From a bacterium (GTDB lineage Bacteria; Myxococcota; UBA727; JAUIJE01), in assembly GCA_030431455.1 (NCBI GenBank), contig JAUIJE010000003.1, positions 638,360 to 702,359 of the forward strand: DNA of 64,000 bases, given 5' to 3'. The notes beneath the pieces are model-generated. The model saw only the letters and a program-made list of their open reading frames with translations, was not told where the DNA came from and searched no databases. Made by a program: the position numbers and the translations under genes. This document shows, in pieces, positions 1-64,000 of the stretch. Numbering within the stretch: position 1 is the stretch's first letter; every line of letters begins with the position of its first letter.

Positions 1-1
1 A

Positions 2-319
2 GCCGGGCCGATCTTCTTCAAGCTCATGGTGATCAAGGGCCCCTACGACTACTTAGAAGAGAACCAAAAACGCCTGGTGCGCGCCTACGCCGGCATCGAG
101 CCCGACGCCAAGACCGTGCTCGACAAAAAGGGCAACAACACCTTCGTCGACACCCACCACGCGGTGGCCGCGGTCCTCGAGGAGGAGCTGCGCCGGCTGG
201 AGACCGAGCGGCTTCTGGCCAAGCAGGTGCACGACGAATACCGCAAGCGGCTAAGCGGGGAGATCGCCGAAGACCCCAAGAAGTTCATGACCGAGCCCGA
301 CGCCAAATCCGCCGGCTGA
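2..319 (+). CDS. C-terminal part of an unidentified protein
   Basis: The open frame runs in from the left edge of the window. An ATG lies at 26, but the codons before it are also open and no ribosome binding site precedes it, so the true start is probably outside. The visible 105 or so residues are hydrophilic and strongly charged, with a likely helical or coiled-coil stretch rich in Glu, Arg and Leu (about residues 60-90) and no membrane segment. The stop is 3 bases before the next start, which suggests an operon with the membrane protein that follows. I do not recognise the family. Confidence 0.6.
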   Translation, partial: AGPIFFKLMVIKGPYDYLEENQKRLVRAYAGIEPDAKTVLDKKGNNTFVDTHHAVAAVLEEELRRLETERLLAKQVHDEYRKRLSGEIAEDPKKFMTEPDAKSAG

Positions 320-322
320 CCC

Positions 323-1120
323 GTGGACGACGTCGCCTCCCTCGCCGGGCTCGACCCGCGTTTATTGCGCCGGGTGCCGCCGCGCGCCCAGGCCGCCTAT
401 GCGCGGCAGGCCTGGCTGGGCCTTTTGAGCGCGGCCCTCGCGGGGGTGAGCATCGCCTACGCCGCGGTGCTCGCCGCGGTGGGGCCGGCGAGCACGTTGC
501 TCATCGGCCTGTTCGCGTTCCTGTTCGTGTTCAACCTCGTGCGCCTGCACCACGGGGGCGGCGGTCGGCCCATCGAGGGGGAATGGGACGACATCGACAC
601 CTGGCGGCCTTCGCTTTGGCCGACCTTGGTGCTCCTGGTGCTCGGGGCGCTGATGATGCAGGGACTTTGTCTCTTGGCCATGCGCCCTTTCTTGCTTTCC
701 TGGCTTCCGCGCCACCTGCACGAAAACGGGCTCCTCGCGCACGCCCACGAAGCCTGGCGCCATCCCGCGCTGATGGGTGCATGTACATTGGGGTTTGCGC
801 TGCTGTTCGCCGCCTTCGCGTGGGGCAAGTACTTCATGCTCTCCGCGGTGCGCGCCTACGAACGGCAGCGTTGGGCCCTGGGCCGGGCCATCGTCGACCG
901 CCTCAGCGCGGTCAACGACGAGCTCATCGTGGCCGCGCTCGCGGCCGAGCCCGGCTTTGCCGGCGAGGTCACCCACCACTTCGCCAACCCGCCGTACAAC
1001 ACCCACCGGGTGCTGTTCGGCGTCGACGAGGGCCAGGTGGAAAAGACGGGGCTGCGTTTTTTGCCCCCGTCCCACGGGGCCCTGCCCCCCTGGCCGTCCA
1101 CGTCCTCGCGGCGGCGGTGA
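323..1120 (+). CDS. Multi-pass membrane protein of unknown function
   Basis: A GTG start, 3 bases after the previous stop, gives 265 residues. Hydrophobic segments near residues 30-52, 55-75, 92-118 and 148-170 predict four inner-membrane helices, with a Gly/His-rich loop after the second pair. The C-terminal 90 residues are soluble. No catalytic motif is visible and I cannot name the family; it broadly resembles DUF4407-type membrane proteins, but that is a guess. It is probably co-transcribed with the upstream truncated gene. One codon run (GCA TGT ACA TTG near 779-790) uses codons rare in this genome and coincides with a copy of the dispersed 13-base motif. Confidence 0.65.
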   Translation: MDDVASLAGLDPRLLRRVPPRAQAAYARQAWLGLLSAALAGVSIAYAAVLAAVGPASTLLIGLFAFLFVFNLVRLHHGGGGRPIEGEWDDIDTWRPSLWPTLVLLVLGALMMQGLCLLAMRPFLLSWLPRHLHENGLLAHAHEAWRHPALMGACTLGFALLFAAFAWGKYFMLSAVRAYERQRWALGRAIVDRLSAVNDELIVAALAAEPGFAGEVTHHFANPPYNTHRVLFGVDEGQVEKTGLRFLPPSHGALPPWPSTSSRRR

Positions 1121-1181
1121 TCGCGCCCGGGGGTTGACCGCCGACGTGGTTGGGGCATCGTGGCCGTCCACGGAGGTCGCC

Positions 1182-1433
1182 ATGTCCGATGAGAATGTCC
1201 AAGAAGAACTCGCCCGCCTGCGCGCCGAGAACGAAAAGCTCAAGCAACAAGCCAAGTCCGCGCCCAAGGACATCAGCTTCAAGGTCAGCCAAAAGGGCGC
1301 GGTGTCGGTGTACGGCATGGGCCGGTTCCCGGTGACGCTCTACAAAGAGCAGTGGGAAAAGCTGCTCGCGCGCAAGGATGATCTGCTGCAATTCATCCAG
1401 GACAACGCCGCCGACCTGAAGACCAAAGAGTGA
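1182..1433 (+). CDS. Small conserved-looking coiled-coil protein
   Basis: The gene encodes 83 residues. The ATG at 1182 follows a GGAGG-like sequence (cggaggtcgcc), which fixes this start although the frame is open further upstream. The N-terminal third is a Glu/Leu/Lys helix (EELARLRAENEKLKQQ), followed by a short beta-type region with KVSQKGAVSVYGMGRFPVT and a C-terminal helix. From memory, proteins with this SQKGA..VYG.GRFPVTLY pattern are small uncharacterised proteins in myxobacteria-like genomes; their function is unknown to me. It lies 61 bases after the membrane protein gene. Confidence 0.7.
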   Translation: MSDENVQEELARLRAENEKLKQQAKSAPKDISFKVSQKGAVSVYGMGRFPVTLYKEQWEKLLARKDDLLQFIQDNAADLKTKE

Positions 1434-1650
1434 CCAGGGGGTGACGGTGCCACCCCGGGGTGGCGGCGCGTCCGGTGGTTGTCCCGGACGCACGGCATGG
1501 GGGGTGCGGCGCAACGTTCGCGCCGCGAAAAACTTTTCTCGCGATGTCGTCACATTGTGCCCGGGCCCACCGACCACGTGCTCGTCGAGAAATCGAGAGA
1601 TACGCGCCGGGCTTGATGCGCTATTCCGTCCACACCAGGGAGGACGAGGA

Positions 1651-2193
1651 ATGCGTACAAGCCAAAAAACCGCTCTGCTCTTGGGCACGGTGATGACGTT
1701 GTCGATCGGGGTGATGGGGTGCCGATCGGTGGCGCGCACCTGCAGCGGCTGCTGCGTGTCCGGCTACAAAGACACGGTGGCCGGGGTCGAAGAAGGCTGG
1801 GTCGGGGGGCGCGAGCGGGGCGCGAGCCTCGATGGTGCGATCGTGGTGTTCTCGTTCGAAGATTTTGCCGAGTACGCCGACCTGCAGGTGGAGAAGGTCG
1901 CGGTGAGCACCCACGGGTCGTTCGGCACCGAGGTGACCCTGGTCATTGACAATGTAGCTGAAGAGCCGCTGCGGATGGCGGACGTGGAGCTCGTGGCCCT
2001 CGACGCGGAGCGTTTTGCGCTCGACACCGATCCCAAACGGACCGAGACCACGGTGCCGCCCAAGGCCAAACAACGCCTGAAGTTCAGGGTCAAGGCCGCG
2101 CCCAAAGACATCGGCACGATCCGGGTGTGGGAACACGAGATCAAGATCGTGGAGTCCATGCGCCAACACGCGGTGCCGACCCAGCCCTTCTAA
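1651..2193 (+). CDS. Putative lipoprotein
   Basis: The gene encodes 180 residues from an ATG preceded by GGGAGGACGAGGA. The N-terminus is a typical signal peptide ending in a lipobox (GVMGC, Cys at about residue 24), so lipid attachment and envelope location are expected. The mature part has a short Cys cluster (CSGCC) and then a beta-rich domain with sequence like an immunoglobulin-type or DUF1573-type fold (alternating hydrophobics, VTLVIDN, PPKAKQRLKFRV). No enzymatic motif is seen. The codons GAC AAT GTA GCT GAA at 1949-1963 are rare here and overlap a dispersed-motif site. Confidence 0.7.
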   Translation: MRTSQKTALLLGTVMTLSIGVMGCRSVARTCSGCCVSGYKDTVAGVEEGWVGGRERGASLDGAIVVFSFEDFAEYADLQVEKVAVSTHGSFGTEVTLVIDNVAEEPLRMADVELVALDAERFALDTDPKRTETTVPPKAKQRLKFRVKAAPKDIGTIRVWEHEIKIVESMRQHAVPTQPF

Positions 2194-2281
2194 CCCGACC
2201 GGCGGGGCGGCCGGCGATGCAGTAGCCTTCGGGAATGGTCCGCGCGCGCGAGCGGTTCGGCCCCCAGCGAAGGACGACGAC

Positions 2282-5101
2282 GTGACCCCCCGGACCCGCA
2301 ACCAAGCACGGTGGATGGTCGGCCTCCTCGCCCTCGGCGCCGGGGCCTGCGACCGCGAGACCGTCACCCCCACCACGGTGGACCTCCGGGTCGAGCCCCC
2401 GGCCCTCGCCTTCGCCGACACCGTGGTGGGCGGGCAAAGGGAAGCGTCGGTGGTGCTGGAGAACCGCGGCACCCGCGCCGCGGAGGGGACCATCGAGCTT
2501 TCCAGTGACGCCTTTCGGTTGGTGCAGTCCAGCGCGGGGTTCACCCTGGATGCGGGCGATGCACAAACATGGGTGGTTCGGTTCGTGCCGTTGGTGGACG
2601 GCGACCACGAAGCGACGTTGCGTTTTTTGGCCGCGGACGCGACGGGTCCGGAGGTGGACGTGGCCCTCACCGGGCGGGGCGTCCCGGTTCCATTTTGTGA
2701 CGACCAGAACGAATGCACCGACGATGTGTACGACATCGAGAACGAACGCTGCGCGTTTGTGTTTCACCAGCGCAGCTGCACCACCGACAACGCCTGCCTG
2801 GTGAACCCCAGCTGCCACCTCGGCATCTGTGTCGGGGAACCGCGCGCCTGTCCCGACGCCGCCAGCCCCTGCCAGGAATCGGTCTGCCTTCCCGACGCGG
2901 GCTGCATCGAACGCGACATCCCGGCCTTCTGCGACGACGGCGACCCTTGCACGGACGATGTCTGCACCGTCACCGGCTGCGCCCACCCCGCCGCCGACAA
3001 CGGGACGGTCTGCCGGGAGGCCGAGGGGTGCACGTCCTTTGGCATCTGCCAACAAGGTGACTGCATCGACATTCCCGTGCCCGATGGCGCGCCTTGCGAC
3101 GACGGCGCGTTCTGCACCACCGACGCCTGCCAAGGCGGGGTCTGCGTGGGCACCTACGTGCCGGGCGAGCCCACCATCGCTGACGAGATCCACCAGCCGA
3201 TGGGCGACATCCGGTTCGTCAGCGAGCTGGGGGACGCGGCGGTGCTGGTGGCGAGCCGCAACGACCCTGACCACTTGCTGTCCACCTCGGTGTTGCGGCG
3301 GACAAGCACGGGGACGTGGGAACGGGTGACGGTCGAAGGCCTGTCGGGGTCCAAGTGGATGCGGGCGGTGCCCATCAGCGACGAGCTTCTGCTCTTGGTC
3401 GCGCCCGACGAGCTTGGGGTGTTCGTGTTCGACCCCGCCGCGCTGGCGGTCACCGAGGTGGGGCGCCACCCGTTTGATTTCCCCGACCAGCAGATCGACG
3501 GGGTCGCCGCCGGCGTCGCCTACGGGCGCACCTTCGACAACGAGCCGGCGGGCTTCGCCGTCGACCTGCTGGGCCAATGGGGCGGCGCGGTGGCCTCCGA
3601 TTTTGTGGGCGGGACCTACGTGCACGACACCGGGCTGCGCTTCCGCGCGTGGTTCAATGAGGTCGAGGTGTGGAACCTGCTCAACCCCCACGCCCCCACG
3701 GTCACGGTGTTCGACGCCGCCACCGTGGGCGTGACCTCACCGGCGGTGTGGGCGGGGAGCCGGGCGGCGGGGTTTTTTGATCCCGCCGGCCAACCGACAA
3801 TCTGGCTGTTCGACCCCAGCGATTGGACCGTCGAGGAGATCGCCGCCCCGGTGGAGGTCGCCGCGGTCGAGGTCTCGGGCACGCGCATCTACGTCGCCGG
3901 CTACGACGCGTTGGCGGGCGAGGTGTGGGCCCGGGACCTGGCCGATGTCAGCCCCACGTGGATGCGGGTGGCCGAACACGTGCGGCCACCCTTCGCGATC
4001 TTGGGCCACCGTTTGCTGTGGGAGGACGGTGCACAGGCATTGGGCGCGCGGCTCCGGCCCCTCGATGGCGGCCAGGTCTTTTTACACGGCCTCCTCGGCG
4101 TGCCCCACGCCTCGACCACGCGGCTGTTGCTCACCACGAGGCGCCAGGCAGAGCGGCGGTCGCTGTCCGCCCTGGACCAGCTCACCCACCAGAGCTTCCT
4201 GCCGCTGTGGGGCGAGCTCGGCATGGTGACGTTTCCGGGTCCAGGCGGGGTGGCTCCGGTCCACCCCGCCCAGGGCGCGGCCTGGCTCGAAGACGACGAG
4301 GACACAATGGTTGTGCACCTCTCCGAGCAAGCCGCGCCCACCGGGGTCGGCTGGTTCGCGTTTCCCAGTGACGATGACTGGGCGCCCGGGCAGCGGTCGT
4401 GCTCGAGCACGGCGTCGGGCGCGCTTTGTGTGTACAAAAGCGCGCAGACGGATGAGATCCGGCTCGCCCGGTTTGACGTCCCGGTGTTCGCCGGTGACCA
4501 GATCGGGCTGCAGGACCCAGACCCGGTTCCGCCCACCTACGACCTCAGCCTCGGCGTACAAGGTTCGCCTGGCGTGCAGCCCGGGACGCGCCCGGTCTCC
4601 GCGCTGGCCCAACACCAGGACCGGGGCGCCCTGGCGGTGCGGACGGACGCGGGGACGACCCGGGTGGTGGTGTTCGAGCCGCTTGTGTCCACGCCGGCAT
4701 TTGTGGAGAGCTTCGACCTCCTGGGCGACACCCCCATCGGCATCGCTCTTGACGAGGAGTCCGTGGCCGTGTTGTCGCGGTCGCTGGGCGCGCTCACGCT
4801 GTCCGTCCGCGCGTTGATGGACGGCAACCCCGAGGATTTTGACCTCGGCCCCGTGCTGCAGGACGCGTCGCTCGACGTGCTGGCGAACGCCACGGTGCTG
4901 GGCTACCAGGACCGGCTCTTGGCGCTCGGGCTCGACGACGCCCTGGTGTACCTCGACGTCTCGTCGGGCGCGGTCGAGCTCGCGTACATCCTGCCCCTGC
5001 CCGGCCACGTGGCGCACAGCACCCAGAGCGGGGGGCCCGTCTACCTCACCACCGAGAACAACGCTCTGCTCGACATCCGGCCCCCCTGCCCGGGGCCGTG
5101 A
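2282..5101 (+). CDS. Large Cys-rich lipoprotein with Ig-like and propeller-like regions
   Basis: The gene encodes 939 residues from a GTG start. A signal peptide ends in GAGAC, giving a likely lipoprotein Cys near residue 23. Residues about 30-145 resemble the abnormal-spindle/choice-of-anchor-D Ig-like fold. Residues about 145-290 are a Cys-rich array with repeated C.DG..CT.D.C patterns, like the Myxococcus Cys-rich repeat. The remaining 640 residues are beta-rich with regular Trp/Gly-containing strands, consistent with a propeller. I infer a surface or periplasmic binding protein; no enzyme motif was found. It converges with the next gene, with only 4 bases between the stops. Confidence 0.75.
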   Translation: MTPRTRNQARWMVGLLALGAGACDRETVTPTTVDLRVEPPALAFADTVVGGQREASVVLENRGTRAAEGTIELSSDAFRLVQSSAGFTLDAGDAQTWVVRFVPLVDGDHEATLRFLAADATGPEVDVALTGRGVPVPFCDDQNECTDDVYDIENERCAFVFHQRSCTTDNACLVNPSCHLGICVGEPRACPDAASPCQESVCLPDAGCIERDIPAFCDDGDPCTDDVCTVTGCAHPAADNGTVCREAEGCTSFGICQQGDCIDIPVPDGAPCDDGAFCTTDACQGGVCVGTYVPGEPTIADEIHQPMGDIRFVSELGDAAVLVASRNDPDHLLSTSVLRRTSTGTWERVTVEGLSGSKWMRAVPISDELLLLVAPDELGVFVFDPAALAVTEVGRHPFDFPDQQIDGVAAGVAYGRTFDNEPAGFAVDLLGQWGGAVASDFVGGTYVHDTGLRFRAWFNEVEVWNLLNPHAPTVTVFDAATVGVTSPAVWAGSRAAGFFDPAGQPTIWLFDPSDWTVEEIAAPVEVAAVEVSGTRIYVAGYDALAGEVWARDLADVSPTWMRVAEHVRPPFAILGHRLLWEDGAQALGARLRPLDGGQVFLHGLLGVPHASTTRLLLTTRRQAERRSLSALDQLTHQSFLPLWGELGMVTFPGPGGVAPVHPAQGAAWLEDDEDTMVVHLSEQAAPTGVGWFAFPSDDDWAPGQRSCSSTASGALCVYKSAQTDEIRLARFDVPVFAGDQIGLQDPDPVPPTYDLSLGVQGSPGVQPGTRPVSALAQHQDRGALAVRTDAGTTRVVVFEPLVSTPAFVESFDLLGDTPIGIALDEESVAVLSRSLGALTLSVRALMDGNPEDFDLGPVLQDASLDVLANATVLGYQDRLLALGLDDALVYLDVSSGAVELAYILPLPGHVAHSTQSGGPVYLTTENNALLDIRPPCPGP

Positions 5102-5105
5102 CCGA

Positions 5106-6578
5106 TCAGCCCCGGCGGGGCACCGGCACCGCCGCTTGTTCCTGCACAACCTGCTCGGGCACCACCGCGCGCTCGTCCGGCGGGGGCAAGGCGCGTTGGG
5201 CGCGGTGGGCCGCCTGTTCGGCCCGCAGGGTGTCGAGCAACAGGATGATCTCGCCCTCGTCGTCCACGTCGAGCTCGCCGCCGAGATCGTCGATCATCTC
5301 GCGCAACGCGTCGTCGATGTCGTCGAGCTTGAGCACCTCTTCGGTGGTGCGCATCTGGTTGGCGGCGGCGAGCAGGTCGCGCACCCGCACGTGGGGCGCG
5401 TCGGTCTCGAAGGCGGCGTGAAAGATGCGTTTGCGGATGTTGTGCTGGTGTTGCCGCCGGTTGCGCACCAGGTTGGCCCCCGCCCGGCCGACGGGAATCG
5501 CGAAGAACAAGAGCGAGAACACAAAGGGAACAATGCCAAGCCCCCACCCGAGCCCGGTGGCGGCCGCGCCGAGCACGCCCCCGAACGCGGAGATGCCGAT
5601 GCCGCTCATCATCAGGTTGAAGGTGTTGAGCGCGCCGATGGCGAAGTTGCGCGAACCGGTGTTGCCGGTCTGCTCGTAGGGGGGCTCGTACTCGTCCCAA
5701 TAGTGGACAATCGGCTCGTCCTGTTCGCGGCCGGCGGACTCGAGCAGCCGGGGGAACGTGGCCTGCAACGTGCCCTGCTCATCGAAGGTCACCTCCCCGT
5801 CGAACTCGCCGACAAACCGCGCGAAGAAACTCTCCGCCTCCTTTCGTGAATAGCCAGACAGGCCCTGCACGTCGGAGATGGTGAGCCGGCCGAGACTCTC
5901 CCGCACGAAGGAGATGACCTCTCGGGTCTGGGCCCCCTCGTCGAAGGGCGCGCGCTCGGGGCCAAAGATGAAGTCGTAGACCGAGGCGACAAAACTCTTG
6001 GCTTCCGTCGACGTGGACTGGGGTTTGCGCTTCTTTTTCCACGCGGACGCTTTGGGCTCGTACCGGCGGTGGGCGTAGCCATGGTGGTCGGTGCTGATGG
6101 CCACGAAGGTCGAGTGGGTGACAAAGTCGGCGAAGATCGAGCCCAGCAACCGCACAAACGCTTCGATGCCCGCGGTCGCGCCCACGTCTTCCTCCGCCGC
6201 GACCGAGATGGCGATGAGGGCGATGAGGATGATCAACGAAAACACGATGACGTAGCCGACCAACATCACCGCGGTCCAGGCTTTGAAAAAGACGGTGAAG
6301 CCTTTCCACAGCGCGCCGCCCGCCTTGCGCAACCAGTACGACCACGGCCGCTTGCCCCGGGGCACGAGCTTTTTGCCGAAGTCGTAGACCAGGCTGCCGT
6401 CCTCGCGCACGTCGAGCCGGGCCTCGAAGGCCTGGAGCGCGTCGCGCATGCACAGGTCCACGGTGCTCGCGGGCAGCGCGGTGGCGGCGGCCACGTCAGA
6501 CTCGGTGACCGGCTTTTTCGCCGCGGCCAGGGCCCGCTCCACTTTTTCAAAATCGGCGACGTCGGCGCGCAATGACAT
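5106..6578 (-). CDS. Membrane protein of unknown function
   Basis: The gene encodes 490 residues if it starts at the ATG at 6578 (MSLRADVADFEKVERAL). The frame is open to 6704, but the upstream part is Arg/Pro-rich and looks non-coding. The N-terminal 80 residues resemble a winged-helix-like segment. One long hydrophobic stretch follows (about residues 105-125, with VGYVIVFSLIILIALIAIS), then a charged cytoplasmic-type region (170-300). A second Gly-rich hydrophobic pair (about residues 335-390) precedes an acidic C-terminus. I do not recognise the family. A dispersed-motif-like CAATGACA sits on its start codon. Confidence 0.65.
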   Translation of the reverse strand: MSLRADVADFEKVERALAAAKKPVTESDVAAATALPASTVDLCMRDALQAFEARLDVREDGSLVYDFGKKLVPRGKRPWSYWLRKAGGALWKGFTVFFKAWTAVMLVGYVIVFSLIILIALIAISVAAEEDVGATAGIEAFVRLLGSIFADFVTHSTFVAISTDHHGYAHRRYEPKASAWKKKRKPQSTSTEAKSFVASVYDFIFGPERAPFDEGAQTREVISFVRESLGRLTISDVQGLSGYSRKEAESFFARFVGEFDGEVTFDEQGTLQATFPRLLESAGREQDEPIVHYWDEYEPPYEQTGNTGSRNFAIGALNTFNLMMSGIGISAFGGVLGAAATGLGWGLGIVPFVFSLLFFAIPVGRAGANLVRNRRQHQHNIRKRIFHAAFETDAPHVRVRDLLAAANQMRTTEEVLKLDDIDDALREMIDDLGGELDVDDEGEIILLLDTLRAEQAAHRAQRALPPPDERAVVPEQVVQEQAAVPVPRRG

Positions 6579-6975
6579 GCCGCTCAATCTAGGCCCGGCG
6601 CGGGGCCGCGACCAGGTGGGGCGTGGCGAACCCTTCCGGAGAGAAAAACCGTTTGTTTTTAAGAGGTTACGGGATCTTCCCCGAGGGCCCGCCCCCACCG
6701 CCACCGCAGCCCCCCGCCGGACAAACCCGTCCGGCCCCTCGCCCGGTGCGAGTGACGCTGCTGTGTTGGCACCGACCGCTCCGCCTCCGGCGCGGGGAGC
6801 GATCGACCCTCTACAGGAAGTCCGGGACCGGGCCCTTGGGGTTGCGGTGATCCAGATTTACCGTTCAATTTCATTTGGTTACAGAACTGACACAGTGTTC
6901 TATCCCGTGCGCGACCCCCGACCCGGTGCGCCGATATCTCACATGTCCGACACAAAACCACACACAGAGAGAGAC
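6579..6975. other. Divergent intergenic region with an AT-richer island
   Basis: This gap of about 400 bases separates two divergent genes. Most of it is GC-rich with no credible frame of its own. Bases 6850-6900 are clearly AT-richer than their surroundings and contain a small dyad, ACTG-ACA-CAGT, at about 6887-6897. A promoter and operator for one or both genes probably lie here, but no hexamer pair is convincing. Confidence 0.4.
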
Positions 6976-8178
6976 ATGCCCACCATCCACGCCACCCGCG
7001 CCACCTCCGCCCCCCGCACCACCAGCGCCATCCCCACGCCGCGGGTGAGCATCGTTTGTTACAACGACGCGCTCCCCGAAATCTGCACCCGCGTCAGCGT
7101 CGACAGCACCGTCGCCACCACCCTCACCGCCGCGGCCACCGACCCGGCCTACATCGAAGTCGACGGCTACGAGCAAGGCGCGGCCATCGAGCTCATCAAC
7201 AAATCGCAAAAGCCCAACGCGTCGTTCGCCCACGACAAGGTGACGATCAAACCCGATCACATCATCCCCAAGCCCGACGGCACCTTCAAAGCCATCGTGC
7301 TGCTCGACAGCGACGAGATGAAAGCCGCGGGCATCGCCCCCGGTGACCTGGTCAAGCTGCGCCAGACCGTGGGGGCCCAGTCGTCCCTCCCCACCGACTA
7401 CGTGCTCGTCGACCCCGACCTCGACCGCCTGCCCGACGCTGAAGCCGTGCACCGCACGTTGTGGCGCACCAGCTCCTACGCCGGCACCCGCACCACCAGC
7501 TCCAGCCGCATCATCAACAACAGCAGCGGCCGCTTCCGCGAGACCACCACCACGACCTCGACCAGCACCCGCCACGACAGCATCGGCTTCCGCGCCCACA
7601 CCGTGCGGTTCGGGGTGGAGACCCGCAACGGGATGCTGCCGGCCAAGCCCCTCGACGACGTGCGGTCCGATGCGCGCTTTTTGCTCGAAGGCTTGGTGGG
7701 CAACTACGAACACATGGCCGCTTCCTACGACGAAGCGCTGCGCGACGGCTTGTCCCAATATGGCAGCCAAGCGGTGGACACCAGCCGCCCCACCATCGAC
7801 TACAGCCGCTTGGCCCTGAAGAAGTCCGGCGACACCTTCACCGTGGTCGCGGACGAGGCCCTGGAGCCGCAAACCGAGTTCATCCTCGTCAACATCCGCA
7901 CCAAACAAAAAGTCTCGGTGAAGGTGGACGACACCTCCGCGTCCCTCGACCTCCCCGCGGGCACCCTGCCCGGCGACGACATCGCGCTCTACCTCGCCCA
8001 GGACGAGGACCGGGCCCACACCCGCAAAGACCGGACCTTCCTCCGCAACCTGATGCGGGTCGGCAACGGCGCGCTGGAAGAGATCCCTTGGGATCTCGAA
8101 GAGGGCAGCGACTACAAGACGGTCAAGCACTTCGCCGACCGCCTCGTCGAGACCCTCGATCTTCCCGGGGCCAAATAG
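6976..8178 (+). CDS. Unknown protein with duplicated beta domains
   Basis: The gene encodes 400 residues from the ATG at 6976, which follows GAGAGAG; an alternative ATG lies 33 bases upstream at 6943. The N-terminal half (about 1-150) and the C-terminal part (about 280-360) both look beta-rich and share a pattern of a conserved-length strand, an acidic loop and a phrase of the LPAGTLPGDDIALY or IAPGDLVKLR type, suggesting two related Ig-like or carbohydrate-binding-like domains. A Ser/Thr-rich linker (about 180-215) lies between them. There is no signal peptide. The stop is 3 bases from the stop of the convergent regulator gene. Function is unknown. Confidence 0.65.
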   Translation: MPTIHATRATSAPRTTSAIPTPRVSIVCYNDALPEICTRVSVDSTVATTLTAAATDPAYIEVDGYEQGAAIELINKSQKPNASFAHDKVTIKPDHIIPKPDGTFKAIVLLDSDEMKAAGIAPGDLVKLRQTVGAQSSLPTDYVLVDPDLDRLPDAEAVHRTLWRTSSYAGTRTTSSSRIINNSSGRFRETTTTTSTSTRHDSIGFRAHTVRFGVETRNGMLPAKPLDDVRSDARFLLEGLVGNYEHMAASYDEALRDGLSQYGSQAVDTSRPTIDYSRLALKKSGDTFTVVADEALEPQTEFILVNIRTKQKVSVKVDDTSASLDLPAGTLPGDDIALYLAQDEDRAHTRKDRTFLRNLMRVGNGALEEIPWDLEEGSDYKTVKHFADRLVETLDLPGAK

Positions 8179-8181
8179 GGG

Positions 8182-9657
8182 CTAGCCAGCGGCGCGGCGG
8201 CTGTTCGCCATCGCCGCCACCGCCTGGTCGAGCTCAGCCTCGGTCCCGGCGGCAAAGCCCATGCGCAGGTGTGGTTGGGCCCGGCCATCGAATGCATAGC
8301 GGCGCCCCGCGGTGAGCCAGACCCCGCGGGCGAGGATCGCTGCTTGCCACCGGTCGGCGTCGAGGCCGTGTACGGTGAGCCACAACGCCATGCCCCCGTG
8401 GGGCGCGGTGAAACCGACCTCGTCCGGCAATATGGTGGATAGCCGGTGCACCAGGTGGTCGCGCCGGGCCCGGTAGGCACGGCGGGCGCGGCCGACGTGG
8501 CGCATGAGCTCGCCCTCTTCGATGAGTTCGGCCACCGCCGCTTCCATGACCTGATCGCCCTGGCGGTCGACGAGGGTGCGGTGGGCCACGAGCCGGTCCA
8601 CCACCGCCCGGGGCGCCACCACGTAGCCGATGCGCACCCCGGGCGCGAACACCTTGCTCAAGGTGCCGACGTACACCACCTGCCCCCGCGCGTCTTCGCT
8701 GGCCAAGGGCAGCACCGGGCGCCCCTCATAGTGAAACTCGTGGTCGTAGTCGTCCTCGATGATGGCGACCCCTTGTTGGGCCGCCCAGTCGAGCAACTGC
8801 AGCCGACGGCCTTGGCTCATCACGCAGGTGGTGGGGAACTGGTGGTGCGGGGTCACGTACACCGCCCGCACCGGACGCTTCTGGTGCAGAGCGATGAGGG
8901 CGTCGACGTCCAGGCCGGCGGCATCGATGGCCACGGGGAGAAGCTCCGCCCCGGTCTGGCGCAGGGCGTCCCAGGCGGGTGAATAGCCAAGGCGTTCCAC
9001 CGCGACCCGATCGCCGGGCCGGAGCAGGGCGCGGCCGATGAGATACAGTCCCATTTGGCTGCCCCGGGTGATGAGCAGCTCGTCGTCGGCCGCGACCACC
9101 GCGCGGGTGCGGGCGAGCAGGCGACAGAGGGCCGCGCGCAGCCGGGGCTCGCCCCGGGCCTCGCCATAGGACAGCAGGGCGGGGCCGCGGGCCTTCAGCA
9201 CCCGGCGCACCGCGCGGGAGAGCTCGGCGGTGGCGAGCAGGCGGGCGTCGGGCAAGCCGCCGCCGAGGTGGAGGGCGCCCGCGGGAGGGTCCCGACGAGA
9301 CAAGACCGGCGGAGGGCCGAGGGAGAAGGCGGGCGCGGCCGGGCGTTTGCCCGGGGCGGGGACCGCGGGGAGGGCCGCGGGCAGGTCGTCGGCCACAAAC
9401 GTGCCGCGTTTTTCGGCGGTGACGATCCAGCCCTGGGCGATGAGCTCGTCGTAGGCGGCCAGCGCGGTGTTGCGGTGGACCCCGGCCTGGGCCGCGAGGG
9501 CCCGCGACGAGGGCAGGCGGTCGCCGGGGGCGAGGCGACCTCGGCGAATGTCGAGGGCGATGGCGTCGGCGAGCCGCCGGTAGACGGGGACGTCGAGTCC
9601 GGGGTTCGCGGTGTCGAGGGGGAGCGGCCAGGCGTGTTCGGTCTCGGGGGATTTCAT
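8182..9657 (-). CDS. MocR/PdxR-type regulator (GntR helix-turn-helix plus aminotransferase domain)
   Basis: The gene encodes 491 residues. Residues about 20-95 are a GntR winged helix (VYRRLADAIALDIRRGRL, LPSSRALAAQAGVHRNT). The rest is a fold-type-I aminotransferase domain with the expected DDYDHEF and GTLSKVFAPGVRIGY motifs; the Lys in the latter is the predicted pyridoxal-phosphate ligand. The family senses PLP or amino-acid-linked ligands and usually acts on a divergent neighbour. Here the divergent gene encodes a pyridoxamine-oxidase-like/acetyltransferase fusion, so that gene is the likely target. The intergenic region carries a hexamer tandem repeat, which is unusual for an operator region. 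Confidence 0.9.
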   Translation of the reverse strand: MKSPETEHAWPLPLDTANPGLDVPVYRRLADAIALDIRRGRLAPGDRLPSSRALAAQAGVHRNTALAAYDELIAQGWIVTAEKRGTFVADDLPAALPAVPAPGKRPAAPAFSLGPPPVLSRRDPPAGALHLGGGLPDARLLATAELSRAVRRVLKARGPALLSYGEARGEPRLRAALCRLLARTRAVVAADDELLITRGSQMGLYLIGRALLRPGDRVAVERLGYSPAWDALRQTGAELLPVAIDAAGLDVDALIALHQKRPVRAVYVTPHHQFPTTCVMSQGRRLQLLDWAAQQGVAIIEDDYDHEFHYEGRPVLPLASEDARGQVVYVGTLSKVFAPGVRIGYVVAPRAVVDRLVAHRTLVDRQGDQVMEAAVAELIEEGELMRHVGRARRAYRARRDHLVHRLSTILPDEVGFTAPHGGMALWLTVHGLDADRWQAAILARGVWLTAGRRYAFDGRAQPHLRMGFAAGTEAELDQAVAAMANSRRAAG

Positions 9658-9670
9658 GGCGAGCGGTGCG

Positions 9671-9816
9671 GAGGTCAGAGTCGGAATCGGAATCGGAGTC
9701 AGAGGTCGGAGTCGGAGTCGGAGTCGGAGTCAGAGATCGGAATCGGAATCGGGGTCATAGGTCGGAGTCGGAGGTCGGAGTCGGAGGTCGGAGTCGGGGT
9801 CAGAGGTCAGGGTCGG
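9671..9816. repeat. Degenerate hexanucleotide tandem repeat
   Basis: About 145 bases consist of GGAGTC and GGAATC units with occasional GGTC and GGGGTC variants, for example four consecutive GGAGTC-type units near 9707-9730. It starts about 14 bases upstream of the MocR-type gene start and ends about 80 bases before the divergent gene. Units of six bases would not change a reading frame, but the repeat lies outside both genes and sits where regulator binding is expected. Confidence 0.85.
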
Positions 9817-9851
9817 AACTCTGCGTCAGGGGCACGATCCACACTGGTCTG

Positions 9852-9884
9852 TTCATTATTCCATTTCTGGCTCTTCTGTATAGT
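9852..9884 (+). promoter_or_regulatory. AT-rich promoter candidate for the oxidase/acetyltransferase fusion gene
   Basis: This is the only AT-rich stretch in the divergent region. TATAGT at 9879-9884 is a good -10 match and lies 13 bases before the ATG at 9898, which also has AGGGGG as ribosome binding site. The -35 is unclear (TTCATT at 9852-9857 is too far by a few bases), which would suit an activator-dependent promoter. Confidence 0.35.
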
Positions 9885-9897
9885 CCAGGGGGCACGC

Positions 9898-10974
9898 ATG
9901 CTTTTGCCCATGAGACGCAAAGACTACGCGGGCACCCGCGACGAAGCGGTGCGCCTGCTCGGCGCCACCGAGGTGGTCCATCTGGCCGGAACCTTGGACG
10001 ACGGCGCGCCCGTGTTGCGCACCTTGCACGCGGTGGTGCTCGGGGACGTGCTCTACTTTCACGGGGCCAAGGCGGGCGAGAAGACCGGGCTCGAAGGCCG
10101 TACGGTGGTGGTGCAGGCCGAACACATCGTGGCCGAGGTGCCCAGCTACGCCCTCGACCCGGTGCGGGCCTGCCCCGCCACCACCTACTACCGGTCGGCC
10201 CAGGCGCGAGGCGTGCTCGAGGCCGAGACCGACGACGCGCAGAAGGCGCGGGTGTTGACCGCGCTGATGGAGAAGTACCAGCCCGAGGCCGGCTATGCCC
10301 CCATCGACGAGAAGGACCCGCGCTATGCCGGCGCGGTCCGCGGGGTGGCGGTCTATCGCGTGCCACTCGATGAGGTGGTGGGCAAGGACAAGCGCGGGCA
10401 GAACAAGACCGACACCGAGCGCGCGCGCATCTGCGAGGTCCTGTGGCGCCGGGGCCAGGACCGGGACGTGCGCGCGGTGGACGAGATCGCGGCGCGGTTG
10501 CCGGACGAGGCGCGCCCGGCGTTCTTGACCGGGCCCGGCGGCGTGCGGTTGGTGGCGGGGTGCGACGAGGACCGCGCGCAGCAGGCGGCACAGCTCGTGG
10601 ATGGCGCGTACTGGAACCGCGACGTCACCGCAGACACATTGGCCCGCGCGCACCGGGGCGCGGGGGCGTGGGTGGGCGCGCTCGACGCGGACGGGGTGCT
10701 CATCGCCACCGCCCGGTCGGTGACCGACGGCGCGAAGTGGGCCATGGTCGCCGACGTGGCCGTGGCCCCGTCGTGGCGCGGGCGCGGCGTGGGCGCGGCG
10801 GTGATGCGGCTGCTGCTCGACCACCCCCGGGTGCGGGGCGTGCAGTTCGTGCGGCTCGCCACCCAGGATGCACAAACATTCTACGAGCGGCTCGGCTTTG
10901 TCCGCACCGGGGAGATGCTCGTGCGCACCCACCACACCTCCGAGTGGATGGTGTGGCACGGCCGCGGGGCTTAG
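9898..10974 (+). CDS. Fusion of a flavin-binding split-barrel (pyridoxamine 5'-phosphate oxidase-like) domain and a GNAT acetyltransferase
   Basis: The gene encodes 358 residues. Residues about 5-160 match the Pyridox_ox_2 type of FMN-binding split barrel (VVHLAGTLDDGAPVLRTLHAV, YFHGAKAGEK, YYRSAQARG, ALMEKYQPE). Residues about 215-350 match a GNAT fold, with an acetyl-CoA loop VAPSWRGRGVGAAVM and a terminal FYERLGFVRTGEM. The split-barrel family binds FMN, F420 or haem and often reduces small molecules; the GNAT part would modify an amine. The divergent MocR-type regulator supports a link to PLP or amine metabolism. The frame is open far upstream, but the AGGGGG before 9898 and the AT-rich promoter decide the start. 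Confidence 0.85.
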   Translation: MLLPMRRKDYAGTRDEAVRLLGATEVVHLAGTLDDGAPVLRTLHAVVLGDVLYFHGAKAGEKTGLEGRTVVVQAEHIVAEVPSYALDPVRACPATTYYRSAQARGVLEAETDDAQKARVLTALMEKYQPEAGYAPIDEKDPRYAGAVRGVAVYRVPLDEVVGKDKRGQNKTDTERARICEVLWRRGQDRDVRAVDEIAARLPDEARPAFLTGPGGVRLVAGCDEDRAQQAAQLVDGAYWNRDVTADTLARAHRGAGAWVGALDADGVLIATARSVTDGAKWAMVADVAVAPSWRGRGVGAAVMRLLLDHPRVRGVQFVRLATQDAQTFYERLGFVRTGEMLVRTHHTSEWMVWHGRGA

Positions 10975-10981
10975 CTGCGCT

Positions 10982-11815
10982 CTACCCCCGGCGCAGCCAG
11001 CCCGCGGCGGGGAGCGTACACAGGAGCGCGGCGAGCCCCCACGCGGCGAAGGCCCCGCCGGGGAGCCCGAGGGCGGGGTAGAGCCAAACGGAAAATAGAG
11101 CATAGCCGGCGACGCTGGTGCTGCCGAGCATCATCGGGCCCACCGCCCCCGCGGGCACGGCCTCGCCTTGGGACAGCCACAGGCTGACCATGGTGGTCAA
11201 AAAGATCGCGGGGAACACCGACGCGACCCCGGCCCACAGCCCGAGGTCGCGCGTCGAGAGCCACACCGCCACCCCCACCGCGGTGCCCGCGCCCAGACCG
11301 CGCAGGACGAGCACCGCCGCCGGCACCGGCTTGCGCCCCGCCGGGGCCAGGCCCGGCCGCCGGGTGCTCCACAGGCCAAACCCGGCGAGGGCACAGAGAC
11401 CCGCGCCGCCCGCCCAGGGCAGCTGGGCCGCGGACAACTGTGACAAGCCAACGGCCAACCCCGACGCGGCCGCGGCCCAAGCGAGCAGGGACAGGCCGGT
11501 CATCACCAGCAAGCGGGGGCCCAAGGCCCACCCCGGGGGCAGCCGCCGGGGCACCACCCGCCAGACCCACAAGAACAACGCATTGACCAACATCCCGGGC
11601 GGGACCGTCCACATCGCGGCCTCAAACCCCGCCTCCCCCGTCGAGGCGAACACCCCGAGCGATGCCGGCACAATGGTACTGGGCAATGTCCCGATGAGGC
11701 CGCCGACCCGGCCCCCCCACCGTTCGATGGCGAGGGTCACGAGCACGGCCACACACCCCGCGCCGGCCGCGGACAAGAGCAAGGTCAACCAGGACACGGT
11801 GCGCTCATGCCACAC
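10982..11815 (-). CDS. Integral membrane protein, about eight helices
   Basis: The gene encodes 277 residues, most in Ala/Gly/Leu/Val-rich hydrophobic segments that predict about eight helices in two similar halves. Short polar loops such as ERWGGRVGGLIGTLPSTIVPAS follow the first helix, and a Pro/Gly phrase in the second half (VFPAIFLTTMVSLW) may be its counterpart. This pseudo-repeat suggests a transporter-like fold, but I recognise no transporter signature. It lies 24 bases downstream of the membrane-anchored protein gene at 11840-12517 and is probably in its operon. Confidence 0.7.
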   Translation of the reverse strand: MWHERTVSWLTLLLSAAGAGCVAVLVTLAIERWGGRVGGLIGTLPSTIVPASLGVFASTGEAGFEAAMWTVPPGMLVNALFLWVWRVVPRRLPPGWALGPRLLVMTGLSLLAWAAAASGLAVGLSQLSAAQLPWAGGAGLCALAGFGLWSTRRPGLAPAGRKPVPAAVLVLRGLGAGTAVGVAVWLSTRDLGLWAGVASVFPAIFLTTMVSLWLSQGEAVPAGAVGPMMLGSTSVAGYALFSVWLYPALGLPGGAFAAWGLAALLCTLPAAGWLRRG

Positions 11816-11839
11816 CTGACGCGGTTGCGGCAGCCGCGC

Positions 11840-12517
11840 TCACGTCACGTTGGCCCCCGGCGCGACGGGGACCGGCACCGGTTCGCCCGAGGCCGGGCCC
11901 AACCCGCCGGCCCCTCGGGCGGGCCCGTCGGCGGCCGCGGTGGACCACGCCGCGACCACCGCCCGCACGTCCTTGACCACCCCGGCGAGCTCGCGCACCG
12001 CGGCCAGCCGCCGCTCGACGACCACGGCCAAGACCCCGCCCTCCTCGAGGGCAAACCCGCGCACCGGGTGGCGGCTCAGCAGCCACTCGACCGGCGCCCG
12101 CCACGAACCGCCCACCGCGAGCGCCTCGTGGACCGCGGCGTCGTCGCTTTCGACCACCACCGCGGTCATGGGCTGCTGCTCGACGTCGCGCTCCGCGGCG
12201 CGGGCCTGGCGCGCGCGCAAGAAGAACGCACCGCGGTCCGCGAGGGCGGGCGCGGCGAGCTCGACCCGCCAGGTGTCGACCACGCCCGCACGCAGGCTCG
12301 ACCCGGTCGAGACGTCCGGACAAAACGCCAGCGTGCCCTCGGGCAAAGACACCCGGTGACCCGTCTTGAACCGCGCGAAGCTGGTGACGCTTGGCGCCAA
12401 TTCCCGCGCGAACGCCCGGAGCTCATGGGACTCGAGGCGCAGCTTCTTGACGTGGGCGTAGACCACCGCGGAGAGCCCCCCGAGGAGCAACGCGAGCAGG
12501 GCAAGGTGCAGCACCAT
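11840..12517 (-). CDS. Membrane-anchored protein of unknown function
   Basis: The gene encodes 225 residues. It starts with a hydrophobic segment (residues 3-22) without a clear cleavage site, so an N-terminal anchor is likely. A globular alpha/beta-type region follows, then a Pro/Ala/Gly-rich C-terminal 35 residues that are probably disordered. No motif is recognisable. Its operon partner downstream is the eight-helix membrane protein; the SOUL gene is transcribed away from it across a gap of 167 bases. Confidence 0.6.
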   Translation of the reverse strand: MVLHLALLALLLGGLSAVVYAHVKKLRLESHELRAFARELAPSVTSFARFKTGHRVSLPEGTLAFCPDVSTGSSLRAGVVDTWRVELAAPALADRGAFFLRARQARAAERDVEQQPMTAVVVESDDAAVHEALAVGGSWRAPVEWLLSRHPVRGFALEEGGVLAVVVERRLAAVRELAGVVKDVRAVVAAWSTAAADGPARGAGGLGPASGEPVPVPVAPGANVT

Positions 12518-12684
12518 GGGTCATGGTAACGACTCGCGGGCCGGCGCCGCCGGCGCCCCGAGGCACCGACGCCCCGACGCACCGACGCACCGGCAGACCG
12601 AACCGAACGCGCCGCGGCGCCAGGCGCCCCGACGAGGCCGGGGCGGGTCTGCAACCTTTGGCCTTGGCCCGGCATCTCAAGGCC

Positions 12685-13359
12685 ATGACACGTCTGTTGC
12701 TTTCCGCGTTTTCTCTTGTGCTCTCTGGCGTCGGGTGCGCGAGCGCCGATCCGCGCGACAACGTCGACGACGACATCGAGACCCCGGCCTACACCACCCT
12801 GCGGCGGGACGGCGCCTTCGAGGTCCGGCGCTACGAGCCGGTGGTGGTGGCGCGCACCGTGGCCCAAGGGGACCTCGACGAAGCCTCGCGCACCGGCTTT
12901 CGGCGGCTCGCGGGTTACATCTTTGGCAACAACATCGAACGCCAAGAGGTCGCGATGACCGCGCCGGTGTCGACCCGCCCCGCCCGCCGCACCGGGCAAA
13001 CCATCGACATGACCGCCCCGGTGAGCACCACCCCGGCGGCGGACGAAGGCTGGGAGGTCACCTTCACCATGCCGCACAAGTACCGGTTGCAAGACCTGCC
13101 GCGCCCCCAGGACGACCGCGTGCAGCTCGACGCGCGGCCGGCCCAGTGCCGGGCGGTGGTGGTGTTCGCCGGGTTCACCGGCGACGACACCGTCGAGACC
13201 CAACGCGCCGCCCTGCGCCGCTGGCTCGACCAACACGGCGTCACCGCGGCCGGCGCGCCCACCCTCGCCCGGTACAACCAGCCCTGGACCCTCCCCTGGA
13301 ACCGCCGCAACGAGGTGCTCGTGCCCCTCGACGAGGCGGCCTGCGGCAAGCTTCTGTAG
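12685..13359 (+). CDS. SOUL-family haem-binding lipoprotein
   Basis: The gene encodes 224 residues. A signal peptide ends in SGVGC, predicting a lipoprotein (Cys near residue 18). The mature domain shows the SOUL pattern: YEVRRY-like FEVRRYEP, an FRRLAGYIFGNN segment, two MTAPVST phrases, FTMPHKY and a late YNQPW..P..RRNEV segment. Members bind haem or other tetrapyrroles; envelope location is inferred from the lipobox. The last base of its TAG stop is the first base of the next gene's GTG, so translation is probably coupled to the glutathione-S-transferase-like gene. Confidence 0.88.
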   Translation: MTRLLLSAFSLVLSGVGCASADPRDNVDDDIETPAYTTLRRDGAFEVRRYEPVVVARTVAQGDLDEASRTGFRRLAGYIFGNNIERQEVAMTAPVSTRPARRTGQTIDMTAPVSTTPAADEGWEVTFTMPHKYRLQDLPRPQDDRVQLDARPAQCRAVVVFAGFTGDDTVETQRAALRRWLDQHGVTAAGAPTLARYNQPWTLPWNRRNEVLVPLDEAACGKLL

Positions 13360-14216
13360 TGGGCACGCCACCGCCGGCGGGGGCCCCGGCCCGGCTCCTG
13401 GTGATCCCCTTTTCCCACTATTGTGAAAAGGCGCGCTGGGCCCTCGACCTGTACCGCGTGCCCTTCGTCGAGGAGCGTTTCCTGCCCGGGCAACACACCG
13501 CCGCGGTGCGCGCGGCGCTGTCCGGCGCGCGCCTCGACGGGGCCGCCGACGCCGCGGGTTCGGCCCTGAGCACCCCCGTGCTCGTCCTCGAGGACGGCAC
13601 CGTGCTCCAAGACTCCAGTTCCATTGTGGCGTGGGCGTCCCGCGTACACGGCGAAAACGCGCTCTACCCCCACCCCGACGTCGCCGCCGCCGAGCGGCGG
13701 TTTCACGATGGCCTGGGGATCTGGACTCGAAGGCTGGCGTACGGTTTTTGTTTTGGCACCCCCGCCCTGCTGCGGCGCCTCATCGCTGACAATGTATCTG
13801 GAACCAAGGCGCAGATCGCCCGCGCCGCCACCCTCGTCGCCGGTCCCCTCATCGCCCGCTACGGCGCGCTCTCCGCCGCCGACGAGACCGCCCTCATCGC
13901 CTCCATCGACCGCGAGCTCGACGAGGTGGACGCCACTTTGCAGCAACATTCCCACGTGGTGGGCGCGGCCTTCACCGCCGCGGACCTCGCGTTTGCCTGC
14001 GCGCTGGCCCCCGCCCTGTTGGTGCAACCGCACGAGGGCTGCACCGCGGTCTACCCGCCCCTCGACGTGGTGCCCACCCGGTACCGAACCCTCGCCCAAG
14101 CCTGGCGCGCCCGCCCCGCGGGGCGCCACGCCCTCGCGATGTTTGCCACGCGGCTTTCAGCCAAGCCCTCCAAGGGGCGGGGCTTTAAGCCAAGCCCTCC
14201 AGGGCCCGGGCTTTAA
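13359..14216 (+). CDS. Glutathione S-transferase-like protein with a repeat-derived C-terminus
   Basis: The gene encodes 285 residues from a GTG that overlaps the SOUL stop by one base. The N-terminal thioredoxin-like domain has FSHYCEKARWALD and STPVLVLEDGTVLQDSSSI, typical of GST glutathione-binding domains (Cys/Ser active-site region in the first helix). An all-helical C-terminal domain follows. The last 18 or so residues (from about KPSKGRGFKPSPPGPGL) are encoded by hairpin repeat units rather than by normal gene sequence, so the array has replaced or extended the natural C-terminus. Confidence 0.8.
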   Translation: MGTPPPAGAPARLLVIPFSHYCEKARWALDLYRVPFVEERFLPGQHTAAVRAALSGARLDGAADAAGSALSTPVLVLEDGTVLQDSSSIVAWASRVHGENALYPHPDVAAAERRFHDGLGIWTRRLAYGFCFGTPALLRRLIADNVSGTKAQIARAATLVAGPLIARYGALSAADETALIASIDRELDEVDATLQQHSHVVGAAFTAADLAFACALAPALLVQPHEGCTAVYPPLDVVPTRYRTLAQAWRARPAGRHALAMFATRLSAKPSKGRGFKPSPPGPGL

Positions 14217-14345
14217 GCCAACCCCTCCAAGGGGCGGGGCTTTAAGCCAAGCCCTCCAGGGCCCGGGCTTTAAGCCAAGCCCTCCAGGGCCCGGGCTTTA
14301 AGCCAACCCCTCCAAGGGGCGGGGCTTTAAGCCAAGCCCTCCAGG
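14159..14345. repeat. Array of about seven hairpin repeat units between convergent genes
   Basis: Two unit types of about 28-29 bases alternate in the order A, B, A', B, B, A', B(partial). Type A contains CCCCTCC-AAGGGG with flanking AAGCC and GGCTT; type B contains GCCCTCC-AGGGC and CCGGGCTT. Each unit can fold into a nested hairpin on either strand. The array contains the stop codons of both convergent genes: the GST-like gene reads two units before its stop, and the DUF1552 gene ends inside the last partial unit. It may act as a bidirectional terminator or be a REP-like mobile family. Confidence 0.9.
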
Positions 14346-15739
14346 GCCCCGTCACAATGTAGGGGGTGGCCGAAGGTGTTGCCCTCGACGCCCATGGCGT
14401 TCATCACGCTCACCCACAGGTTGTTGTGGGGGGCGCCGGGGTTGATGAGGTTGTCGAAGTCGAGATAGCGCCCGGTGGTGAGGGCGCCGCCGGCCGAGCC
14501 CGCGAGCACAAACGGGATCTTGTTGCGGGTGTGGGAGTTGCCCTTGCCGAGTTCGTTGCACCACACGATCAGGGTGTTGTCGAACACAGTGCCATTGCCT
14601 TCGGGGATGCTCTTGAGCTTCTCGATCAGGTAGTTGAGCTGCTGGGCGTACCAGATGTTGATGTCCCGGAGCTTGTTTTGCGCCGTGGTGTTGCTGTCGC
14701 CTTCGTGGGACAGCGCGTGGTGGCCTTCGTTGATGCCGAGCCAGGTCATGGGCACATCCCCCACCGACTTGGTCCACTGAATCGACGCCACCCGGGTGAG
14801 GTCGCAGGCCAGGGACATGGCGAGCAGGTCCATCTGCAGCTGGCCCACGAGGGGGAAGTTGTCGACCGCCAACGGATCGAGCCCCATCGCGGCGCCAAAG
14901 TCCGGGGTCATACACCCGGCCGCGGGTTGGGATTCGGACTCGAGGCGCTGCTCGATCTCGCGCACCGCGGTGAGGTGTTGGTCGAGTTTGATGCGGTCAT
15001 CGGCCCCGAGGCTGGGGTTGAGGGTGTTGAACTCGTCGATGACGAAGTCAAGCACACTCTGGCGCCGGTGGCGCAGGCGGGCGACCTCCGCGGGGTCACC
15101 GTCGAGCTCGCCGAAGATGCGATTGAACGCGGTGTTGGGGTCGTTGTCGGGGGGAATGGGCTGGCCCGCCCCCGCGTAACACATGCGCGACCACACCGTG
15201 GCCCCGAGGGTGCGGACCCCGAACTCGAGCGACGGGAACTTGGTGTTCTCCCCAATGGCATTGGCGATGTGCTGGTCGATGGAGATGCCCCCGGCCCAGC
15301 CCGCGGTGCCGCTGTCCCCGCCCCCTTCGAACAGCGTGCCCTCCTGCAGAGGCATTCCGGTGAGCAAGTGGCCCATGCCCTTTTGGTGCCCGTCCCCCGG
15401 GCCCAGCGACGTCGAGCGCTGGCGCACCCCGTCGAGGATGATGAGGTCGCTTTTGTGGTCGGCCAGCGGGTTGAGGATCGGGGTCAAGGGCCAGTCGGTC
15501 TCGGACTTGGGCCCGTCGAAGATGTTCCAGTCGAAGTAGGGCCAGAAGTCTTCTTGGCGGGTGCCGTTGGGGGTGAAGAAGATCACCAGCCGTTTGGGGT
15601 GGGCGCCCTGGGCCCGGCCGGTGCCGGAGAACAGCAGCGGGGTCGCCACCGAGAGGCCGGCCGCGCCCTTCAAGAACGAGCGACGGTCAAGCGCCGCTTG
15701 GGCCCGACGACGGGCGCGGGGGGTGCGGTGTTGGGTCAT
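14327..15739 (-). CDS. DUF1552 secreted protein with Tat signal
   Basis: The gene encodes 470 residues. The N-terminus has a twin-arginine signal (DRRSFLKGAAGLSVATPLL), so it is probably folded before export. The body matches DUF1552 by recollection of its architecture: LVIFFTPNGT near the start, SLEFGVRT, GMNEGHHALSH-like IGINEGHHALSHEGD and a C-terminal CNELGKGNSH segment. The family occurs in Planctomycetes and Myxococcota next to DUF1592 proteins, and its function is unknown. Its ATG overlaps the DUF1592 stop by four bases (ATGA). The last residues (about ALEGLA) come from the hairpin repeat array. Confidence 0.9.
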   Translation of the reverse strand: MTQHRTPRARRRAQAALDRRSFLKGAAGLSVATPLLFSGTGRAQGAHPKRLVIFFTPNGTRQEDFWPYFDWNIFDGPKSETDWPLTPILNPLADHKSDLIILDGVRQRSTSLGPGDGHQKGMGHLLTGMPLQEGTLFEGGGDSGTAGWAGGISIDQHIANAIGENTKFPSLEFGVRTLGATVWSRMCYAGAGQPIPPDNDPNTAFNRIFGELDGDPAEVARLRHRRQSVLDFVIDEFNTLNPSLGADDRIKLDQHLTAVREIEQRLESESQPAAGCMTPDFGAAMGLDPLAVDNFPLVGQLQMDLLAMSLACDLTRVASIQWTKSVGDVPMTWLGINEGHHALSHEGDSNTTAQNKLRDINIWYAQQLNYLIEKLKSIPEGNGTVFDNTLIVWCNELGKGNSHTRNKIPFVLAGSAGGALTTGRYLDFDNLINPGAPHNNLWVSVMNAMGVEGNTFGHPLHCDGALEGLA

Positions 15740-17547
15740 GGCGTCACCTCCTCTTGGCGGCGGTAGCGGAAGGCGGGGGTCTTGGTCAGGGCCACCACCA
15801 ACTCGTGGATGTTGCGGCCGGACTCGTCGAAGGTGGTCTTGAGGTAGTCGAGGGCGCAGATGTCGTCCGCGGTCTCTTGCCGGCCGTAGCCGAAGCGGAA
15901 CCATTGGCTGACGTAGCAGTTCTGTACTTTGTCCTCGGCCGCGAGCATCTGGGCCAAGCCAACCGCCCCGTTGAACATCCCGTCCCCCTCGAAGGAGTAG
16001 AGGATCTGTCCCGAGGCGTCGACGAGCTGGCCGTTCTCGGTGGTCCGGTAGCGGCCCACCGCGTCGAAGTCCTCGAGGCCGAAGCCCACCGGGTCGATGA
16101 GCTCGTGGCAGGACTGGCAGTTGGGGTCCTCGGTGTGTTGGGCGAAGCGCTCCCGGGTGGAGAGGTTGGGGTCGGGGTCGGGGGGTTGGATGTCGACGTC
16201 GTCGGGGGGCGACGGCAAGGGCTCGCACAGGAGGCGTTCGCGCACGAACACCCCGCGCAGGATGGGCGAGGTCTGGTTGGTCTTGGCCAACACCGAGAGC
16301 AAGGCCCCCTGGGTGAGGATGCCGGCCCGGTGCTCGTCCAATGTCACTTCAGTGAGCGCGGCCCCGAGGCCGGTGCTGTCCACCCCGTAGTGGTCGGCGA
16401 GGGTGTCGTTGAGGTAGGTGGTCTGGGACAAGAGCAAGTCGTCCAGGGAGCCGGTGCCGTCCTGGGTGATGCCGCGCAGGAAGGCCTCGTTCTCTTGTTC
16501 GAGCAGGCCGCGCACGGTCTGGTTGAACCCGGGGAACATGGCCGCGTCCTTGGTCAGGTAGTCGATGGGGTCGAGGTGCAGCCACTGCCAGTGGAAGTTC
16601 TTGAACGCGGGCTGGGCCCGGTCGTCCTCGAGCATGCGCCGGGCTTGGGCTTCAATTTGGGCCAAGCTGGACAGCTCGCCGGCGGCCGCGGCCGCGAACA
16701 GCTCGTCGTCGGGCATGGAGTTGTAGATCAGGAACGACAGCCGGGACGCCATCTCCCAATCGGACAGCTTGGTCAGGCCATCGCCGTCGCTGTCGCCGGT
16801 GCCGTGCTCGACCCGGTACAAAAAGTGCGGCGACTGCAGCAGGGCCTCGACCACCGCGGCCAGCGCAGTGACATAGGTCTCGCCGGGGGCGGCGCGCACC
16901 GCGTCGTACACCGTCATCAGCCGGGTCTGCTCGTCGGGGGACAGCGGCCGGCGGTAGGCGCGCAGGCCAAAGTCGGCGATGAGCTGGCCCGCGCAGGTCT
17001 GTTCTGACGTCACCGCCGGGTCACAGTCGGTGAGGGCGAGGAGCTGTTGGGTGGTCTGTCCCGCGGACTGCTCGGCCGCCTCCTGGTACTGCTCGGCGAG
17101 GATCTGGCTCACCCACAGCGCAGCCGCGTTGTTGTCGAACCCGAGGGCGGTCTCGTCGGGGACAAAGCTGCTGGCGGGGGCGGACTCGATCCCGAGCAGG
17201 TCGCGCAGCACATGGTTGTATTCGGTGCGGGTCAGGCGCCGGATCGGGGACGGGGCCGCGGTGGGCGCGCACAACAAAGCAGGATCATTGGGGTCGGGCT
17301 CGGGCTCGGCGCTCGGTTCGGGCTCGGGACCCGCGTTGGGCTCGGGCTCGGCGGTGGGCTCGGGCTCGGCGCTCGGTTCGAGGTTGTCGTCGGGGGCGGG
17401 CCGGAAGGGGAGCAGGCTGCCGGGGCCGGGGCCGCTCACGGTGGGCTCGGGCTCGGCGCTCGGTTCGAGGTTGTCGTCGGGGGTCGTGCCCGGGCAGCCG
17501 ACGAGCAGGACCAGGGCGGCGGACAAGAACAAGGCACGACCGGGCAT
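15736..17547 (-). CDS. DUF1592-family secreted lipoprotein (PSD/DUF1595/1592/1588/1585 type)
   Basis: The gene encodes 603 residues from the ATG at 17547 (MPGRALFLSAALVLLVGC), whose lipobox predicts a lipoprotein. A Pro/Glu/Ser linker of about 75 residues contains an internal duplication of DDNLEPSAEPEPT. The rest follows the order known for this family: RLTRTEYNHVLRDLLG (DUF1587), YRRPLSPDEQ (DUF1595), SPHFLYRVE and SRLSFLIYNSMPDDEL (DUF1592), ILTQGALLSVLAKTNQTSPILRGVFVRE with a C.SCHELIDPVGFGLEDFD motif (DUF1588), and a C-terminal DUF1585 region. The CQSCH motif could hold a haem c. It is co-transcribed with the DUF1552 gene. Confidence 0.9.
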   Translation of the reverse strand: MPGRALFLSAALVLLVGCPGTTPDDNLEPSAEPEPTVSGPGPGSLLPFRPAPDDNLEPSAEPEPTAEPEPNAGPEPEPSAEPEPDPNDPALLCAPTAAPSPIRRLTRTEYNHVLRDLLGIESAPASSFVPDETALGFDNNAAALWVSQILAEQYQEAAEQSAGQTTQQLLALTDCDPAVTSEQTCAGQLIADFGLRAYRRPLSPDEQTRLMTVYDAVRAAPGETYVTALAAVVEALLQSPHFLYRVEHGTGDSDGDGLTKLSDWEMASRLSFLIYNSMPDDELFAAAAAGELSSLAQIEAQARRMLEDDRAQPAFKNFHWQWLHLDPIDYLTKDAAMFPGFNQTVRGLLEQENEAFLRGITQDGTGSLDDLLLSQTTYLNDTLADHYGVDSTGLGAALTEVTLDEHRAGILTQGALLSVLAKTNQTSPILRGVFVRERLLCEPLPSPPDDVDIQPPDPDPNLSTRERFAQHTEDPNCQSCHELIDPVGFGLEDFDAVGRYRTTENGQLVDASGQILYSFEGDGMFNGAVGLAQMLAAEDKVQNCYVSQWFRFGYGRQETADDICALDYLKTTFDESGRNIHELVVALTKTPAFRYRRQEEVTP

Positions 17548-17729
17548 GCAGACTCCGCGAACAAGTTGTCGAGGGTGCCGCCGGCGGGCGGCCGGGGCAC
17601 AAGGGCGTGCGGGTCGTGTAGCGGGACCGGGGGGGGCCGCCAAGGGGGATATTTCGGGTGGCTTACCTTTTACCCGGGGTGCGCCACCGCCCCGGGCGGT
17701 TCCGCGGCGGTCCATTTATGCTTATAAAT

Positions 17730-17743
17730 CGGGTATTTACCCG
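17730..17743. terminator. Small inverted repeat CGGGTA-TT-TACCCG with adjacent AT-rich sequence
   Basis: A perfect 6-base stem lies 43 bases beyond the stop of the leftward SRPBCC gene and is followed, reading leftward, by an AT-rich stretch (ATTTATAAG). It could be a weak terminator for that gene. The same AT-rich stretch contains TATAAG on the minus strand and could serve as the -10 of the DUF1592 operon, which starts at 17547. The two roles cannot be separated from sequence alone. Confidence 0.35.
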
Positions 17744-17785
17744 TCCGCGGGCGACGGCGCGGCCCGGGCCGAACCGCACGCCGTG

Positions 17786-18409
17786 TCATTCAGCGGCGTC
17801 GGGGTCGGCGTCGTCCGCGGGGGCGTCGGCGGCCGGGGCGCCGTCCGCGGCTTCGGCGGGGGGGGCGGCTTGGTCCGCCGCGGCCTGTTCGACCAGAGGC
17901 TTGAGCGCGGCCAGGCCCTTTTCGTAGTCGGCGCCGATCATGTCGTCCATGCTCATGAACAGCCCCATGGCTTTGCCCATGAAGGTGTTGTCGCCGTGCA
18001 TGGTCCACGTGACCTTGGTGCCTTCGCCTTCTTTGGCGAGCAGCACGTCGGTCTGGGCCTGGCTCTCGAACGGGGTGATGAAATGCAGGTCGATGGCGAC
18101 CTTCTCGTCGGGCACGCTCTCGATGATGGTCATCTTGCCTTGGCCGACGTCGTCATTGCCCACCCACTCATAGGTCGCGCCCTCCCCCGCGGGGGGATCG
18201 CTGTAGGTGGTCTTCATGTCGGGGTCGAGCTTCGACCACGGGCTCCACACATGCCACTGTTTAAAGTTGTTGGCGAAGGGGAACACCACCGCGGGCGGCG
18301 CCTTGACCACCACGCTGCGTTCGACGTGGTAGGTCGCCGGCTGCAACACGATCACAACCAGCAAAACGCCGAGCAACACGCCCAGCGCGATGAGAACTTT
18401 CTTGGCCAC
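17786..18409 (-). CDS. SRPBCC (START-like) domain protein with N-terminal membrane anchor
   Basis: The gene encodes 207 residues. Residues 5-22 form a transmembrane helix. The SRPBCC fold follows (about 28-165), with YHVERSVVVKAPPAVVFPFANNFKQW and WSPWSKLDP near its start and a GTKVTWTMHGDN strand later, as in polyketide-cyclase-like proteins that bind small hydrophobic ligands. The last 35 residues are Ala/Asp/Pro-rich and probably disordered. The ligand is unknown. A dispersed 13-base motif copy (18459-18471) lies about 50 bases upstream of the start. Confidence 0.8.
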   Translation of the reverse strand: MAKKVLIALGVLLGVLLVVIVLQPATYHVERSVVVKAPPAVVFPFANNFKQWHVWSPWSKLDPDMKTTYSDPPAGEGATYEWVGNDDVGQGKMTIIESVPDEKVAIDLHFITPFESQAQTDVLLAKEGEGTKVTWTMHGDNTFMGKAMGLFMSMDDMIGADYEKGLAALKPLVEQAAADQAAPPAEAADGAPAADAPADDADPDAAE

Positions 18410-18513
18410 GGTCCCTCCCCGGTGAGGAGGGAAAAATGCCCGGGGGCGCGGACAGGGTCAATGCATTTGCAGGGGTGGACAAATGCACACCGCGCCCCCG
18501 GGACGGGAGTGGG

Positions 18514-19035
18514 TCACACGAAGGCCGCGCTCGGCTCGGTCACCTCGGGCTGGCGGCCCGCGGCCACGTCGGCGTACCAGTCGGCCATGCGGTGGTTGAG
18601 GTCGGCGAGCCCGATGAAGAGGCGCTGGGCTTCTTTGTCGCCCGCGCGCTCGGCCTCTTGTTCGGCCACCTGCAGCGGCCGCAGCATCTCGTGGTGAATC
18701 TCGCCCATGCGGAGGAGGTCCTGGCGGCTCACCACCGTGCGGCGGGCGCCGACCTCGAGGCAGGACGCGTCGCTCAGCACCTCGGGGGTGTCGATGTCGG
18801 CCCGGTCGAGATACTGGCGAAGCTGCACCACCGCCTCGCCCAGCTCGGTCACGAGCATGCGGCGGTGGCCCTCGTCGCGGGCGGTGAGCGCACACGTCGG
18901 GGTCCACTTCATCGCGGTGGACTCGGCCCAGATGAGGGATGAGTCGGCGAGCACGCGCACCAGCCAACCGTCGACGGCGCGGCGGAGCCGGCGCTGCAGG
19001 CGTTGCCAAATCATTTCGTCGTGTTTGTCGGGCAT
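18514..19035 (-). CDS. Hypothetical helical protein
   Basis: The gene encodes 173 residues, mostly predicted helix, with an Arg-rich N-terminus (RLQRRLRRAVDGW) and no membrane segment or known motif. It starts 9 bases downstream of the stop of the pseudo-receiver gene and is probably its operon partner. A two-component or c-di-GMP accessory role is suggested only by the neighbourhood. Confidence 0.6.
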   Translation of the reverse strand: MPDKHDEMIWQRLQRRLRRAVDGWLVRVLADSSLIWAESTAMKWTPTCALTARDEGHRRMLVTELGEAVVQLRQYLDRADIDTPEVLSDASCLEVGARRTVVSRQDLLRMGEIHHEMLRPLQVAEQEAERAGDKEAQRLFIGLADLNHRMADWYADVAAGRQPEVTEPSAAFV

Positions 19036-19044
19036 CGGAGGCTC

Positions 19045-19485
19045 CTAGGCCGCGGGGGCGGTCTGCGGCAGAAGATGATCGTGAAACGGGTTGTGCCGGT
19101 CCAATGTTTCGGCGTGGCGGAGCTTGTGGCGCAGGCACTCGATGAGGGTGCCCGACGGCCAAGGCCGCACGAACAGGCGCTCCACCGTGCCGGTGGACAA
19201 GGCCTCGACGATGCCCGCCGGGCGGTCGTCGGCCAGCAAGATGCGCAAGCTGTCGGGTTGGCGGCGGGCGCAGAACGACAACAGCTCCAGGCCGTTCATT
19301 TTGGGGAGGTCGTAGACGCTCACCACCGCGGCCAAGGGCGCGCGCAGGATGCGGCGGAGGGCCTCTTTGGGCGTGGCCGCGATCTCGATGGTGTACCGAT
19401 TCTCGTCGAGCGCCGCGCGCAGCATCGACACCAGGCCGCGGGAGGCGGCGATGACGAGGATGGGAGCGGGGGCGGGCTTTGGCAT
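19045..19485 (-). CDS. Degenerate response-regulator receiver domain
   Basis: The gene encodes 146 residues from the ATG at 19485 (MPKPAPAPILVIAAS). The length and hydrophobic pattern match a single CheY-like receiver, including the loop before P.MNGLELL. The usual phospho-acceptor Asp position (four residues before that Pro) is Val, the N-terminal acidic pair is absent (ILVIAASRG), and the conserved Lys is Arg (FVRPWPSGTL). It is therefore a pseudo-receiver that probably works by protein binding rather than phosphorylation. An inverted repeat that may be an operator lies upstream at 19613-19632. Confidence 0.7.
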   Translation of the reverse strand: MPKPAPAPILVIAASRGLVSMLRAALDENRYTIEIAATPKEALRRILRAPLAAVVSVYDLPKMNGLELLSFCARRQPDSLRILLADDRPAGIVEALSTGTVERLFVRPWPSGTLIECLRHKLRHAETLDRHNPFHDHLLPQTAPAA

Positions 19486-19612
19486 GAGGGGGTCGGTCCT
19501 TTTCTGCCCTGAATAAAGCAACCGACGTGCCACGCAGGACGTGGCCTGGGCGTGGGCTTTCCGCGATCAGCGTGGTTCATCGTCGGGGGCCAGATGTGTC
19601 TTGGGTCGTCTC

Positions 19613-19632
19613 ATGTCTCAAGCGTGAGACAT
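19613..19632. promoter_or_regulatory. Perfect inverted repeat ATGTCTCA-N4-TGAGACAT
   Basis: Two 8-base arms with a 4-base centre lie in the 176-base gap between the sigma-54 activator stop and the pseudo-receiver start. The same half-site (TGTCTCA) recurs several times upstream of the HDOD gene near 25.8 kb, which suggests a shared regulator. Confidence 0.55.
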
Positions 19633-19661
19633 GGCGTCCGGGACGTGACGGGGAGGACCGG

Positions 19662-21250
<1,589 letters not shown>

Positions 21251-21251
<1 letters not shown>

Positions 21252-22360
21252 CAGCGCCCCCCGCGGTAGTCGGGAATGGTGAAGAAAAACTCTGTGCCCA
21301 CCCCGAGGGTGGACTCAACCCACACCCGGCCCCCGTGGCCCTCGACGAGCTCCTTGACGATGGCGAGCCCGAGGCCGCTGCCCCCCACCGAACGGGTGGC
21401 GCGGTTGTCGACCCGGAAAAACCGCGAGAAGAGCTGCTCGACCGCTTCTTCGGGAATGCCGATGCCCTGGTCCCGGACAGACACAATCACATTGTCATCT
21501 TCCGAGCGTGACACCGTGACCCCGATGGGCCCGCCGTCGGGGGAGAACTTCACCGCGTTGGACAGCAAGTTCATCAGGACCTGCCGGATGCGGTCGGCGT
21601 CGATGGCCACCTTGGGCAGGCGCGGCTCGACCGAGAGGTCGAAGGTGTGTTTGTCCTCGCGCTGCAGGGCGAAGGTCGCGACCTGCTCTCGCACCAGCGC
21701 GCCAAAGTCGTCGGTGACGTCGAGCTGGAAGCGCATCTTGCCCGCTTCGATCTTTTGGATGTCGAGGAAGTCGCTGATGAGGTCGGTGAGCCGTTCGGTC
21801 TCGCCGAGGATGATCTTGAGGAACGCCTTTTGGTCCGCCCGGGGCAGGTCGCGCTCGTAGAGCAGCTCGGCGAAGCCACGCAGGCTCGTCAGCGGGGTGC
21901 GCAGCTCGTGGTTCACGGTGGCGAGCAGCTCGTCTTTCATGCGGTCGACCGCGAGCAGCTCGGAGATGTCGTGCAGCACGGTGACGACCCCCACCGGCTC
22001 GTCGGTGGGCAGCCGGATCACCGACGAGCGCGCTTCGTATTCGCGCTCCTTGATGGTCAGCTTGCGCACCACGGTGCCGAAGCCGCCGTTTTTCATCGCC
22101 CCGATGACGCGGCGGAGGTCGGCGGATTCGAGGGACGAGATGTTGTGCCCGCGCAGGTCGAGGCCGCTGGCGTCGAGCACGTCCTCACAGGCCCCGTTGA
22201 GGTGCACGATGGTCTCGTTGAGGTCGGTGACGATCAACGCCTCGGAGATGGCCTCGATGATCGCCGCGGCCGAGAGGACGCCGCTGGTGGACGACTCCGC
22301 GGGGGGCAGGTCGACCCCGACGCCCTCGTCTGACACCAGTACGGTGTAGCGGCGGTTCAT
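21251..22360 (-). CDS. PAS-domain sensor histidine kinase
   Basis: The gene encodes 369 residues with no transmembrane helix, so it is cytoplasmic. A PAS domain (about 30-135, IIEAISEALIVTDLNETIVHLN) leads into HisKA with the H-box VNHELRTPLTSLRGF and an HATPase domain with N box (QVLMNLLSNAVKFSP), DQGIGIP, FSRFF and GSGLGLAI. All catalytic boxes look intact. It lies between the HD-GYP gene and the sigma-54 activator in a leftward operon. The CheY-like regulator two genes upstream is the likely phosphate acceptor, because the activator has no receiver. Confidence 0.92.
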
Positions 22361-22366
22361 GACCGG

Positions 22367-23191
22367 TCAGCGCTCCTCGGGGACGCTGTGGGTGTCGAAG
22401 ATCTCCGCGAACTCGTCGTGCATTTCCTTGAACGCCGCGAGCACGTCAGGGTCGAAGTGCTCGGGGATGGTGCGCCCGTCGCCCTTGGTGATGATGTCGT
22501 AGGCCTTTTGGGCGGAGAACGGCGGCTTGTAGCACCGGCGCGAACGCAACGCGTCGTAGCAGTCGACCAACCCCACGATGCGCCCGGCGAGGGGGATCTC
22601 TTCTCCCTTGAGCTTTCGTGGATAGCCGCTGCCGTCCCACTTTTCGTGATGGGTGAAGGCGATGTCGGCCGCGCACTTGAGCAGCTCCGATCGGGTGCCT
22701 TTGAGCAAGCTCGCCCCGATGCCGGGGTGGGTCTGCATCGTGGCCCACTCGTCTTTGTCGAGGGGCCCGCGCTTGCCGAGGATGGCGTCGGGGATGCCGA
22801 TCTTGCCCACGTCGTGCAGGGGCGCGGCGGCGGCGATGCGGTCGACCTCCTCGGACCCGAGCCCGAGATACTGCGCCACCCGCCGCGAATAGGAGGCGAT
22901 GCGCAACAGGTGGCTGCCGGTCTCCTCGTCGCGGAACCGGGCCGCGCGCAACAGCCGGCACATGGTGTCGTAGTAGGCCTCCTCGAGCTCGGCCGCGAGC
23001 TCTTTCATCGCGGTGTAGGTCCCGCGGATGTCGGCGGCGTAGTTCTGCAACTGTTGCTGCGCGACCTTGAGGGCGTCCTCGGGGCTGAGGTGTGAGGTGT
23101 TGGGCAACACCGGGACCGGACCGGGCACGATGTTGTCGAGGGGGGCATCGAAGTTGAGCTCGATGTCGTGGTCTTCCAGGCTGGCTTTCAT
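22367..23191 (-). CDS. HD-GYP domain protein (predicted cyclic-di-GMP phosphodiesterase)
   Basis: The gene encodes 274 residues. The HD motif appears in [11 protein letters not shown] and the GYP motif in [11 protein letters not shown], both complete, so hydrolysis of cyclic di-GMP is expected. An N-terminal 80-residue region has a short helix predicted as coiled coil and no receiver. Its ATG overlaps the stop of the CheY-like gene by four bases (ATGA), so the separate regulator may act with it like the usual receiver-HD-GYP fusion protein. Confidence 0.92.
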
Positions 23192-23553
23192 TTGAGAACC
23201 TCGTCGACGCGTTGGAGAAGCTCCAAGGGACTGAACGGTTTGATCAGGTAGGCATGCACGTCGAGGGCATTGCCCTCGTCTACATCGGCCTTTTGGCCGC
23301 GGGCGGTCAGCATGATCACCGGGATCCCGGCGGTGAGGGGGTCGTCCTTGAGGCGCGCGGCGACCTCTACGCCGGTCATGCCCGGCATCATCCAGTCGAG
23401 CACGATGAGGTCAGGGTGCTCTTTGCGGGCGGTGGCGAGCGCGCTCTCGCCGTCGGTGACCTCGATGATGCGGTACGCGGGATCGCTCAGGGTGGTGGAC
23501 ACCAACAGGCGCAGATTGGGCTCGTCGTCGGCCAACAAAATCGTCTTCATCAT
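23188..23553 (-). CDS. CheY-like single-domain response regulator
   Basis: The gene encodes 121 residues, a complete receiver: acidic pair in LLADDEPN, phospho-acceptor Asp in [16 protein letters not shown], Thr in VIMLTARG and Lys in YLIKPFSP. No output domain is attached. Start and stop codons overlap those of both neighbours by four bases. It probably carries a signal from the PAS kinase to the HD-GYP protein or sigma-54 activator by contact. The second codon is also ATG, so the start is uncertain by one residue. Confidence 0.93.
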
Positions 23554-24320
23554 CGCTCTCCTTCATCACCGGTCTGGGCGAGCGGGAAATGCAGCACCCA
23601 GCGCCGGTCGTCGTCAGCGCCCTCGCTGGAGAACCGACCGCCCGCCTCCCGCAGCGCGTAGAACGCGCGGTCGAGGTAGTCGCGATCGGAGGGGTCGGCG
23701 GCGTAGGGCACCACCGCGCCCACCGCGACACAAACACTCGCGCCGATGACGTCGGCGCGCACCGAGACCGCCCGGGCGCCCTCCGGCTGATGGGCCAAGC
23801 CCATGCACACGTGCAACAGGCTTGCCACCAATACGTTGGCGCACAGGTCGGTGGACAAGGCCACCGGGGGAAGCATCTCGGGCGCGTTCCAGAGGATTTC
23901 GGTCCCGGCGTGGCGGGCCACCGAGTGGCACAGACGCACCGCCGCGGACGTCGCCCGCACGATGTCGCCGGGGTCTTCGCCGCCGGGGTGAATCGCCCGG
24001 GCCGCGGACACGAAGTCGATCAGCTGCTGGGCCCCGTAGCCGATGTCGTCGACCACCTCGGGGTAGTCCGCGCGCAGATCCTCGACGTCAGGGTCTTGGC
24101 GGGGCGGCCATTGCGCCACAGTGTCATTGCTTTGTTGCAGCCGTTGGGCGCCCGCGAGCATGTAGCTCACCGGCTGGGCCGCGTCGTGAAAGAAGCGCCG
24201 GGCCACGCGCGACCAGGTCTGCAGCCACAATGGCGTGGGCGGCGAGGGCGGCGGTTCCCGATCGGGGTGCGCCGCGTCGCGCTGCTGCTGGAGTTCGTGG
24301 AAAGAAGGGACGTAGGTCAT
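23550..24320 (-). CDS. Histidine-kinase-like or phosphotransfer protein with a degenerate ATPase domain
   Basis: The gene encodes 256 residues from the ATG at 24320; a longer frame exists to 24422, but its start has no ribosome site. The segment FFHDAAQPVSYMLAGAQRLQQ resembles a HisKA H-box (HDLRQPL type) in a two-helix hairpin. The C-terminal half has the layout of an HATPase domain but lacks clear N, G1 and G2 boxes. Such proteins can act as phosphotransfer dimers. It is the first gene of the leftward signalling operon and overlaps the CheY-like gene by four bases. Confidence 0.6.
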   Translation of the reverse strand: MTYVPSFHELQQQRDAAHPDREPPPSPPTPLWLQTWSRVARRFFHDAAQPVSYMLAGAQRLQQSNDTVAQWPPRQDPDVEDLRADYPEVVDDIGYGAQQLIDFVSAARAIHPGGEDPGDIVRATSAAVRLCHSVARHAGTEILWNAPEMLPPVALSTDLCANVLVASLLHVCMGLAHQPEGARAVSVRADVIGASVCVAVGAVVPYAADPSDRDYLDRAFYALREAGGRFSSEGADDDRRWVLHFPLAQTGDEGER

Positions 24321-24425
24321 GCGGCGATCATTGGCGCAGCCGCCGGGCGGCGGCCAGTTCTCGGTGGTTGTGGACCCGGCGGGCCCCACCCCGCGGAGGG
24401 CAAAAGTGGAAATCGTAGACAACGG

Positions 24426-24455
24426 AGAATAGCGGCAAGGTCATGTCGATCTCAA
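24426..24455 (-). promoter_or_regulatory. Sigma-70-type promoter candidate for the signalling operon
   Basis: On the minus strand TTGAGA (24455-24450) and TATTCT (24431-24426) are separated by 18 bases. Transcription would begin near 24419, about 100 bases before the ATG at 24320. It lies between the leftward HDOD stop (24478) and the operon start, so the position is reasonable. Confidence 0.35.
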
Positions 24456-24477
24456 TTCGCGCCCCGAAAGGTCCGGT

Positions 24478-25716
24478 TTATGCGCTCTGCTCCAGGACCC
24501 GGCTCGCGGCCCAGAAGTCACGCTTGACCTGGGCCGAGGCGCAGAAGAGCTGGAACTCGATGCTGTGCAGGCGGCCCTGAAGCCGGCAAGACTTGACGGT
24601 GCAGAACAGCGGCAATGGCTGTTCGCCCTGGATGGCGAAGCGCACCTCGGTCACGAAGTTGGGTTCCAGCGGGTTTTCCGAGAGGATGAAGAAGCCGTTG
24701 CGCTGGACCTGGACCACCGGGTGGTCGGTGCCGGTGGACTGGACCCAGGCGGTGGCCACGCCCGCGGGCATGGCCGGCTCGACCGCGTCGTGGATGTTGT
24801 CTTGGATCCAGGTCGTGGGCGAGCGGGCCGGGAACTGCATCTTGGCCGCGTCGACCAACGCCAAAAAAGAGGTGGGCAACCGGGCCAGGGCCTTGTCACA
24901 GGCGGCCTTGGACGCGCACTCTCCCGCGACGAGACCCTCGAGCAGCGACGTGGGCAGACCGGGGTCGCGGAACAGATGGTCCACGATGCGCGACACCGTG
25001 CGGATGAGCCGCACCGCGTCGCGGTGGGGGCCGGCCCCGTCGGGGTCGTCGAGATAGGTGAGCACCTCGCGCACCGGCGAGGGCAGCTCCCACTTGGCCG
25101 CGACCGCCGCGCTCAGCTCAGCGTGGTAGCGCGAGATGACGTCGAGCCAGTCGTTGAGGGTGAGGGCGCGGGCCTCGTCGTGGTCGGCGATGACCTGCTC
25201 GACCGCGCTCACCGCCATGATGCGACCGAAGTCGTACAGGAGCCCACACAGCTGGGCGGTGTCGCTGTCGAGGACTTTGCCCGACCCGGCGACCTCGCGC
25301 GCGAACACGCTGGCCGCGAGCCCGCGTTGCCACAGGACGCGCCGCACGTCGGAGAGGGGACCGCCGGTGTTGACGGTCCCGGACATGGCGCTGCCGATGG
25401 CGAGGGCGACCAAGTCCTTGAACCCGATGCGGGCCAACGCCGCGGGCACCGAGGTGGCCGGCTTGGCCGCCGCGAACCGGCTGCCGTTGGCCGCGCGCAA
25501 CACCGCCGCGCACAGGCCTTGGTCCCGGGCGATGACGTCCGCCACCGACGAGACGCTGGCGTTGCCTTCCGACAACATGCGCTGCAGCTGAAACGCGACC
25601 GCGGGGACGGGCGGTACCTTCACCTTGTCCGCGGCGATCAACTCGACGATGGCCTCGTCAATGTCGAGCGGCAGGCTCACGTCCATCTCGACGGCAAAGA
25701 AATCGTCCGCGCCCAC
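24478..25716 (-). CDS. HDOD-domain protein with C-terminal PilZ-like region
   Basis: The gene encodes 412 residues if it starts at the GTG at 25716, which follows GGAGG with ideal spacing; an ATG further upstream (25797) has no such site. Residues about 15-230 match HDOD (VPPVPAVAFQLQRMLS, DVIARDQGLCAAVLRAANGS, RIGFKDLVALAIGS), a non-catalytic relative of HD phosphohydrolases used in signalling. The last 100 residues (NGFFILSENPLEPNFVTEVRF and following strands) look like a PilZ barrel, without a clear RxxxR motif. It may respond to or relay c-di-GMP, in line with the adjoining operon. Confidence 0.75.
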   Translation of the reverse strand: MGADDFFAVEMDVSLPLDIDEAIVELIAADKVKVPPVPAVAFQLQRMLSEGNASVSSVADVIARDQGLCAAVLRAANGSRFAAAKPATSVPAALARIGFKDLVALAIGSAMSGTVNTGGPLSDVRRVLWQRGLAASVFAREVAGSGKVLDSDTAQLCGLLYDFGRIMAVSAVEQVIADHDEARALTLNDWLDVISRYHAELSAAVAAKWELPSPVREVLTYLDDPDGAGPHRDAVRLIRTVSRIVDHLFRDPGLPTSLLEGLVAGECASKAACDKALARLPTSFLALVDAAKMQFPARSPTTWIQDNIHDAVEPAMPAGVATAWVQSTGTDHPVVQVQRNGFFILSENPLEPNFVTEVRFAIQGEQPLPLFCTVKSCRLQGRLHSIEFQLFCASAQVKRDFWAASRVLEQSA

Positions 25717-25789
25717 ACACCCTCCAAGTGCAGTTGGTTCGTCGGTCCATCGGCACGTGAAACAAGATCTCAAACGAATCAAAACCGGC

Positions 25790-25887
25790 TGAGACATCTG
25801 TCTCGTCGTGTCTCAGGCGTCTCAACCCGCGACCGTGCGCGGCCGGGCGCCCGGGGCGCGCCCGGGCTGAACCAAATCATGTCTCAG
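25790..25887. promoter_or_regulatory. Cluster of TGTCTCA/TGAGACA half-sites
   Basis: The palindrome GAGACA-TC-TGTCTC lies at 25791-25804, with further TGTCTCA copies at 25809-25815 and 25880-25886 and a partial GTCTCAA near 25819. The arms match the perfect inverted repeat at 19613-19632. This looks like multiple operator sites for one regulator upstream of the HDOD gene. Confidence 0.5.
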
Positions 25888-26028
25888 CCGCCGTTCATTT
25901 GCCCTGGTGGGCGAAATCGCACGACGCCTCGCTGACGCCGTCGTCAACCGCGTGACTGCGCCATAGCGACATCGTCCGACATGTGGCGAAGGGCCATTTT
26001 TGTGGCGAACCGGGCCGGAACTCTGACG

Positions 26029-26043
26029 CGGCACGGACCTTGT
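26029..26043 (+). promoter_or_regulatory. Possible sigma-54 promoter of the activator gene
   Basis: The sequence C-GGCACG-GACC-TTGT has the -24 element and spacing of a sigma-54 promoter, but the -12 element ends in GT instead of GC. It is 59 bases upstream of the ATG at 26102. This is a weak match; self-activation would be plausible for this class. Confidence 0.3.
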
Positions 26044-26101
26044 AATGACACCCGCGTCACCGACATCACGTCTTCAGCCACCCCCGCTAGGAGAACCACC
26101 C

Positions 26102-27295
26102 ATGCCCGACGGCGCGCTCAACATCCCCTCCATCAACATTGTGAACGACAGCAACGTGGTGTGCGACACGCACTCCCCGGTGGCCGCCCTGCTCCGCACC
26201 GTCGGACGCATCGCCACCTCCGACGCCACCGTGCTGCTCACCGGGGAGACCGGCACCGGCAAGGAAGTGTTCGCCCGCGAAATCCACAACCACTGGAAGA
26301 ACGCCACCGGGGCCGACGGCGCGTTTGTCCCCGTCAACTGTGCGGCGATTCCCGAGAGCCTGCTCGAGGCGGAGCTGTTCGGCCACGCCAAAGGCGCGTT
26401 CACCGGCGCGACCTGCGCCCGCAAAGGCCGCGTGGCCATGGCCGAGGGCGGCACCCTGTTCCTCGACGAAATCGGTGAGCTCCCCCTCGGCCCGCAGGTC
26501 AAACTGCTCCGCCTGCTCCAAGAGCGCACCTACGAACCCGTGGGCGACGCCCGCACCGTGCGCGCCAACTTCCGCCTGGTCGCCGCCACCAACAAAGACC
26601 TCAAAGAAGAGGTGCGCGCCGGCCGGTTCCGCGAAGACCTTTACTACCGGCTGTTCGTGTTCCCCATGGAGCTGCCCCCCCTCCGCGAGCGCCGCATGGA
26701 CGTCGCCCCCCTGGTGCAACACTTCTGGTCGCAGCTCGGTGAGACCCGCCCCTTCACCACCGCCGCCCTCGACAAGCTGGCGCAGTATGATTGGCCGGGC
26801 AACGTGCGCGAACTGCAAAACCTCGTCGAGCGCATCAGCGTGTGTGCGGAAAGCGCCATCATCGACGTGCGCGACCTGCCCCTGACCTACCGCGACGACC
26901 ACCACGCCGGGCCCGCCCTCGACCGCGGCATGGCCGACATCCGCGAAGCCGTGCGCCAGGTCGCCGACGGCCCGCGTGACCTGCCCGCCGACGAGCCCAT
27001 CCGGTTCACCGCCGCCGACGTGCCCGCGGCCGCCATTCCCCAAGGCCCCAAAAGCCCGGCCGCGGACTGGACGGTGAAGGCCGCCAGCGAGGCGCTCCCC
27101 GCCGACCTGCCCGCGTATCTCCGCGACCTCGAGTGGAGCTTCATCGAGCGCGCCCTCACCGAGACCGGCGGCAACAAACAAGCCGCCGCCCGCATGCTCG
27201 GCCTCGGCCGCACCACCCTCGTCGAGAAAATCCGTCGCCGCAAGCGCGAGATCCGCTCCGCCAACGCCGAAGCCCAAGTCTCTGCCAGCGCCTGA
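26102..27295 (+). CDS. Sigma-54-dependent activator adjacent to the flagellar cluster
   Basis: The gene encodes 397 residues from an ATG preceded by AGGAGAA. There is almost no N-terminal regulatory domain: the AAA+ module begins by residue 25. Walker A GETGTGKE is near residue 46, GAFTGA near 97 and LFLDEIGELP follows. A Fis-type helix-turn-helix closes the protein (NKQAAARMLGLGRTTLVEKIRRR). A short Asp/Pro linker separates the two. Being next to flgB and lacking a sensor, it could be the flagellar class-II activator, like FlrA/FleQ-type proteins cut to the core. This role is inferred from position and from the GG-N10-GC promoters of flgE and flgF. Confidence 0.9.
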   Translation: MPDGALNIPSINIVNDSNVVCDTHSPVAALLRTVGRIATSDATVLLTGETGTGKEVFAREIHNHWKNATGADGAFVPVNCAAIPESLLEAELFGHAKGAFTGATCARKGRVAMAEGGTLFLDEIGELPLGPQVKLLRLLQERTYEPVGDARTVRANFRLVAATNKDLKEEVRAGRFREDLYYRLFVFPMELPPLRERRMDVAPLVQHFWSQLGETRPFTTAALDKLAQYDWPGNVRELQNLVERISVCAESAIIDVRDLPLTYRDDHHAGPALDRGMADIREAVRQVADGPRDLPADEPIRFTAADVPAAAIPQGPKSPAADWTVKAASEALPADLPAYLRDLEWSFIERALTETGGNKQAAARMLGLGRTTLVEKIRRRKREIRSANAEAQVSASA

Positions 27296-27303
27296 GGTGA
27301 CCC

Positions 27304-28626
27304 ATGTGGACCCTGTCTGCGGCGCTGCTGCTCGCCGCCCAAACCGCGCAGCCCTCGCCCGCGGATGTCGCCCTCGTGCGCACCGCCCTCCGCGAAGTGA
27401 TTCCCCTCGGGGCCTCGACCGGCATTGAGCTGCACGTCGACCCCCTCGGCCGCCAGATCGTGCTCAAGGACCAACGGCCCGAGCACATCCTCGCCGCCAG
27501 CCGGGACTACCCGAGCGCGGTCTGTCCCGACGTGACCGCCTCGCGGGACGCGGTGACCCTGCGCTGCGAGACCTCAAAGATCGAGGCCCGCCTGCTGCCA
27601 CGGGCCCAGGGCATGATGCTCGAGATCAAACAGACCCTCGGGCCCCCGCAGTGGCCGGACAGCAGTGCCATTGGGCGGATCGTGTACGACCCCGCCGAGG
27701 TCAGCATCGGGGGCCCCTGCCCCGGCGACACCGACGCGGCCCAAGGGGAGTGCGCCTACGGGGCCGGTGACGTCGAAAAGGCCGTCGAGCACTGGAAACG
27801 CGCCCTCGCCACCGAGCACCGCGAATACGCGGCCGTGCGCCTCGGGGACGTGGCCGCCGAGCAACACGAGTGGAACCAAGCCGGCCAGATGTACACCTAC
27901 GCGGGCCGCAAAGGGCCCTGGGGCCGCTTGGCACTGGTGCGCCTGTGTGAGCTGCGCGGCTCGTGTTTTGAAAAGGGCCGCTACGCCCCGGGGTACGACA
28001 CCCTGGACCCGGCCGCCCTGGTCCCGGTGCTGCACGACGAAATGTTGCTGCGGGGCGCGCGCATCTTCGCGTTCAATGAAGACCTCAAGGGCGCCATCGA
28101 CCACATCCTCGCCGAGGGCAACACCACCCCCGAGGGGCACGTGTGCCACCGCGCCCCCGCGCTCTGCCAACGCCTGACCCTGGCCGCGTTTCGCCGCGGC
28201 GACGACGACGCCAAGGCCCGCGCCCTCGCTTTGTACATCACCCTGCCCGCCCGCTACGACACCCCGGTGTCGGTGCCCACCGCGCGTGAAGCCGCCAACA
28301 TGGCGGCCATGCTCGGCGCCCCCGGCTACGGCGCGGCCCTGCTCTCCGGGGTGTCGGACAAGGTGAGCGCGGCGGAGCTGCCCGACCACCTGCACCGCGC
28401 GGCCGAGCTGTACGTCGAGGCCAAGGACTTTGAGCGGGCCCGCATGGTGCTCAAGTTTGCACAGACATTGCCGCTCAAAAAAGAGCAACGCCTCGCGTTC
28501 GGCTCCATCGAAGGGGCGCTTCAGCCCGCGCCCCAAAAAGCCGAGCCCGTGCCCCCCGAAGTGCAGAAGGCGCGCGAGATTCTGGCGCGCCTGCGTCAGG
28601 GACGCGTCAAAGAACCGGCGCCGTAG
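27304..28626 (+). CDS. Exported protein with TPR-like helices
   Basis: The gene encodes 440 residues, starting 8 bases after the activator stop. A signal peptide (WTLSAALLLAAQTAQ) predicts export to the periplasm. An N-terminal beta-type domain (about 20-140) is followed by about 280 residues of helical pairs with TPR-like Ala/Leu spacing (for example AVEHWKRALATEHREYAAVRLGD). No known domain name can be assigned. Its place directly before flgB suggests a flagellar or envelope accessory role. The codons TTT GCA CAG ACA TTG at 28456-28470 form a perfect copy of the dispersed motif. Confidence 0.65.
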   Translation: MWTLSAALLLAAQTAQPSPADVALVRTALREVIPLGASTGIELHVDPLGRQIVLKDQRPEHILAASRDYPSAVCPDVTASRDAVTLRCETSKIEARLLPRAQGMMLEIKQTLGPPQWPDSSAIGRIVYDPAEVSIGGPCPGDTDAAQGECAYGAGDVEKAVEHWKRALATEHREYAAVRLGDVAAEQHEWNQAGQMYTYAGRKGPWGRLALVRLCELRGSCFEKGRYAPGYDTLDPAALVPVLHDEMLLRGARIFAFNEDLKGAIDHILAEGNTTPEGHVCHRAPALCQRLTLAAFRRGDDDAKARALALYITLPARYDTPVSVPTAREAANMAAMLGAPGYGAALLSGVSDKVSAAELPDHLHRAAELYVEAKDFERARMVLKFAQTLPLKKEQRLAFGSIEGALQPAPQKAEPVPPEVQKAREILARLRQGRVKEPAP

Positions 28627-28700
28627 ACGCGGGTTTGTGACGGGCCGCGGCCAGGGACAAAAAACCTGGCGGTACAACGCGGCCCGGCACGACGAGAGTC

Positions 28701-28715
28701 CGGCACGAATGTTGA
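28701..28715 (+). promoter_or_regulatory. Sigma-54 promoter candidate for flgB
   Basis: C-GGCACG-AATG-TTGA has the correct GG-to-GA distance and differs from the consensus only at the last -12 base (A for C) and the first base. A second, weaker GGCAC copy starts 17 bases earlier. The expected start point near 28727 is about 45 bases before the flgB ATG. Confidence 0.45.
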
Positions 28716-28772
28716 TCAAATAGAGAGCGAGACCGGCCTGGCGCCACAATCTCGACGACAAAAGGACCCGCC

Positions 28773-29156
28773 ATGTTCTCGGACCCGACTTCTCAACTGC
28801 TGGAGCGCGCGCTGACCGTGCGCACCGAAAAGCACCAGCGGCTGGCCCACAACCTGGCCAACATCGACACCCCCGGCTTCCGCCCCGTCGACGTCGACTT
28901 CGAAGCCAGCCTCGCCGCCGCCACCGCCGAAGGCGCGGCCACCACCCGGGCCGGCCACATCGGCCACGGTCCCGACGGCCCGGTGGTCGAGTCCCGCGGG
29001 CCCGAGTCCGCCCCCACCGCCGACGGCAACACCGTCGACCTCGACCGCACCATGGCCGCCCTCGCGGAGAACGGCACCCAGTACAGCTCGACCACGAAGT
29101 TCGTGCAAAAGCGCCTCGCCCTTCTCCGCTACGTCTCCTCCGACGGCCTCGGCTGA
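28773..29156 (+). CDS. flgB: Flagellar proximal rod protein FlgB
   Basis: The gene encodes 127 residues, a usual FlgB length. The N-terminal flagellin-like helix with LTVRTEKHQRLAHNLANIDTPG carries the rod/hook signature (NLANIDTPGF). FlgB forms the first part of the rod in the periplasm, next to the MS ring and FliE. It begins the run flgB-flgC-fliE-fliF, preceded by an AAAGGA ribosome site and a sigma-54-like promoter. Confidence 0.95.
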   Translation: MFSDPTSQLLERALTVRTEKHQRLAHNLANIDTPGFRPVDVDFEASLAAATAEGAATTRAGHIGHGPDGPVVESRGPESAPTADGNTVDLDRTMAALAENGTQYSSTTKFVQKRLALLRYVSSDGLG

Positions 29157-29181
29157 TTCTCTTTTTCTCGCAGGACCGACC

Positions 29182-29580
29182 ATGAGCATCTTCAACGCCA
29201 TGAACATCAGCGCCTCCGGCCTCACCGCCGAGCGCACCCGGGTCAACGCCGCGGCGTCCAACCTGGCAAACGCCCACACCACCCGCACCGCCCAGGGCGG
29301 CCCCTACCAACGCATCGACCCGATCTTGCAGTCGCTCGACGACGACGACGGCGCCGGGGTCCAGGTCGCGGGTCTGGCCCAAGACCAATCGGGGGGCCGG
29401 CCGATGTACATGCCCGACCACCCCGACGCCAACGCCGACGGCATCGTGATGATGCCCGACGTCGACCCCGTGCACGAAGTGGTCAACCTCATGAGCGCCC
29501 AGCGCGGGTTCGAAGCCAATGCCACCGCATTCGACACCGCCAAGACCCTCATCGACCGCGCCCTCGAACTCATCCGCTAG
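29182..29580 (+). CDS. flgC: Flagellar proximal rod protein FlgC
   Basis: The gene encodes 132 residues. The N-terminus (FNAMNISASGLTAERTRVNAAASNLANAHTT, seen in parts) has the rod signature, and the C-terminus (VNLMSAQRGFEANATAFDTAK) the paired coiled-coil helix. FlgC polymerises with FlgB, FlgF and FlgG to make the rod. It is 25 bases from flgB and 9 bases from fliE. A motif-like CAATGCCACCGCA overlaps codons at 29517-29529. Confidence 0.95.
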   Translation: MSIFNAMNISASGLTAERTRVNAAASNLANAHTTRTAQGGPYQRIDPILQSLDDDDGAGVQVAGLAQDQSGGRPMYMPDHPDANADGIVMMPDVDPVHEVVNLMSAQRGFEANATAFDTAKTLIDRALELIR

Positions 29581-29589
29581 AGGCTCCTG

Positions 29590-29907
29590 ATGACCACCAT
29601 CCCCAAAGGCCCAGCTCCCGCCCTGCGCGCCCCCGACAGCCACGACGCGGCGTCGTCGACCAGCGCGGTGGCGGACAAACCCCAGGCCGACTTCAGCCGC
29701 AGCCTCACCGACCTGCTCCAAGCGGTGGACGGCAAGATCTCCACCGCCGACGAGCTCGCCGCGGCCCAGGTCCGCGGCGACAGCGACGTGCAACTGCACG
29801 ACGTGGCCCTGGCCTTGGAGAAGGCCGATGTCTCGATGCGCCTGATGGTCAAGACCCGCAACAAAGTGGTCGAGGCCTATCAGGAAATCATGCGCATGCC
29901 GGTGTGA
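29590..29907 (+). CDS. fliE: Flagellar hook-basal body protein FliE
   Basis: The gene encodes 105 residues. The C-terminal half (DVALALEKADVSMRLMVKTRNKVVEAYQEIMRM) is the conserved FliE helix that joins the MS ring to the rod; the N-terminal 35 residues are Ala/Ser/Pro-rich and variable. It is placed directly before fliF, as in most flagellar operons. Confidence 0.95.
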   Translation: MTTIPKGPAPALRAPDSHDAASSTSAVADKPQADFSRSLTDLLQAVDGKISTADELAAAQVRGDSDVQLHDVALALEKADVSMRLMVKTRNKVVEAYQEIMRMPV

Positions 29908-29921
29908 AGGAGACAATGTAA

Positions 29922-31535
29922 GTGGAACCGCTCATCGCCCAACTCAAGAGCCTCGTCGAGAAAGTCCGGACCGATCCGGGCGCGCAGAAGACGGCGCTGT
30001 TGGCCGGAGCGGTGCTCGCCGGTCTGGTGGTGGTCGGCACCGTCGCCTCCCAGTCCCTCGCCCCCCACTACGAATACGTCTTCACCAACCTCGACCAACA
30101 AGAACAGACCGACGCCACCGCGATCCTGCGCAAGGCCGGCATTCCCTTTCGGGTGGAAGCCGAGGGCCAAGCCATCGCGGTGCCGTCGTCGGAAGTGTTC
30201 GACGCCCGCATTCTCCTCGCCAGCGAAGGCATTCCCAAGAAGGCGGGCACCGGGTTCGAGCTCTTCGACCACGGAGACCTCGGGGTCAGCGAGTTCACCC
30301 AGAAGGTCAACCTCCGGCGCGCGGTGGAGGGCGAGCTCGCCCGCACCATCTCGGGGCTGTCCGAGGTGAAGTCCGCCCGGGTGCACATCCGGTTCCCCGA
30401 GCGCCGCTTGTTCCAAAAAGGCGACGAGGGCGCGGCCGCGAGCGTGGCGGTGCAGCTGTTCGCCGGGCGCACCCTGCGCGCAGACCAGGTGCGCGGGGTG
30501 CAACACCTGGTGAGCTCGGCGGTGCCCGGCCTCGGGGTCGACGCGGTCAGCGTCATCGACGGCACCGGCCGGCCCCTGTCCGAAGAAGCGGGCTCCCCCA
30601 CCAGCCGCGCGCAGTACCAGCGTGACTATGAAAATGACCTCGAGCAGCGGGTGGTGAGCGTGCTCGAACCGGTGGTGGGGATGGGCGCGGTGGTGGCGGA
30701 GATCGCCGCCGAGTTCGACGCCACCGAGGTGGATAGCCAAGAAGAGACCTACGACGCGGACAACCCCGCGACCCGCTCGGTGCAAACGTCACTGCAACAA
30801 AAGGCGACCCCCGGCCAGGCCCAAGGGGTGGCGGGGGCCCAAGGCAACATGGTGGGCGGGGCCCAGACCGGGCAGGGGGGCCAGCTGGTCTCGAGCAACG
30901 ATGTGAAGAATTACGAACTGTCGAAGAAAGTGGTCCGCAAGGTCGATACCCTGCCCCGGATCACGCGCTTGTCGGTGGCGGTGCTGGTGCACGAGACCGA
31001 CCCCGCCCGCGCCCCCGAGGAGCTCGCCCGGCTCAAGGACCTCGTTCGGCGGGCGGTGGGCTTCAACGACGAGCGCGGCGACCAGATCGAGGTCACCGCC
31101 TTGCCCTTCACCGAGCTGCCCCCGTCGGCCCAATCCGCCAACCGCGGGGCCGAGGAAGACGGCTCGACCCTGCAGACCGGGCTGGTCGCGGCCGGGGTGC
31201 TGTTGCTCCTCGCCGGGGCGGTGGTGGTGTTTTTGCGGCGACGCAAGGGCGCGGTCGACGAGGTGTCGGTGGCGGTGCTGTCCGCCGGGGGCACGGTCAA
31301 GGACCTGGAGTCGGCCATCGACCGGACCCAGATGATCCGCGCCCACGGAGGCGACACCCCCTTGCTCGCCCACGCCGACGAAGCGGACGACGAAGACGAC
31401 AAGGTCGAGCTCACCCCCGAACAAATGTTGCTGGAGCGGGCGCGGACCTTGACCCAACAAGAGCCGGCCCGGGCCGCGCACCTGCTGCGCGCTTGGCTCG
31501 AGACCGACCACAGCTTGGAGGCACATCATGGCTGA
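29922..31535 (+). CDS. fliF: MS-ring protein FliF
   Basis: The gene encodes 537 residues from a GTG start. Transmembrane helices lie near residues 20-42 and 420-440. Between them are the ring-building motifs (YEYVFTNLDQQEQTDATAIL, ALEGELARTI-like AVEGELARTISGLSEVKSARVHI). The cytoplasmic tail ends with the FliG-binding segment (ERARTLTQQEPARAAHLLRAWLE). FliF is the inner-membrane ring platform of the basal body. The start overlaps a dispersed-motif site (29914-29926), and its 3' end overlaps fliG by eight bases. Confidence 0.96.
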   Translation: MEPLIAQLKSLVEKVRTDPGAQKTALLAGAVLAGLVVVGTVASQSLAPHYEYVFTNLDQQEQTDATAILRKAGIPFRVEAEGQAIAVPSSEVFDARILLASEGIPKKAGTGFELFDHGDLGVSEFTQKVNLRRAVEGELARTISGLSEVKSARVHIRFPERRLFQKGDEGAAASVAVQLFAGRTLRADQVRGVQHLVSSAVPGLGVDAVSVIDGTGRPLSEEAGSPTSRAQYQRDYENDLEQRVVSVLEPVVGMGAVVAEIAAEFDATEVDSQEETYDADNPATRSVQTSLQQKATPGQAQGVAGAQGNMVGGAQTGQGGQLVSSNDVKNYELSKKVVRKVDTLPRITRLSVAVLVHETDPARAPEELARLKDLVRRAVGFNDERGDQIEVTALPFTELPPSAQSANRGAEEDGSTLQTGLVAAGVLLLLAGAVVVFLRRRKGAVDEVSVAVLSAGGTVKDLESAIDRTQMIRAHGGDTPLLAHADEADDEDDKVELTPEQMLLERARTLTQQEPARAAHLLRAWLETDHSLEAHHG

Positions 31536-32559
31536 TACCGAGATGGAGCTCGCCCACAACCCCGCCGGGCCGGGGGCCCGCCGGGCCGCCGCGGTGGTGC
31601 TCGCCCTCGGGCCGGAGCTGGCCAAAGATGTGCTCTGTCACCTCGACGAAAAAGAGATGCGACTGCTCGCCCACGGGGCGCGCAGCCTGAAGGACGAAGA
31701 GCCGGCGGCGATGACCACCGCCCTGCGCCAGTTCGTCGAGAACCTCGGGGGCTTCGGCACCGACCTCGCCGCCGGCGATGGCCTGCTGCGCGACCTGGTG
31801 GCCAACGCCCTGGGCCTCGAAGCGGCCGAACGGGCCTTCAGCCCCGAAGAGCTCCCGCCCCCCGCCGATGCGCTCATCGCCCCCCTGCTGGTGGCCAACC
31901 CCGACGACGTGGCCCTGTTGCTCGGCAAGGAAAAGGCCTCGGTGGCCGCGCTCATCCTCGGGGCGCTGCCCAAAGAGCTGTCCACCGAGATCTTCTCCCG
32001 GTTGCCCGGCGACGTGCGCGGCCCGGTGGTGGAGTCGGTGGCCCGGCTCACTTCGGTGTCCACCGAAGTGTTGCGCGACCTCATCGAGGGGTTGGTCAGC
32101 GAGCTCAAGGACATGGGCGCGGCCGACGGCCGGCGCCAAATCGATGGCTTCGGCTCGGCGGTGGAGCTCATCCGCGGCATGCAAGAGGAAGAGCAAAAAG
32201 ACACCCTCAGCGCCATCGAGGAGAAGGACGCCGAGCTCGCGGACAAGTTCAAGTCGAAGATCTTCGTGTTCGAGGACATCGCCAACCTCATGGACCGCGA
32301 CGTGCAGATGATCCTCAAGGACGTGGACATCAGCACCCTCACGGTGGCGCTCAAGAGCGCGTCGGTCACGGTCAAAGAGAAAATCATGGCCAACATGTCC
32401 ACCCGGGTCGCGCAAATGTTGCTGGACGACCTCGCCACCCTCGGGCCGGTGCGCCTGTCCGAGGTCGAGGCCGCCCGCGAGCAAGTCGCGCAGATGGTCA
32501 TCCAGCTCGCCGCGGATGGCAAAATCACCATCGTGGGTGGCGGTGAGGAGATGCTCTGA
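31528..32559 (+). CDS. fliG: Motor switch protein FliG
   Basis: The gene encodes 343 residues. The C-terminal torque domain is well conserved (VFEDIANLMDRDVQMILKDVD, LALKGA-like VALKSAS, VTVKEKIMANMSTRVAQMLL, DLATLGPVRLSEVEAARE). In the middle domain, where most FliG proteins have the EHPQ motif that contacts FliM, this one reads VANPDDVALLL. The start lies within fliF (8-base overlap) and the stop overlaps fliH by one base (TGATG). Confidence 0.95.
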   Translation: MADTEMELAHNPAGPGARRAAAVVLALGPELAKDVLCHLDEKEMRLLAHGARSLKDEEPAAMTTALRQFVENLGGFGTDLAAGDGLLRDLVANALGLEAAERAFSPEELPPPADALIAPLLVANPDDVALLLGKEKASVAALILGALPKELSTEIFSRLPGDVRGPVVESVARLTSVSTEVLRDLIEGLVSELKDMGAADGRRQIDGFGSAVELIRGMQEEEQKDTLSAIEEKDAELADKFKSKIFVFEDIANLMDRDVQMILKDVDISTLTVALKSASVTVKEKIMANMSTRVAQMLLDDLATLGPVRLSEVEAAREQVAQMVIQLAADGKITIVGGGEEML

Positions 32560-33395
32560 TGCAGACCCTCCCCCGCCACGCCCAAGAGCAGGACAAGAAC
32601 AAGAAGGTCCGCCGGCCGAAGTTCCTCGCCGGGGTGGCCCCGGTGCGCGACCGGCCGCCGGCGTTCTTGGCCCGGGGCTTCGTGCCCGAGGGGGCGCCAA
32701 GCCCGGCGGTGTTCCCCGAGGACGGGGCGCGTTCGTTCGCCGACGACGACGAGGCCACCGCGCCCTCTCCGCGCCCGGCCCCGGCCCCGGCCGCGGCCCC
32801 GGCCGAAGCCGCTCCCCCGCCGCCCCGGGCCGAGACCGCGGCCGTGCCCCCGCCCGCCCCGCATGTCACTGCACCGGCCCCCGCGACGGCCCCGCCGGTG
32901 GTCGCCGCCCCGCCGGTGGTCGCCGCCCCGGCGCCGGCCCCCGCGCGGGCCGACGACGCGGTGGCCGAACGCATCGCCGCCGCCCTCGAGGTCATGCGGG
33001 CCACGAGCGAGACCTTGGCCGAGCAAGCCCGGGCCGACGCCCTCGAGCTCGGGCTCGAGGTCGCCCGCTTCATCATCGGCCAAGAGCTGCGCACCAACAT
33101 TGAGCCGGTGCTGCGCTTGGTGCGCGAAGCGGTGCAACACGCCGGCACCACCCGCCAGGTCACCGTCCGGCTCTGTCCCGAACACGCCGAGAAGGTCGCG
33201 GCGGTGCTCGCCGACGACAAGTCGGCACAGCTTTCGGTGGCCGACATCCAGGTGGTGGCCGACCCCGACCTCGCCCTCGGCGACGTCGAGGTCGAGACCG
33301 AGTTCGGCTATGTCGATGGGCGGCTCAACCGCCGCTTCGACGACCTGCGCCAACGACTGCAGTCGCGCCGCCGGCAGAACGAGGGGGAACGGTGA
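32559..33395 (+). CDS. fliH: Flagellar assembly protein FliH (ATPase regulator)
   Basis: The gene encodes 278 residues. A Pro/Ala-rich N-terminal half (about 55-130) leads to a helical region and a C-terminal FliH/V-ATPase-E-like domain (LELGLEVARFIIGQELRTNIEPVLRLVREAVQHA, VTVRLCPEHAEKV, DPDLALGDVEVETEFGYVDGRL). FliH ties the ATPase FliI to the export gate and C ring. It overlaps fliG by one base and fliI by four (GTGA). Confidence 0.9.
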   Translation: MQTLPRHAQEQDKNKKVRRPKFLAGVAPVRDRPPAFLARGFVPEGAPSPAVFPEDGARSFADDDEATAPSPRPAPAPAAAPAEAAPPPPRAETAAVPPPAPHVTAPAPATAPPVVAAPPVVAAPAPAPARADDAVAERIAAALEVMRATSETLAEQARADALELGLEVARFIIGQELRTNIEPVLRLVREAVQHAGTTRQVTVRLCPEHAEKVAAVLADDKSAQLSVADIQVVADPDLALGDVEVETEFGYVDGRLNRRFDDLRQRLQSRRRQNEGER

Positions 33396-34714
33396 TCCTC
33401 CACGACGTGCAACGGGTGCGACACGCCCTGCGGGCCACCGAGCCGTTCGTGCTCACCGGCCGGGTGACGCGGGCCAGCGGCATCATCGTACACGCCACGT
33501 TGCCGGGGGTGAGCCTCGGCACCGCCTGCCAGATCGCGGTGGGCAAAGACAAGCACGTGACCGGCGAGGTGGTGGGCTTCGACGGCAAGACCGTGCTCAT
33601 CATGCCCGTGGGGGGCGTGGCCGGCATCCGCGAAGGCGCGGCGGTGCGGCCCGTGTCCGGGGGGGCCGAGGTCTGCCCCAGCTTTGGCCTCCTGGGCCGG
33701 GTGGTGGACGCCAACCTCTTCCCCATCGACGGCCTCGGGCCCATCTCCGAGGAGCCCGGCCATGCCATGGCATTGCGCCGGGACGCGCCCTCGGCGATGC
33801 AGCGCCGCCGCATCGAACACCCCATGGAGACCGGCATCCGGGTGATCGACACCCTGCTCACCCTCGGCGAAGGCCAGCGGGTGGCGATCATGGCCGGCGC
33901 GGGGGTGGGCAAGTCCGTGCTCCTCGGCATGCTCGCGCGCGCCCCCGAGCCCGACGTGGTCGTGGTCGGGCTCATCGGCGAACGGGGCCGCGAGGTCCGG
34001 GAGTTCGTCGAGCGCGACCTCGGCGAGGAGGGCCGGGCCAAAGCCTGTGTGGTCACCGCCACGTCGGACGCGCCGCCCTTGACCCGGGTGCGGGCGAGCC
34101 TGGCCGCCACCTGCGTGGCCGAGTACTTCCGGGCCCAGGGCCTCAAGGTGTTGCTGCTCATGGACAGCTTGACCCGGTTCGCCATGGCCCACCGCGAGGT
34201 CGGCCTCGCCGCGGGCGAACCCCCGACGAGCAAGGGCTACCCCGCGAGCGTGTTCTCGGCCTTGCCCCGGCTGGTGGAGCGGGCCGGCTACGGGGACGAT
34301 CCCACCGGGTCGATCACCGCGGTGTACACCGTGCTCGCCGAGGGCGACGACCTCGCCGACCCCGTGGCGGACGCGGCCCGGGCCACCCTCGACGGCCACT
34401 GGGTGCTGTCGCGCCGGTTGGCCGGGGCCGGGCACTTCCCCGCCATCGATGTGTTGCAGTCGGTGAGCCGGGTGATGACCGACATCACCGGTCCCGACCA
34501 GCTCGAGGTCGCGCGCGAAGCCCGGGCCATGCTCGCGGCCTACGACGAGGTCAAGGACCTCGTCGAGGTGGGCGCGTACGTGTCCGGCAGCAAGCCGCGC
34601 ACCGACCGGGCCATCGGCCTGCGCGATCCCTTGAACAGCTTTTTGCGCCAAAGCCCCGGTGAGCACACCACGCGCGACGAGGCCATCGACCGCTTGCGGG
34701 AGGTGCTGCGATGA
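33392..34714 (+). CDS. fliI: Flagellar export ATPase FliI
   Basis: The gene encodes 440 residues from a GTG start overlapping fliH. Walker A (GAGVGKS) is near residue 169. The export-ATPase signatures VVVGLIGERGREVREFVERDL and LLLMDSLTRFAMAHREVGLAAGEPP and the C-terminal helical domain are intact. It energises or assists substrate export at the base of the flagellum. Its stop overlaps the MotE-like gene by four bases. A motif variant (TGCCATGGCATTG) lies at 33763-33775. Confidence 0.97.
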   Translation: MILHDVQRVRHALRATEPFVLTGRVTRASGIIVHATLPGVSLGTACQIAVGKDKHVTGEVVGFDGKTVLIMPVGGVAGIREGAAVRPVSGGAEVCPSFGLLGRVVDANLFPIDGLGPISEEPGHAMALRRDAPSAMQRRRIEHPMETGIRVIDTLLTLGEGQRVAIMAGAGVGKSVLLGMLARAPEPDVVVVGLIGERGREVREFVERDLGEEGRAKACVVTATSDAPPLTRVRASLAATCVAEYFRAQGLKVLLLMDSLTRFAMAHREVGLAAGEPPTSKGYPASVFSALPRLVERAGYGDDPTGSITAVYTVLAEGDDLADPVADAARATLDGHWVLSRRLAGAGHFPAIDVLQSVSRVMTDITGPDQLEVAREARAMLAAYDEVKDLVEVGAYVSGSKPRTDRAIGLRDPLNSFLRQSPGEHTTRDEAIDRLREVLR

Positions 34715-35301
34715 CCGCGCCCGGCCGGAGCTTGGCCCTCGCCGCCGCCCTCGGCGCGGTGTTGTTCGCGGCGGTGGCGTGGGCCGCGGACGAGCCCACC
34801 TCGGATGTGCCCGCGGGGAGCGAGGCCTGGCCGAGCCCCGACGACAGCTACGCGTGCAAGCCGGTGGGCCACGCCGCGGGGGCGTTTTTGTCCGAGATTT
34901 CTAAAAATATCAAATCGAAGCGCGCGGAGCTCGACCGCATCGAGGCGGCCAAGCAAGACCTCACCCGGCTGAAGCAAGAGCTCGTCGAGGAGAGCCACAA
35001 GCTGCAGGCCCGCATCGACGAGTGGGACAAGCGCATGGCCGACACCAAGCGCAAAGAGGACGAGGCCGAACAAAAGCGCCAAGCCGAAGCCAAAGAAGAG
35101 GGCCAGGCCAAGCTCGCCAAGGCGATCTCCAAGATGCCCCCGCCCTCCGCCGCCACCGTGCTCACCGGGCTCGACCCCGCGCTCGCTGCCAACCTCCTCC
35201 GCCGCATGCCGCCCCAACAAGCCGGCGCCACCCTCGCGGCGATGAACCCCCAACAGGCGGCCCGCTTGACCACCACCGCCATCGAAGGACCCCAACCATG
35301 A
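34711..35301 (+). CDS. MotE-like flagellar chaperone
   Basis: The gene encodes 196 residues. A hydrophobic N-terminus (LALAAALGAVLFAAVAWA) works as signal or anchor. A long charged coiled coil (about 65-135) is followed by a MgtE-N-like helical tail (KMPPPSAATVLTGLDPALAANLLRRMPPQQA). This order is that of MotE, a periplasmic chaperone for the stator protein MotC in other bacteria. It occupies the slot that fliJ usually has between fliI and fliK; the real fliJ is elsewhere. Stator genes are not in the window, so the partner is unknown. It overlaps fliI and fliK by four bases each. Confidence 0.7.
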   Translation: MTAPGRSLALAAALGAVLFAAVAWAADEPTSDVPAGSEAWPSPDDSYACKPVGHAAGAFLSEISKNIKSKRAELDRIEAAKQDLTRLKQELVEESHKLQARIDEWDKRMADTKRKEDEAEQKRQAEAKEEGQAKLAKAISKMPPPSAATVLTGLDPALAANLLRRMPPQQAGATLAAMNPQQAARLTTTAIEGPQP

Positions 35302-36662
35302 CCGACCATTTCCTCGGCAAGATCTCCCTGGTCAAAGTCCCCGCCCGCGACCCCGCCACCTCGCCGGAGCCGCGCGGGGACAAGGCCACCGCCCTCACCC
35401 CGGCCGGCCGCTTCGCCGATCTGCTCGCCCAAATTGGGCAGAGCGGCACCGACGACGAAGCGTCTTCGCCGCTGCACGTGCACGCGCCGCTCAAGGGCCG
35501 CATCCCCCGCCACCCCGCGGGCTTCTCCACCGTGCCCGGGCCCGGAACCCCGGGCGACGACGAGGCCGAGGCCAATGCCTCTGGAGCGTTCGCGCGGATT
35601 CCCCAACGAGACAACCCCGCGCTGCGCCCGGCCCGCCCCCGGATCGACCACGGGTTTGACCTCGAGGGACGCGGGGACCCAGAGCTCGAAGACCCCTTCG
35701 GCGCCACCGCGACGCGGACCGGACCCCGGACCCCGGCCGCCGACGACGAGGCCGCGCGCGACGAACGCCGCGCCGGGCTCGCGGACATGATGCCCGCGCC
35801 CCGCCGGCCGGTCGCCCGCGACGACGAACCCGACCACGGCCTGGACCCGCTCGTGCTCGCCTTCACCACCCCGATGGCCCGCCACATCGCGCGCCTCGAC
35901 GGCACGTTGCCCACCGACGTCGAGTCGGACTTCGACGAACCCACGGTGGAGATTCGGCTTCCGCTGTCCTACCCCGTGCCCACCCCGGGCCTGGAGAACA
36001 TCCCCCTGCTCGACGCCTTCGACGAGCCCCCCCAGAGCCCGCGGCCCGATCCGTTCGACATCCCCCAGCCCGACCCCCACGCCCCCCGCGCGTCCGCCGC
36101 CGATCGCGGCTACGACGTGGCCGAGCTCGACGCGATGCTGTTCGACCTCGACGCCCCGCGCTCGGTCGACGGGGCCATGGCCGGTCCCCCCACCATGCGG
36201 GCCCAGGCGGTGGCCGACGCGCTCACCCACCTCGGCGCCCCCGGGGCCATGGACCTGGCCAAGGTCCTGGAGGCGGCCTTGGTCGACGCGGCCCAGACCT
36301 CCCACGACGCGGCCTTCACCGTGGAGCTTCACCAGACCCACGCGCGCATCACCATGCCACTGGAAGGCAAGGACCCGCTGGAGCTCGAGGTCTACGTCGA
36401 CCAAGACCGGGTGCGCATCCTCGCCTCCGGGTCGGCCGCGGACCTTCTGATGAAAAAGACCCGCGAGCTCGCCGGCGCCCTCGCCGACGCGGGCTTTTCC
36501 TTCGACGGCTGGCAACAGTCCGACGACGGCGGCGCGGCCCAAGACCATCGCGAAGACATCACCGAGCGCCTGTCGCGCCGGACCAGGGGCGGCCCCGCCC
36601 CCACCAAAAATGCCACTGCATCTACGACCTTGACCCGCGGCGCCCGCAGCGTGCTCGCCTGA
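35298..36662 (+). CDS. fliK: Flagellar hook-length control protein FliK
   Basis: The gene encodes 454 residues. The first 320 are Pro/Asp/Arg-rich and low in order, as expected of the ruler part. The C-terminal domain (about 325-415) has the Flg_hook pattern [35 protein letters not shown]. FliK measures hook length and switches export specificity through FlhB. The ATG at 35298 overlaps the MotE-like stop (ATGA) and flgD follows after 10 bases. Three dispersed-motif copies lie in it (35573, 36352, 36608). Confidence 0.85.
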
Positions 36663-36672
36663 GGAGACCCCC

Positions 36673-37371
36673 ATGGCCATCGACCCCATCAACAGCACCC
36701 AGATCCTCCCCGGGCCCACGTCCACCACCCCCATCGGCAACAGCGCGCTGGGCAAAGACGAGTTCATGAAGTTGCTGCTCACCCAGATGGCCAACCAGGA
36801 CCCCACCGAACCCCAGAGCAACGAGGAGTTCATCGCTCAGCTCGCGCAGTTTGCCGCGCTCGAAGCGAGCCAGACCCAAGCCGCGCAGCTCGACGCCCTG
36901 CTCGTGGCCCAGACCGCGGCCAACCAGCTCGGCGCGGTGGACCTGGTGGGCAAGAAGGTCACCTTCGAGACCGACCAGGTCACCCTCGAGGGGGGGGCGA
37001 TGAAGGACCCGGTGCACGCGGTGCTCGACGGGCCCGCGGACCAAATCGTGGTGGTGGTCAAAAACGAGGAAGGCAAAGAGGTGGCGAAGATCGAGATCCC
37101 CGCCGCCGACTTCCGACCGGGCGAGGCCATCCCCATCGCGTGGGACGGCATCGGCAACGACGGGCGCCGGGTGATGGATGGCACCTACACCCTCCAGGTC
37201 ACCGCCTCGCGGGGCGAAGCCACCGAACAAAAGGAAGCGGTCGACATCACGGTGCTCACCAAAGCCAAGGTCGACGGCATCTCGTTCGACGAGGGCGTGC
37301 CCATGCTCATCCTCGGCGACACCCGCATGTTGATGAACGAGGTGGCCGAGGTCTGGGACGGCGCCGAGTAG
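36673..37371 (+). CDS. flgD: Flagellar hook cap/scaffold protein FlgD
   Basis: The gene encodes 232 residues. The N-terminal export and assembly region has [38 protein letters not shown], the FlgD signature. The later Ig-like and Tudor-like domains show FLgD-type features ([26 protein letters not shown]). FlgD caps the growing hook. The next gene downstream is convergent (stops 9 bases apart), so transcription of flgE must restart from its own promoter. Confidence 0.95.
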
Positions 37372-37380
37372 CCGTCGACC

Positions 37381-38088
37381 TCAGGCGAGCAAAAAGCGGT
37401 ACGCGTCCTCGAACGTTTGTTTGCCACCGGCCTCGATGAGCGCGCCGTGCGACACGATGATGCGATCAAAGTCGAACGAGAGCACGCGCTCGACAAAGGC
37501 GCGGGCTTTGTCCCGGTCGCGAAAGCTCTTCTTCAGGTCCCACGGGGGCGCGGGCTGTTGGTAGATGCCGCCCACCCGGCCCAACCAGCGCATCCACCAG
37601 GGGGCGTGCTCGTCGACGCACTCGAGCAGGTCACACAGGATCAACGTGCGGCTCGGCCGGTGACAGAACACCACTTCGTCCATCAACACCGAGCCTTGGG
37701 TCACGGCCTGGTCGAACACCGCGCCCCAGGTCCCGGCCGGGGCCTCGTCGGTGAGCACGCCCTCCGGGCTCAGGTCCCGCCGCTTCTTCTTCAGCTTGGG
37801 GGCCACGAACAGCCGGGCGTCGGGGTACGCGGCGACGAACGGCCCCATGTACAGGTGGTGGATGAAGTTGGGGGCGATGGCGAACGCCACGTCCCCGAGG
37901 GCGTCGAGGTCGTTTTTGACGGTGGCGAGGGGGATCGGCGAGTGCACCCACAGCCGACCGTCAGGGAGACGACACACGGTCATGCGCGTGCCCATGGGCA
38001 GCCCAAAGAACCGCTGGGGGGCCTTGGCCACCCAGAGCCCGTCGGCAAACGGTTCGAGCACGGGCACGTGGTCGTCGGGCGTGTACAT
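37381..38088 (-). CDS. DUF4336 protein (metallo-beta-lactamase-like fold) on the opposite strand
   Basis: The gene encodes 235 residues. Recognisable DUF4336 features are FADGLWVAKAPQRFFGLPMGTRMTVCRLPDGRLWVHSPIPL, an NFIHHLYMG segment, LFVAPKLKKKRRDL and a late IIVSHGALIEAGG. The fold resembles metallo-beta-lactamases, but the full HxHxDH set is absent. It has no known flagellar role and interrupts the flagellar cluster between flgD and flgE. I infer insertion or a shared divergent promoter region with flgE. Confidence 0.85.
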   Translation of the reverse strand: MYTPDDHVPVLEPFADGLWVAKAPQRFFGLPMGTRMTVCRLPDGRLWVHSPIPLATVKNDLDALGDVAFAIAPNFIHHLYMGPFVAAYPDARLFVAPKLKKKRRDLSPEGVLTDEAPAGTWGAVFDQAVTQGSVLMDEVVFCHRPSRTLILCDLLECVDEHAPWWMRWLGRVGGIYQQPAPPWDLKKSFRDRDKARAFVERVLSFDFDRIIVSHGALIEAGGKQTFEDAYRFLLA

Positions 38089-38137
38089 CGACCTACCTTT
38101 CCGGGGCCGCGATCGTCAGCGCGGTGACGAAATCCGC

Positions 38138-38153
38138 TGGCACCTCTCGTGCA
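38138..38153 (+). promoter_or_regulatory. Sigma-54 promoter of flgE
   Basis: TGGCAC-CTCTC-GTGCA matches the -24/-12 consensus with exact GG-N10-GC spacing. It is 48 bases upstream of the flgE ATG and in the correct orientation. It lies in the gap between the divergent DUF4336 gene and flgE. Confidence 0.7.
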
Positions 38154-38164
38154 GTGTCATGGGC

Positions 38165-38178
38165 AACCGTCAACGGTT
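38165..38178. promoter_or_regulatory. Inverted repeat AACCGT-CA-ACGGTT at the flgE start point
   Basis: A perfect 6-base palindrome with a 2-base centre lies 12-25 bases after the -12 element, about where transcription should start. It could be an operator or a 5' hairpin in the flgE mRNA. Confidence 0.35.
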
Positions 38179-38200
38179 TGAACCCCCAAAGGAGCCCTCC

Positions 38201-39454
38201 ATGAGCCTCTACAGCGCGATGTACACCAGCGTCACCGGCCTGACCACCAGCAGCCAGGACCTCGGCGTCGTCAGCGACAACATCGCCAACGCCAACACCA
38301 TCGGCTTCAAAGGAAGCCGCGCGTCCTTCCAAGACATCCTCGGCATGAACTACGGCCCCCGCGGCCAAGGCGGCCTCGGCGCCCGCCTGCAAGCGATCCA
38401 GAAGATCCTCACCCAAGGCGCCCTGACCTCCACCGGGCTTGCCACAGATTTGGCGCTGCAGGGTCCGGGCTTCTTTATGGTCGAAGCCCCCGACGGCACC
38501 GCCGCCTACACCCGGGCCGGGCAGTTCACCGTCGACGAACAGGGCGACCTGGTGAACCTCGAGGGGCTCAAGGTGCAAGGCTACGGCGCGGACCCGATCA
38601 CCGGTCAGGTCAGCGGCACCCTCGGCTCGCTGCAAGTGGGCAACGCCAGCACCCCGCCGAACGCCACCACCGAGATCATCGCCCGCGGCAATCTCGAAGC
38701 GAGTGCGCCCAACCAAATCAACACCCCCTACGACCCCAACGACTCGGACTCGTACGAGCACTCCATCTCCACCGTGGTCTACGACAGCCTCGGCAACGCC
38801 ATCGAAGCGCAGATTCATTTCGTGCAAAACGGCACTCCCGACGACTGGACCTTCCACGTCGTCACCGACGGCGGAAACCTCAACGGCGGCACCCCCGGCG
38901 TGCTCACTGAAGTGGGCCAGGGTGACCTGACCTTTGACACCACCGGGGCGGTCACCGCCCAGTCCGCCACCACGTTCTCGTTCGACTTCTCCACCGGCGG
39001 CACCGCCCCGCAGGACATCGACATCGATCTGTCGGACATCACCGCCAACGCCAACACGTCGGCCACGTCGTTCATCAGCCAGGACGGCTACACCGCGGGC
39101 GAGCTCGCCAACATCCAGATCGACAACGAGGGCAACATCGTGGGGGCCTTCACCAACGGCGAAAGCCGCACCCTCGGCCAGGTCGCCATCGCCGACTTCG
39201 CGGGGGCGGACAAGCTCGAGCGCCTCGGGGGCAACATGTTCCGTGAGACCCGCGACTCGGGCCCTCCCGTCGTCGGCGCGGCCGGCACCGGCGGGCGCGG
39301 CACCCTCGTGGCCGGGGCCCTGGAGCTGTCCAACGTCGACCTCGCCGGCGAGTTCGTCCGGATGATCGTCGCCCAACGCGGCTTCCAGGCCAACGGCAAG
39401 GCCATCACCACCGCCGACACCCTGCTCGGCGAACTGATGCAGCTCAAGCGCTAG
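38201..39454 (+). CDS. flgE: Flagellar hook protein FlgE
   Basis: The gene encodes 417 residues. The N-terminus (YSAMYTSVTGLTTSSQDLGVVSDNIANANTIGFKGSR, seen in parts) carries the rod/hook signature; later FFMVEAPDGTAAYTRAGQFTVDEQGDLV and the C-terminal AGEFVRMIVAQRGFQANGKAITTADTLL-like helix are typical. FlgE makes the hook outside the cell. The ATG follows AAAGGAG. The frame is open far upstream, but the promoter and ribosome site fix this start. fliL follows after 46 bases. Confidence 0.95.
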   Translation: MSLYSAMYTSVTGLTTSSQDLGVVSDNIANANTIGFKGSRASFQDILGMNYGPRGQGGLGARLQAIQKILTQGALTSTGLATDLALQGPGFFMVEAPDGTAAYTRAGQFTVDEQGDLVNLEGLKVQGYGADPITGQVSGTLGSLQVGNASTPPNATTEIIARGNLEASAPNQINTPYDPNDSDSYEHSISTVVYDSLGNAIEAQIHFVQNGTPDDWTFHVVTDGGNLNGGTPGVLTEVGQGDLTFDTTGAVTAQSATTFSFDFSTGGTAPQDIDIDLSDITANANTSATSFISQDGYTAGELANIQIDNEGNIVGAFTNGESRTLGQVAIADFAGADKLERLGGNMFRETRDSGPPVVGAAGTGGRGTLVAGALELSNVDLAGEFVRMIVAQRGFQANGKAITTADTLLGELMQLKR

Positions 39455-39500
39455 GCCCTATTTTTCCGCTGACCGTCCCTGGCCGCTAGGAGACAATGCC

Positions 39501-40049
39501 ATGGCAGACGACAAGAAACCCGACGAAGGTGCCGACGACGCGCCCGCCAAATCCGGCGGGGGCGTCGTGCCCCTCATCCTCGGGGTGCTCAACCTTTTGG
39601 TCACCGGCGGCCTCGCCGCGGCCATCTTCCTCGGCCTCGGGCCGTCCAGCCCCGGCACCGCCGCCCCCGCCGACCAGGTGGGGGACGGCGGGGTCCCGCT
39701 CGACGAGAACGGCAAGCCGATCAAACCCAAAGAAGAGGACGAGGGCCCTGGCCCGCTGGTTCAGCTCGACGACTTTGTGGTCCAGCTTCGCAACCCCGAG
39801 TTCGATCGCTACGTGCGCGTGCGGTTTCACGTCGAGGTCAAGGACGACGACTACATCGCCGACATCGAGAAGAACGCCCCCATCATCCGCGATGACTTCA
39901 TCCGCTACCTGTCCGACCGCACCTTCGAGGAGCTTCGCGGCTCTCAAGGCCTGAAGCGGACCAAAGAAGAGCTCTTCCAGCACCTCATCACGGTCATTCC
40001 CCCCGAGAAGGTCAACAACCTCCTCATCACCAAGTTCGTGGTGCAATAA
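39501..40049 (+). CDS. fliL: Flagellar basal-body-associated protein FliL
   Basis: The gene encodes 182 residues: a short cytoplasmic tail, one transmembrane helix (about 18-40), a Pro/Gly linker and the periplasmic FliL domain (LVQLDDFVVQLRNPEFDRYVRVRFHVEVKDD, IIRDDFIRYLSDRTFEELRGSQGLKRTKEEL). FliL supports the stator and motor torque. It starts within an AATGCCATGGCA sequence that resembles the dispersed motif (39494-39506). fliM follows with no gap. Confidence 0.93.
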   Translation: MADDKKPDEGADDAPAKSGGGVVPLILGVLNLLVTGGLAAAIFLGLGPSSPGTAAPADQVGDGGVPLDENGKPIKPKEEDEGPGPLVQLDDFVVQLRNPEFDRYVRVRFHVEVKDDDYIADIEKNAPIIRDDFIRYLSDRTFEELRGSQGLKRTKEELFQHLITVIPPEKVNNLLITKFVVQ

Positions 40050-40050
40050 C

Positions 40051-41433
40051 ATGCCGTCCCCCCTCGAACCCGAAGAACTCGGCTCCCTGATGGCCGCCAT
40101 CGGGGAGGCGGGACAGGCCGCGCGCAACCTCGGGCCCGAGCCCGTCCCCGTCGACCTCACCAACCCCGAGCGCAACATCCCCGAGCCCATGCCCGCCCTC
40201 GAGGCGGCGCACGAACGGCTCGGGGCCCAGTTCGCCCGGGCGGTCGCGGGACGGACCCGGCGCCACTTCGCCATCTACCCGGGCCGCATCGTGCGCGCCC
40301 GGGGCGACGAGCTGCGCGACCTGATGGCCCCCCCCGCGGTCATCGCCGTGCTCGACGTGCTGCACAGCCGGGCCCAAGGCCTACTTATCCTCGAGCGCAA
40401 CCTCGCCGAGGGACTGCTCTCGGCCGGCCTCGGCCTCGCCGCCGGGGCCGAGGCGCTCGAGCCCGGCGACGACCAGTTCACCCACCTCGAGCGCCTGGTC
40501 CTGCGGCGCATCCTGTCGCTGATCGAACGCCCGGTGTTCGACGCCTACCGCGACATCACCAAGCTCGGGATCAAGGTCGCGCGCATCGAGAGCGACCCCC
40601 GCTTGGCCGAGGTCATCGACCCCCGCGACGTGGCCCTGATGGCGTCGTTCACCGCGCGCGGCGAGCTCGAGGGCAGCTTCAAGCTCGCCCTGCCCTTCTC
40701 GGTGCTCGAGCGCGCCCGCCAAGAGCTCGTGCGCCTGCCCCCCCGCGACATCGTGCCCCCGCCGCCGACGCTGCTCACCCGCATGCGCTCGGCGGTCGAA
40801 CACGTGAAGGTCCAAGTCGACGTCGACCTCGGCCGCCGCCCCTCGACCATGGCCCGGGTGGCCGGGCTCCGGGCCGGCGACATCGTGGCCCTCGACGCGG
40901 ACGAAAACACCCCCCTGGCGGTGCGCGTCAACGGTCTGACGAAACTCTGGGGTTTCCCCACCGTGAGCGACGGTTCGTTGGCGGTCGAAGTCACCGCGCT
41001 GGCGGACAAGCTCGGCGATCCCGACGGCATTCCGCTTGGTTATGGGCCCGACGGGGGGGCGGACCAACCTGGCGCGGACCTTGAAAAACAAGGGACGTCC
41101 CCCGCCCTACCCGAGGCTTCCATGGCTGACACCAATCCCGACGAGAGCCTGGCCATGGCCGCGATGCCCACCGCACCGCTGGCCAAGCTCGATCTCGACG
41201 ACGTTCAAGTTCACATCACGGTCCGGCTCGGCCGCACCACCCTCACCATCGGCGAGGTCATGCAGATGCAAACCGGCAGCGTGATCAAGCTCGACAAGGC
41301 CGCCGGCGAATCCCTCGACGTGCTCGTCAACGGCCGGCTCATCGGCAAGGGCGAGGCGGTGGTGGTCGGTGACCGCTTCGGGGTCCGGCTCACCTCGGTG
41401 CTCGAAAAAGACGACCTGGCCGGGGGGCAATGA
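40051..41433 (+). CDS. fliM: FliM-FliN fusion, C-ring switch protein
   Basis: A single frame of 460 residues carries FliM and FliN. The N-terminus (PLEPEELGSLMAAIGE) resembles the CheY-binding peptide of FliM. The FliM CheC-like middle domain spans about 50-230, a first SpoA domain about 250-325, and after an Ala/Pro linker a second SpoA domain (LDLDDVQVHITVRLGRTTLTIGEVMQM) about 385-450 corresponds to FliN. An in-frame ATG at 41122, after cccgaggcttcc, could start a separate FliN of 103 residues, as known for SctQ-type proteins. The gene is followed by fliO with a 4-base overlap. Confidence 0.88.
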   Translation: MPSPLEPEELGSLMAAIGEAGQAARNLGPEPVPVDLTNPERNIPEPMPALEAAHERLGAQFARAVAGRTRRHFAIYPGRIVRARGDELRDLMAPPAVIAVLDVLHSRAQGLLILERNLAEGLLSAGLGLAAGAEALEPGDDQFTHLERLVLRRILSLIERPVFDAYRDITKLGIKVARIESDPRLAEVIDPRDVALMASFTARGELEGSFKLALPFSVLERARQELVRLPPRDIVPPPPTLLTRMRSAVEHVKVQVDVDLGRRPSTMARVAGLRAGDIVALDADENTPLAVRVNGLTKLWGFPTVSDGSLAVEVTALADKLGDPDGIPLGYGPDGGADQPGADLEKQGTSPALPEASMADTNPDESLAMAAMPTAPLAKLDLDDVQVHITVRLGRTTLTIGEVMQMQTGSVIKLDKAAGESLDVLVNGRLIGKGEAVVVGDRFGVRLTSVLEKDDLAGGQ

Positions 41434-42113
41434 TGCAAAGCCTCCTCGCCGCCACCTGCTTGATGTGGTCCGCCGCCAGCGGGGCCCCCTCGCTCAGTGA
41501 CATTGTAGCGCTGGGCGACGCCGCCCCCGTGCCGGTGGTGGCCGCGCCCCAAAAGGCCGAGACCCCCGCCCCCCTCACCGCGCCCCGGCTGAAGAAGGCC
41601 GCGCCCCCCGCCGAGCGGGCGCCGTTCCCCACCATCGCCGCGTCCGACGTCGGCCCCGAGACGATGCAGGGGTCGCTCAAGACCTGGCTGCTGCTCGGGG
41701 TGTTCGCCGCGGTGGGCCTGGTCCTGCTCAAGACCCGACGCAAAGGCATTGGCACCCGCACCATCTCCGTGATCGAACGGGTGGGTCTGGCCAAAGGCCG
41801 TGAGCTCTTGCTGGTCCAGGTCGCCGACCAGGTCATGATGCTCAGCTCGTCGGACAAGGGCGTGCACATCCTGCGCGACCACGTCGACATCAAGGCCGCG
41901 GCCGAAGCCGCGCCCGCGGTGCCCAAGTCCTGGGTGCAGCACCTGTCCACCGCCCTGCACGGCCGGGTCCCCAGCCTCGACGAAGCCCTCGAGCCCATGC
42001 TCCCGAGCCCGGCCCCGTCGAGCAAAGCCATCGAGTCCACGGAGGACGCGGAGATTCGGCGCAAGCTGATGGCCGCGCTGTCCGCCGAAGGGCCCACCCG
42101 GAGGACGGCGTGA
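41430..42113 (+). CDS. fliO: Flagellar biosynthesis protein FliO
   Basis: The gene encodes 227 residues. After a hydrophobic N-terminal stretch and an Ala/Pro region comes one transmembrane helix (about 84-100, LLLGVFAAVGLVLL). A FliO-type domain follows (ISVIERVGLAKGRELLLVQVADQVMMLSSSDKGVHIL). FliO helps FliP assemble in the export gate. It overlaps fliMN and fliP by four bases each. Sites like the dispersed motif occur at 41493 and 41739. Confidence 0.9.
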   Translation: MMQSLLAATCLMWSAASGAPSLSDIVALGDAAPVPVVAAPQKAETPAPLTAPRLKKAAPPAERAPFPTIAASDVGPETMQGSLKTWLLLGVFAAVGLVLLKTRRKGIGTRTISVIERVGLAKGRELLLVQVADQVMMLSSSDKGVHILRDHVDIKAAAEAAPAVPKSWVQHLSTALHGRVPSLDEALEPMLPSPAPSSKAIESTEDAEIRRKLMAALSAEGPTRRTA

Positions 42114-42784
42114 ACCCCGCGCTCATCGAGCAAGGACTGACCCTCTCGGTCAACGGGGCGGTGTCCGGCCCGATGAAAATCTTCCTGCTGCTCACCGCGC
42201 TCTCGGTCCTGCCCGCGATCGTGATCTCGGTGACCAGCTTCGCGCGCATTGTCATTGTGCTGAGCCTGCTCCGCCAGGCGCTGGGCACGCCCCAGCTGCC
42301 GCCCAACCCGGTGCTCATCGGCTTGTCGCTGTTCATGACCGTGTTCGTGATGGGCGGGCCGCTCTCCACCGTATACGACACCGCGGTGGCGCCCATGCTC
42401 GACGACAAAGTGTCCATGACCGAGGCCTTGGCCCGGGCCGAGCGCCCCCTCGCCGACTTCATGCTCAGCCAGACCCGGGAGACGGACCTCGCGCTGTTCT
42501 ACGACATGACCGACCTGCCCGCGCCCCAGACCCCCGAAGAGGTCTCGTTCCGGGTGCTGGTGCCCGCGTTTATGGTCAGCGAGCTGACCACCGCGTTCAC
42601 GATTGGGCTCTACCTGTTCATTCCGCTGCTGCTCATCGACCTGCTGGTGAGCGCCCTGCTCATGGCCCTGGGCATGATGATGGTGCCCCCGTCGATGATT
42701 TCGCTGCCGGTCAAGCTCGGGGTGTTCGTGCTCGCCGACGGGTGGTCGTTGGTCATCGGCAACCTCGCCAAGTCCTTCTCGTGA
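42110..42784 (+). CDS. fliP: Flagellar export gate protein FliP
   Basis: The gene encodes 224 residues. Conserved FliP features include VISVTSFARIVIVLSLLRQALGTPQLPPNPVLIGLSLFMTVFVM and a late MVPPSMISLPVKLGVFVLADGW. There is no obvious cleavable signal peptide. Four membrane helices are predicted. FliP, FliQ and FliR form the core of the export channel. fliQ follows after 27 bases. Confidence 0.97.
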   Translation: MNPALIEQGLTLSVNGAVSGPMKIFLLLTALSVLPAIVISVTSFARIVIVLSLLRQALGTPQLPPNPVLIGLSLFMTVFVMGGPLSTVYDTAVAPMLDDKVSMTEALARAERPLADFMLSQTRETDLALFYDMTDLPAPQTPEEVSFRVLVPAFMVSELTTAFTIGLYLFIPLLLIDLLVSALLMALGMMMVPPSMISLPVKLGVFVLADGWSLVIGNLAKSFS

Positions 42785-42811
42785 CCCTTTGTGCTTGAGG
42801 CCTGATTCGCC

Positions 42812-43069
42812 ATGAACCCCGTCGAGATTCCCTTTGCCCTGGTGCGCGAGAGTTTCACCCTCCTCCTCGTGGTGGGGGGCCCCATCTTCGCCACCATCGT
42901 GTCGGTGGGTCTGTTCGTGGGGGCGCTCCAGGCCGCGACCCAGATCAACGACCCCGCGCTGAGCTTCGTACCCCGGATGATCGCCCTCGGCACCCTGCTG
43001 CTCGCGGCCGGGGGCTGGATGCTCGACACCCTGGTGGCCTTTTTCGTCGGGGCCGCGGGGAGGTTCTAG
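42812..43069 (+). CDS. fliQ: Flagellar export gate protein FliQ
   Basis: The gene encodes 85 residues, two predicted membrane helices and a short loop, the usual FliQ size. It contains GLFVGALQAATQINDPALSFVPRMIAL, close to the conserved GLLVAIFQAATQI...L.FIPK pattern. It is followed by fliR after 6 bases. Confidence 0.95.
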   Translation: MNPVEIPFALVRESFTLLLVVGGPIFATIVSVGLFVGALQAATQINDPALSFVPRMIALGTLLLAAGGWMLDTLVAFFVGAAGRF

Positions 43070-43075
43070 CCCGCG

Positions 43076-43819
43076 ATGGATCTGACCGGCTCTTTGCTTG
43101 CTGTCACATTGGTGCTCGTCCGGGTGGTGGGCTTTTTTATGTGGCTGCCCGTCATCGGGGGCGAGGGCGTGCCCAGCCGGGTCCGCCTCGGCTTCGGGGT
43201 CGCGGTCACCCTCGCGGTGGTCTCGTTCGTGCCCCCCCCGGCGGTCACCGACCAGCGCTTGTCCCATTTGGTCGTGGCCCTGGTCTCGGAGGTGGGGCTC
43301 GGCATCTCCGCGGGGCTGATCACCAAGATGTTCTTCCTCGCCCTCGAGGGGGCGGGCCACGCCGCGGGCAACGTCATGGGCATGGGCTTCGCCCAGACCT
43401 TCAACCCCGTCACCGGCACCCAATCCAACCCCCTGAGCAAACTCCTCACCCTCAGCGGCATGGCCTTCGCCCTCCACCAAGGTTTTCACGCTGAGGCCAT
43501 CGCCTGGCTCGCCCATTCCCTGGTGGTCTTCCCCGTGGGCGAAGCCCCCTCGTGGCTCGCGGTGTCCCAAGGCCTGGTCACCCACGCCCTCGGCAGCATC
43601 GTGCTCGCCGTCCGCCTCGGCTTCCCCGTCGTCGGCGCGGTGACATTGGGCCACATCACCCTCGGCCTCCTCGGCCGCACCGCCCCCCAGCTCAATCTCC
43701 AAGCGGTGGGCTTTTCCATCGCCGTCGTCGCCGGCGGCGTCGTCGTCTACCAATCGGTGTACGACATCGGCCGCGCCGCGGCCGAGGCGATGGTCCACGG
43801 GCTGTGGACCTTGGCGTAA
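43076..43819 (+). CDS. fliR: Flagellar export gate protein FliR
   Basis: The gene encodes 247 residues with about six hydrophobic helices and the FliR patterns FFMWLPVIGGEGVPSRVRLGFGVAV, EVGLGISAGLITKMFF and MGMGFAQTFNPVTGTQ. It completes the FliP-FliQ-FliR set. The stop is followed at once by a small hairpin and then by the duplicated flhB start, so flhB is separated by 357 bases in an operon that is otherwise tightly packed. Confidence 0.95.
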   Translation: MDLTGSLLAVTLVLVRVVGFFMWLPVIGGEGVPSRVRLGFGVAVTLAVVSFVPPPAVTDQRLSHLVVALVSEVGLGISAGLITKMFFLALEGAGHAAGNVMGMGFAQTFNPVTGTQSNPLSKLLTLSGMAFALHQGFHAEAIAWLAHSLVVFPVGEAPSWLAVSQGLVTHALGSIVLAVRLGFPVVGAVTLGHITLGLLGRTAPQLNLQAVGFSIAVVAGGVVVYQSVYDIGRAAAEAMVHGLWTLA

Positions 43820-43863
43820 AGGGGCCTCACCCCTAGATGAAGATCGTCAAACATCTGACGATC
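43820..43863 (+). terminator. Two hairpins after fliR
   Basis: AGGGG-CCTCA-CCCCT (43820-43834) starts one base after the fliR stop. GATCGTCA-AACATC-TGACGATC (43842-43863) is a perfect 8-base stem with a 6-base loop. Neither has a run of T after it, so any termination would be partial; mRNA processing or translation control for flhB is as likely. Confidence 0.45.
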
Positions 43864-43873
43864 CGCTTCAAAC

Positions 43874-43930
43874 AAACCAGGCATAGCTGATGCACACATC
43901 TCTGTGATGTCAGACGCCGACCGCGACGAC
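43874..43930 (+). repeat. Upstream copy of the flhB start region
   Basis: These 57 bases match 44144-44200 with one mismatch (43921 C against A). The repeat includes the leader hairpins GCAT-AGCTG-ATGC and CACA-TCTC-TGTG, the ATG at 43907 and the first eight codons of flhB (MSDADRDD against MSDAERDD). After it the frame runs into the hairpin element and stops at 44060-44062, giving a 51-residue decoy peptide. Confidence 0.92.
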
Positions 43931-44118
43931 GTGTCGTATGCGCCAGCATACGACACGCCGCGACGCGAGCGCAGCGAGCATGGAGCGGCGACACCGGGGA
44001 GGAGCGGCAACGCTTCGCGTTGCTCAAGCCATTCCGAAGGAATGGCCACGCGATCTCGCTGAGCTTGCGAAGCGTGAGCCGCGGAGGGGGAGGGGACCTC
44101 CCCCCAGCGGTCGGCGTC
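43913..44118. other. Multi-hairpin element bounded by 12-base inverted repeats
   Basis: The ends GACGCCGACCGC (43913-43924) and GCGGTCGGCGTC (44107-44118) are perfect inverted repeats. Inside are a stem with arm CGTGTCGTATGC and a 4-base loop (43930-43957), GCAACGC-TTC-GCGTTGC (44007-44023), GCCATTCC-GAA-GGAATGGC (44028-44046), a weaker GCTT-GCG-AAGC (44063-44073), and GGGGGAGG-GGA-CCTCCCCC (44086-44104). All loops are 3-4 bases. No long frame or transposase is present. It looks like a structured RNA or a small non-autonomous mobile element. Confidence 0.8.
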
Positions 44119-44143
44119 ACGCAAATGTCGGAAAAGACCGCAA

Positions 44144-44200
44144 AAACCAGGCATAGCTGATGCACACATCTCTGTGATGTCAGACGCCGAACGCGACGAC
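44144..44200 (+). repeat. Downstream copy that provides the working flhB start
   Basis: This is the second copy of the 57-base duplication. Its ATG at 44177 opens the full flhB gene. It carries A where copy 1 has C (44191), and this base breaks one pair of the element's inverted-repeat sequence. The repeat distance is 270 bases. Confidence 0.92.
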
Positions 44201-45247
44201 AAAACAGAAGAGCCATCTTTACAGAGACTTGACCAGCTCCGGAAAGACGGCGATGTGGCGATGTCCAAGGACATCGTCAGCGGTTTGGCGTTTGTGGCCG
44301 GGGCGCTGGCCATCATCTCCGCCGCGCCCACGGTGACCACGCAGCTCATCGGGCTGGTGCGCACGTCGATGAGCCAGGCCGGTCGGCTGCCCAAGACCGC
44401 CAAAGATGGGCTCAGCGATCTGCTCGACGCGGCCCTCATGCCGATGGGGCTGACCTTCGTGGCCGTGCTCGCGGCGGGGGCGATGGCCTTTTTCGCCACC
44501 GCGGCCCAGACCCAGATGGGGTTTTGGCCGGAGAAGCTCAAGCCGGACCCGAAGAAGATGTTTCAGGTCCAGCGGCTCACGAAGGTGTTCAAACGCGAGT
44601 TCGTCACCGACCTGCTGCTCGCGTTCCTCAAGGCGTTCGCGTTGCTCGGGCTGGTGCTGTTCTCGGTGGGGGACACCTGGCGCACCTGGCCGGGCCAGCT
44701 GTTCGCCCCCGTGGAGCACGGGCCCGCGGCGTGGTCGGCCCTGCTCGCGGGGGTGCTCCGGGGCGCCGCAGTGGCATTGGTGGCGATCGGGGGCATCGAC
44801 TACTTCGTCCAGCACCGGCGCTACATGGACAAAGCGCGCATGACCAAAGAAGAGCTCAAGCGCGAACACAAGGACAACGAGGGCGACCCCCTCATCAAGA
44901 GCCAACGCAAGCGCAAACACCGCGAAATGTCCCAAGGCCGCATCGCCGAGGACGTGCCCGGTGCGGACGTGGTCGTGGTCAACCCCACCCACATCGCCAT
45001 CGCCATCCGCTACCGGGCCGGGGTCGACCGGGCCCCCACCGTGGTGTGCAAAGGCAAAGACCACCGCGCGGACCAAATCCGCGCCACCGCGCGCGAACAC
45101 GGCGTGCCCATCGTCAAAGACATCCCTCTCGCCCGTCTTCTGTTCAAGCAGGTCAAAGTCGGCCGCGCCGTGCCCGAGGAAAGCTACCGGGCGGTGGCCG
45201 CGGTGTTGGCCTTCGTCTACCGCACCACCGGCCGCCGTCCGCAATAG
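44177..45247 (+). CDS. flhB: Flagellar export switch protein FlhB
   Basis: The gene encodes 356 residues. The DDKTEEPS start motif, four membrane helices (about 33-55, 90-112, 145-165, 185-205) and the cytoplasmic domain with the self-cleavage motif NPTH (VVVVNPTHIAIAIRYRAG) are all present. FlhB receives the hook-length signal from FliK. The GTG at 44174 is in frame one codon before the ATG, so either could be used. Only the start region is duplicated; the rest is single-copy and intact. flhA follows after 10 bases. Confidence 0.96.
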   Translation: MSDAERDDKTEEPSLQRLDQLRKDGDVAMSKDIVSGLAFVAGALAIISAAPTVTTQLIGLVRTSMSQAGRLPKTAKDGLSDLLDAALMPMGLTFVAVLAAGAMAFFATAAQTQMGFWPEKLKPDPKKMFQVQRLTKVFKREFVTDLLLAFLKAFALLGLVLFSVGDTWRTWPGQLFAPVEHGPAAWSALLAGVLRGAAVALVAIGGIDYFVQHRRYMDKARMTKEELKREHKDNEGDPLIKSQRKRKHREMSQGRIAEDVPGADVVVVNPTHIAIAIRYRAGVDRAPTVVCKGKDHRADQIRATAREHGVPIVKDIPLARLLFKQVKVGRAVPEESYRAVAAVLAFVYRTTGRRPQ

Positions 45248-45257
45248 GGAATAGCGA

Positions 45258-47330
45258 ATGCCCGACGCCAACACCTCCTCCGCCGCCACCGCCAACGTCA
45301 TGGGCTTTTTGATGCTCAGCATCCTCGCCATCCTGGTGCTGCCCGTGCCCGGGGTGGTCATGGATGGCCTGCTCGCGCTGTCCATCTCGCTGTCCACCCT
45401 CGCCCTGCTCGTCGCCGTCCGCATCAACCGGCCCCTGGACTTCTCTGTCTTTCCCGCTTTCTTGCTCATCAGCACCCTGTTCCGCCTCGGCCTCAACGTC
45501 GCCACCACCCGGCTCATCCTGCTCTCCGGGGGCGGGGACAAAGGGTCCACCGGGGCCCTCATCCGCGCGTTCGGCGAGTTCGCGGTGGGGGGCTCGGTCC
45601 TGGTCGGCGCGGTGGTGTTCCTCATCCTGTTGGTGGTCAACTTCATGGTCATCACCAAAGGCTCCACCCGCATCTCCGAGGTCGCGGCCCGCTTCACCCT
45701 CGACGCGTTGCCGGGCAAGCAGATGTCCATCGACGCCGACCTCGCCGCCGGCGCGATCAACGACAAACAAGCCCAGGCCCGGCGCGCCGAACTCTCCCAA
45801 GAGGCGGAGTTCTTCGGGGCCATGGACGGCGCCTCCAAGTTTGTGCGCGGCGACGCCATCGCCGGCCTCATCATCACCGGCATCAACCTCGTGGGGGGCC
45901 TGGCCGCGGGCATCATCCGCGAGCAGATGGACATCGCCCAAGCGGTGAGCACCTACACCGTGCTCACCGTCGGCGACGGGCTCTTGTCCCAGATGCCCGC
46001 GCTGTTCATCTCCACCGCCGCGGGCATCGTGATCACCAAGGCCGGGACCCGCCGGGACCTCGCCGGCGAGCTCAAGCGCCAAGTCATCGGCAACCCCCAC
46101 GTGCTCATGAGCGTCGGGGCAGTGGCATTGGCGATGGGCCTGCTCCCGGGCATGCCGTTGCTCGCCTTCGGGGTCATCGGCATCTTGCTGTTCGTGCTCG
46201 CGCGCTTCGCGGCCAACGCGGAGAAAAAGCGCCAAGCCGACCCTGAGGCCAAAAAGGCCGCCAGCGCCCCGGCCGAGACCCGCATCGAAGACCTGCTCCA
46301 GCTCGAGCCCCTCGAGGTCGAACTCGGGGTGGGCCTGGTCTCGCTCATCGACGGGCCCGGCGGCGGCGAACTCCCCGGCCGGGTCACCGCCCTGCGCAAA
46401 CAAATTGCATCCGAGCTCGGCCTCGTGCTCCCCCAAGTCCATCTCAAGGACAGCCTCACCCTCGAGCCCAACCGCTACCGGGTGCTGTTGCGCGGCATCG
46501 AGTGCGGGACCGGCACCGCCTACGCGGATCGCCAGATGGCCATCGACCCCTCGGGGGCCGTGCCCGACGTCGACGGCATCGCCGAGATCGAGCCCACCTT
46601 TGGCCTGCAGGTCCGTTGGGTGGAAAAGCAAAAAGCCACCGCGGCCGAGCGCATGGGCTATTCCCTGGTCGACCCCGCCTCGGTGGTCACCACCCACCTC
46701 GGCGAAGTGTTGCGCCGCAACGCCCACGAGCTCGTCGGCCGCCAAGAGACCCAAGAGCTGCTCAACGTGGTGGCCCGGTCCAACCCCAAGCTCGTCGAGG
46801 ACGTCATCCCCGGCGTGGTGACCCTCGGGGAGCTCGCGGTGGTGGTGCGCAACCTCCTCCAAGAAGGGGTCAGCATCCGCGACTTCCGCACCATCATCGA
46901 AGCGGTGGCCGACGCGGCCCAAAAGTCCAAAGAACCACATTTCCTCACCGACGCGGTGCGCGGTCGCCTCTGTCGGGTCATCACCTCCCGCATCGCCGAG
47001 GACGACGTGGTGCACGCGGTGGTGCTCTCCCCCGACACGGAGCTGACGCTCCGGGCCGCCCTCGGCCACAACGACGGCGAGGTGGTGCTCGCCCCCGACA
47101 TCCACACCGCCCGCGGCCTGCTCGACGGCCTCAAGCGCGAGACCGCGGAGCTCGCCGGCCAAGGTCTGCCCGCGGTGGTCATCGCCCCGCCCGACCTCCG
47201 CCGCCCGCTCTTCCTGTTCGCCGCGCGCTTCGTGGCCGACCTCACCGTGGTCAGCGCCCGCGAGCTCGCCCCCGGCACCCGCATCGAGCGTCATGGGGAC
47301 ATCACCCTGCGCCCGGCCCGCGCGGCATGA
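45258..47330 (+). CDS. flhA: Flagellar export gate protein FlhA
   Basis: The gene encodes 690 residues. The N-terminal half has about eight membrane helices with the FHIPEP-type signature region (FPAFLLISTLFRLGLNVATTRLIL) and the cytoplasmic loop with ARFTLDALPGKQMSIDADL. The C-terminal cytoplasmic domain (about 330-690) includes GMDPVDPASVV-like GYSLVDPASVVTTHL and RETQELL. It forms the export ring that docks chaperones. Its Glu/Asp/Arg residues of the proton pathway (EFAVGG, R and D of the loop) appear intact. Confidence 0.97.
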   Translation: MPDANTSSAATANVMGFLMLSILAILVLPVPGVVMDGLLALSISLSTLALLVAVRINRPLDFSVFPAFLLISTLFRLGLNVATTRLILLSGGGDKGSTGALIRAFGEFAVGGSVLVGAVVFLILLVVNFMVITKGSTRISEVAARFTLDALPGKQMSIDADLAAGAINDKQAQARRAELSQEAEFFGAMDGASKFVRGDAIAGLIITGINLVGGLAAGIIREQMDIAQAVSTYTVLTVGDGLLSQMPALFISTAAGIVITKAGTRRDLAGELKRQVIGNPHVLMSVGAVALAMGLLPGMPLLAFGVIGILLFVLARFAANAEKKRQADPEAKKAASAPAETRIEDLLQLEPLEVELGVGLVSLIDGPGGGELPGRVTALRKQIASELGLVLPQVHLKDSLTLEPNRYRVLLRGIECGTGTAYADRQMAIDPSGAVPDVDGIAEIEPTFGLQVRWVEKQKATAAERMGYSLVDPASVVTTHLGEVLRRNAHELVGRQETQELLNVVARSNPKLVEDVIPGVVTLGELAVVVRNLLQEGVSIRDFRTIIEAVADAAQKSKEPHFLTDAVRGRLCRVITSRIAEDDVVHAVVLSPDTELTLRAALGHNDGEVVLAPDIHTARGLLDGLKRETAELAGQGLPAVVIAPPDLRRPLFLFAARFVADLTVVSARELAPGTRIERHGDITLRPARAA

Positions 47331-47459
47331 CTTTGACAGCGTCACGCCGCCGTCGTCAGAAAGGCGACTGCGAGACCGAAAAAGCGCATAGCCATGCGGG
47401 TCTCAAAGCTGGAACGCCCCCTGCAATACCTCTGTCGAACCGCCACTGACGAGGCCCCC

Positions 47460-48656
47460 ATGGAACCTGCCGCTTCTTTCTTCGACGAGCCCCGCACCTT
47501 CCGCGCGAAGACGCCCCAGGGGGCGCTCGCCGCGGTCAAGGCCGCGCTCGGCCCCGACGCCATCATCATGTCCTGCGAAGAAGTCGGCAAAAGCCTGTTC
47601 AAGCCCGCCACCATCGAAGTGGTGGCCCGCGCCCCGCACGCCCTCGACCCCAGCGCCCTCGCCGCCCCCCTCCCTGCCCGCCGCGACGACGACGACGACA
47701 CCGCCGAAGCCCACCGCGAAGACGACGAGACCGCCACCCCCTTGTCGGTGGCCCGCGCCTCCCGCGCCTTCGGCTTCGCCCCCCAAAACGGCCCCAAGGG
47801 TCCCACCAAGCGCCGCTCCATCCCGGGCACCAACCGCCGCTCCATCCCCCGCACCCCCAGCCACGACGGCGTGCCCGGGCCGGTGGACATCGACCCCGAG
47901 TCCATCCTCATCGACCTCGGCATCGACCCCCTGCTCGCCCGGGAACTGTCGGTGGACATGGGCCCCCGCGACGACCAACGCGGGGTGCTCCAGAGCGCGC
48001 GCCGCATGCTCAAGAACCAAGTGACATTGTCGCGTCCGCCCTGGACCCCGGACCCCACCAACGAGCGGTCGGTCATCGCCTTGCTCGGCCCCACCGGCGC
48101 GGGCAAGACCACCACCGCGGCCAAGATCGCGGCCCGGGCGATGATGGAGCGCGGTCTCAAGGTCGTGCTCATCACCCTCGACCACTACCGGGTGGGCGCC
48201 GCCGACCAGCTCCTTCGCTACGGCGACCTCATGGGGGTCCAGGTCATCCCCGCCGCCGACCCCAAGTCCTTCACCCGCGCCCTCGACAACTGCCTCGACG
48301 CCGACCTCGTGCTCGTCGACACCGCCGGCCGCTCGCCCCACGACCACCAGACCATCGCCCAGCAGGCCGCGACCTTGCGCCTGTGCCCCGACGTCGAGCG
48401 GGTGCTGGTGGTGCCCGCCACCACCTCGGGCCGCCAACTCGGCCGGGTCCATGAGCGCTTCTTGCCCATGGGACTGGATCGCATGATCGTGACCAAGGTC
48501 GACGAGAGCGAAGGCCCCGCCTCGGTGCTCTCGGTGGCCGCCCGCCTCGAGATCCCCCTCGCCGCCATGGGCGACGGCCAGAGCGTCACCGACGATCTCC
48601 GCCGCGTCACCTGGGATTGGCTCCTCTCCGACTTCTCCGCCGCCGTCTCGGCTTAG
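47460..48656 (+). CDS. flhF: SRP-family GTPase FlhF
   Basis: The gene encodes 398 residues from the ATG at 47460, which follows GAGG and begins with the normal FlhF start (RTFRAKTPQGALAAVKAALGPDAIIMS). An upstream ATG at 47394 would add 22 atypical residues. After a variable Arg/Pro/Asp-rich middle part, the SRP GTPase domain has GPTGAGKTTTAAKIA near residue 210, DHYRVGAADQL, DTAGRSPHD and TKVDES. FlhF directs flagella to the pole. It precedes flhG, its activating partner. Confidence 0.93.
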   Translation: MEPAASFFDEPRTFRAKTPQGALAAVKAALGPDAIIMSCEEVGKSLFKPATIEVVARAPHALDPSALAAPLPARRDDDDDTAEAHREDDETATPLSVARASRAFGFAPQNGPKGPTKRRSIPGTNRRSIPRTPSHDGVPGPVDIDPESILIDLGIDPLLARELSVDMGPRDDQRGVLQSARRMLKNQVTLSRPPWTPDPTNERSVIALLGPTGAGKTTTAAKIAARAMMERGLKVVLITLDHYRVGAADQLLRYGDLMGVQVIPAADPKSFTRALDNCLDADLVLVDTAGRSPHDHQTIAQQAATLRLCPDVERVLVVPATTSGRQLGRVHERFLPMGLDRMIVTKVDESEGPASVLSVAARLEIPLAAMGDGQSVTDDLRRVTWDWLLSDFSAAVSA

Positions 48657-48681
48657 GCCGCAGCCAGGATTTGAGTTCCTC

Positions 48682-49554
48682 ATGCTGGACACCAACACCA
48701 TGAACCAACTGCACCACGCACCCACCCCCCAACCGAAAACCGCCGACCAGCGACTTCGGGTGTTCGGGGTGTTCTCGGGCAAAGGCGGCGTCGGCAAGAG
48801 CTGCCTCGCGGTCAACCTCGCCTGTGTGATGGCCGAGCGGGGCCGCAAGGTCCTGGTCATCGACGCCGACCTCGGCCTCGCCAACGCCGAGATTCTCCTC
48901 GGCATTCGGCCACGCTACCACATTGGGGACATCATCCGCGGCCGGGCTCTCTCCGAGGTCGTGTCCGACGGCCCCCACGGTCTCGGGGTGCTGTCCGGGG
49001 GCTCCGGGGTGGCCGAGCTCGCCGCCATCTCCGACGACGAAAAGTCGATGCTCATCTCCGCCCTCGACACCATCGAGGACGAGTACGACACCCTGGTCAT
49101 CGATGCCGGGGCCGGGGTGGGCGAGAACGTGCGCTTCTTCATCGGCGCCTCCCACGAGCGCATCCTCGTGCTCGACCCCGAGCCCACCGCCATGACCGAC
49201 GCCTACGCCGCGGCCAAGGTCATGGGCGAACACGGCATCCGTCACCTCTCGGTGATCGTCAACCGCGTCAACAGCGAGCTCGAGGCCCGGACCGTGTTCC
49301 GCCTCCTCGCCGATGTCGCGCATAAACATTTGCCGATTCGTCTCAGCTTCGTCGGCGCCATCCCCCGCGACCCCGCGGTGGCCCGGGCGGTGAGCCGCTG
49401 CCAACCCGTCATCGACGTGTTCCCCCGCAGCGCCGCCGCCCTGTCCTACGCCCAGGTCGCGGACCGGTTGCTCGCCCACGCCCCCGACGAGGTCGGGCTC
49501 GACGGGGGCCTGAAGTTCATGTGGAACCGCCTGCTGCGGGAGACTGAAAAATGA
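48682..49554 (+). CDS. flhG: MinD-like ATPase FlhG (FleN)
   Basis: The gene encodes 290 residues. The deviant Walker A (FSGKGGVGKSCLAVNLA) is near residue 33. IDADLGLANAEILLGI and the C-terminal amphipathic membrane helix (WNRLLRE) are visible. The N-terminal stretch (about 1-25) may hold the FlhF-activating helix. FlhG limits flagellar number. Its stop overlaps fliA by four bases (ATGA). Confidence 0.95.
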   Translation: MLDTNTMNQLHHAPTPQPKTADQRLRVFGVFSGKGGVGKSCLAVNLACVMAERGRKVLVIDADLGLANAEILLGIRPRYHIGDIIRGRALSEVVSDGPHGLGVLSGGSGVAELAAISDDEKSMLISALDTIEDEYDTLVIDAGAGVGENVRFFIGASHERILVLDPEPTAMTDAYAAAKVMGEHGIRHLSVIVNRVNSELEARTVFRLLADVAHKHLPIRLSFVGAIPRDPAVARAVSRCQPVIDVFPRSAAALSYAQVADRLLAHAPDEVGLDGGLKFMWNRLLRETEK

Positions 49555-50267
49555 GAGCCGCTCACCGCGCCATCGCTGCGTATCAAGAACAGCTCGACCT
49601 CGACGCGCTGGTCCGTTCGCACAGCCACGTCATCGACCGCTGCGCCCGGGCCCTGGTGCGCAAGACCGGCATCACCAGCATCTACGACGACCTGTGGTCG
49701 GCGGGGGCGATGGGCTTGGTCGACGCGGCCCAACGGTTCAAGCCCAGCGCGGGCAAGGACTTCACCGGCTTCGTCGAGCACCGCATCCGCGGGGCCATGC
49801 TCGATGAGCTGCGCCGGATGGACCACCTGCCCCGCCGCCTGCGCACCCAGGTCAAAGGGGTGGACAAGGTCCGCAAGCAACTCCAGGTCCAGCTCGGCCG
49901 CGACCCCACCGTCGAGGAGCTCGCCGAGGAGATGGAGTGCACCATCGAGAACGTGCAGCGGCTGGAAAAACTCGCCGAGCCCACCGTGTCTCTCGACGCC
50001 CTCGGCCACGTCGGGGCCCAGACCGACGAGAACACCGACGCGCTGTTCTTGATTCAAGACCACGAGCGCAAAGAACAACTCCGCGCCGCCATCGAACAAC
50101 TCCCCGAACGCTTGGCCGTGATCCTCGGGCTCCGCTACACCGAGTCCCTCAGCTACCGCGAGATCGGCGACATGATGGGCATCAGCGACGCGCGGGTGGC
50201 CCAACTTCACCGCCGGGCCATCGAGCTGCTCCGGGACGCGCTCTCGTCTGAAGGAGGCCCCCAATGA
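49551..50267 (+). CDS. fliA: Flagellar sigma factor FliA (sigma-28)
   Basis: The gene encodes 238 residues, the normal length. Sigma regions 2 (YDDLWSAGAMGLVDAAQRF, FVEHRIRGAMLDELRRMD), 3 (VEELAEEMECTIENVQRLEK) and 4 (LPERLAVILGLRYTESLSYREIGDMMGISDARVAQLHRRAIELL) are complete. It should direct late genes such as flagellin, which are not in the window. The stop codon lies inside a dispersed-motif site (50262-50274). Convergent fliJ ends 26 bases further on. Confidence 0.95.
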   Translation: MRAAHRAIAAYQEQLDLDALVRSHSHVIDRCARALVRKTGITSIYDDLWSAGAMGLVDAAQRFKPSAGKDFTGFVEHRIRGAMLDELRRMDHLPRRLRTQVKGVDKVRKQLQVQLGRDPTVEELAEEMECTIENVQRLEKLAEPTVSLDALGHVGAQTDENTDALFLIQDHERKEQLRAAIEQLPERLAVILGLRYTESLSYREIGDMMGISDARVAQLHRRAIELLRDALSSEGGPQ

Positions 50268-50293
50268 CACTGCACCACGCCGCCAGCGCCGGG

Positions 50294-50725
50294 CTAGGGC
50301 TCGGGCAATCCCTCTCCCGATCGTTGCGCGATCTCGTCCTCTTCCCGTCGATCGCGGCGGCGGCGCTGCTCGTCGCGTTCCTCCAGGTTCCGCTCGACCA
50401 ACCGGTCGGCCGCGCGCCGCTCTTGCGCAGCCTTGAGCAAGCGGCCCTGCGCCCCCCGGTGGGCTTGTTGGGCCTTGGTCAATGCCTCGTGGGCGGCGTG
50501 CACCTCGTGCCGCAACCGCGCCTGAGCGGCCTCGTGGGTCGCGAGCAACGACGCGTCGGTGATCACCATCGCCGCGTGTTCCCGGAGCCGGGCTTCAAGT
50601 TCACCCACGCGGCCCCGGGCTTGCTCGACGAGCTCATGGGCCTCCGCCACCGCCCGCCCGGCCGCTTCTTCGGTGGTCTTGCGGAACCGCACCAACCCAT
50701 CGAACGGGGTCTTCTTCGTCGCCAA
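50294..50725 (-). CDS. fliJ: FliJ-like export chaperone, reversed and displaced
   Basis: The gene encodes 143 residues. It is almost wholly helical, with the FliJ order: an N-terminal FDGLVRFRKTTEEAAGRAVAEA, a central coiled coil, and a C-terminal basic/acidic helix (VERNLEERDEQRRRRDRREEDEIAQR). FliJ forms the ATPase stalk that contacts FlhA. It is not next to fliI, as is usual, but on the opposite strand between fliA and the PilT-like gene. The plus-strand frame over it is Gly/Leu/Pro-rich without family features and is taken as a shadow. Confidence 0.78.
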   Translation of the reverse strand: MATKKTPFDGLVRFRKTTEEAAGRAVAEAHELVEQARGRVGELEARLREHAAMVITDASLLATHEAAQARLRHEVHAAHEALTKAQQAHRGAQGRLLKAAQERRAADRLVERNLEERDEQRRRRDRREEDEIAQRSGEGLPEP

Positions 50726-50802
50726 TCGATGGTCCTTCCCGGGCTGCCCGCGCCCGCCGCCAAGGCGCCGCTGCTCGTAGTCTACCTGCCGGGAGAAGCC
50801 CC

Positions 50803-51924
50803 GTGAATCAGATGTCCACCGCCAGCACCATCAACCCCCCCGCGCCCAACCCCGCCGCGTCCGAGCGCATGCTCGCGATCTTGGACAAGGCCGCCGAGCT
50901 CAACGCGTCCGACATCCACATCCGGGCCGACCAGGGCGTGTTCGTCCGGGCCTCGGGCAAGCTGCGCCGGTTGGAGGTGCCCGCGGTCTCGGTCGACGAC
51001 GTGGCCGCGATGATCACGGTGACGGCCAAGCGCCACCTGCCGGTGATCGGCGAGCCCCCCGGTCACTTTGAGTATTCGTTTGAAGCCCGCAATCGCTCGC
51101 GGTACCGCACCCACGCGTTCTTGGAGGAAGGGCGCTGGGCGATCACCATTCGGGTGGTGCCGCTGCAAGTGCCCAGCTTTTCACAGTTGCGCTTGCCCCC
51201 GATCGTCAAGCAATACACCGAGGTCAAACCCGGTCTCATCCTCGTCACCGGCCCCACCGGCAGCGGCAAGAGCACCACCACCGCGGCGATCCTCGAGTTC
51301 ATCGCCAGCAGCCACGAGGTCCACATCGTCTCCATCGAGGACCCCATCGAGTACCGCCTCCACGGCGACCGCGCGTGCATCACCCAACGCGAAGTCGGGC
51401 GCGACGCCCCCGACTTCACCGTGGGCACCATCGCGGCGATGCGCGAAGACCCCGACGTGCTCTTCATCGGTGAGCTGCGCACCCCCGAGTCCATCGAGGC
51501 GGCGCTGTCCGCGGCCGAGACCGGTCACATGGTGATCAGCACCTTTCACACCAGCACCTGCGTGAGCACCATCAACCGGCTCATCGCCGCGTTCCCGCCC
51601 GACGCCCAAGGCGCGGCCCGGGAGCGGTTGGCGGACTCGTTGCGCGGCCTGATGGTCCAGCGGCTGCTGCCGTTGGTCAACGGCCACGGCCAGGTGCTCG
51701 CCACCGAGGCGATGGTGAACAACTACTCGGTGAAGGAACACATCCGGGATCCCCAGAAGACGCGGACGTTGCCGAAGTTCCTCGAGCGCAGTGGTGATTC
51801 GGGTATGCACAGTTTCGATCAATCCCTGTACCAGCTGTTGCAGGGTCGTCTCATCACGCCGGGCACCGCGCTGGCCTCGGCGGAGTCGCCGGGAGATTTC
51901 CGGCGGCGGTTCAAGATCGAGTGA
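50803..51924 (+). CDS. PilT/PilU-like twitching motility ATPase
   Basis: The gene encodes 373 residues from a GTG after GGGAGA (an ATG alternative is at 50812). It has the PilT order: NASDIHIRAD at the N-terminal PAS-like domain, Walker A GPTGSGKST near residue 150, an Asp box (SIEDPIEY), Walker B-like DPDVLFIGELRTPES and His box STFHTSTC. The usual GEMRD is GELRT and ATLHTNSA is STFHTSTC, which is more like PilU-type paralogues. It would act on type IV pili at the inner membrane; no pilus genes are in the window. Confidence 0.88.
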   Translation: MNQMSTASTINPPAPNPAASERMLAILDKAAELNASDIHIRADQGVFVRASGKLRRLEVPAVSVDDVAAMITVTAKRHLPVIGEPPGHFEYSFEARNRSRYRTHAFLEEGRWAITIRVVPLQVPSFSQLRLPPIVKQYTEVKPGLILVTGPTGSGKSTTTAAILEFIASSHEVHIVSIEDPIEYRLHGDRACITQREVGRDAPDFTVGTIAAMREDPDVLFIGELRTPESIEAALSAAETGHMVISTFHTSTCVSTINRLIAAFPPDAQGAARERLADSLRGLMVQRLLPLVNGHGQVLATEAMVNNYSVKEHIRDPQKTRTLPKFLERSGDSGMHSFDQSLYQLLQGRLITPGTALASAESPGDFRRRFKIE

Positions 51925-51945
51925 GTTTGTGAGTTTGTGAGTTTC
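51922..51945 (+). repeat. Three tandem TGAGTTTG units at the stop codon
   Basis: The 8-base unit TGAGTTTG occurs twice and then as TGAGTTTC, beginning exactly at the TGA stop of the PilT-like gene. Each unit begins with TGA in a new frame (8 bases is not a multiple of 3), so termination would be secured in all frames. Confidence 0.8.
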
Positions 51946-51982
51946 TTGGTTGTGGGACGTGGTTGTCCCGCTTTGGATTGCA

Positions 51983-52012
51983 GAGAACACCCGGCCCGCG
52001 CCGGGTGTTTTC
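51983..52012 (+). terminator. Rho-independent terminator between convergent genes
   Basis: The hairpin has a 10-base perfect core (AACACCCGGC at 51986-51995, loop CCGC) that extends to about 13 pairs including one G-T pair; the right arm ends in TTTTC. It lies between the PilT-like gene and the leftward small gene and could serve both. Confidence 0.75.
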
Positions 52013-52080
52013 TGTTGGCCCGGTCAGGTCGCAGGGGAAACATCGTCACGCGCCGGCGAAGGCGAGCGCGCCGGGGTCGG

Positions 52081-52401
52081 TCAATGGACCTCGTGGGGCA
52101 GGCGGAGGGCGAGCTCGGTGGCCTCGGGGTTCATGTCCGGACCGAAGCTGAGGGTCCAGGTGCCGCGTCGGCCGGATCGGGGGTCGGACAACGCGAACAC
52201 CACCGACGAGTCGCTGGGGTCGCTCATGCCTTCGAAGCGCACCACTTCGTCGACGTGTACGTCGTGGGGGTCGCAGAGCTTGGCCGGGGGTTGGTCGGCG
52301 GCGCGCGGCGCGTTGAACCGCAGGCAGCCGTCGCGCACGTCGATGCGGTCGCGAAAACCCTTGGTTTCGAGCCGGTCGATGGCTTCTCGGATGGTTTCCA
52401 T
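52081..52401 (-). CDS. Small conserved protein of the family often labelled phosphoribosylpyrophosphate synthetase
   Basis: The gene encodes 106 residues from the ATG at 52401, which follows AAGGA. The pattern E.I.RLETKGFRDRIDVRDGCLRF ... DPHDVHVDEVVRFEGMSDPSDSSVVFALS matches, by memory, a roughly 100-residue family common in Bacteroidetes and others that databases name after PRPP synthetase, although it lacks PRPP-binding motifs. Its real function is unknown. A dyad GTCATC-GT-GATGAC lies 20 bases upstream of the start and may be an operator. Confidence 0.7.
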   Translation of the reverse strand: METIREAIDRLETKGFRDRIDVRDGCLRFNAPRAADQPPAKLCDPHDVHVDEVVRFEGMSDPSDSSVVFALSDPRSGRRGTWTLSFGPDMNPEATELALRLPHEVH

Positions 52402-52717
52402 GGTCGGGTCCTTTCGTGGCGTCATCGTGATGACGGTTGGTCGCCCCAGAAGATTGCGAACCACGTGCCAGCCCGCCCCGGCGGTCCCACCGCCTGGGAA
52501 TGCGGGTGTGCGTGCGGGTGCGCGTGGCAAAACGACCCGATCCACCGTGCGCGCCACACCCGCATAGTGCAGCTGCATTGCTTCGGGACAGTCCCGGCCC
52601 GCTTTTTGTTGGATCGCCGTGGGGTCGCCAATACTGGACGGGGGCGGCCTGGCCTCTTCGCCGCGAAGGGATCTGGGCCGATGGGAATGCACTGGGGGGC
52701 TTTGGCCCGGGAGTCAC
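52402..52717. other. Divergent intergenic region
   Basis: The gap of 316 bases holds the dyad GTCATC-GT-GATGAC (52421-52434), a perfect copy of the dispersed 13-base motif (52568-52580), and a weak sigma-70-like pair for the rightward gene (TTGTTG at 52606 and AATACT at 52630, 18 apart). Long frames here are unsupported extensions of the flanking genes. Confidence 0.5.
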
Positions 52718-54883
52718 ATGGGCGACGTCTCATCTTGTCCGCGCGTGCTGTTCGTCGATGACGACGAATCGGTCCGGCGCGCCTTCACCCGCTCGATGTC
52801 CGCCCGGGGCTACGAGGTGGTGTTGGCGTCCTCGGCCGAAGAAGCGCTCCGGACCGCCGATCACCAGGGCCCATTTCCGGTGGTGGTCACCGACCTCAAC
52901 CTCCCCGGCCTCGACGGGGTCGAGCTCATCCAGCGCATGCGCCACCATCACCCGCGCACCGCGTTCGTGGTCATGACCGGGGTGGTCGACGTCGACCTCT
53001 CCCGGCACCAGCACGCGGGGGCGCCCATCGCGTCCATCGTGCCCAAGCCGTTCGACGCCGAACACGTGCACCAGGTGATCAAACGCGCGGTCCGCATCGC
53101 CACCTCCCCGGTGGTGACCCGCACCGCCGAAGCGGGCGTCGCCCCCTCCGGCGGCGCCCTCATCCTCGAGGACAACCCCGGCGATGCCCTGCTCGTCCAG
53201 ACCCAGCTGGAGAAGGCGGGCTGGACCCCCCAGGACATCACCCATGTGCGCCGCCTCGACGACGCCCTCGCCGCGGTCCACGACCAGCCCTTCGAGATCG
53301 TGCTCTCCGACCTCTCGCTCCCCGACGCGCGCGGGCTCGATGCGGTGGCGCGGCTGCACGCGGCCGTGCCTCGGGTGCCGATCATTGTGCTCAGCGGCCA
53401 CGATGACGACCAGGTAGCGCTCGAGGCCTTGCAGCTCGGGGCCCAGGACTATCTGGTCAAGAGCCTGCTCAACGCCACCACCCTGTGTCGCTCGGTGCGC
53501 CACGCCATCGAACGCAAACGGGTCGAGCGCCGCCTGGCCCACCTCGCCCACCATGACCAACTCACCGGCCTGGCCAACCGCACCAGCTTTCGCGAGCGCG
53601 TGACCCACGCCCTGGCCCGGGCGCGTCGACGCCAAGAACCCTTCGCGGTGTTGCTCCTCGACCTCGACAAGTTCAAGGCGGTCAACGACAACATGGGCCA
53701 CGAAGCGGGGGACATCCTGCTCCAGACCGTGAGCGGTCGTTTGTGCCAAGCGGTCCGCGACACCGACACCGTGGCCCGCCTGGGGGGCGATGAGTTCGCG
53801 GTGCTGCTCGACGCCCCCACCGGCAAGCTCGACGCCGTCGCCATCGCCGAGCGCATTCTCGACGGCCTGCGCGAGCCCGCCCAGCTCAAGGACGAGCGCT
53901 TCGTCATCACCTCCAGCGTGGGGGTCGCGGTCTATCCCGAGGGGGGCGAGGACCTCGACGCCCTGGTGGCCGCGGCCGACGCCGCGATGTACGAAGCCAA
54001 GCGCAGCGGACGCAATACCATTCGGGTGTATTCCCGCGAGGGCACCGCCACCACCCAGCTGCGCCAGACCCTCGAGCACGACCTGTACCGGGCCTTGGCC
54101 GAGGACGAGTTCGCGCTGCGGTACCAGCCGCAGTTCGACCTGCGCACCGGGGGCATCCGGGGGGTCGAAGCCTTGCTGCGCTGGAAGCGCCCGGGCCGCC
54201 TCGCCACCCCCCAGGATTTTCTCACCGTGCTCGAGGAGACCGGCCTCATCCACGAGGTGGGGCGGTGGGTGCTGTCCACCGCCTGCCAGACCCTCGCCCA
54301 ATGCCCTTCACAGGAACTGCGCTTGGCGGTCAACCTCACCACCTCCCAGTTCGAGGACGATGACTTTGTGGACACGGTGGCCGCGACCCTCGCCCACCAC
54401 CGCATCGCCCCCCACCGCCTGGACCTTGAGATCACCGAGAGCATCCTCATGCGCGACACCAAGCGCACCAACGCCGCCCTTCAGCGGCTCAAACAACTCG
54501 GGGTGCGGCTGGTGATCGACGACTTCGGCACCGGGCATTCGTCCCTCGCCTACCTCACGCGGTTTGACGTCGACGCCCTCAAGGTCGACCGGTCATTTGT
54601 GCACAAGCTGACCCAAACCATGGACAGCGACCGCAAGGTCGCGGCCGCGATCATCGCCCTCGCCCACAACCTCGGGCTCGAGGTCATCGCCGAGGGCATC
54701 GAGACCCAAGAGCAGCTCGATCTGCTCCGCCTTGACGGCTGCGACCTCGGGCAGGGCTATCTCCTCGGCCGGCCCGACCAGGCCGCCACCTGGCTGGACG
54801 CCCCCCAAAAGGCCCTGCCCGCCCCCGCGGCCGCGCCAACGCCTGACGCCCCGCGTCCTCTCCACCATGTGACAAACAGGTGA
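52718..54883 (+). CDS. REC-REC-GGDEF-EAL c-di-GMP signalling protein
   Basis: The gene encodes 721 residues. Two receivers come first, each with its Asp (VVVTDLNLPGLDGVEL and IVLSDLSLPDARGLDAV). Next is a GGDEF domain with intact RLGGDEFAVLL (about residue 350), then an EAL domain with intact EALLRW and DDFGTGHSSLAYL. Both synthase and phosphodiesterase activities are therefore possible. No membrane helix is present. A proline/alanine tail ends it. It is a single gene with its own divergent promoter region; its kinase is not evident. Confidence 0.95.
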   Translation: MGDVSSCPRVLFVDDDESVRRAFTRSMSARGYEVVLASSAEEALRTADHQGPFPVVVTDLNLPGLDGVELIQRMRHHHPRTAFVVMTGVVDVDLSRHQHAGAPIASIVPKPFDAEHVHQVIKRAVRIATSPVVTRTAEAGVAPSGGALILEDNPGDALLVQTQLEKAGWTPQDITHVRRLDDALAAVHDQPFEIVLSDLSLPDARGLDAVARLHAAVPRVPIIVLSGHDDDQVALEALQLGAQDYLVKSLLNATTLCRSVRHAIERKRVERRLAHLAHHDQLTGLANRTSFRERVTHALARARRRQEPFAVLLLDLDKFKAVNDNMGHEAGDILLQTVSGRLCQAVRDTDTVARLGGDEFAVLLDAPTGKLDAVAIAERILDGLREPAQLKDERFVITSSVGVAVYPEGGEDLDALVAAADAAMYEAKRSGRNTIRVYSREGTATTQLRQTLEHDLYRALAEDEFALRYQPQFDLRTGGIRGVEALLRWKRPGRLATPQDFLTVLEETGLIHEVGRWVLSTACQTLAQCPSQELRLAVNLTTSQFEDDDFVDTVAATLAHHRIAPHRLDLEITESILMRDTKRTNAALQRLKQLGVRLVIDDFGTGHSSLAYLTRFDVDALKVDRSFVHKLTQTMDSDRKVAAAIIALAHNLGLEVIAEGIETQEQLDLLRLDGCDLGQGYLLGRPDQAATWLDAPQKALPAPAAAPTPDAPRPLHHVTNR

Positions 54884-54903
54884 CAGCCCTGTAATATGGC
54901 CCG

Positions 54904-56067
54904 ATGCACGCGCGGGGCCGCGCCCCTCCCCGGGGGCGTCTCTTTTTTCATATCTCTTTGATTTTGCTGGTCTTTCTGCCAGCAAGAGCCGACCCCCGCG
55001 CGGCCGACGTGCACCTCGACCTCGACCCCGGGGTCTCGTTCCGGGTGGGCGAGGTCTTCTCGGTGTCGGCCAGCCCCCGCCTGCAGGCGCGCTACGAATG
55101 GTCGAGCCGCGATGGCGCCACCCCGCGCGCCCTGCTCGACCGGCGGCGGCTGTCGGTGCCCCGGCTCCGGCTCAAGGTCGGGGGCGCGGCCTTGTTCGGG
55201 GTGGTGCGCTACAAGCTCGAGCTCGACGGGGCCGACCTCAACCTCACCGCCAAGGACGCGTTTGTCGACGTGGGGCTGCCCACCGGCGAGCTGCGGGTGA
55301 TGGCCGGCCAATACAAAAAGCCGTTCCTGCGCCAACAGATCCTGTCGTCGGCGCGCATGCAGTTTGTGTCCCGCGCGATCACCGACCGCTACTACGAGGC
55401 TGGCCGCGACGTCGGGGCCACCGTGCACGGGGGCTTGTTCGGCCGGCGGCTGACCTACGACCTCGGGCTCTACGTCGGCCAGAGCCACCTGTGGACCGCG
55501 GCCGGTCGCGGGCTGGCCGACGGCACCCGGCCCTACGCCGGCGTGGCCGACCCTGGGCGGTACGACATCCAACTCGCGCCCCGGCCGATGGTGGTCGGTC
55601 GCGTGAGTCTCTATCACGGCGGCTACACCGCGTTCGACGAGGCCGACCTCTGCGGGGGCCCGCTCCGGGTGAGCGTGGCCGCCGGTGGCTATTCACGGTT
55701 TTCCGGGGGGGACAGCAGCGCCCGCACCGTGGCCTACACCGATTTTGTGGTCATGGCCCACCACGCCTCGTTGTCCGGGGCCGTGCTCGCGTCCGTCGCC
55801 GGCGGTCATGGGCTGTGGCAAAGCCGGCCGGAGTCCATCGGTGGCTACCTGCAGGCCGGCTACGTGGTCGGGGGGCTGGTCGAGCCCCTGGCCCGGGTGG
55901 CCCGGGTGCACGCCCTCGACGAGCAGGGCCGGACCGAGGCCGGGCTGGGGGTGGTCGTCTACCTCGTCGGGCACCGGGTCAAGTGGCAGAGCGAGGCGCT
56001 CGCGTTCGCCCCCGACCGGGGCAAAGACGAGGTGCGGTGGCGCACGCAACTGCAGACCGCGTTCTGA
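54904..56067 (+). CDS. Outer-membrane porin of the phosphate-selective O/P type
   Basis: The gene encodes 387 residues. A signal peptide (FFHISLILLVFLPARA) and a C-terminal Phe fit an outer-membrane beta barrel. The body alternates hydrophobic and polar residues and includes the Porin_O_P-like run VGLPTGELRVMAGQYKKPFLRQQILSSARM, followed by FVSRAITDRYYEAGRDVG. Substrate is not predictable. It begins 20 bases after the GGDEF-EAL gene and may be in its operon. Confidence 0.82.
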   Translation: MHARGRAPPRGRLFFHISLILLVFLPARADPRAADVHLDLDPGVSFRVGEVFSVSASPRLQARYEWSSRDGATPRALLDRRRLSVPRLRLKVGGAALFGVVRYKLELDGADLNLTAKDAFVDVGLPTGELRVMAGQYKKPFLRQQILSSARMQFVSRAITDRYYEAGRDVGATVHGGLFGRRLTYDLGLYVGQSHLWTAAGRGLADGTRPYAGVADPGRYDIQLAPRPMVVGRVSLYHGGYTAFDEADLCGGPLRVSVAAGGYSRFSGGDSSARTVAYTDFVVMAHHASLSGAVLASVAGGHGLWQSRPESIGGYLQAGYVVGGLVEPLARVARVHALDEQGRTEAGLGVVVYLVGHRVKWQSEALAFAPDRGKDEVRWRTQLQTAF

Positions 56068-56130
56068 GCACGGCCCCACCAAACTGAGCCAAGCGGGTCG
56101 CATCCCACGCCCAGGTTGCTAGCGTGGGCC

Positions 56131-56593
56131 ATGGCCGCCACCCCCGCCCCCGCCGTGCCCGCGCCGTTCGACGTGCACGGCCGGGTGGTGGTCGCGCACT
56201 TCCTCGGCGCGCCCACCGTCGAGCAGGTGATGGGTCTGCGCACCGCGCTCTCGTCCGTGGCCGGTCCCGGCGCCCCCCCCGCTCGGGGTGGCGGTGCGCC
56301 TGCAACACCTGCGCGCGCCGCCCGCGGCCGCGACCCGAGAGGCGGTGGCCGACCTGCTGCGCCAACGCGACCTGCTCGCGGGGTGGGCGGTGGTGCTCGA
56401 CGCCGGTCCGTTTGTGGTGTCCATGGCCCGGGCGGTGTCGTCGGCGATCTTGCTCGCGGCCCGCACCGCGGTGCCGGTGCACATGACCCGTGACCCCGCG
56501 GACGCCGCCCAGTGGCTTGGCACAGTTTTGTCTGCCACCGGCCCCGGCGTGGACGAGGACGCCGTGACCGCCGCCCTGTCCCGCGCGGGCTGA
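56131..56593 (+). pseudogene. Small gene with an apparent frameshift at a C8 tract
   Basis: The first part (MAATPAPAVPAPFDVHGRVV...) is in one frame and the second (LQHLRAPPAAATREAVADLL... ending in ALSRAG) in another. They join if one C is removed from the run of eight C at 56273-56280; the merged protein of about 153 residues looks like a coherent alpha/beta fold, somewhat like SpoIIAA/STAS-type small proteins. This may be a sequencing error, a true pseudogene or a phase-variable gene. The convergent TetR gene ends 14 bases further. Confidence 0.6.
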
Positions 56594-56607
56594 TGCCCCC
56601 GGGGTGA

Positions 56608-57285
56608 TCAGGACGGACCCGACGCCTCGTCGGGGGGAGGCGCGGTCAGGCGCGCGGACAGCGACCGCAAGAACCGCTCCCAACGTTCCTGGAACGCGGG
56701 ATCGCCCGGGGCCTGCCCGGTCATGACCTCGACCATGCGCGGGAAGAACGCGGGAAAGCTCACCAGCGCGGACAGGGCCACGATCAACATGTCCGGCTCG
56801 AGCTCGGCCGGCATCTGGCCATCCTCGGCCCGGACCCGGTAGTCCGCCGCCTGCTTGTCATAGTAGGCCCGCCGCAACGCCCGGTGGGTGATCGGCCCCT
56901 CGTCGGCCAACGACTCTTGCTGCAGCAACCGGGCAAAGGTGGGGTCGCGGGTCACGGCCCGGGCCCAGAACACCAGCGCGTCCCCCATGCCCCGCGGGGC
57001 CTTCTCCAGCGTCGAGAACCGGCTCTCGAACCGGCGCTGCAACACCGCCGCGAACAAGCCCTCCTTGGATTCGAAATAGCGGTACACCAGCGCGCGGTTG
57101 GCCTCGGCGCGTTCGGCGATGCGCTCGAGGCGCGCCCCGGCCAAGCCCCGCTCGGCGAACTCCTGCTCGGCCGCGCGCAAGATGTCCCGCTCGGTCGCCT
57201 GCCGCGACGCCTGTTTTTTTTTGGCCGGCGGCTTCGACGCCTTCTTGGCCCCCGGGGACGGCTCCCGCTTGCGCTTGTTGTTCAC
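56608..57285 (-). CDS. TetR-family transcriptional regulator
   Basis: The gene encodes 225 residues from a GTG at 57285 after GGGAGCAGAG. After a Lys-rich N-terminal tail (KRKREPSPGAKKASKPPAKKK) the TetR helix-turn-helix is clear (ILRAAEQEFAERGLAGARLERIAERAEANRALVYRYFESKEGLFAAVL). The C-terminal ligand domain is all helical. A good inverted repeat operator lies at 57411-57428, between this gene and the divergent Gly-Asp lipoprotein gene, so that gene is the probable target, with autoregulation likely. Confidence 0.92.
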   Translation of the reverse strand: MNNKRKREPSPGAKKASKPPAKKKQASRQATERDILRAAEQEFAERGLAGARLERIAERAEANRALVYRYFESKEGLFAAVLQRRFESRFSTLEKAPRGMGDALVFWARAVTRDPTFARLLQQESLADEGPITHRALRRAYYDKQAADYRVRAEDGQMPAELEPDMLIVALSALVSFPAFFPRMVEVMTGQAPGDPAFQERWERFLRSLSARLTAPPPDEASGPS

Positions 57286-57410
57286 CTCTGCTCCCGCGCG
57301 GTCGGTGCGCGCAGTCTGACACAGACCCACCCCCGCCCACCTGGTTGCCCGCGCCAGATCTGCCCGCGGTTGTCCACCGGTCACACCCCGCGCGTTCCCC
57401 CCTGGCCAAC

Positions 57411-57428
57411 AGTAACACTACTGTTACT
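57411..57428. promoter_or_regulatory. TetR-type operator candidate AGTAACA-N4-TGTTACT
   Basis: A perfect 7-base inverted repeat with a 4-base centre stands out as AT-rich in a GC-rich region. It is 126 bases from the TetR start and about 97 bases from the divergent gene start at 57525. Confidence 0.6.
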
Positions 57429-57524
57429 TTTCGGCCCACGCCCCTGGCCTTGCCCCGGCAACGCCAAAAACCGAGCGCCCCGTGCGCACCGCACGCGGCC
57501 TCTTTTGTCGACGAGGAGACACCG

Positions 57525-59834
57525 ATGACCCGTTCGCGTGTGATGACGTCCGCCCTGTGCCTCTGCCTCTGCGCCCTCCCCGGCGCCACCGGATGTACAG
57601 GAGGCGGCGACGACCCCCCCGGCGATGCCGGCGCTCCCGACGCCGGCGACGGCGACGGGGATGGAGATGGAGACGGAGACGGAGATGGCGACGGGCCCGA
57701 CGGCGGCTTGTCAGAACCGCCCGACGGCGGAGACGTCGACGCCGCTTCTTCAGGTGACGGTGACGGGGATGGCGACGGGGACGGGGATGGGGATGGAGAT
57801 GGGGATGGGGACGGCGATGGGCCGCCCGACGGCGGCTTTTCAGAGCCGGCCGACGGAGGAGACGTCGACGCCGCGCCCGGCGACGGCGACGGCGATGGGG
57901 ACGGAGACGGGCCGCCCGACGGCGGCTTGTCAGAGCCGGCCGACGGCGGAGACGTCGACGCCGCGCCCGGCGACGGCGACGGCGATGGGGACGGAGACGG
58001 GCCGCCCGACGGTGGCTGGTCAGAGCCGGCCGACGGCGGAGACGTCGACGCCTCGCCAGGCGACGGGGACGGCGACGGCGACGGAGACGGAGACGGAGAC
58101 GGCGACGGCGATGGGTCGTTTGTGGTGTTGAAGACCGGCGGCCGCCGGGTGGTGGTGGACGGCCGGCTCACCGACGACGCGGACAGCTGGCGCTGGGACT
58201 TTGACTCCGACGGGGTCTGGGACACGGCCTGGAGCGGGGACAACGCCGACGTGTTCACCTACGCGGCCGACGGTACCTACGACGTGACCATGGAGGCCGA
58301 GCGCATCGACGGCACGGTGGTGAGCGCCACCCGGTCGGTGTCGGTGCTGGGGGCGGAGACCGCGACCTACGTCCCGTCGACGATCAACGGCGACGTGACC
58401 TGGTCGGGCATCGTGGTCGCCACCTCGAGCGTGACCGTGCCCGCGGGGTCGAGCTTGACCATCGCCCCGGGCACGACCTTTTTGGCCGGCGGTCTGTACC
58501 GGCTGAGCGTCCAGGGCACCGTGCGCATCGACGGCACCATCGAACAACCCGTGGTGTTCTCCGCCTACTACCCCGAGGACCACGTGCCCGGGGGGTGGCG
58601 GGGGGTGCGGATCGGCCCCGACAGCGCCGCGGGCAGCACCGTCGACCACGCGCAGGTGGAGTACGGCGAGTGGGGCATCGAGGCCTACGCCCTGGGGGTT
58701 CAGCTCAACGGGGTCGAGCTCCGGTTCAACAACAGCGGCGCCGCCCTCAACGGGGTGGACCTCAACAATGCTCATGTACACCGCAACGCCTACCGGGGCA
58801 TCTACCACTACCAGCGCGGCGGCAACGTGCGCGACAGCGAGGTCGACCACAACGGCACCCTGGGGGGGCAATACGCCGACGGCATCGCGCCGTTCGAGGC
58901 GACCTACTTGCGCACCTGGGTGCACGACAACACCGGGGGAGGCCTGTACGTCGACAGCACCAACACCAAGCTGTTCGTGGACGAGTGCGACGTCAGCGAC
59001 AACCGCGCCGCCGGGGTCACCGCGGTGTTCACCAACACCGCCGGGCTCGCCCCCCGCCTCACGGTGTCGCGCAGCACCATCGCCAACAACCAGGGCATCG
59101 GGGTGATCGGCAGCCGCTTCGGGGGCTTCGGTCTCGAGGTCAACATCGACCGCTCGGTCATCTCCGGCAACGAAGGGGGCGTGCACACCTTCGCCGCCCT
59201 CACCACCGTCACCCGCACCGACATCGTCGCCAACCGCAAAGCCGGCCTCACCCTGCTCGATGCCGACGATGGCGTCATCCTCACCGACAGCAACGTCTAC
59301 GACAACACCACCGAGGTCGGGTACGGCCAAGCCACCGATGTCATCGCCGGCGAGGCGTTGGCGTTCAGCCCGGTGGCCACGTCCTTCGCCAGCCCCAGCG
59401 CCCAACCCATCGTGGGCTTCGTGCTCGAGACCAGCCGGCTGCCGTCGTTCCCCACCGGGACCATCGTCACCAATGTCACAGCATCGGGACAACAGGACGG
59501 GGCGGCGGTGGACCTCATCGACCGGCAGTTTTCGTACTTCGCCGCCGGGCCCTACGAAGAGCTTTGGTACGGCGCGCCCGCGGGCCCCCAGGTGAGCCTG
59601 GACATCTCGTCTTACGACGACCACGGCTACGCCATCCCCCAGGTCGTGTTCGAAGAGGGCCCGGGCACCGGCGTCGACGTGGTGGTGATGAAATGGGACG
59701 ACGCCGATGTCTCCACCACCGCGGGCAGTTACTTTGGGCCAGGCCCGGCCGCCGACCATTGGTTGGCCCACCCCGACGACGTGGTGGACCTGAGCGGCGC
59801 GGTGGCGAACCCGGTGGACAACACCGGGCCCTGA
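57525..59834 (+). CDS. Gly-Asp-repeat lipoprotein with PKD-like and beta-helix regions
   Basis: The gene encodes 769 residues. The ATG follows GAGGAG; the lipobox LPGATGC gives a lipoprotein. Residues about 30-200 are a low-complexity region with (GD)n runs and four copies of DGG.SEP.DGGDVDA. A PKD-like segment (DADSWRWDFDSDGVWDTAW) follows, and residues about 290-600 look like a right-handed beta-helix (short turns with N/D/G; VDNNG-type VDHNG, RNAYRGIYHYQRG), as in polysaccharide-binding or lyase-like proteins. I infer a surface protein on a flexible stalk. Confidence 0.8.
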   Translation: MTRSRVMTSALCLCLCALPGATGCTGGGDDPPGDAGAPDAGDGDGDGDGDGDGDGDGPDGGLSEPPDGGDVDAASSGDGDGDGDGDGDGDGDGDGDGDGPPDGGFSEPADGGDVDAAPGDGDGDGDGDGPPDGGLSEPADGGDVDAAPGDGDGDGDGDGPPDGGWSEPADGGDVDASPGDGDGDGDGDGDGDGDGDGSFVVLKTGGRRVVVDGRLTDDADSWRWDFDSDGVWDTAWSGDNADVFTYAADGTYDVTMEAERIDGTVVSATRSVSVLGAETATYVPSTINGDVTWSGIVVATSSVTVPAGSSLTIAPGTTFLAGGLYRLSVQGTVRIDGTIEQPVVFSAYYPEDHVPGGWRGVRIGPDSAAGSTVDHAQVEYGEWGIEAYALGVQLNGVELRFNNSGAALNGVDLNNAHVHRNAYRGIYHYQRGGNVRDSEVDHNGTLGGQYADGIAPFEATYLRTWVHDNTGGGLYVDSTNTKLFVDECDVSDNRAAGVTAVFTNTAGLAPRLTVSRSTIANNQGIGVIGSRFGGFGLEVNIDRSVISGNEGGVHTFAALTTVTRTDIVANRKAGLTLLDADDGVILTDSNVYDNTTEVGYGQATDVIAGEALAFSPVATSFASPSAQPIVGFVLETSRLPSFPTGTIVTNVTASGQQDGAAVDLIDRQFSYFAAGPYEELWYGAPAGPQVSLDISSYDDHGYAIPQVVFEEGPGTGVDVVVMKWDDADVSTTAGSYFGPGPAADHWLAHPDDVVDLSGAVANPVDNTGP
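57868..58035 (+). repeat. Two adjacent near-identical 84-base coding repeats
   Basis: The unit that encodes GGDVDAAPGDGDGDGDGDGP and the following PDGG.SEPAD occurs at about 57868 and again 84 bases later, with only a few changes; more diverged copies lie on both sides. Length changes by whole units would keep the frame. Confidence 0.8.
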
Positions 59835-59852
59835 CCGACCCTGGCCACAAAA

Positions 59853-59884
59853 AAGAAACGCGCCTCTTGCGGGGCGCGTTTCTT
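59853..59884. terminator. Bidirectional terminator between convergent lipoprotein genes
   Basis: AAGAAACGCGCC (59853-59864) pairs with GGCGCGTTTCTT (59873-59884) around an 8-base loop. An A-run lies on the left and T-rich sequence on the right, so it can serve both the rightward beta-helix gene and the leftward cytochrome gene. Confidence 0.75.
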
Positions 59885-59916
59885 GTTGGGTGCGCCCGAA
59901 GGCGCGGTCACCCGAC

Positions 59917-61761
<1,845 letters not shown>

Positions 61762-61934
61762 GGGGTTCCTCCACCCGGATGTGTACGGGGTGGGCTACGC
61801 ACCTACCAGTCGCATTTGTTACACGCCCGTTTTGATTTCTGGGATCAACGCCCCCGGCCACGCCGAACCGGGCGCCTGGGGACGTCCTGCCCCACGCGCG
61901 GCCCCGGCCATGCCGCGGTCCACGCTCGGGTGGG

Positions 61935-62321
61935 TCAGTCCCCTGACGCCTTTTTCTTGCCGAACAGCCCGGAGAAAAAGCCCTCGCCGCTCGCCTTTTT
62001 GAGCAGCCACTTGGCCTTCTTCACCAAGTCCGGCCCCCCCATCGCCCCCACCCGCACGTCGAGGATCTCCCCGTTGTGGATGAACAGCAGGGTGGGCACA
62101 GCCCGGATGTGGAAGGGCTGGGAGAGGTGCGACTCGTCGGCGGTGTTGATTTTGACGAACCGGATGGGGTCGTCGCCGAACTCTTTGGCCACCGCCTCGA
62201 AGTCTGGCGCCATGCGTTTGCACGGGCCACAGGTGGGCGACCAGAAATCCACGATCACCGAGCCGCCCTCGGCGCTCATGATGTGCTCCACCTCTTGTTG
62301 TTGCGTCAGGTCTTCGACCAT
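61935..62321 (-). CDS. Thioredoxin-like protein
   Basis: The gene encodes 128 residues. It has the active site WSPTCGPCKRM and cis-Pro region VPTLLFIHNGE. No signal peptide is present, so it is cytoplasmic. An extra C-terminal 25 residues are Lys/Gly-rich. It ends 173 bases upstream of the cytochrome gene start and has the same direction; a link to haem-protein maturation is speculative. Confidence 0.92.
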   Translation of the reverse strand: MVEDLTQQQEVEHIMSAEGGSVIVDFWSPTCGPCKRMAPDFEAVAKEFGDDPIRFVKINTADESHLSQPFHIRAVPTLLFIHNGEILDVRVGAMGGPDLVKKAKWLLKKASGEGFFSGLFGKKKASGD

Positions 62322-62574
62322 CTCTCTGCCTCCTGATGGTCCCCCACCGCCACAGCATAGACACGCGCCCCGCCATGCACACCGACCGTCTCGGGCCGCG
62401 CCAGGTCGCCGTCATGTCCGTGTGTCAGACCCGCGGACATTTGACGATCCCCTGCCGGAGGGGCCGTCAAGCGTCCGACACCTGACGCCGCGGTTTTGAC
62501 GTCCGGGGGGTGGGCGCGCCTCCCACCCGCCAAAAAGTTGTCCGATCTCGATGCCTTGCGCGATCGCGCGATCT

Positions 62575-62589
62575 TGGCCCGGCTCGTGC
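62575..62589 (+). promoter_or_regulatory. Sigma-54 promoter of flgF
   Basis: TGGCCC-GGCTCG-TGC has exact GG-N10-GC spacing, 32 bases before the flgF ATG at 62621. The promoter suits the idea that rod and hook genes share sigma-54 control. Confidence 0.65.
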
Positions 62590-62620
62590 CTTGAAGAGGA
62601 GTGTCAGAGGAAAGGTTTCC

Positions 62621-63343
62621 ATGAGCCACGGCATCTACGTTTCTATGTCCCAAGCCAGCGCCGACATGCGGCGGCTGGAGCGCATCGCGGACGACTTGGC
62701 CAACCAAGACACGGTGGGCTACGTCTCGGTCGCCGAGCGCTACAGTGACAAGCGGGGTCCCCAGGTCGAAGACGGCCCCCAGCTCAACGCCAAGGTCATG
62801 ACCGAAGTCGGCAACGGCGGGGTCAACCTCAAGCCCGGCCCCCTGATGCAGACCGGCCGCAACCTCGACGTGGCCCTCCCCGAAGGCACCTTCCTCAAGG
62901 TCGAGAGCAAGCGCGGCGGTCCCTCCTACACCCGCGCCGGCAACATCACCATCGACCACAAGGGCACCCTCCGCGTCGGCCACCGCCCCCTGCTCAACGT
63001 CGACGGGGCCCCGGTGCAGGTGCCCCCCGGGGTCAAGGTCCGCCTGCACGATGACGGCACCATTCAAGCCCAAGGCCAAGTGGTGGCCCAGCTCCCCATG
63101 TTCGCCCTGTCCGGCGAGATGACCCGCACCACCGGGGACGAAATCCGCCTCGGGCCAAACGGCCAGGCCGAGCAGGTCGCGGCCCGGGTCACCACCGGCG
63201 CCCTCGAGGGCAGCAACGCCGACCCCCTCCGGGCGGTGGTGGACATGGTCACGGTGCAGCGCAGCTTCGCCCACGCCATGCAAGCCATCGACACCTATTC
63301 ACAGATTGATTCGTCGTCCAACGACATCGGTCGCATCCGCTAG
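62621..63343 (+). CDS. flgF: Flagellar rod protein FlgF
   Basis: The gene encodes 240 residues. The N-terminus (YVSMSQASADMRRLERIADDLANQDTVGY, seen in parts) has the rod motif with DLANQDT in place of NLAN.NT, and the middle has YTRAGNITIDHKGTLRV. The C-terminus (VVDMVTVQRSFAHAMQAIDTYSQIDSSS) is typical. FlgF is the proximal rod protein before FlgG. The ATG has AGAGGAAAGG upstream. flgG follows after 14 bases. Confidence 0.93.
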   Translation: MSHGIYVSMSQASADMRRLERIADDLANQDTVGYVSVAERYSDKRGPQVEDGPQLNAKVMTEVGNGGVNLKPGPLMQTGRNLDVALPEGTFLKVESKRGGPSYTRAGNITIDHKGTLRVGHRPLLNVDGAPVQVPPGVKVRLHDDGTIQAQGQVVAQLPMFALSGEMTRTTGDEIRLGPNGQAEQVAARVTTGALEGSNADPLRAVVDMVTVQRSFAHAMQAIDTYSQIDSSSNDIGRIR

Positions 63344-63357
63344 AGGACGAAAAGACC

Positions 63358-64000
63358 ATGAACCGCGCCCTGTTCACCGCCGCATCCGGCATGCACGCCC
63401 AAGAGACGCGCATGAACGTGACCGCGAACAACATCGCCAACGCGAACACCACCGGGTTCAAAAAGGGCCGGGTCGAGTTCGAGGCGCTCCTGTCCGAACG
63501 CATCCGCTCCGCCGACGCCCCCACCGCCCAGGGCGGCACCCGGCCCGCCCCCCTCGAGGTCGGCCTCGGGGTCAAGACCGCGGCCAGCACCCGCGACCTG
63601 CGCCAAGGGGACATGCTCCCCACCGGCAACCAGACGGACATGGTCATCGAAGGGGACGGCTTTTTCCGGGTGCAACGCCGCGACGGCAGCTTCGCCTACA
63701 CCCGCGCGGGCAACTTCCGCGTCGACGGGGTCGGCCGGCTGGTGACCCAATCCGGGGACGTGGTCCAGCCCGGCATCACCATCCCCGAGGACGCCACCGA
63801 CATGACCGTGCGCGGCGACGGCCTCATCACCGCCAATGTCTCTGGGCGCGACCGCCCCCTCGAGCTCGGCTACCTCGAAATCGCCCTGTTCCAGAACCCG
63901 GGGGGCATGCACGCTGAAGGCGAAAACCTCTTCACCGCCACCGCGGCCTCGGGCATCCCCCTGCTGGTGCGCGCCGGAGAAGACGGCGCGGGCAACATCA
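63358..64000 (+). CDS. flgG: Flagellar distal rod protein FlgG (5' part, cut by the window end)
   Basis: The first 214 residues are visible. NRALFTAASGMHAQETRMNVTANNIANANTTGFKKGR shows (in parts) the FlgG signature, followed by FFRVQRRDGSFAYTRAGNFRVDGVGRLV. The Gly-rich rod domain is in the expected place. The gene runs off the edge, and flgA, flgH and flgI would be expected next. A dispersed-motif copy (CAATGTCTCTGGG) lies at 63834-63846. Confidence 0.95.
   Translation, partial: MNRALFTAASGMHAQETRMNVTANNIANANTTGFKKGRVEFEALLSERIRSADAPTAQGGTRPAPLEVGLGVKTAASTRDLRQGDMLPTGNQTDMVIEGDGFFRVQRRDGSFAYTRAGNFRVDGVGRLVTQSGDVVQPGITIPEDATDMTVRGDGLITANVSGRDRPLELGYLEIALFQNPGGMHAEGENLFTATAASGIPLLVRAGEDGAGNI

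Follow-up and report, generated by a model that had tools for sequence, protein, structure and literature searches.

A multi-hairpin repeat of gene 3' ends, probably displaced into a duplicated flhB start

Results

The flhB locus

The window, i.e., the whole stretch of 64,000 nucleotides that was analysed, holds fliR (43076-43819, plus strand; ORF matching PF01311, E 3.5e-46) as the upstream operon gene of an intact flhB (44177-45247, plus strand; PF01312, E 3.3e-95). The start of flhB is present twice, as a plus-strand direct repeat of 57 nt (98% identity, spacing 270) that comprises the flhB leader, the ATG and the first eight codons. Copy 1 occupies 43874-43930 and copy 2, which is continuous with the remaining part of flhB, 44144-44200; the sole mismatch is C at 43921 versus A at 44191. 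The ATG of copy 1, at 43907, opens a plus-strand ORF of 51 codons (43907-44062), which ends inside the sequence between the copies and gave no Pfam match, and the ATG at 44177 opens flhB itself. A second FlhB/YscU-type gene, 36% identical, was found elsewhere in the genome (G000:C10:58628-59665) and perhaps belongs to another secretion system.

The copies are separated by a hairpin-rich insert of 213 nt. Nucleotides 1-176 of the insert (43931-44106) represent one member of a repeat family that is dispersed in the same genome, as seen from own-genome matches and a profile match, with the modules M1 to M6 read on the minus strand. The remaining 37 nt (44107-44143) form a tail, which starts with the right arm (44107-44118) of a perfect 12-nt inverted repeat; the left arm (43913-43924, plus strand) is located within copy 1. 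The initial annotation, made from the letters alone, had described the doubled start, the 51-residue product of the first ATG, the intact flhB behind the second and at least four tight hairpins with loops of 3-4 bases, and all of these were recovered. It had also taken the 12-base inverted repeats as the bounds of the segment. The perfect pair is indeed there, but as the boundary of a free unit it was rejected, since both arms lie outside the part common to other copies and about three comparable pairs occur per 64 kb in the window; the pair bounds the flhB insertion only. The tail is unique in the genome: neither a source for it nor, at three mismatches or fewer, a second site for 23 nt of it was found there. 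A longer duplication, in which the tail would be homologous to the 5' flank of copy 1, was rejected as not significant (p 0.13). As a weak idea, the tail may come from a donor gene, of which it would be the 3' end: when the minus strand is read, a TGA precedes M1 by 12 nt.

Two small features of the leader were recorded. An ORF of five codons, MHTSL, has a stop overlapping the flhB ATG (TGATG) in both copies (43890-43907 and 44160-44177), and translational coupling is possible. The leader sequence ATGCACACATCTC in copy 1 (43890-43902) resembles the TIR-like end of the family, GAGCACATCTC, which may be chance or a remnant.

In relatives with adjacent genes, the fliR-flhB gaps were -4, 6, 11, 12, 20, 39, 64, and 112 nt, with locus L032 excluded for its partial FlhB alignment. 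The gap here is 357 nt, or 87 nt when the 270-nt unit is subtracted, and the flhB insertion is therefore regarded as derived.

Hairpins and predicted folding

Six hairpins were assigned to the insert. M6 (43927-43960) has the stem CGACGTGTCGTATGC/GCATACGACACGCCG and a loop of 4, with compensatory changes in 5 of 7 pairs among copies, and is followed by the weaker, two-tier M5 (about 43956-43990; outer stem CGCCGC/GCGGCG), with such changes in 9 of 12 pairs. M4 (44007-44023) is the perfect hairpin GCAACGCTTCGCGTTGC with a loop of 3, found in 29 exact copies in the genome. M3 (44028-44046), GCCATTCCGAAGGAATGGC, also has a loop of 3 and shows compensatory changes in 3 of 7 pairs; M2 (about 44058-44078), GCTGAGCTTGCGAAGCGTGAG, is weaker. 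M1 (44086-44104), GGGGGAGGGGACCTCCCCC, with a loop of 3, is elsewhere mostly found 7-21 nt after a stop codon.

The RNA fold suggested in the initial annotation gave a predicted -157.7 kcal/mol for 43874-44200 (z -7.0 against dinucleotide shuffles), and a z of -8.1 for 43820-44230. Among nine full copies of the family, changes on both sides were seen in 21 of 47 predicted pairs, and 92.8% of the cells pair. The controls were far lower on all measures except the number of pair types (55 of 500 shuffles), and since the stem structure was predicted from the same nine-copy alignment, the slid controls partly favour structure. In the wobble test of the family stems, G.T and A.C mismatches were equally rare (16 and 15, respectively), and these counts give no sign of selection on the RNA strand. 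These stems would be better explained by maintenance of palindromes in the DNA, or in both strands, than by selection on one RNA strand.

A dispersed family of hairpin modules

The genome to which the window belongs (7.7 Mb in 28 contigs, 96.9% complete) was searched with the insert, as was also proposed in the initial annotation. The sequence 43931-44143 gave at least 59 matches and 43931-44106 at least 54, with the matches of other copies stopping at about 44106; the family profile matched the flhB locus at 43943-44104 (E 4e-36). The core 17-mer GCAACGCTTCGCGTTGC was found at 42 places with at most one mismatch, against one for the reversed control, and did not occur in any of 194 further genomes from the phylum. 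None of 38 relatives, the closest of which belong to the same order, had a full match to the family, and only two gave any matches, both short and weak. As far as the genomes compared can tell, the family appears specific to one lineage.

Forty clusters of the family were present in the 1.4 Mb analysed, none of them inside a predicted gene. The copies are mosaics of the six modules in fixed orientation, with variable number and order. The M3-M4 pair (about 43 nt) can be present, absent, doubled or displaced, and otherwise similar MITE-like elements (L016 and L053 versus L176 and L178) differ in its presence or absence alone, so that the pair seems to insert independently. Tandem duplications of element units are common at hairpin loci in the 1.4 Mb, with spacings of 43-260 nt, e.g., at C4:392500 (130-nt steps), in C24 (163-nt spacing) and at 114 kb of C16 (176 and 86). 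Tandem units of about 158 nt, with apparent tRNA 3' ends and family-like sequence, were also observed at the ends of contigs C6 (L098) and C2 (L101), and may be parts of one broken array.

Placement behind stop codons

Gene calls were made by a simple codon model in 1.40 Mb, comprising 60 unbiased stretches of 20 kb, the window and the copy loci, and gaps of at least 100 nt (18 convergent, 173 tandem, 119 divergent) served as background. Nineteen of the 40 clusters were placed in convergent gaps and 21 in tandem gaps; none were in divergent gaps, compared to 119 of 310 in the background (Fisher p 2e-8). M1 faces a stop codon in 29 of the 30 clusters that bear it, mostly 7-21 nt behind the stop. 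The same holds in tandem gaps alone (17 of 18 clusters; p 3e-4 in the test, which was computed for 16 of 17). The stops at M1 junctions were 18 TAG and 6 TGA, versus 55 TAG, 136 TGA, and 20 TAA in the background (n=211; p 4e-6). The junction TAG usually lies within CTAG, and the M1 side is without TIR. Terminators with a U-tract, frequent at ordinary gene ends of this genome, were not found at the M1 junctions listed. The flhB copy is the sole M1-bearing copy to face a start codon, to lie antisense within an operon and to lack both CTAG and an IS-like terminal repeat.

CTAG is a rare word in this genome: 160 sites were counted in 1.27 Mb, 71 of them stop codons. We infer that target-site preference accounts, at least in part, for the location of the family at 3' ends; a further contribution from selection or function is suggested by the one-way orientation of M1. 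The modules may terminate or protect mRNA ends, or these ends may be only a safe landing site.

A resident IS5-type insertion sequence

Two copies of an IS5-type IS, both 985 bp, were found at L184 (C16:127435-128419) and L189 (C28:26323-27307). The transposase is encoded in two frames (DUF4096 and DDE_Tnp_1) and the ends are GAGCACRTCTCAAAATCGCC-like. Both copies are bounded by CTAG and adjoin the TAG stop of a gene on at least one side. Seventeen of 25 IS-like ends adjoin CTAG or TTAG, and 12 of 25 fall exactly on a gene's TAG stop. Short elements share these ends, also at stop codons, and in many multi-hairpin copies the M6 end bears GAGCACATCCCAAAACC, a TIR-like motif that follows CTA or a variant thereof. 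At the ends of the flhB insert and elsewhere in the window the TIR GAGCACATCTCAAAATCGCC was absent at up to four mismatches, and the insert junctions have no CTAG.

Another short element, about 85-100 nt long (CTAGAGCGCATCTCAAAATC ... GACGAGCGCCCGATCGGGCGTCTCGTCGCTGGACACTAG), was noted at L175, L176, L181, L185, and L194. It has CTAG-like sites at both ends and often stands head-to-tail with the first short element.

Duplications at other loci and search for enzymes

Two other loci have family modules between direct repeats. In contig C28 (L088), 35 nt of a gene's 3' end, including the stop codon, are duplicated around 57 nt of a family module, and in contig C1 (L104), 54 nt of non-family sequence are duplicated around 106 nt with a family module. 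PF01797 gave no matches in the 96.9% complete genome, whereas control genomes were positive, and neither a Ku domain nor RVT_1 was found in it. The genome thus likely lacks RAYT, Ku and reverse transcriptase domains, as judged from an incomplete assembly. Three routes were rejected on these results: REP spread driven by RAYT (no Y1_Tnp found), capture via Ku-dependent end joining (no Ku found) and a reverse-transcribed 3'UTR (no RVT_1 found). No donor copy with more than about 84% identity over a long stretch was present in the assembly, though the two 57-nt copies are identical but for one base. The donor of the flhB insert is lost, unassembled or foreign.

Discussion

Known palindromic repeats

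REP and BIME sequences are short, dispersed, extragenic palindromes in mosaic arrays, mostly behind coding regions (PMC3733652). The family described here resembles them in all of these respects, and many extragenic copies with several modules in varying combinations, as in BIMEs, were found (40 clusters). It differs in having six different palindromes in a fixed order, head-to-tail, in its location at TAG stops and in that no RAYT was found. Neither of the two hallmarks of GTAG REPs and REPINs, a RAYT and a GTAG-tagged palindrome, was detected, and no constant GTAG tag was seen at the module flanks when M4 sites and full copies were read by eye. CGTC REPs have a CGTC tag, a stem of 8-9 bp starting with A-T pairs, a loop of 4-5 and mainly occur as HH dimers; like the present family, they are palindromes behind genes without a dedicated transposase (PMC3733652). 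M5 is flanked by CGTC, but it starts with G-C pairs and is not a CGTC REP in this sense. The position of a family hairpin close after a stop codon recalls an intrinsic terminator, but the family lacks the U-tract seen at many ordinary gene ends of this genome.

Origin of the flhB insertion

In our opinion the flhB insert is probably a displaced copy of a lineage-specific multi-hairpin repeat of gene 3' ends, inserted as a derived change with an unusually long target duplication by template switching or slippage, and tolerated as a passenger. An unusual event would have placed the family element antisense across the first flhB codons and left 57 bp of the target on either side, the right-hand copy keeping flhB whole. 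Insertion and duplication would have been one event, and this event presumably took place in association with replication, by template switching or slippage at palindromes and not by cut-and-paste transposition. Such a route is considered the most likely because the searches for RAYT, Ku and reverse transcriptase were negative. Without a duplication, insertions of this kind would break the gene and then be lost; at flhB the doubled start would have preserved an intact gene, and the element most likely persisted for this reason, as a passenger. Insertion of a structured element with target duplication was the first proposal in the initial annotation, and it agrees with the recurrence of the element in the genome, the relatives without element or layout, their short gaps and the complete start that remains; that insertion and duplication coincided is the conjectural part. 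The family normally resides immediately after stop codons, and a duplication of 57 nt is unlike the 4-bp CTAG target of the genome's IS5-type IS.

Classical transposition as a MITE, mobilised by the transposase of the resident IS5-type IS, would explain the shared ends of IS and short elements, the TIR-like M6 ends of many multi-hairpin copies and the CTAG targets at stops; E. coli IS5 duplicates a Py-T-A-Pu target that is mostly CTAG (PMC5493358). For the flhB copy we nevertheless regard it as highly improbable, since this copy lacks both recognisable ends as well as CTAG and is flanked by 57 bp instead of a 4-bp Py-T-A-Pu duplication. A two-step history was given somewhat more weight, though it is still unlikely. 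In such a history, slippage would first have doubled the leader in tandem (or a unit of element plus leader would have been doubled, with loss of the first element), and arrival or trimming of the element would have come afterwards. Hairpin loci often show tandem duplications, as in C4, C24, and C16, but at least two independent events are needed, one of them exactly at the junction, and the arrangement of an element between two copies of its flank at two other loci is more easily obtained as a single event.

The initial annotation had also offered a regulatory RNA or attenuator that sets the FlhB level, i.e., a functional leader in which the hairpins and the 51-codon ORF attenuate flhB translation or couple to it. 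The strong predicted folding (z -7 to -8), the overlap of MHTSL with the flhB ATG in both copies and a position suitable for 5' control speak for such a leader. Structure and sequence, however, come from a family that occupies 3' ends elsewhere and is antisense at flhB, the similar G.T and A.C counts show no strand preference, and the layout is absent from the relatives. Moreover, Rfam gave no match above the gathering score in the window or in eight family loci, no intrinsic terminator (G+C-rich hairpin with a T-run) was found on either strand of 43750-44300, and the scan for sigma-70 promoters revealed no promoter-like site at the insert. A functional leader is accordingly judged very unlikely, and a dedicated flhB attenuator is unlikely, while it is possible that the element alters the FlhB level, as far as can be read from the sequence.

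Where direct repeats enclose palindromes, precise deletions arise readily, and an excision switch is therefore conceivable. Slippage between the 57-bp repeats would remove exactly 270 bp and restore a single leader, and the cells of a population might then differ in flhB expression and motility. More broadly, a new palindromic element would be spreading without a dedicated transposase and with long target duplications of variable length. We hold this as a speculative idea and a rather improbable one.

The displaced copy at flhB offers a clear case in which a hairpin repeat of 3' ends has relocated to the start of a gene, and the gene survived because its start was doubled. The rarity of CTAG as a target, with 71 of 160 sites being stop codons, gives a simple reason for repeats to cluster behind genes. 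With duplications of 57, 54, and 35 nt around palindromes, in a genome that yielded no RAYT, Ku or reverse transcriptase, REP-like spread by replication errors would become testable.

One other direct repeat was recorded in the window, at 14152-14349. It is 56 nt long, with 96% identity and 86 nt between the copies, and is located at a gene edge with the hairpin-like sequence GGCTTTCAGCCAAGCC.
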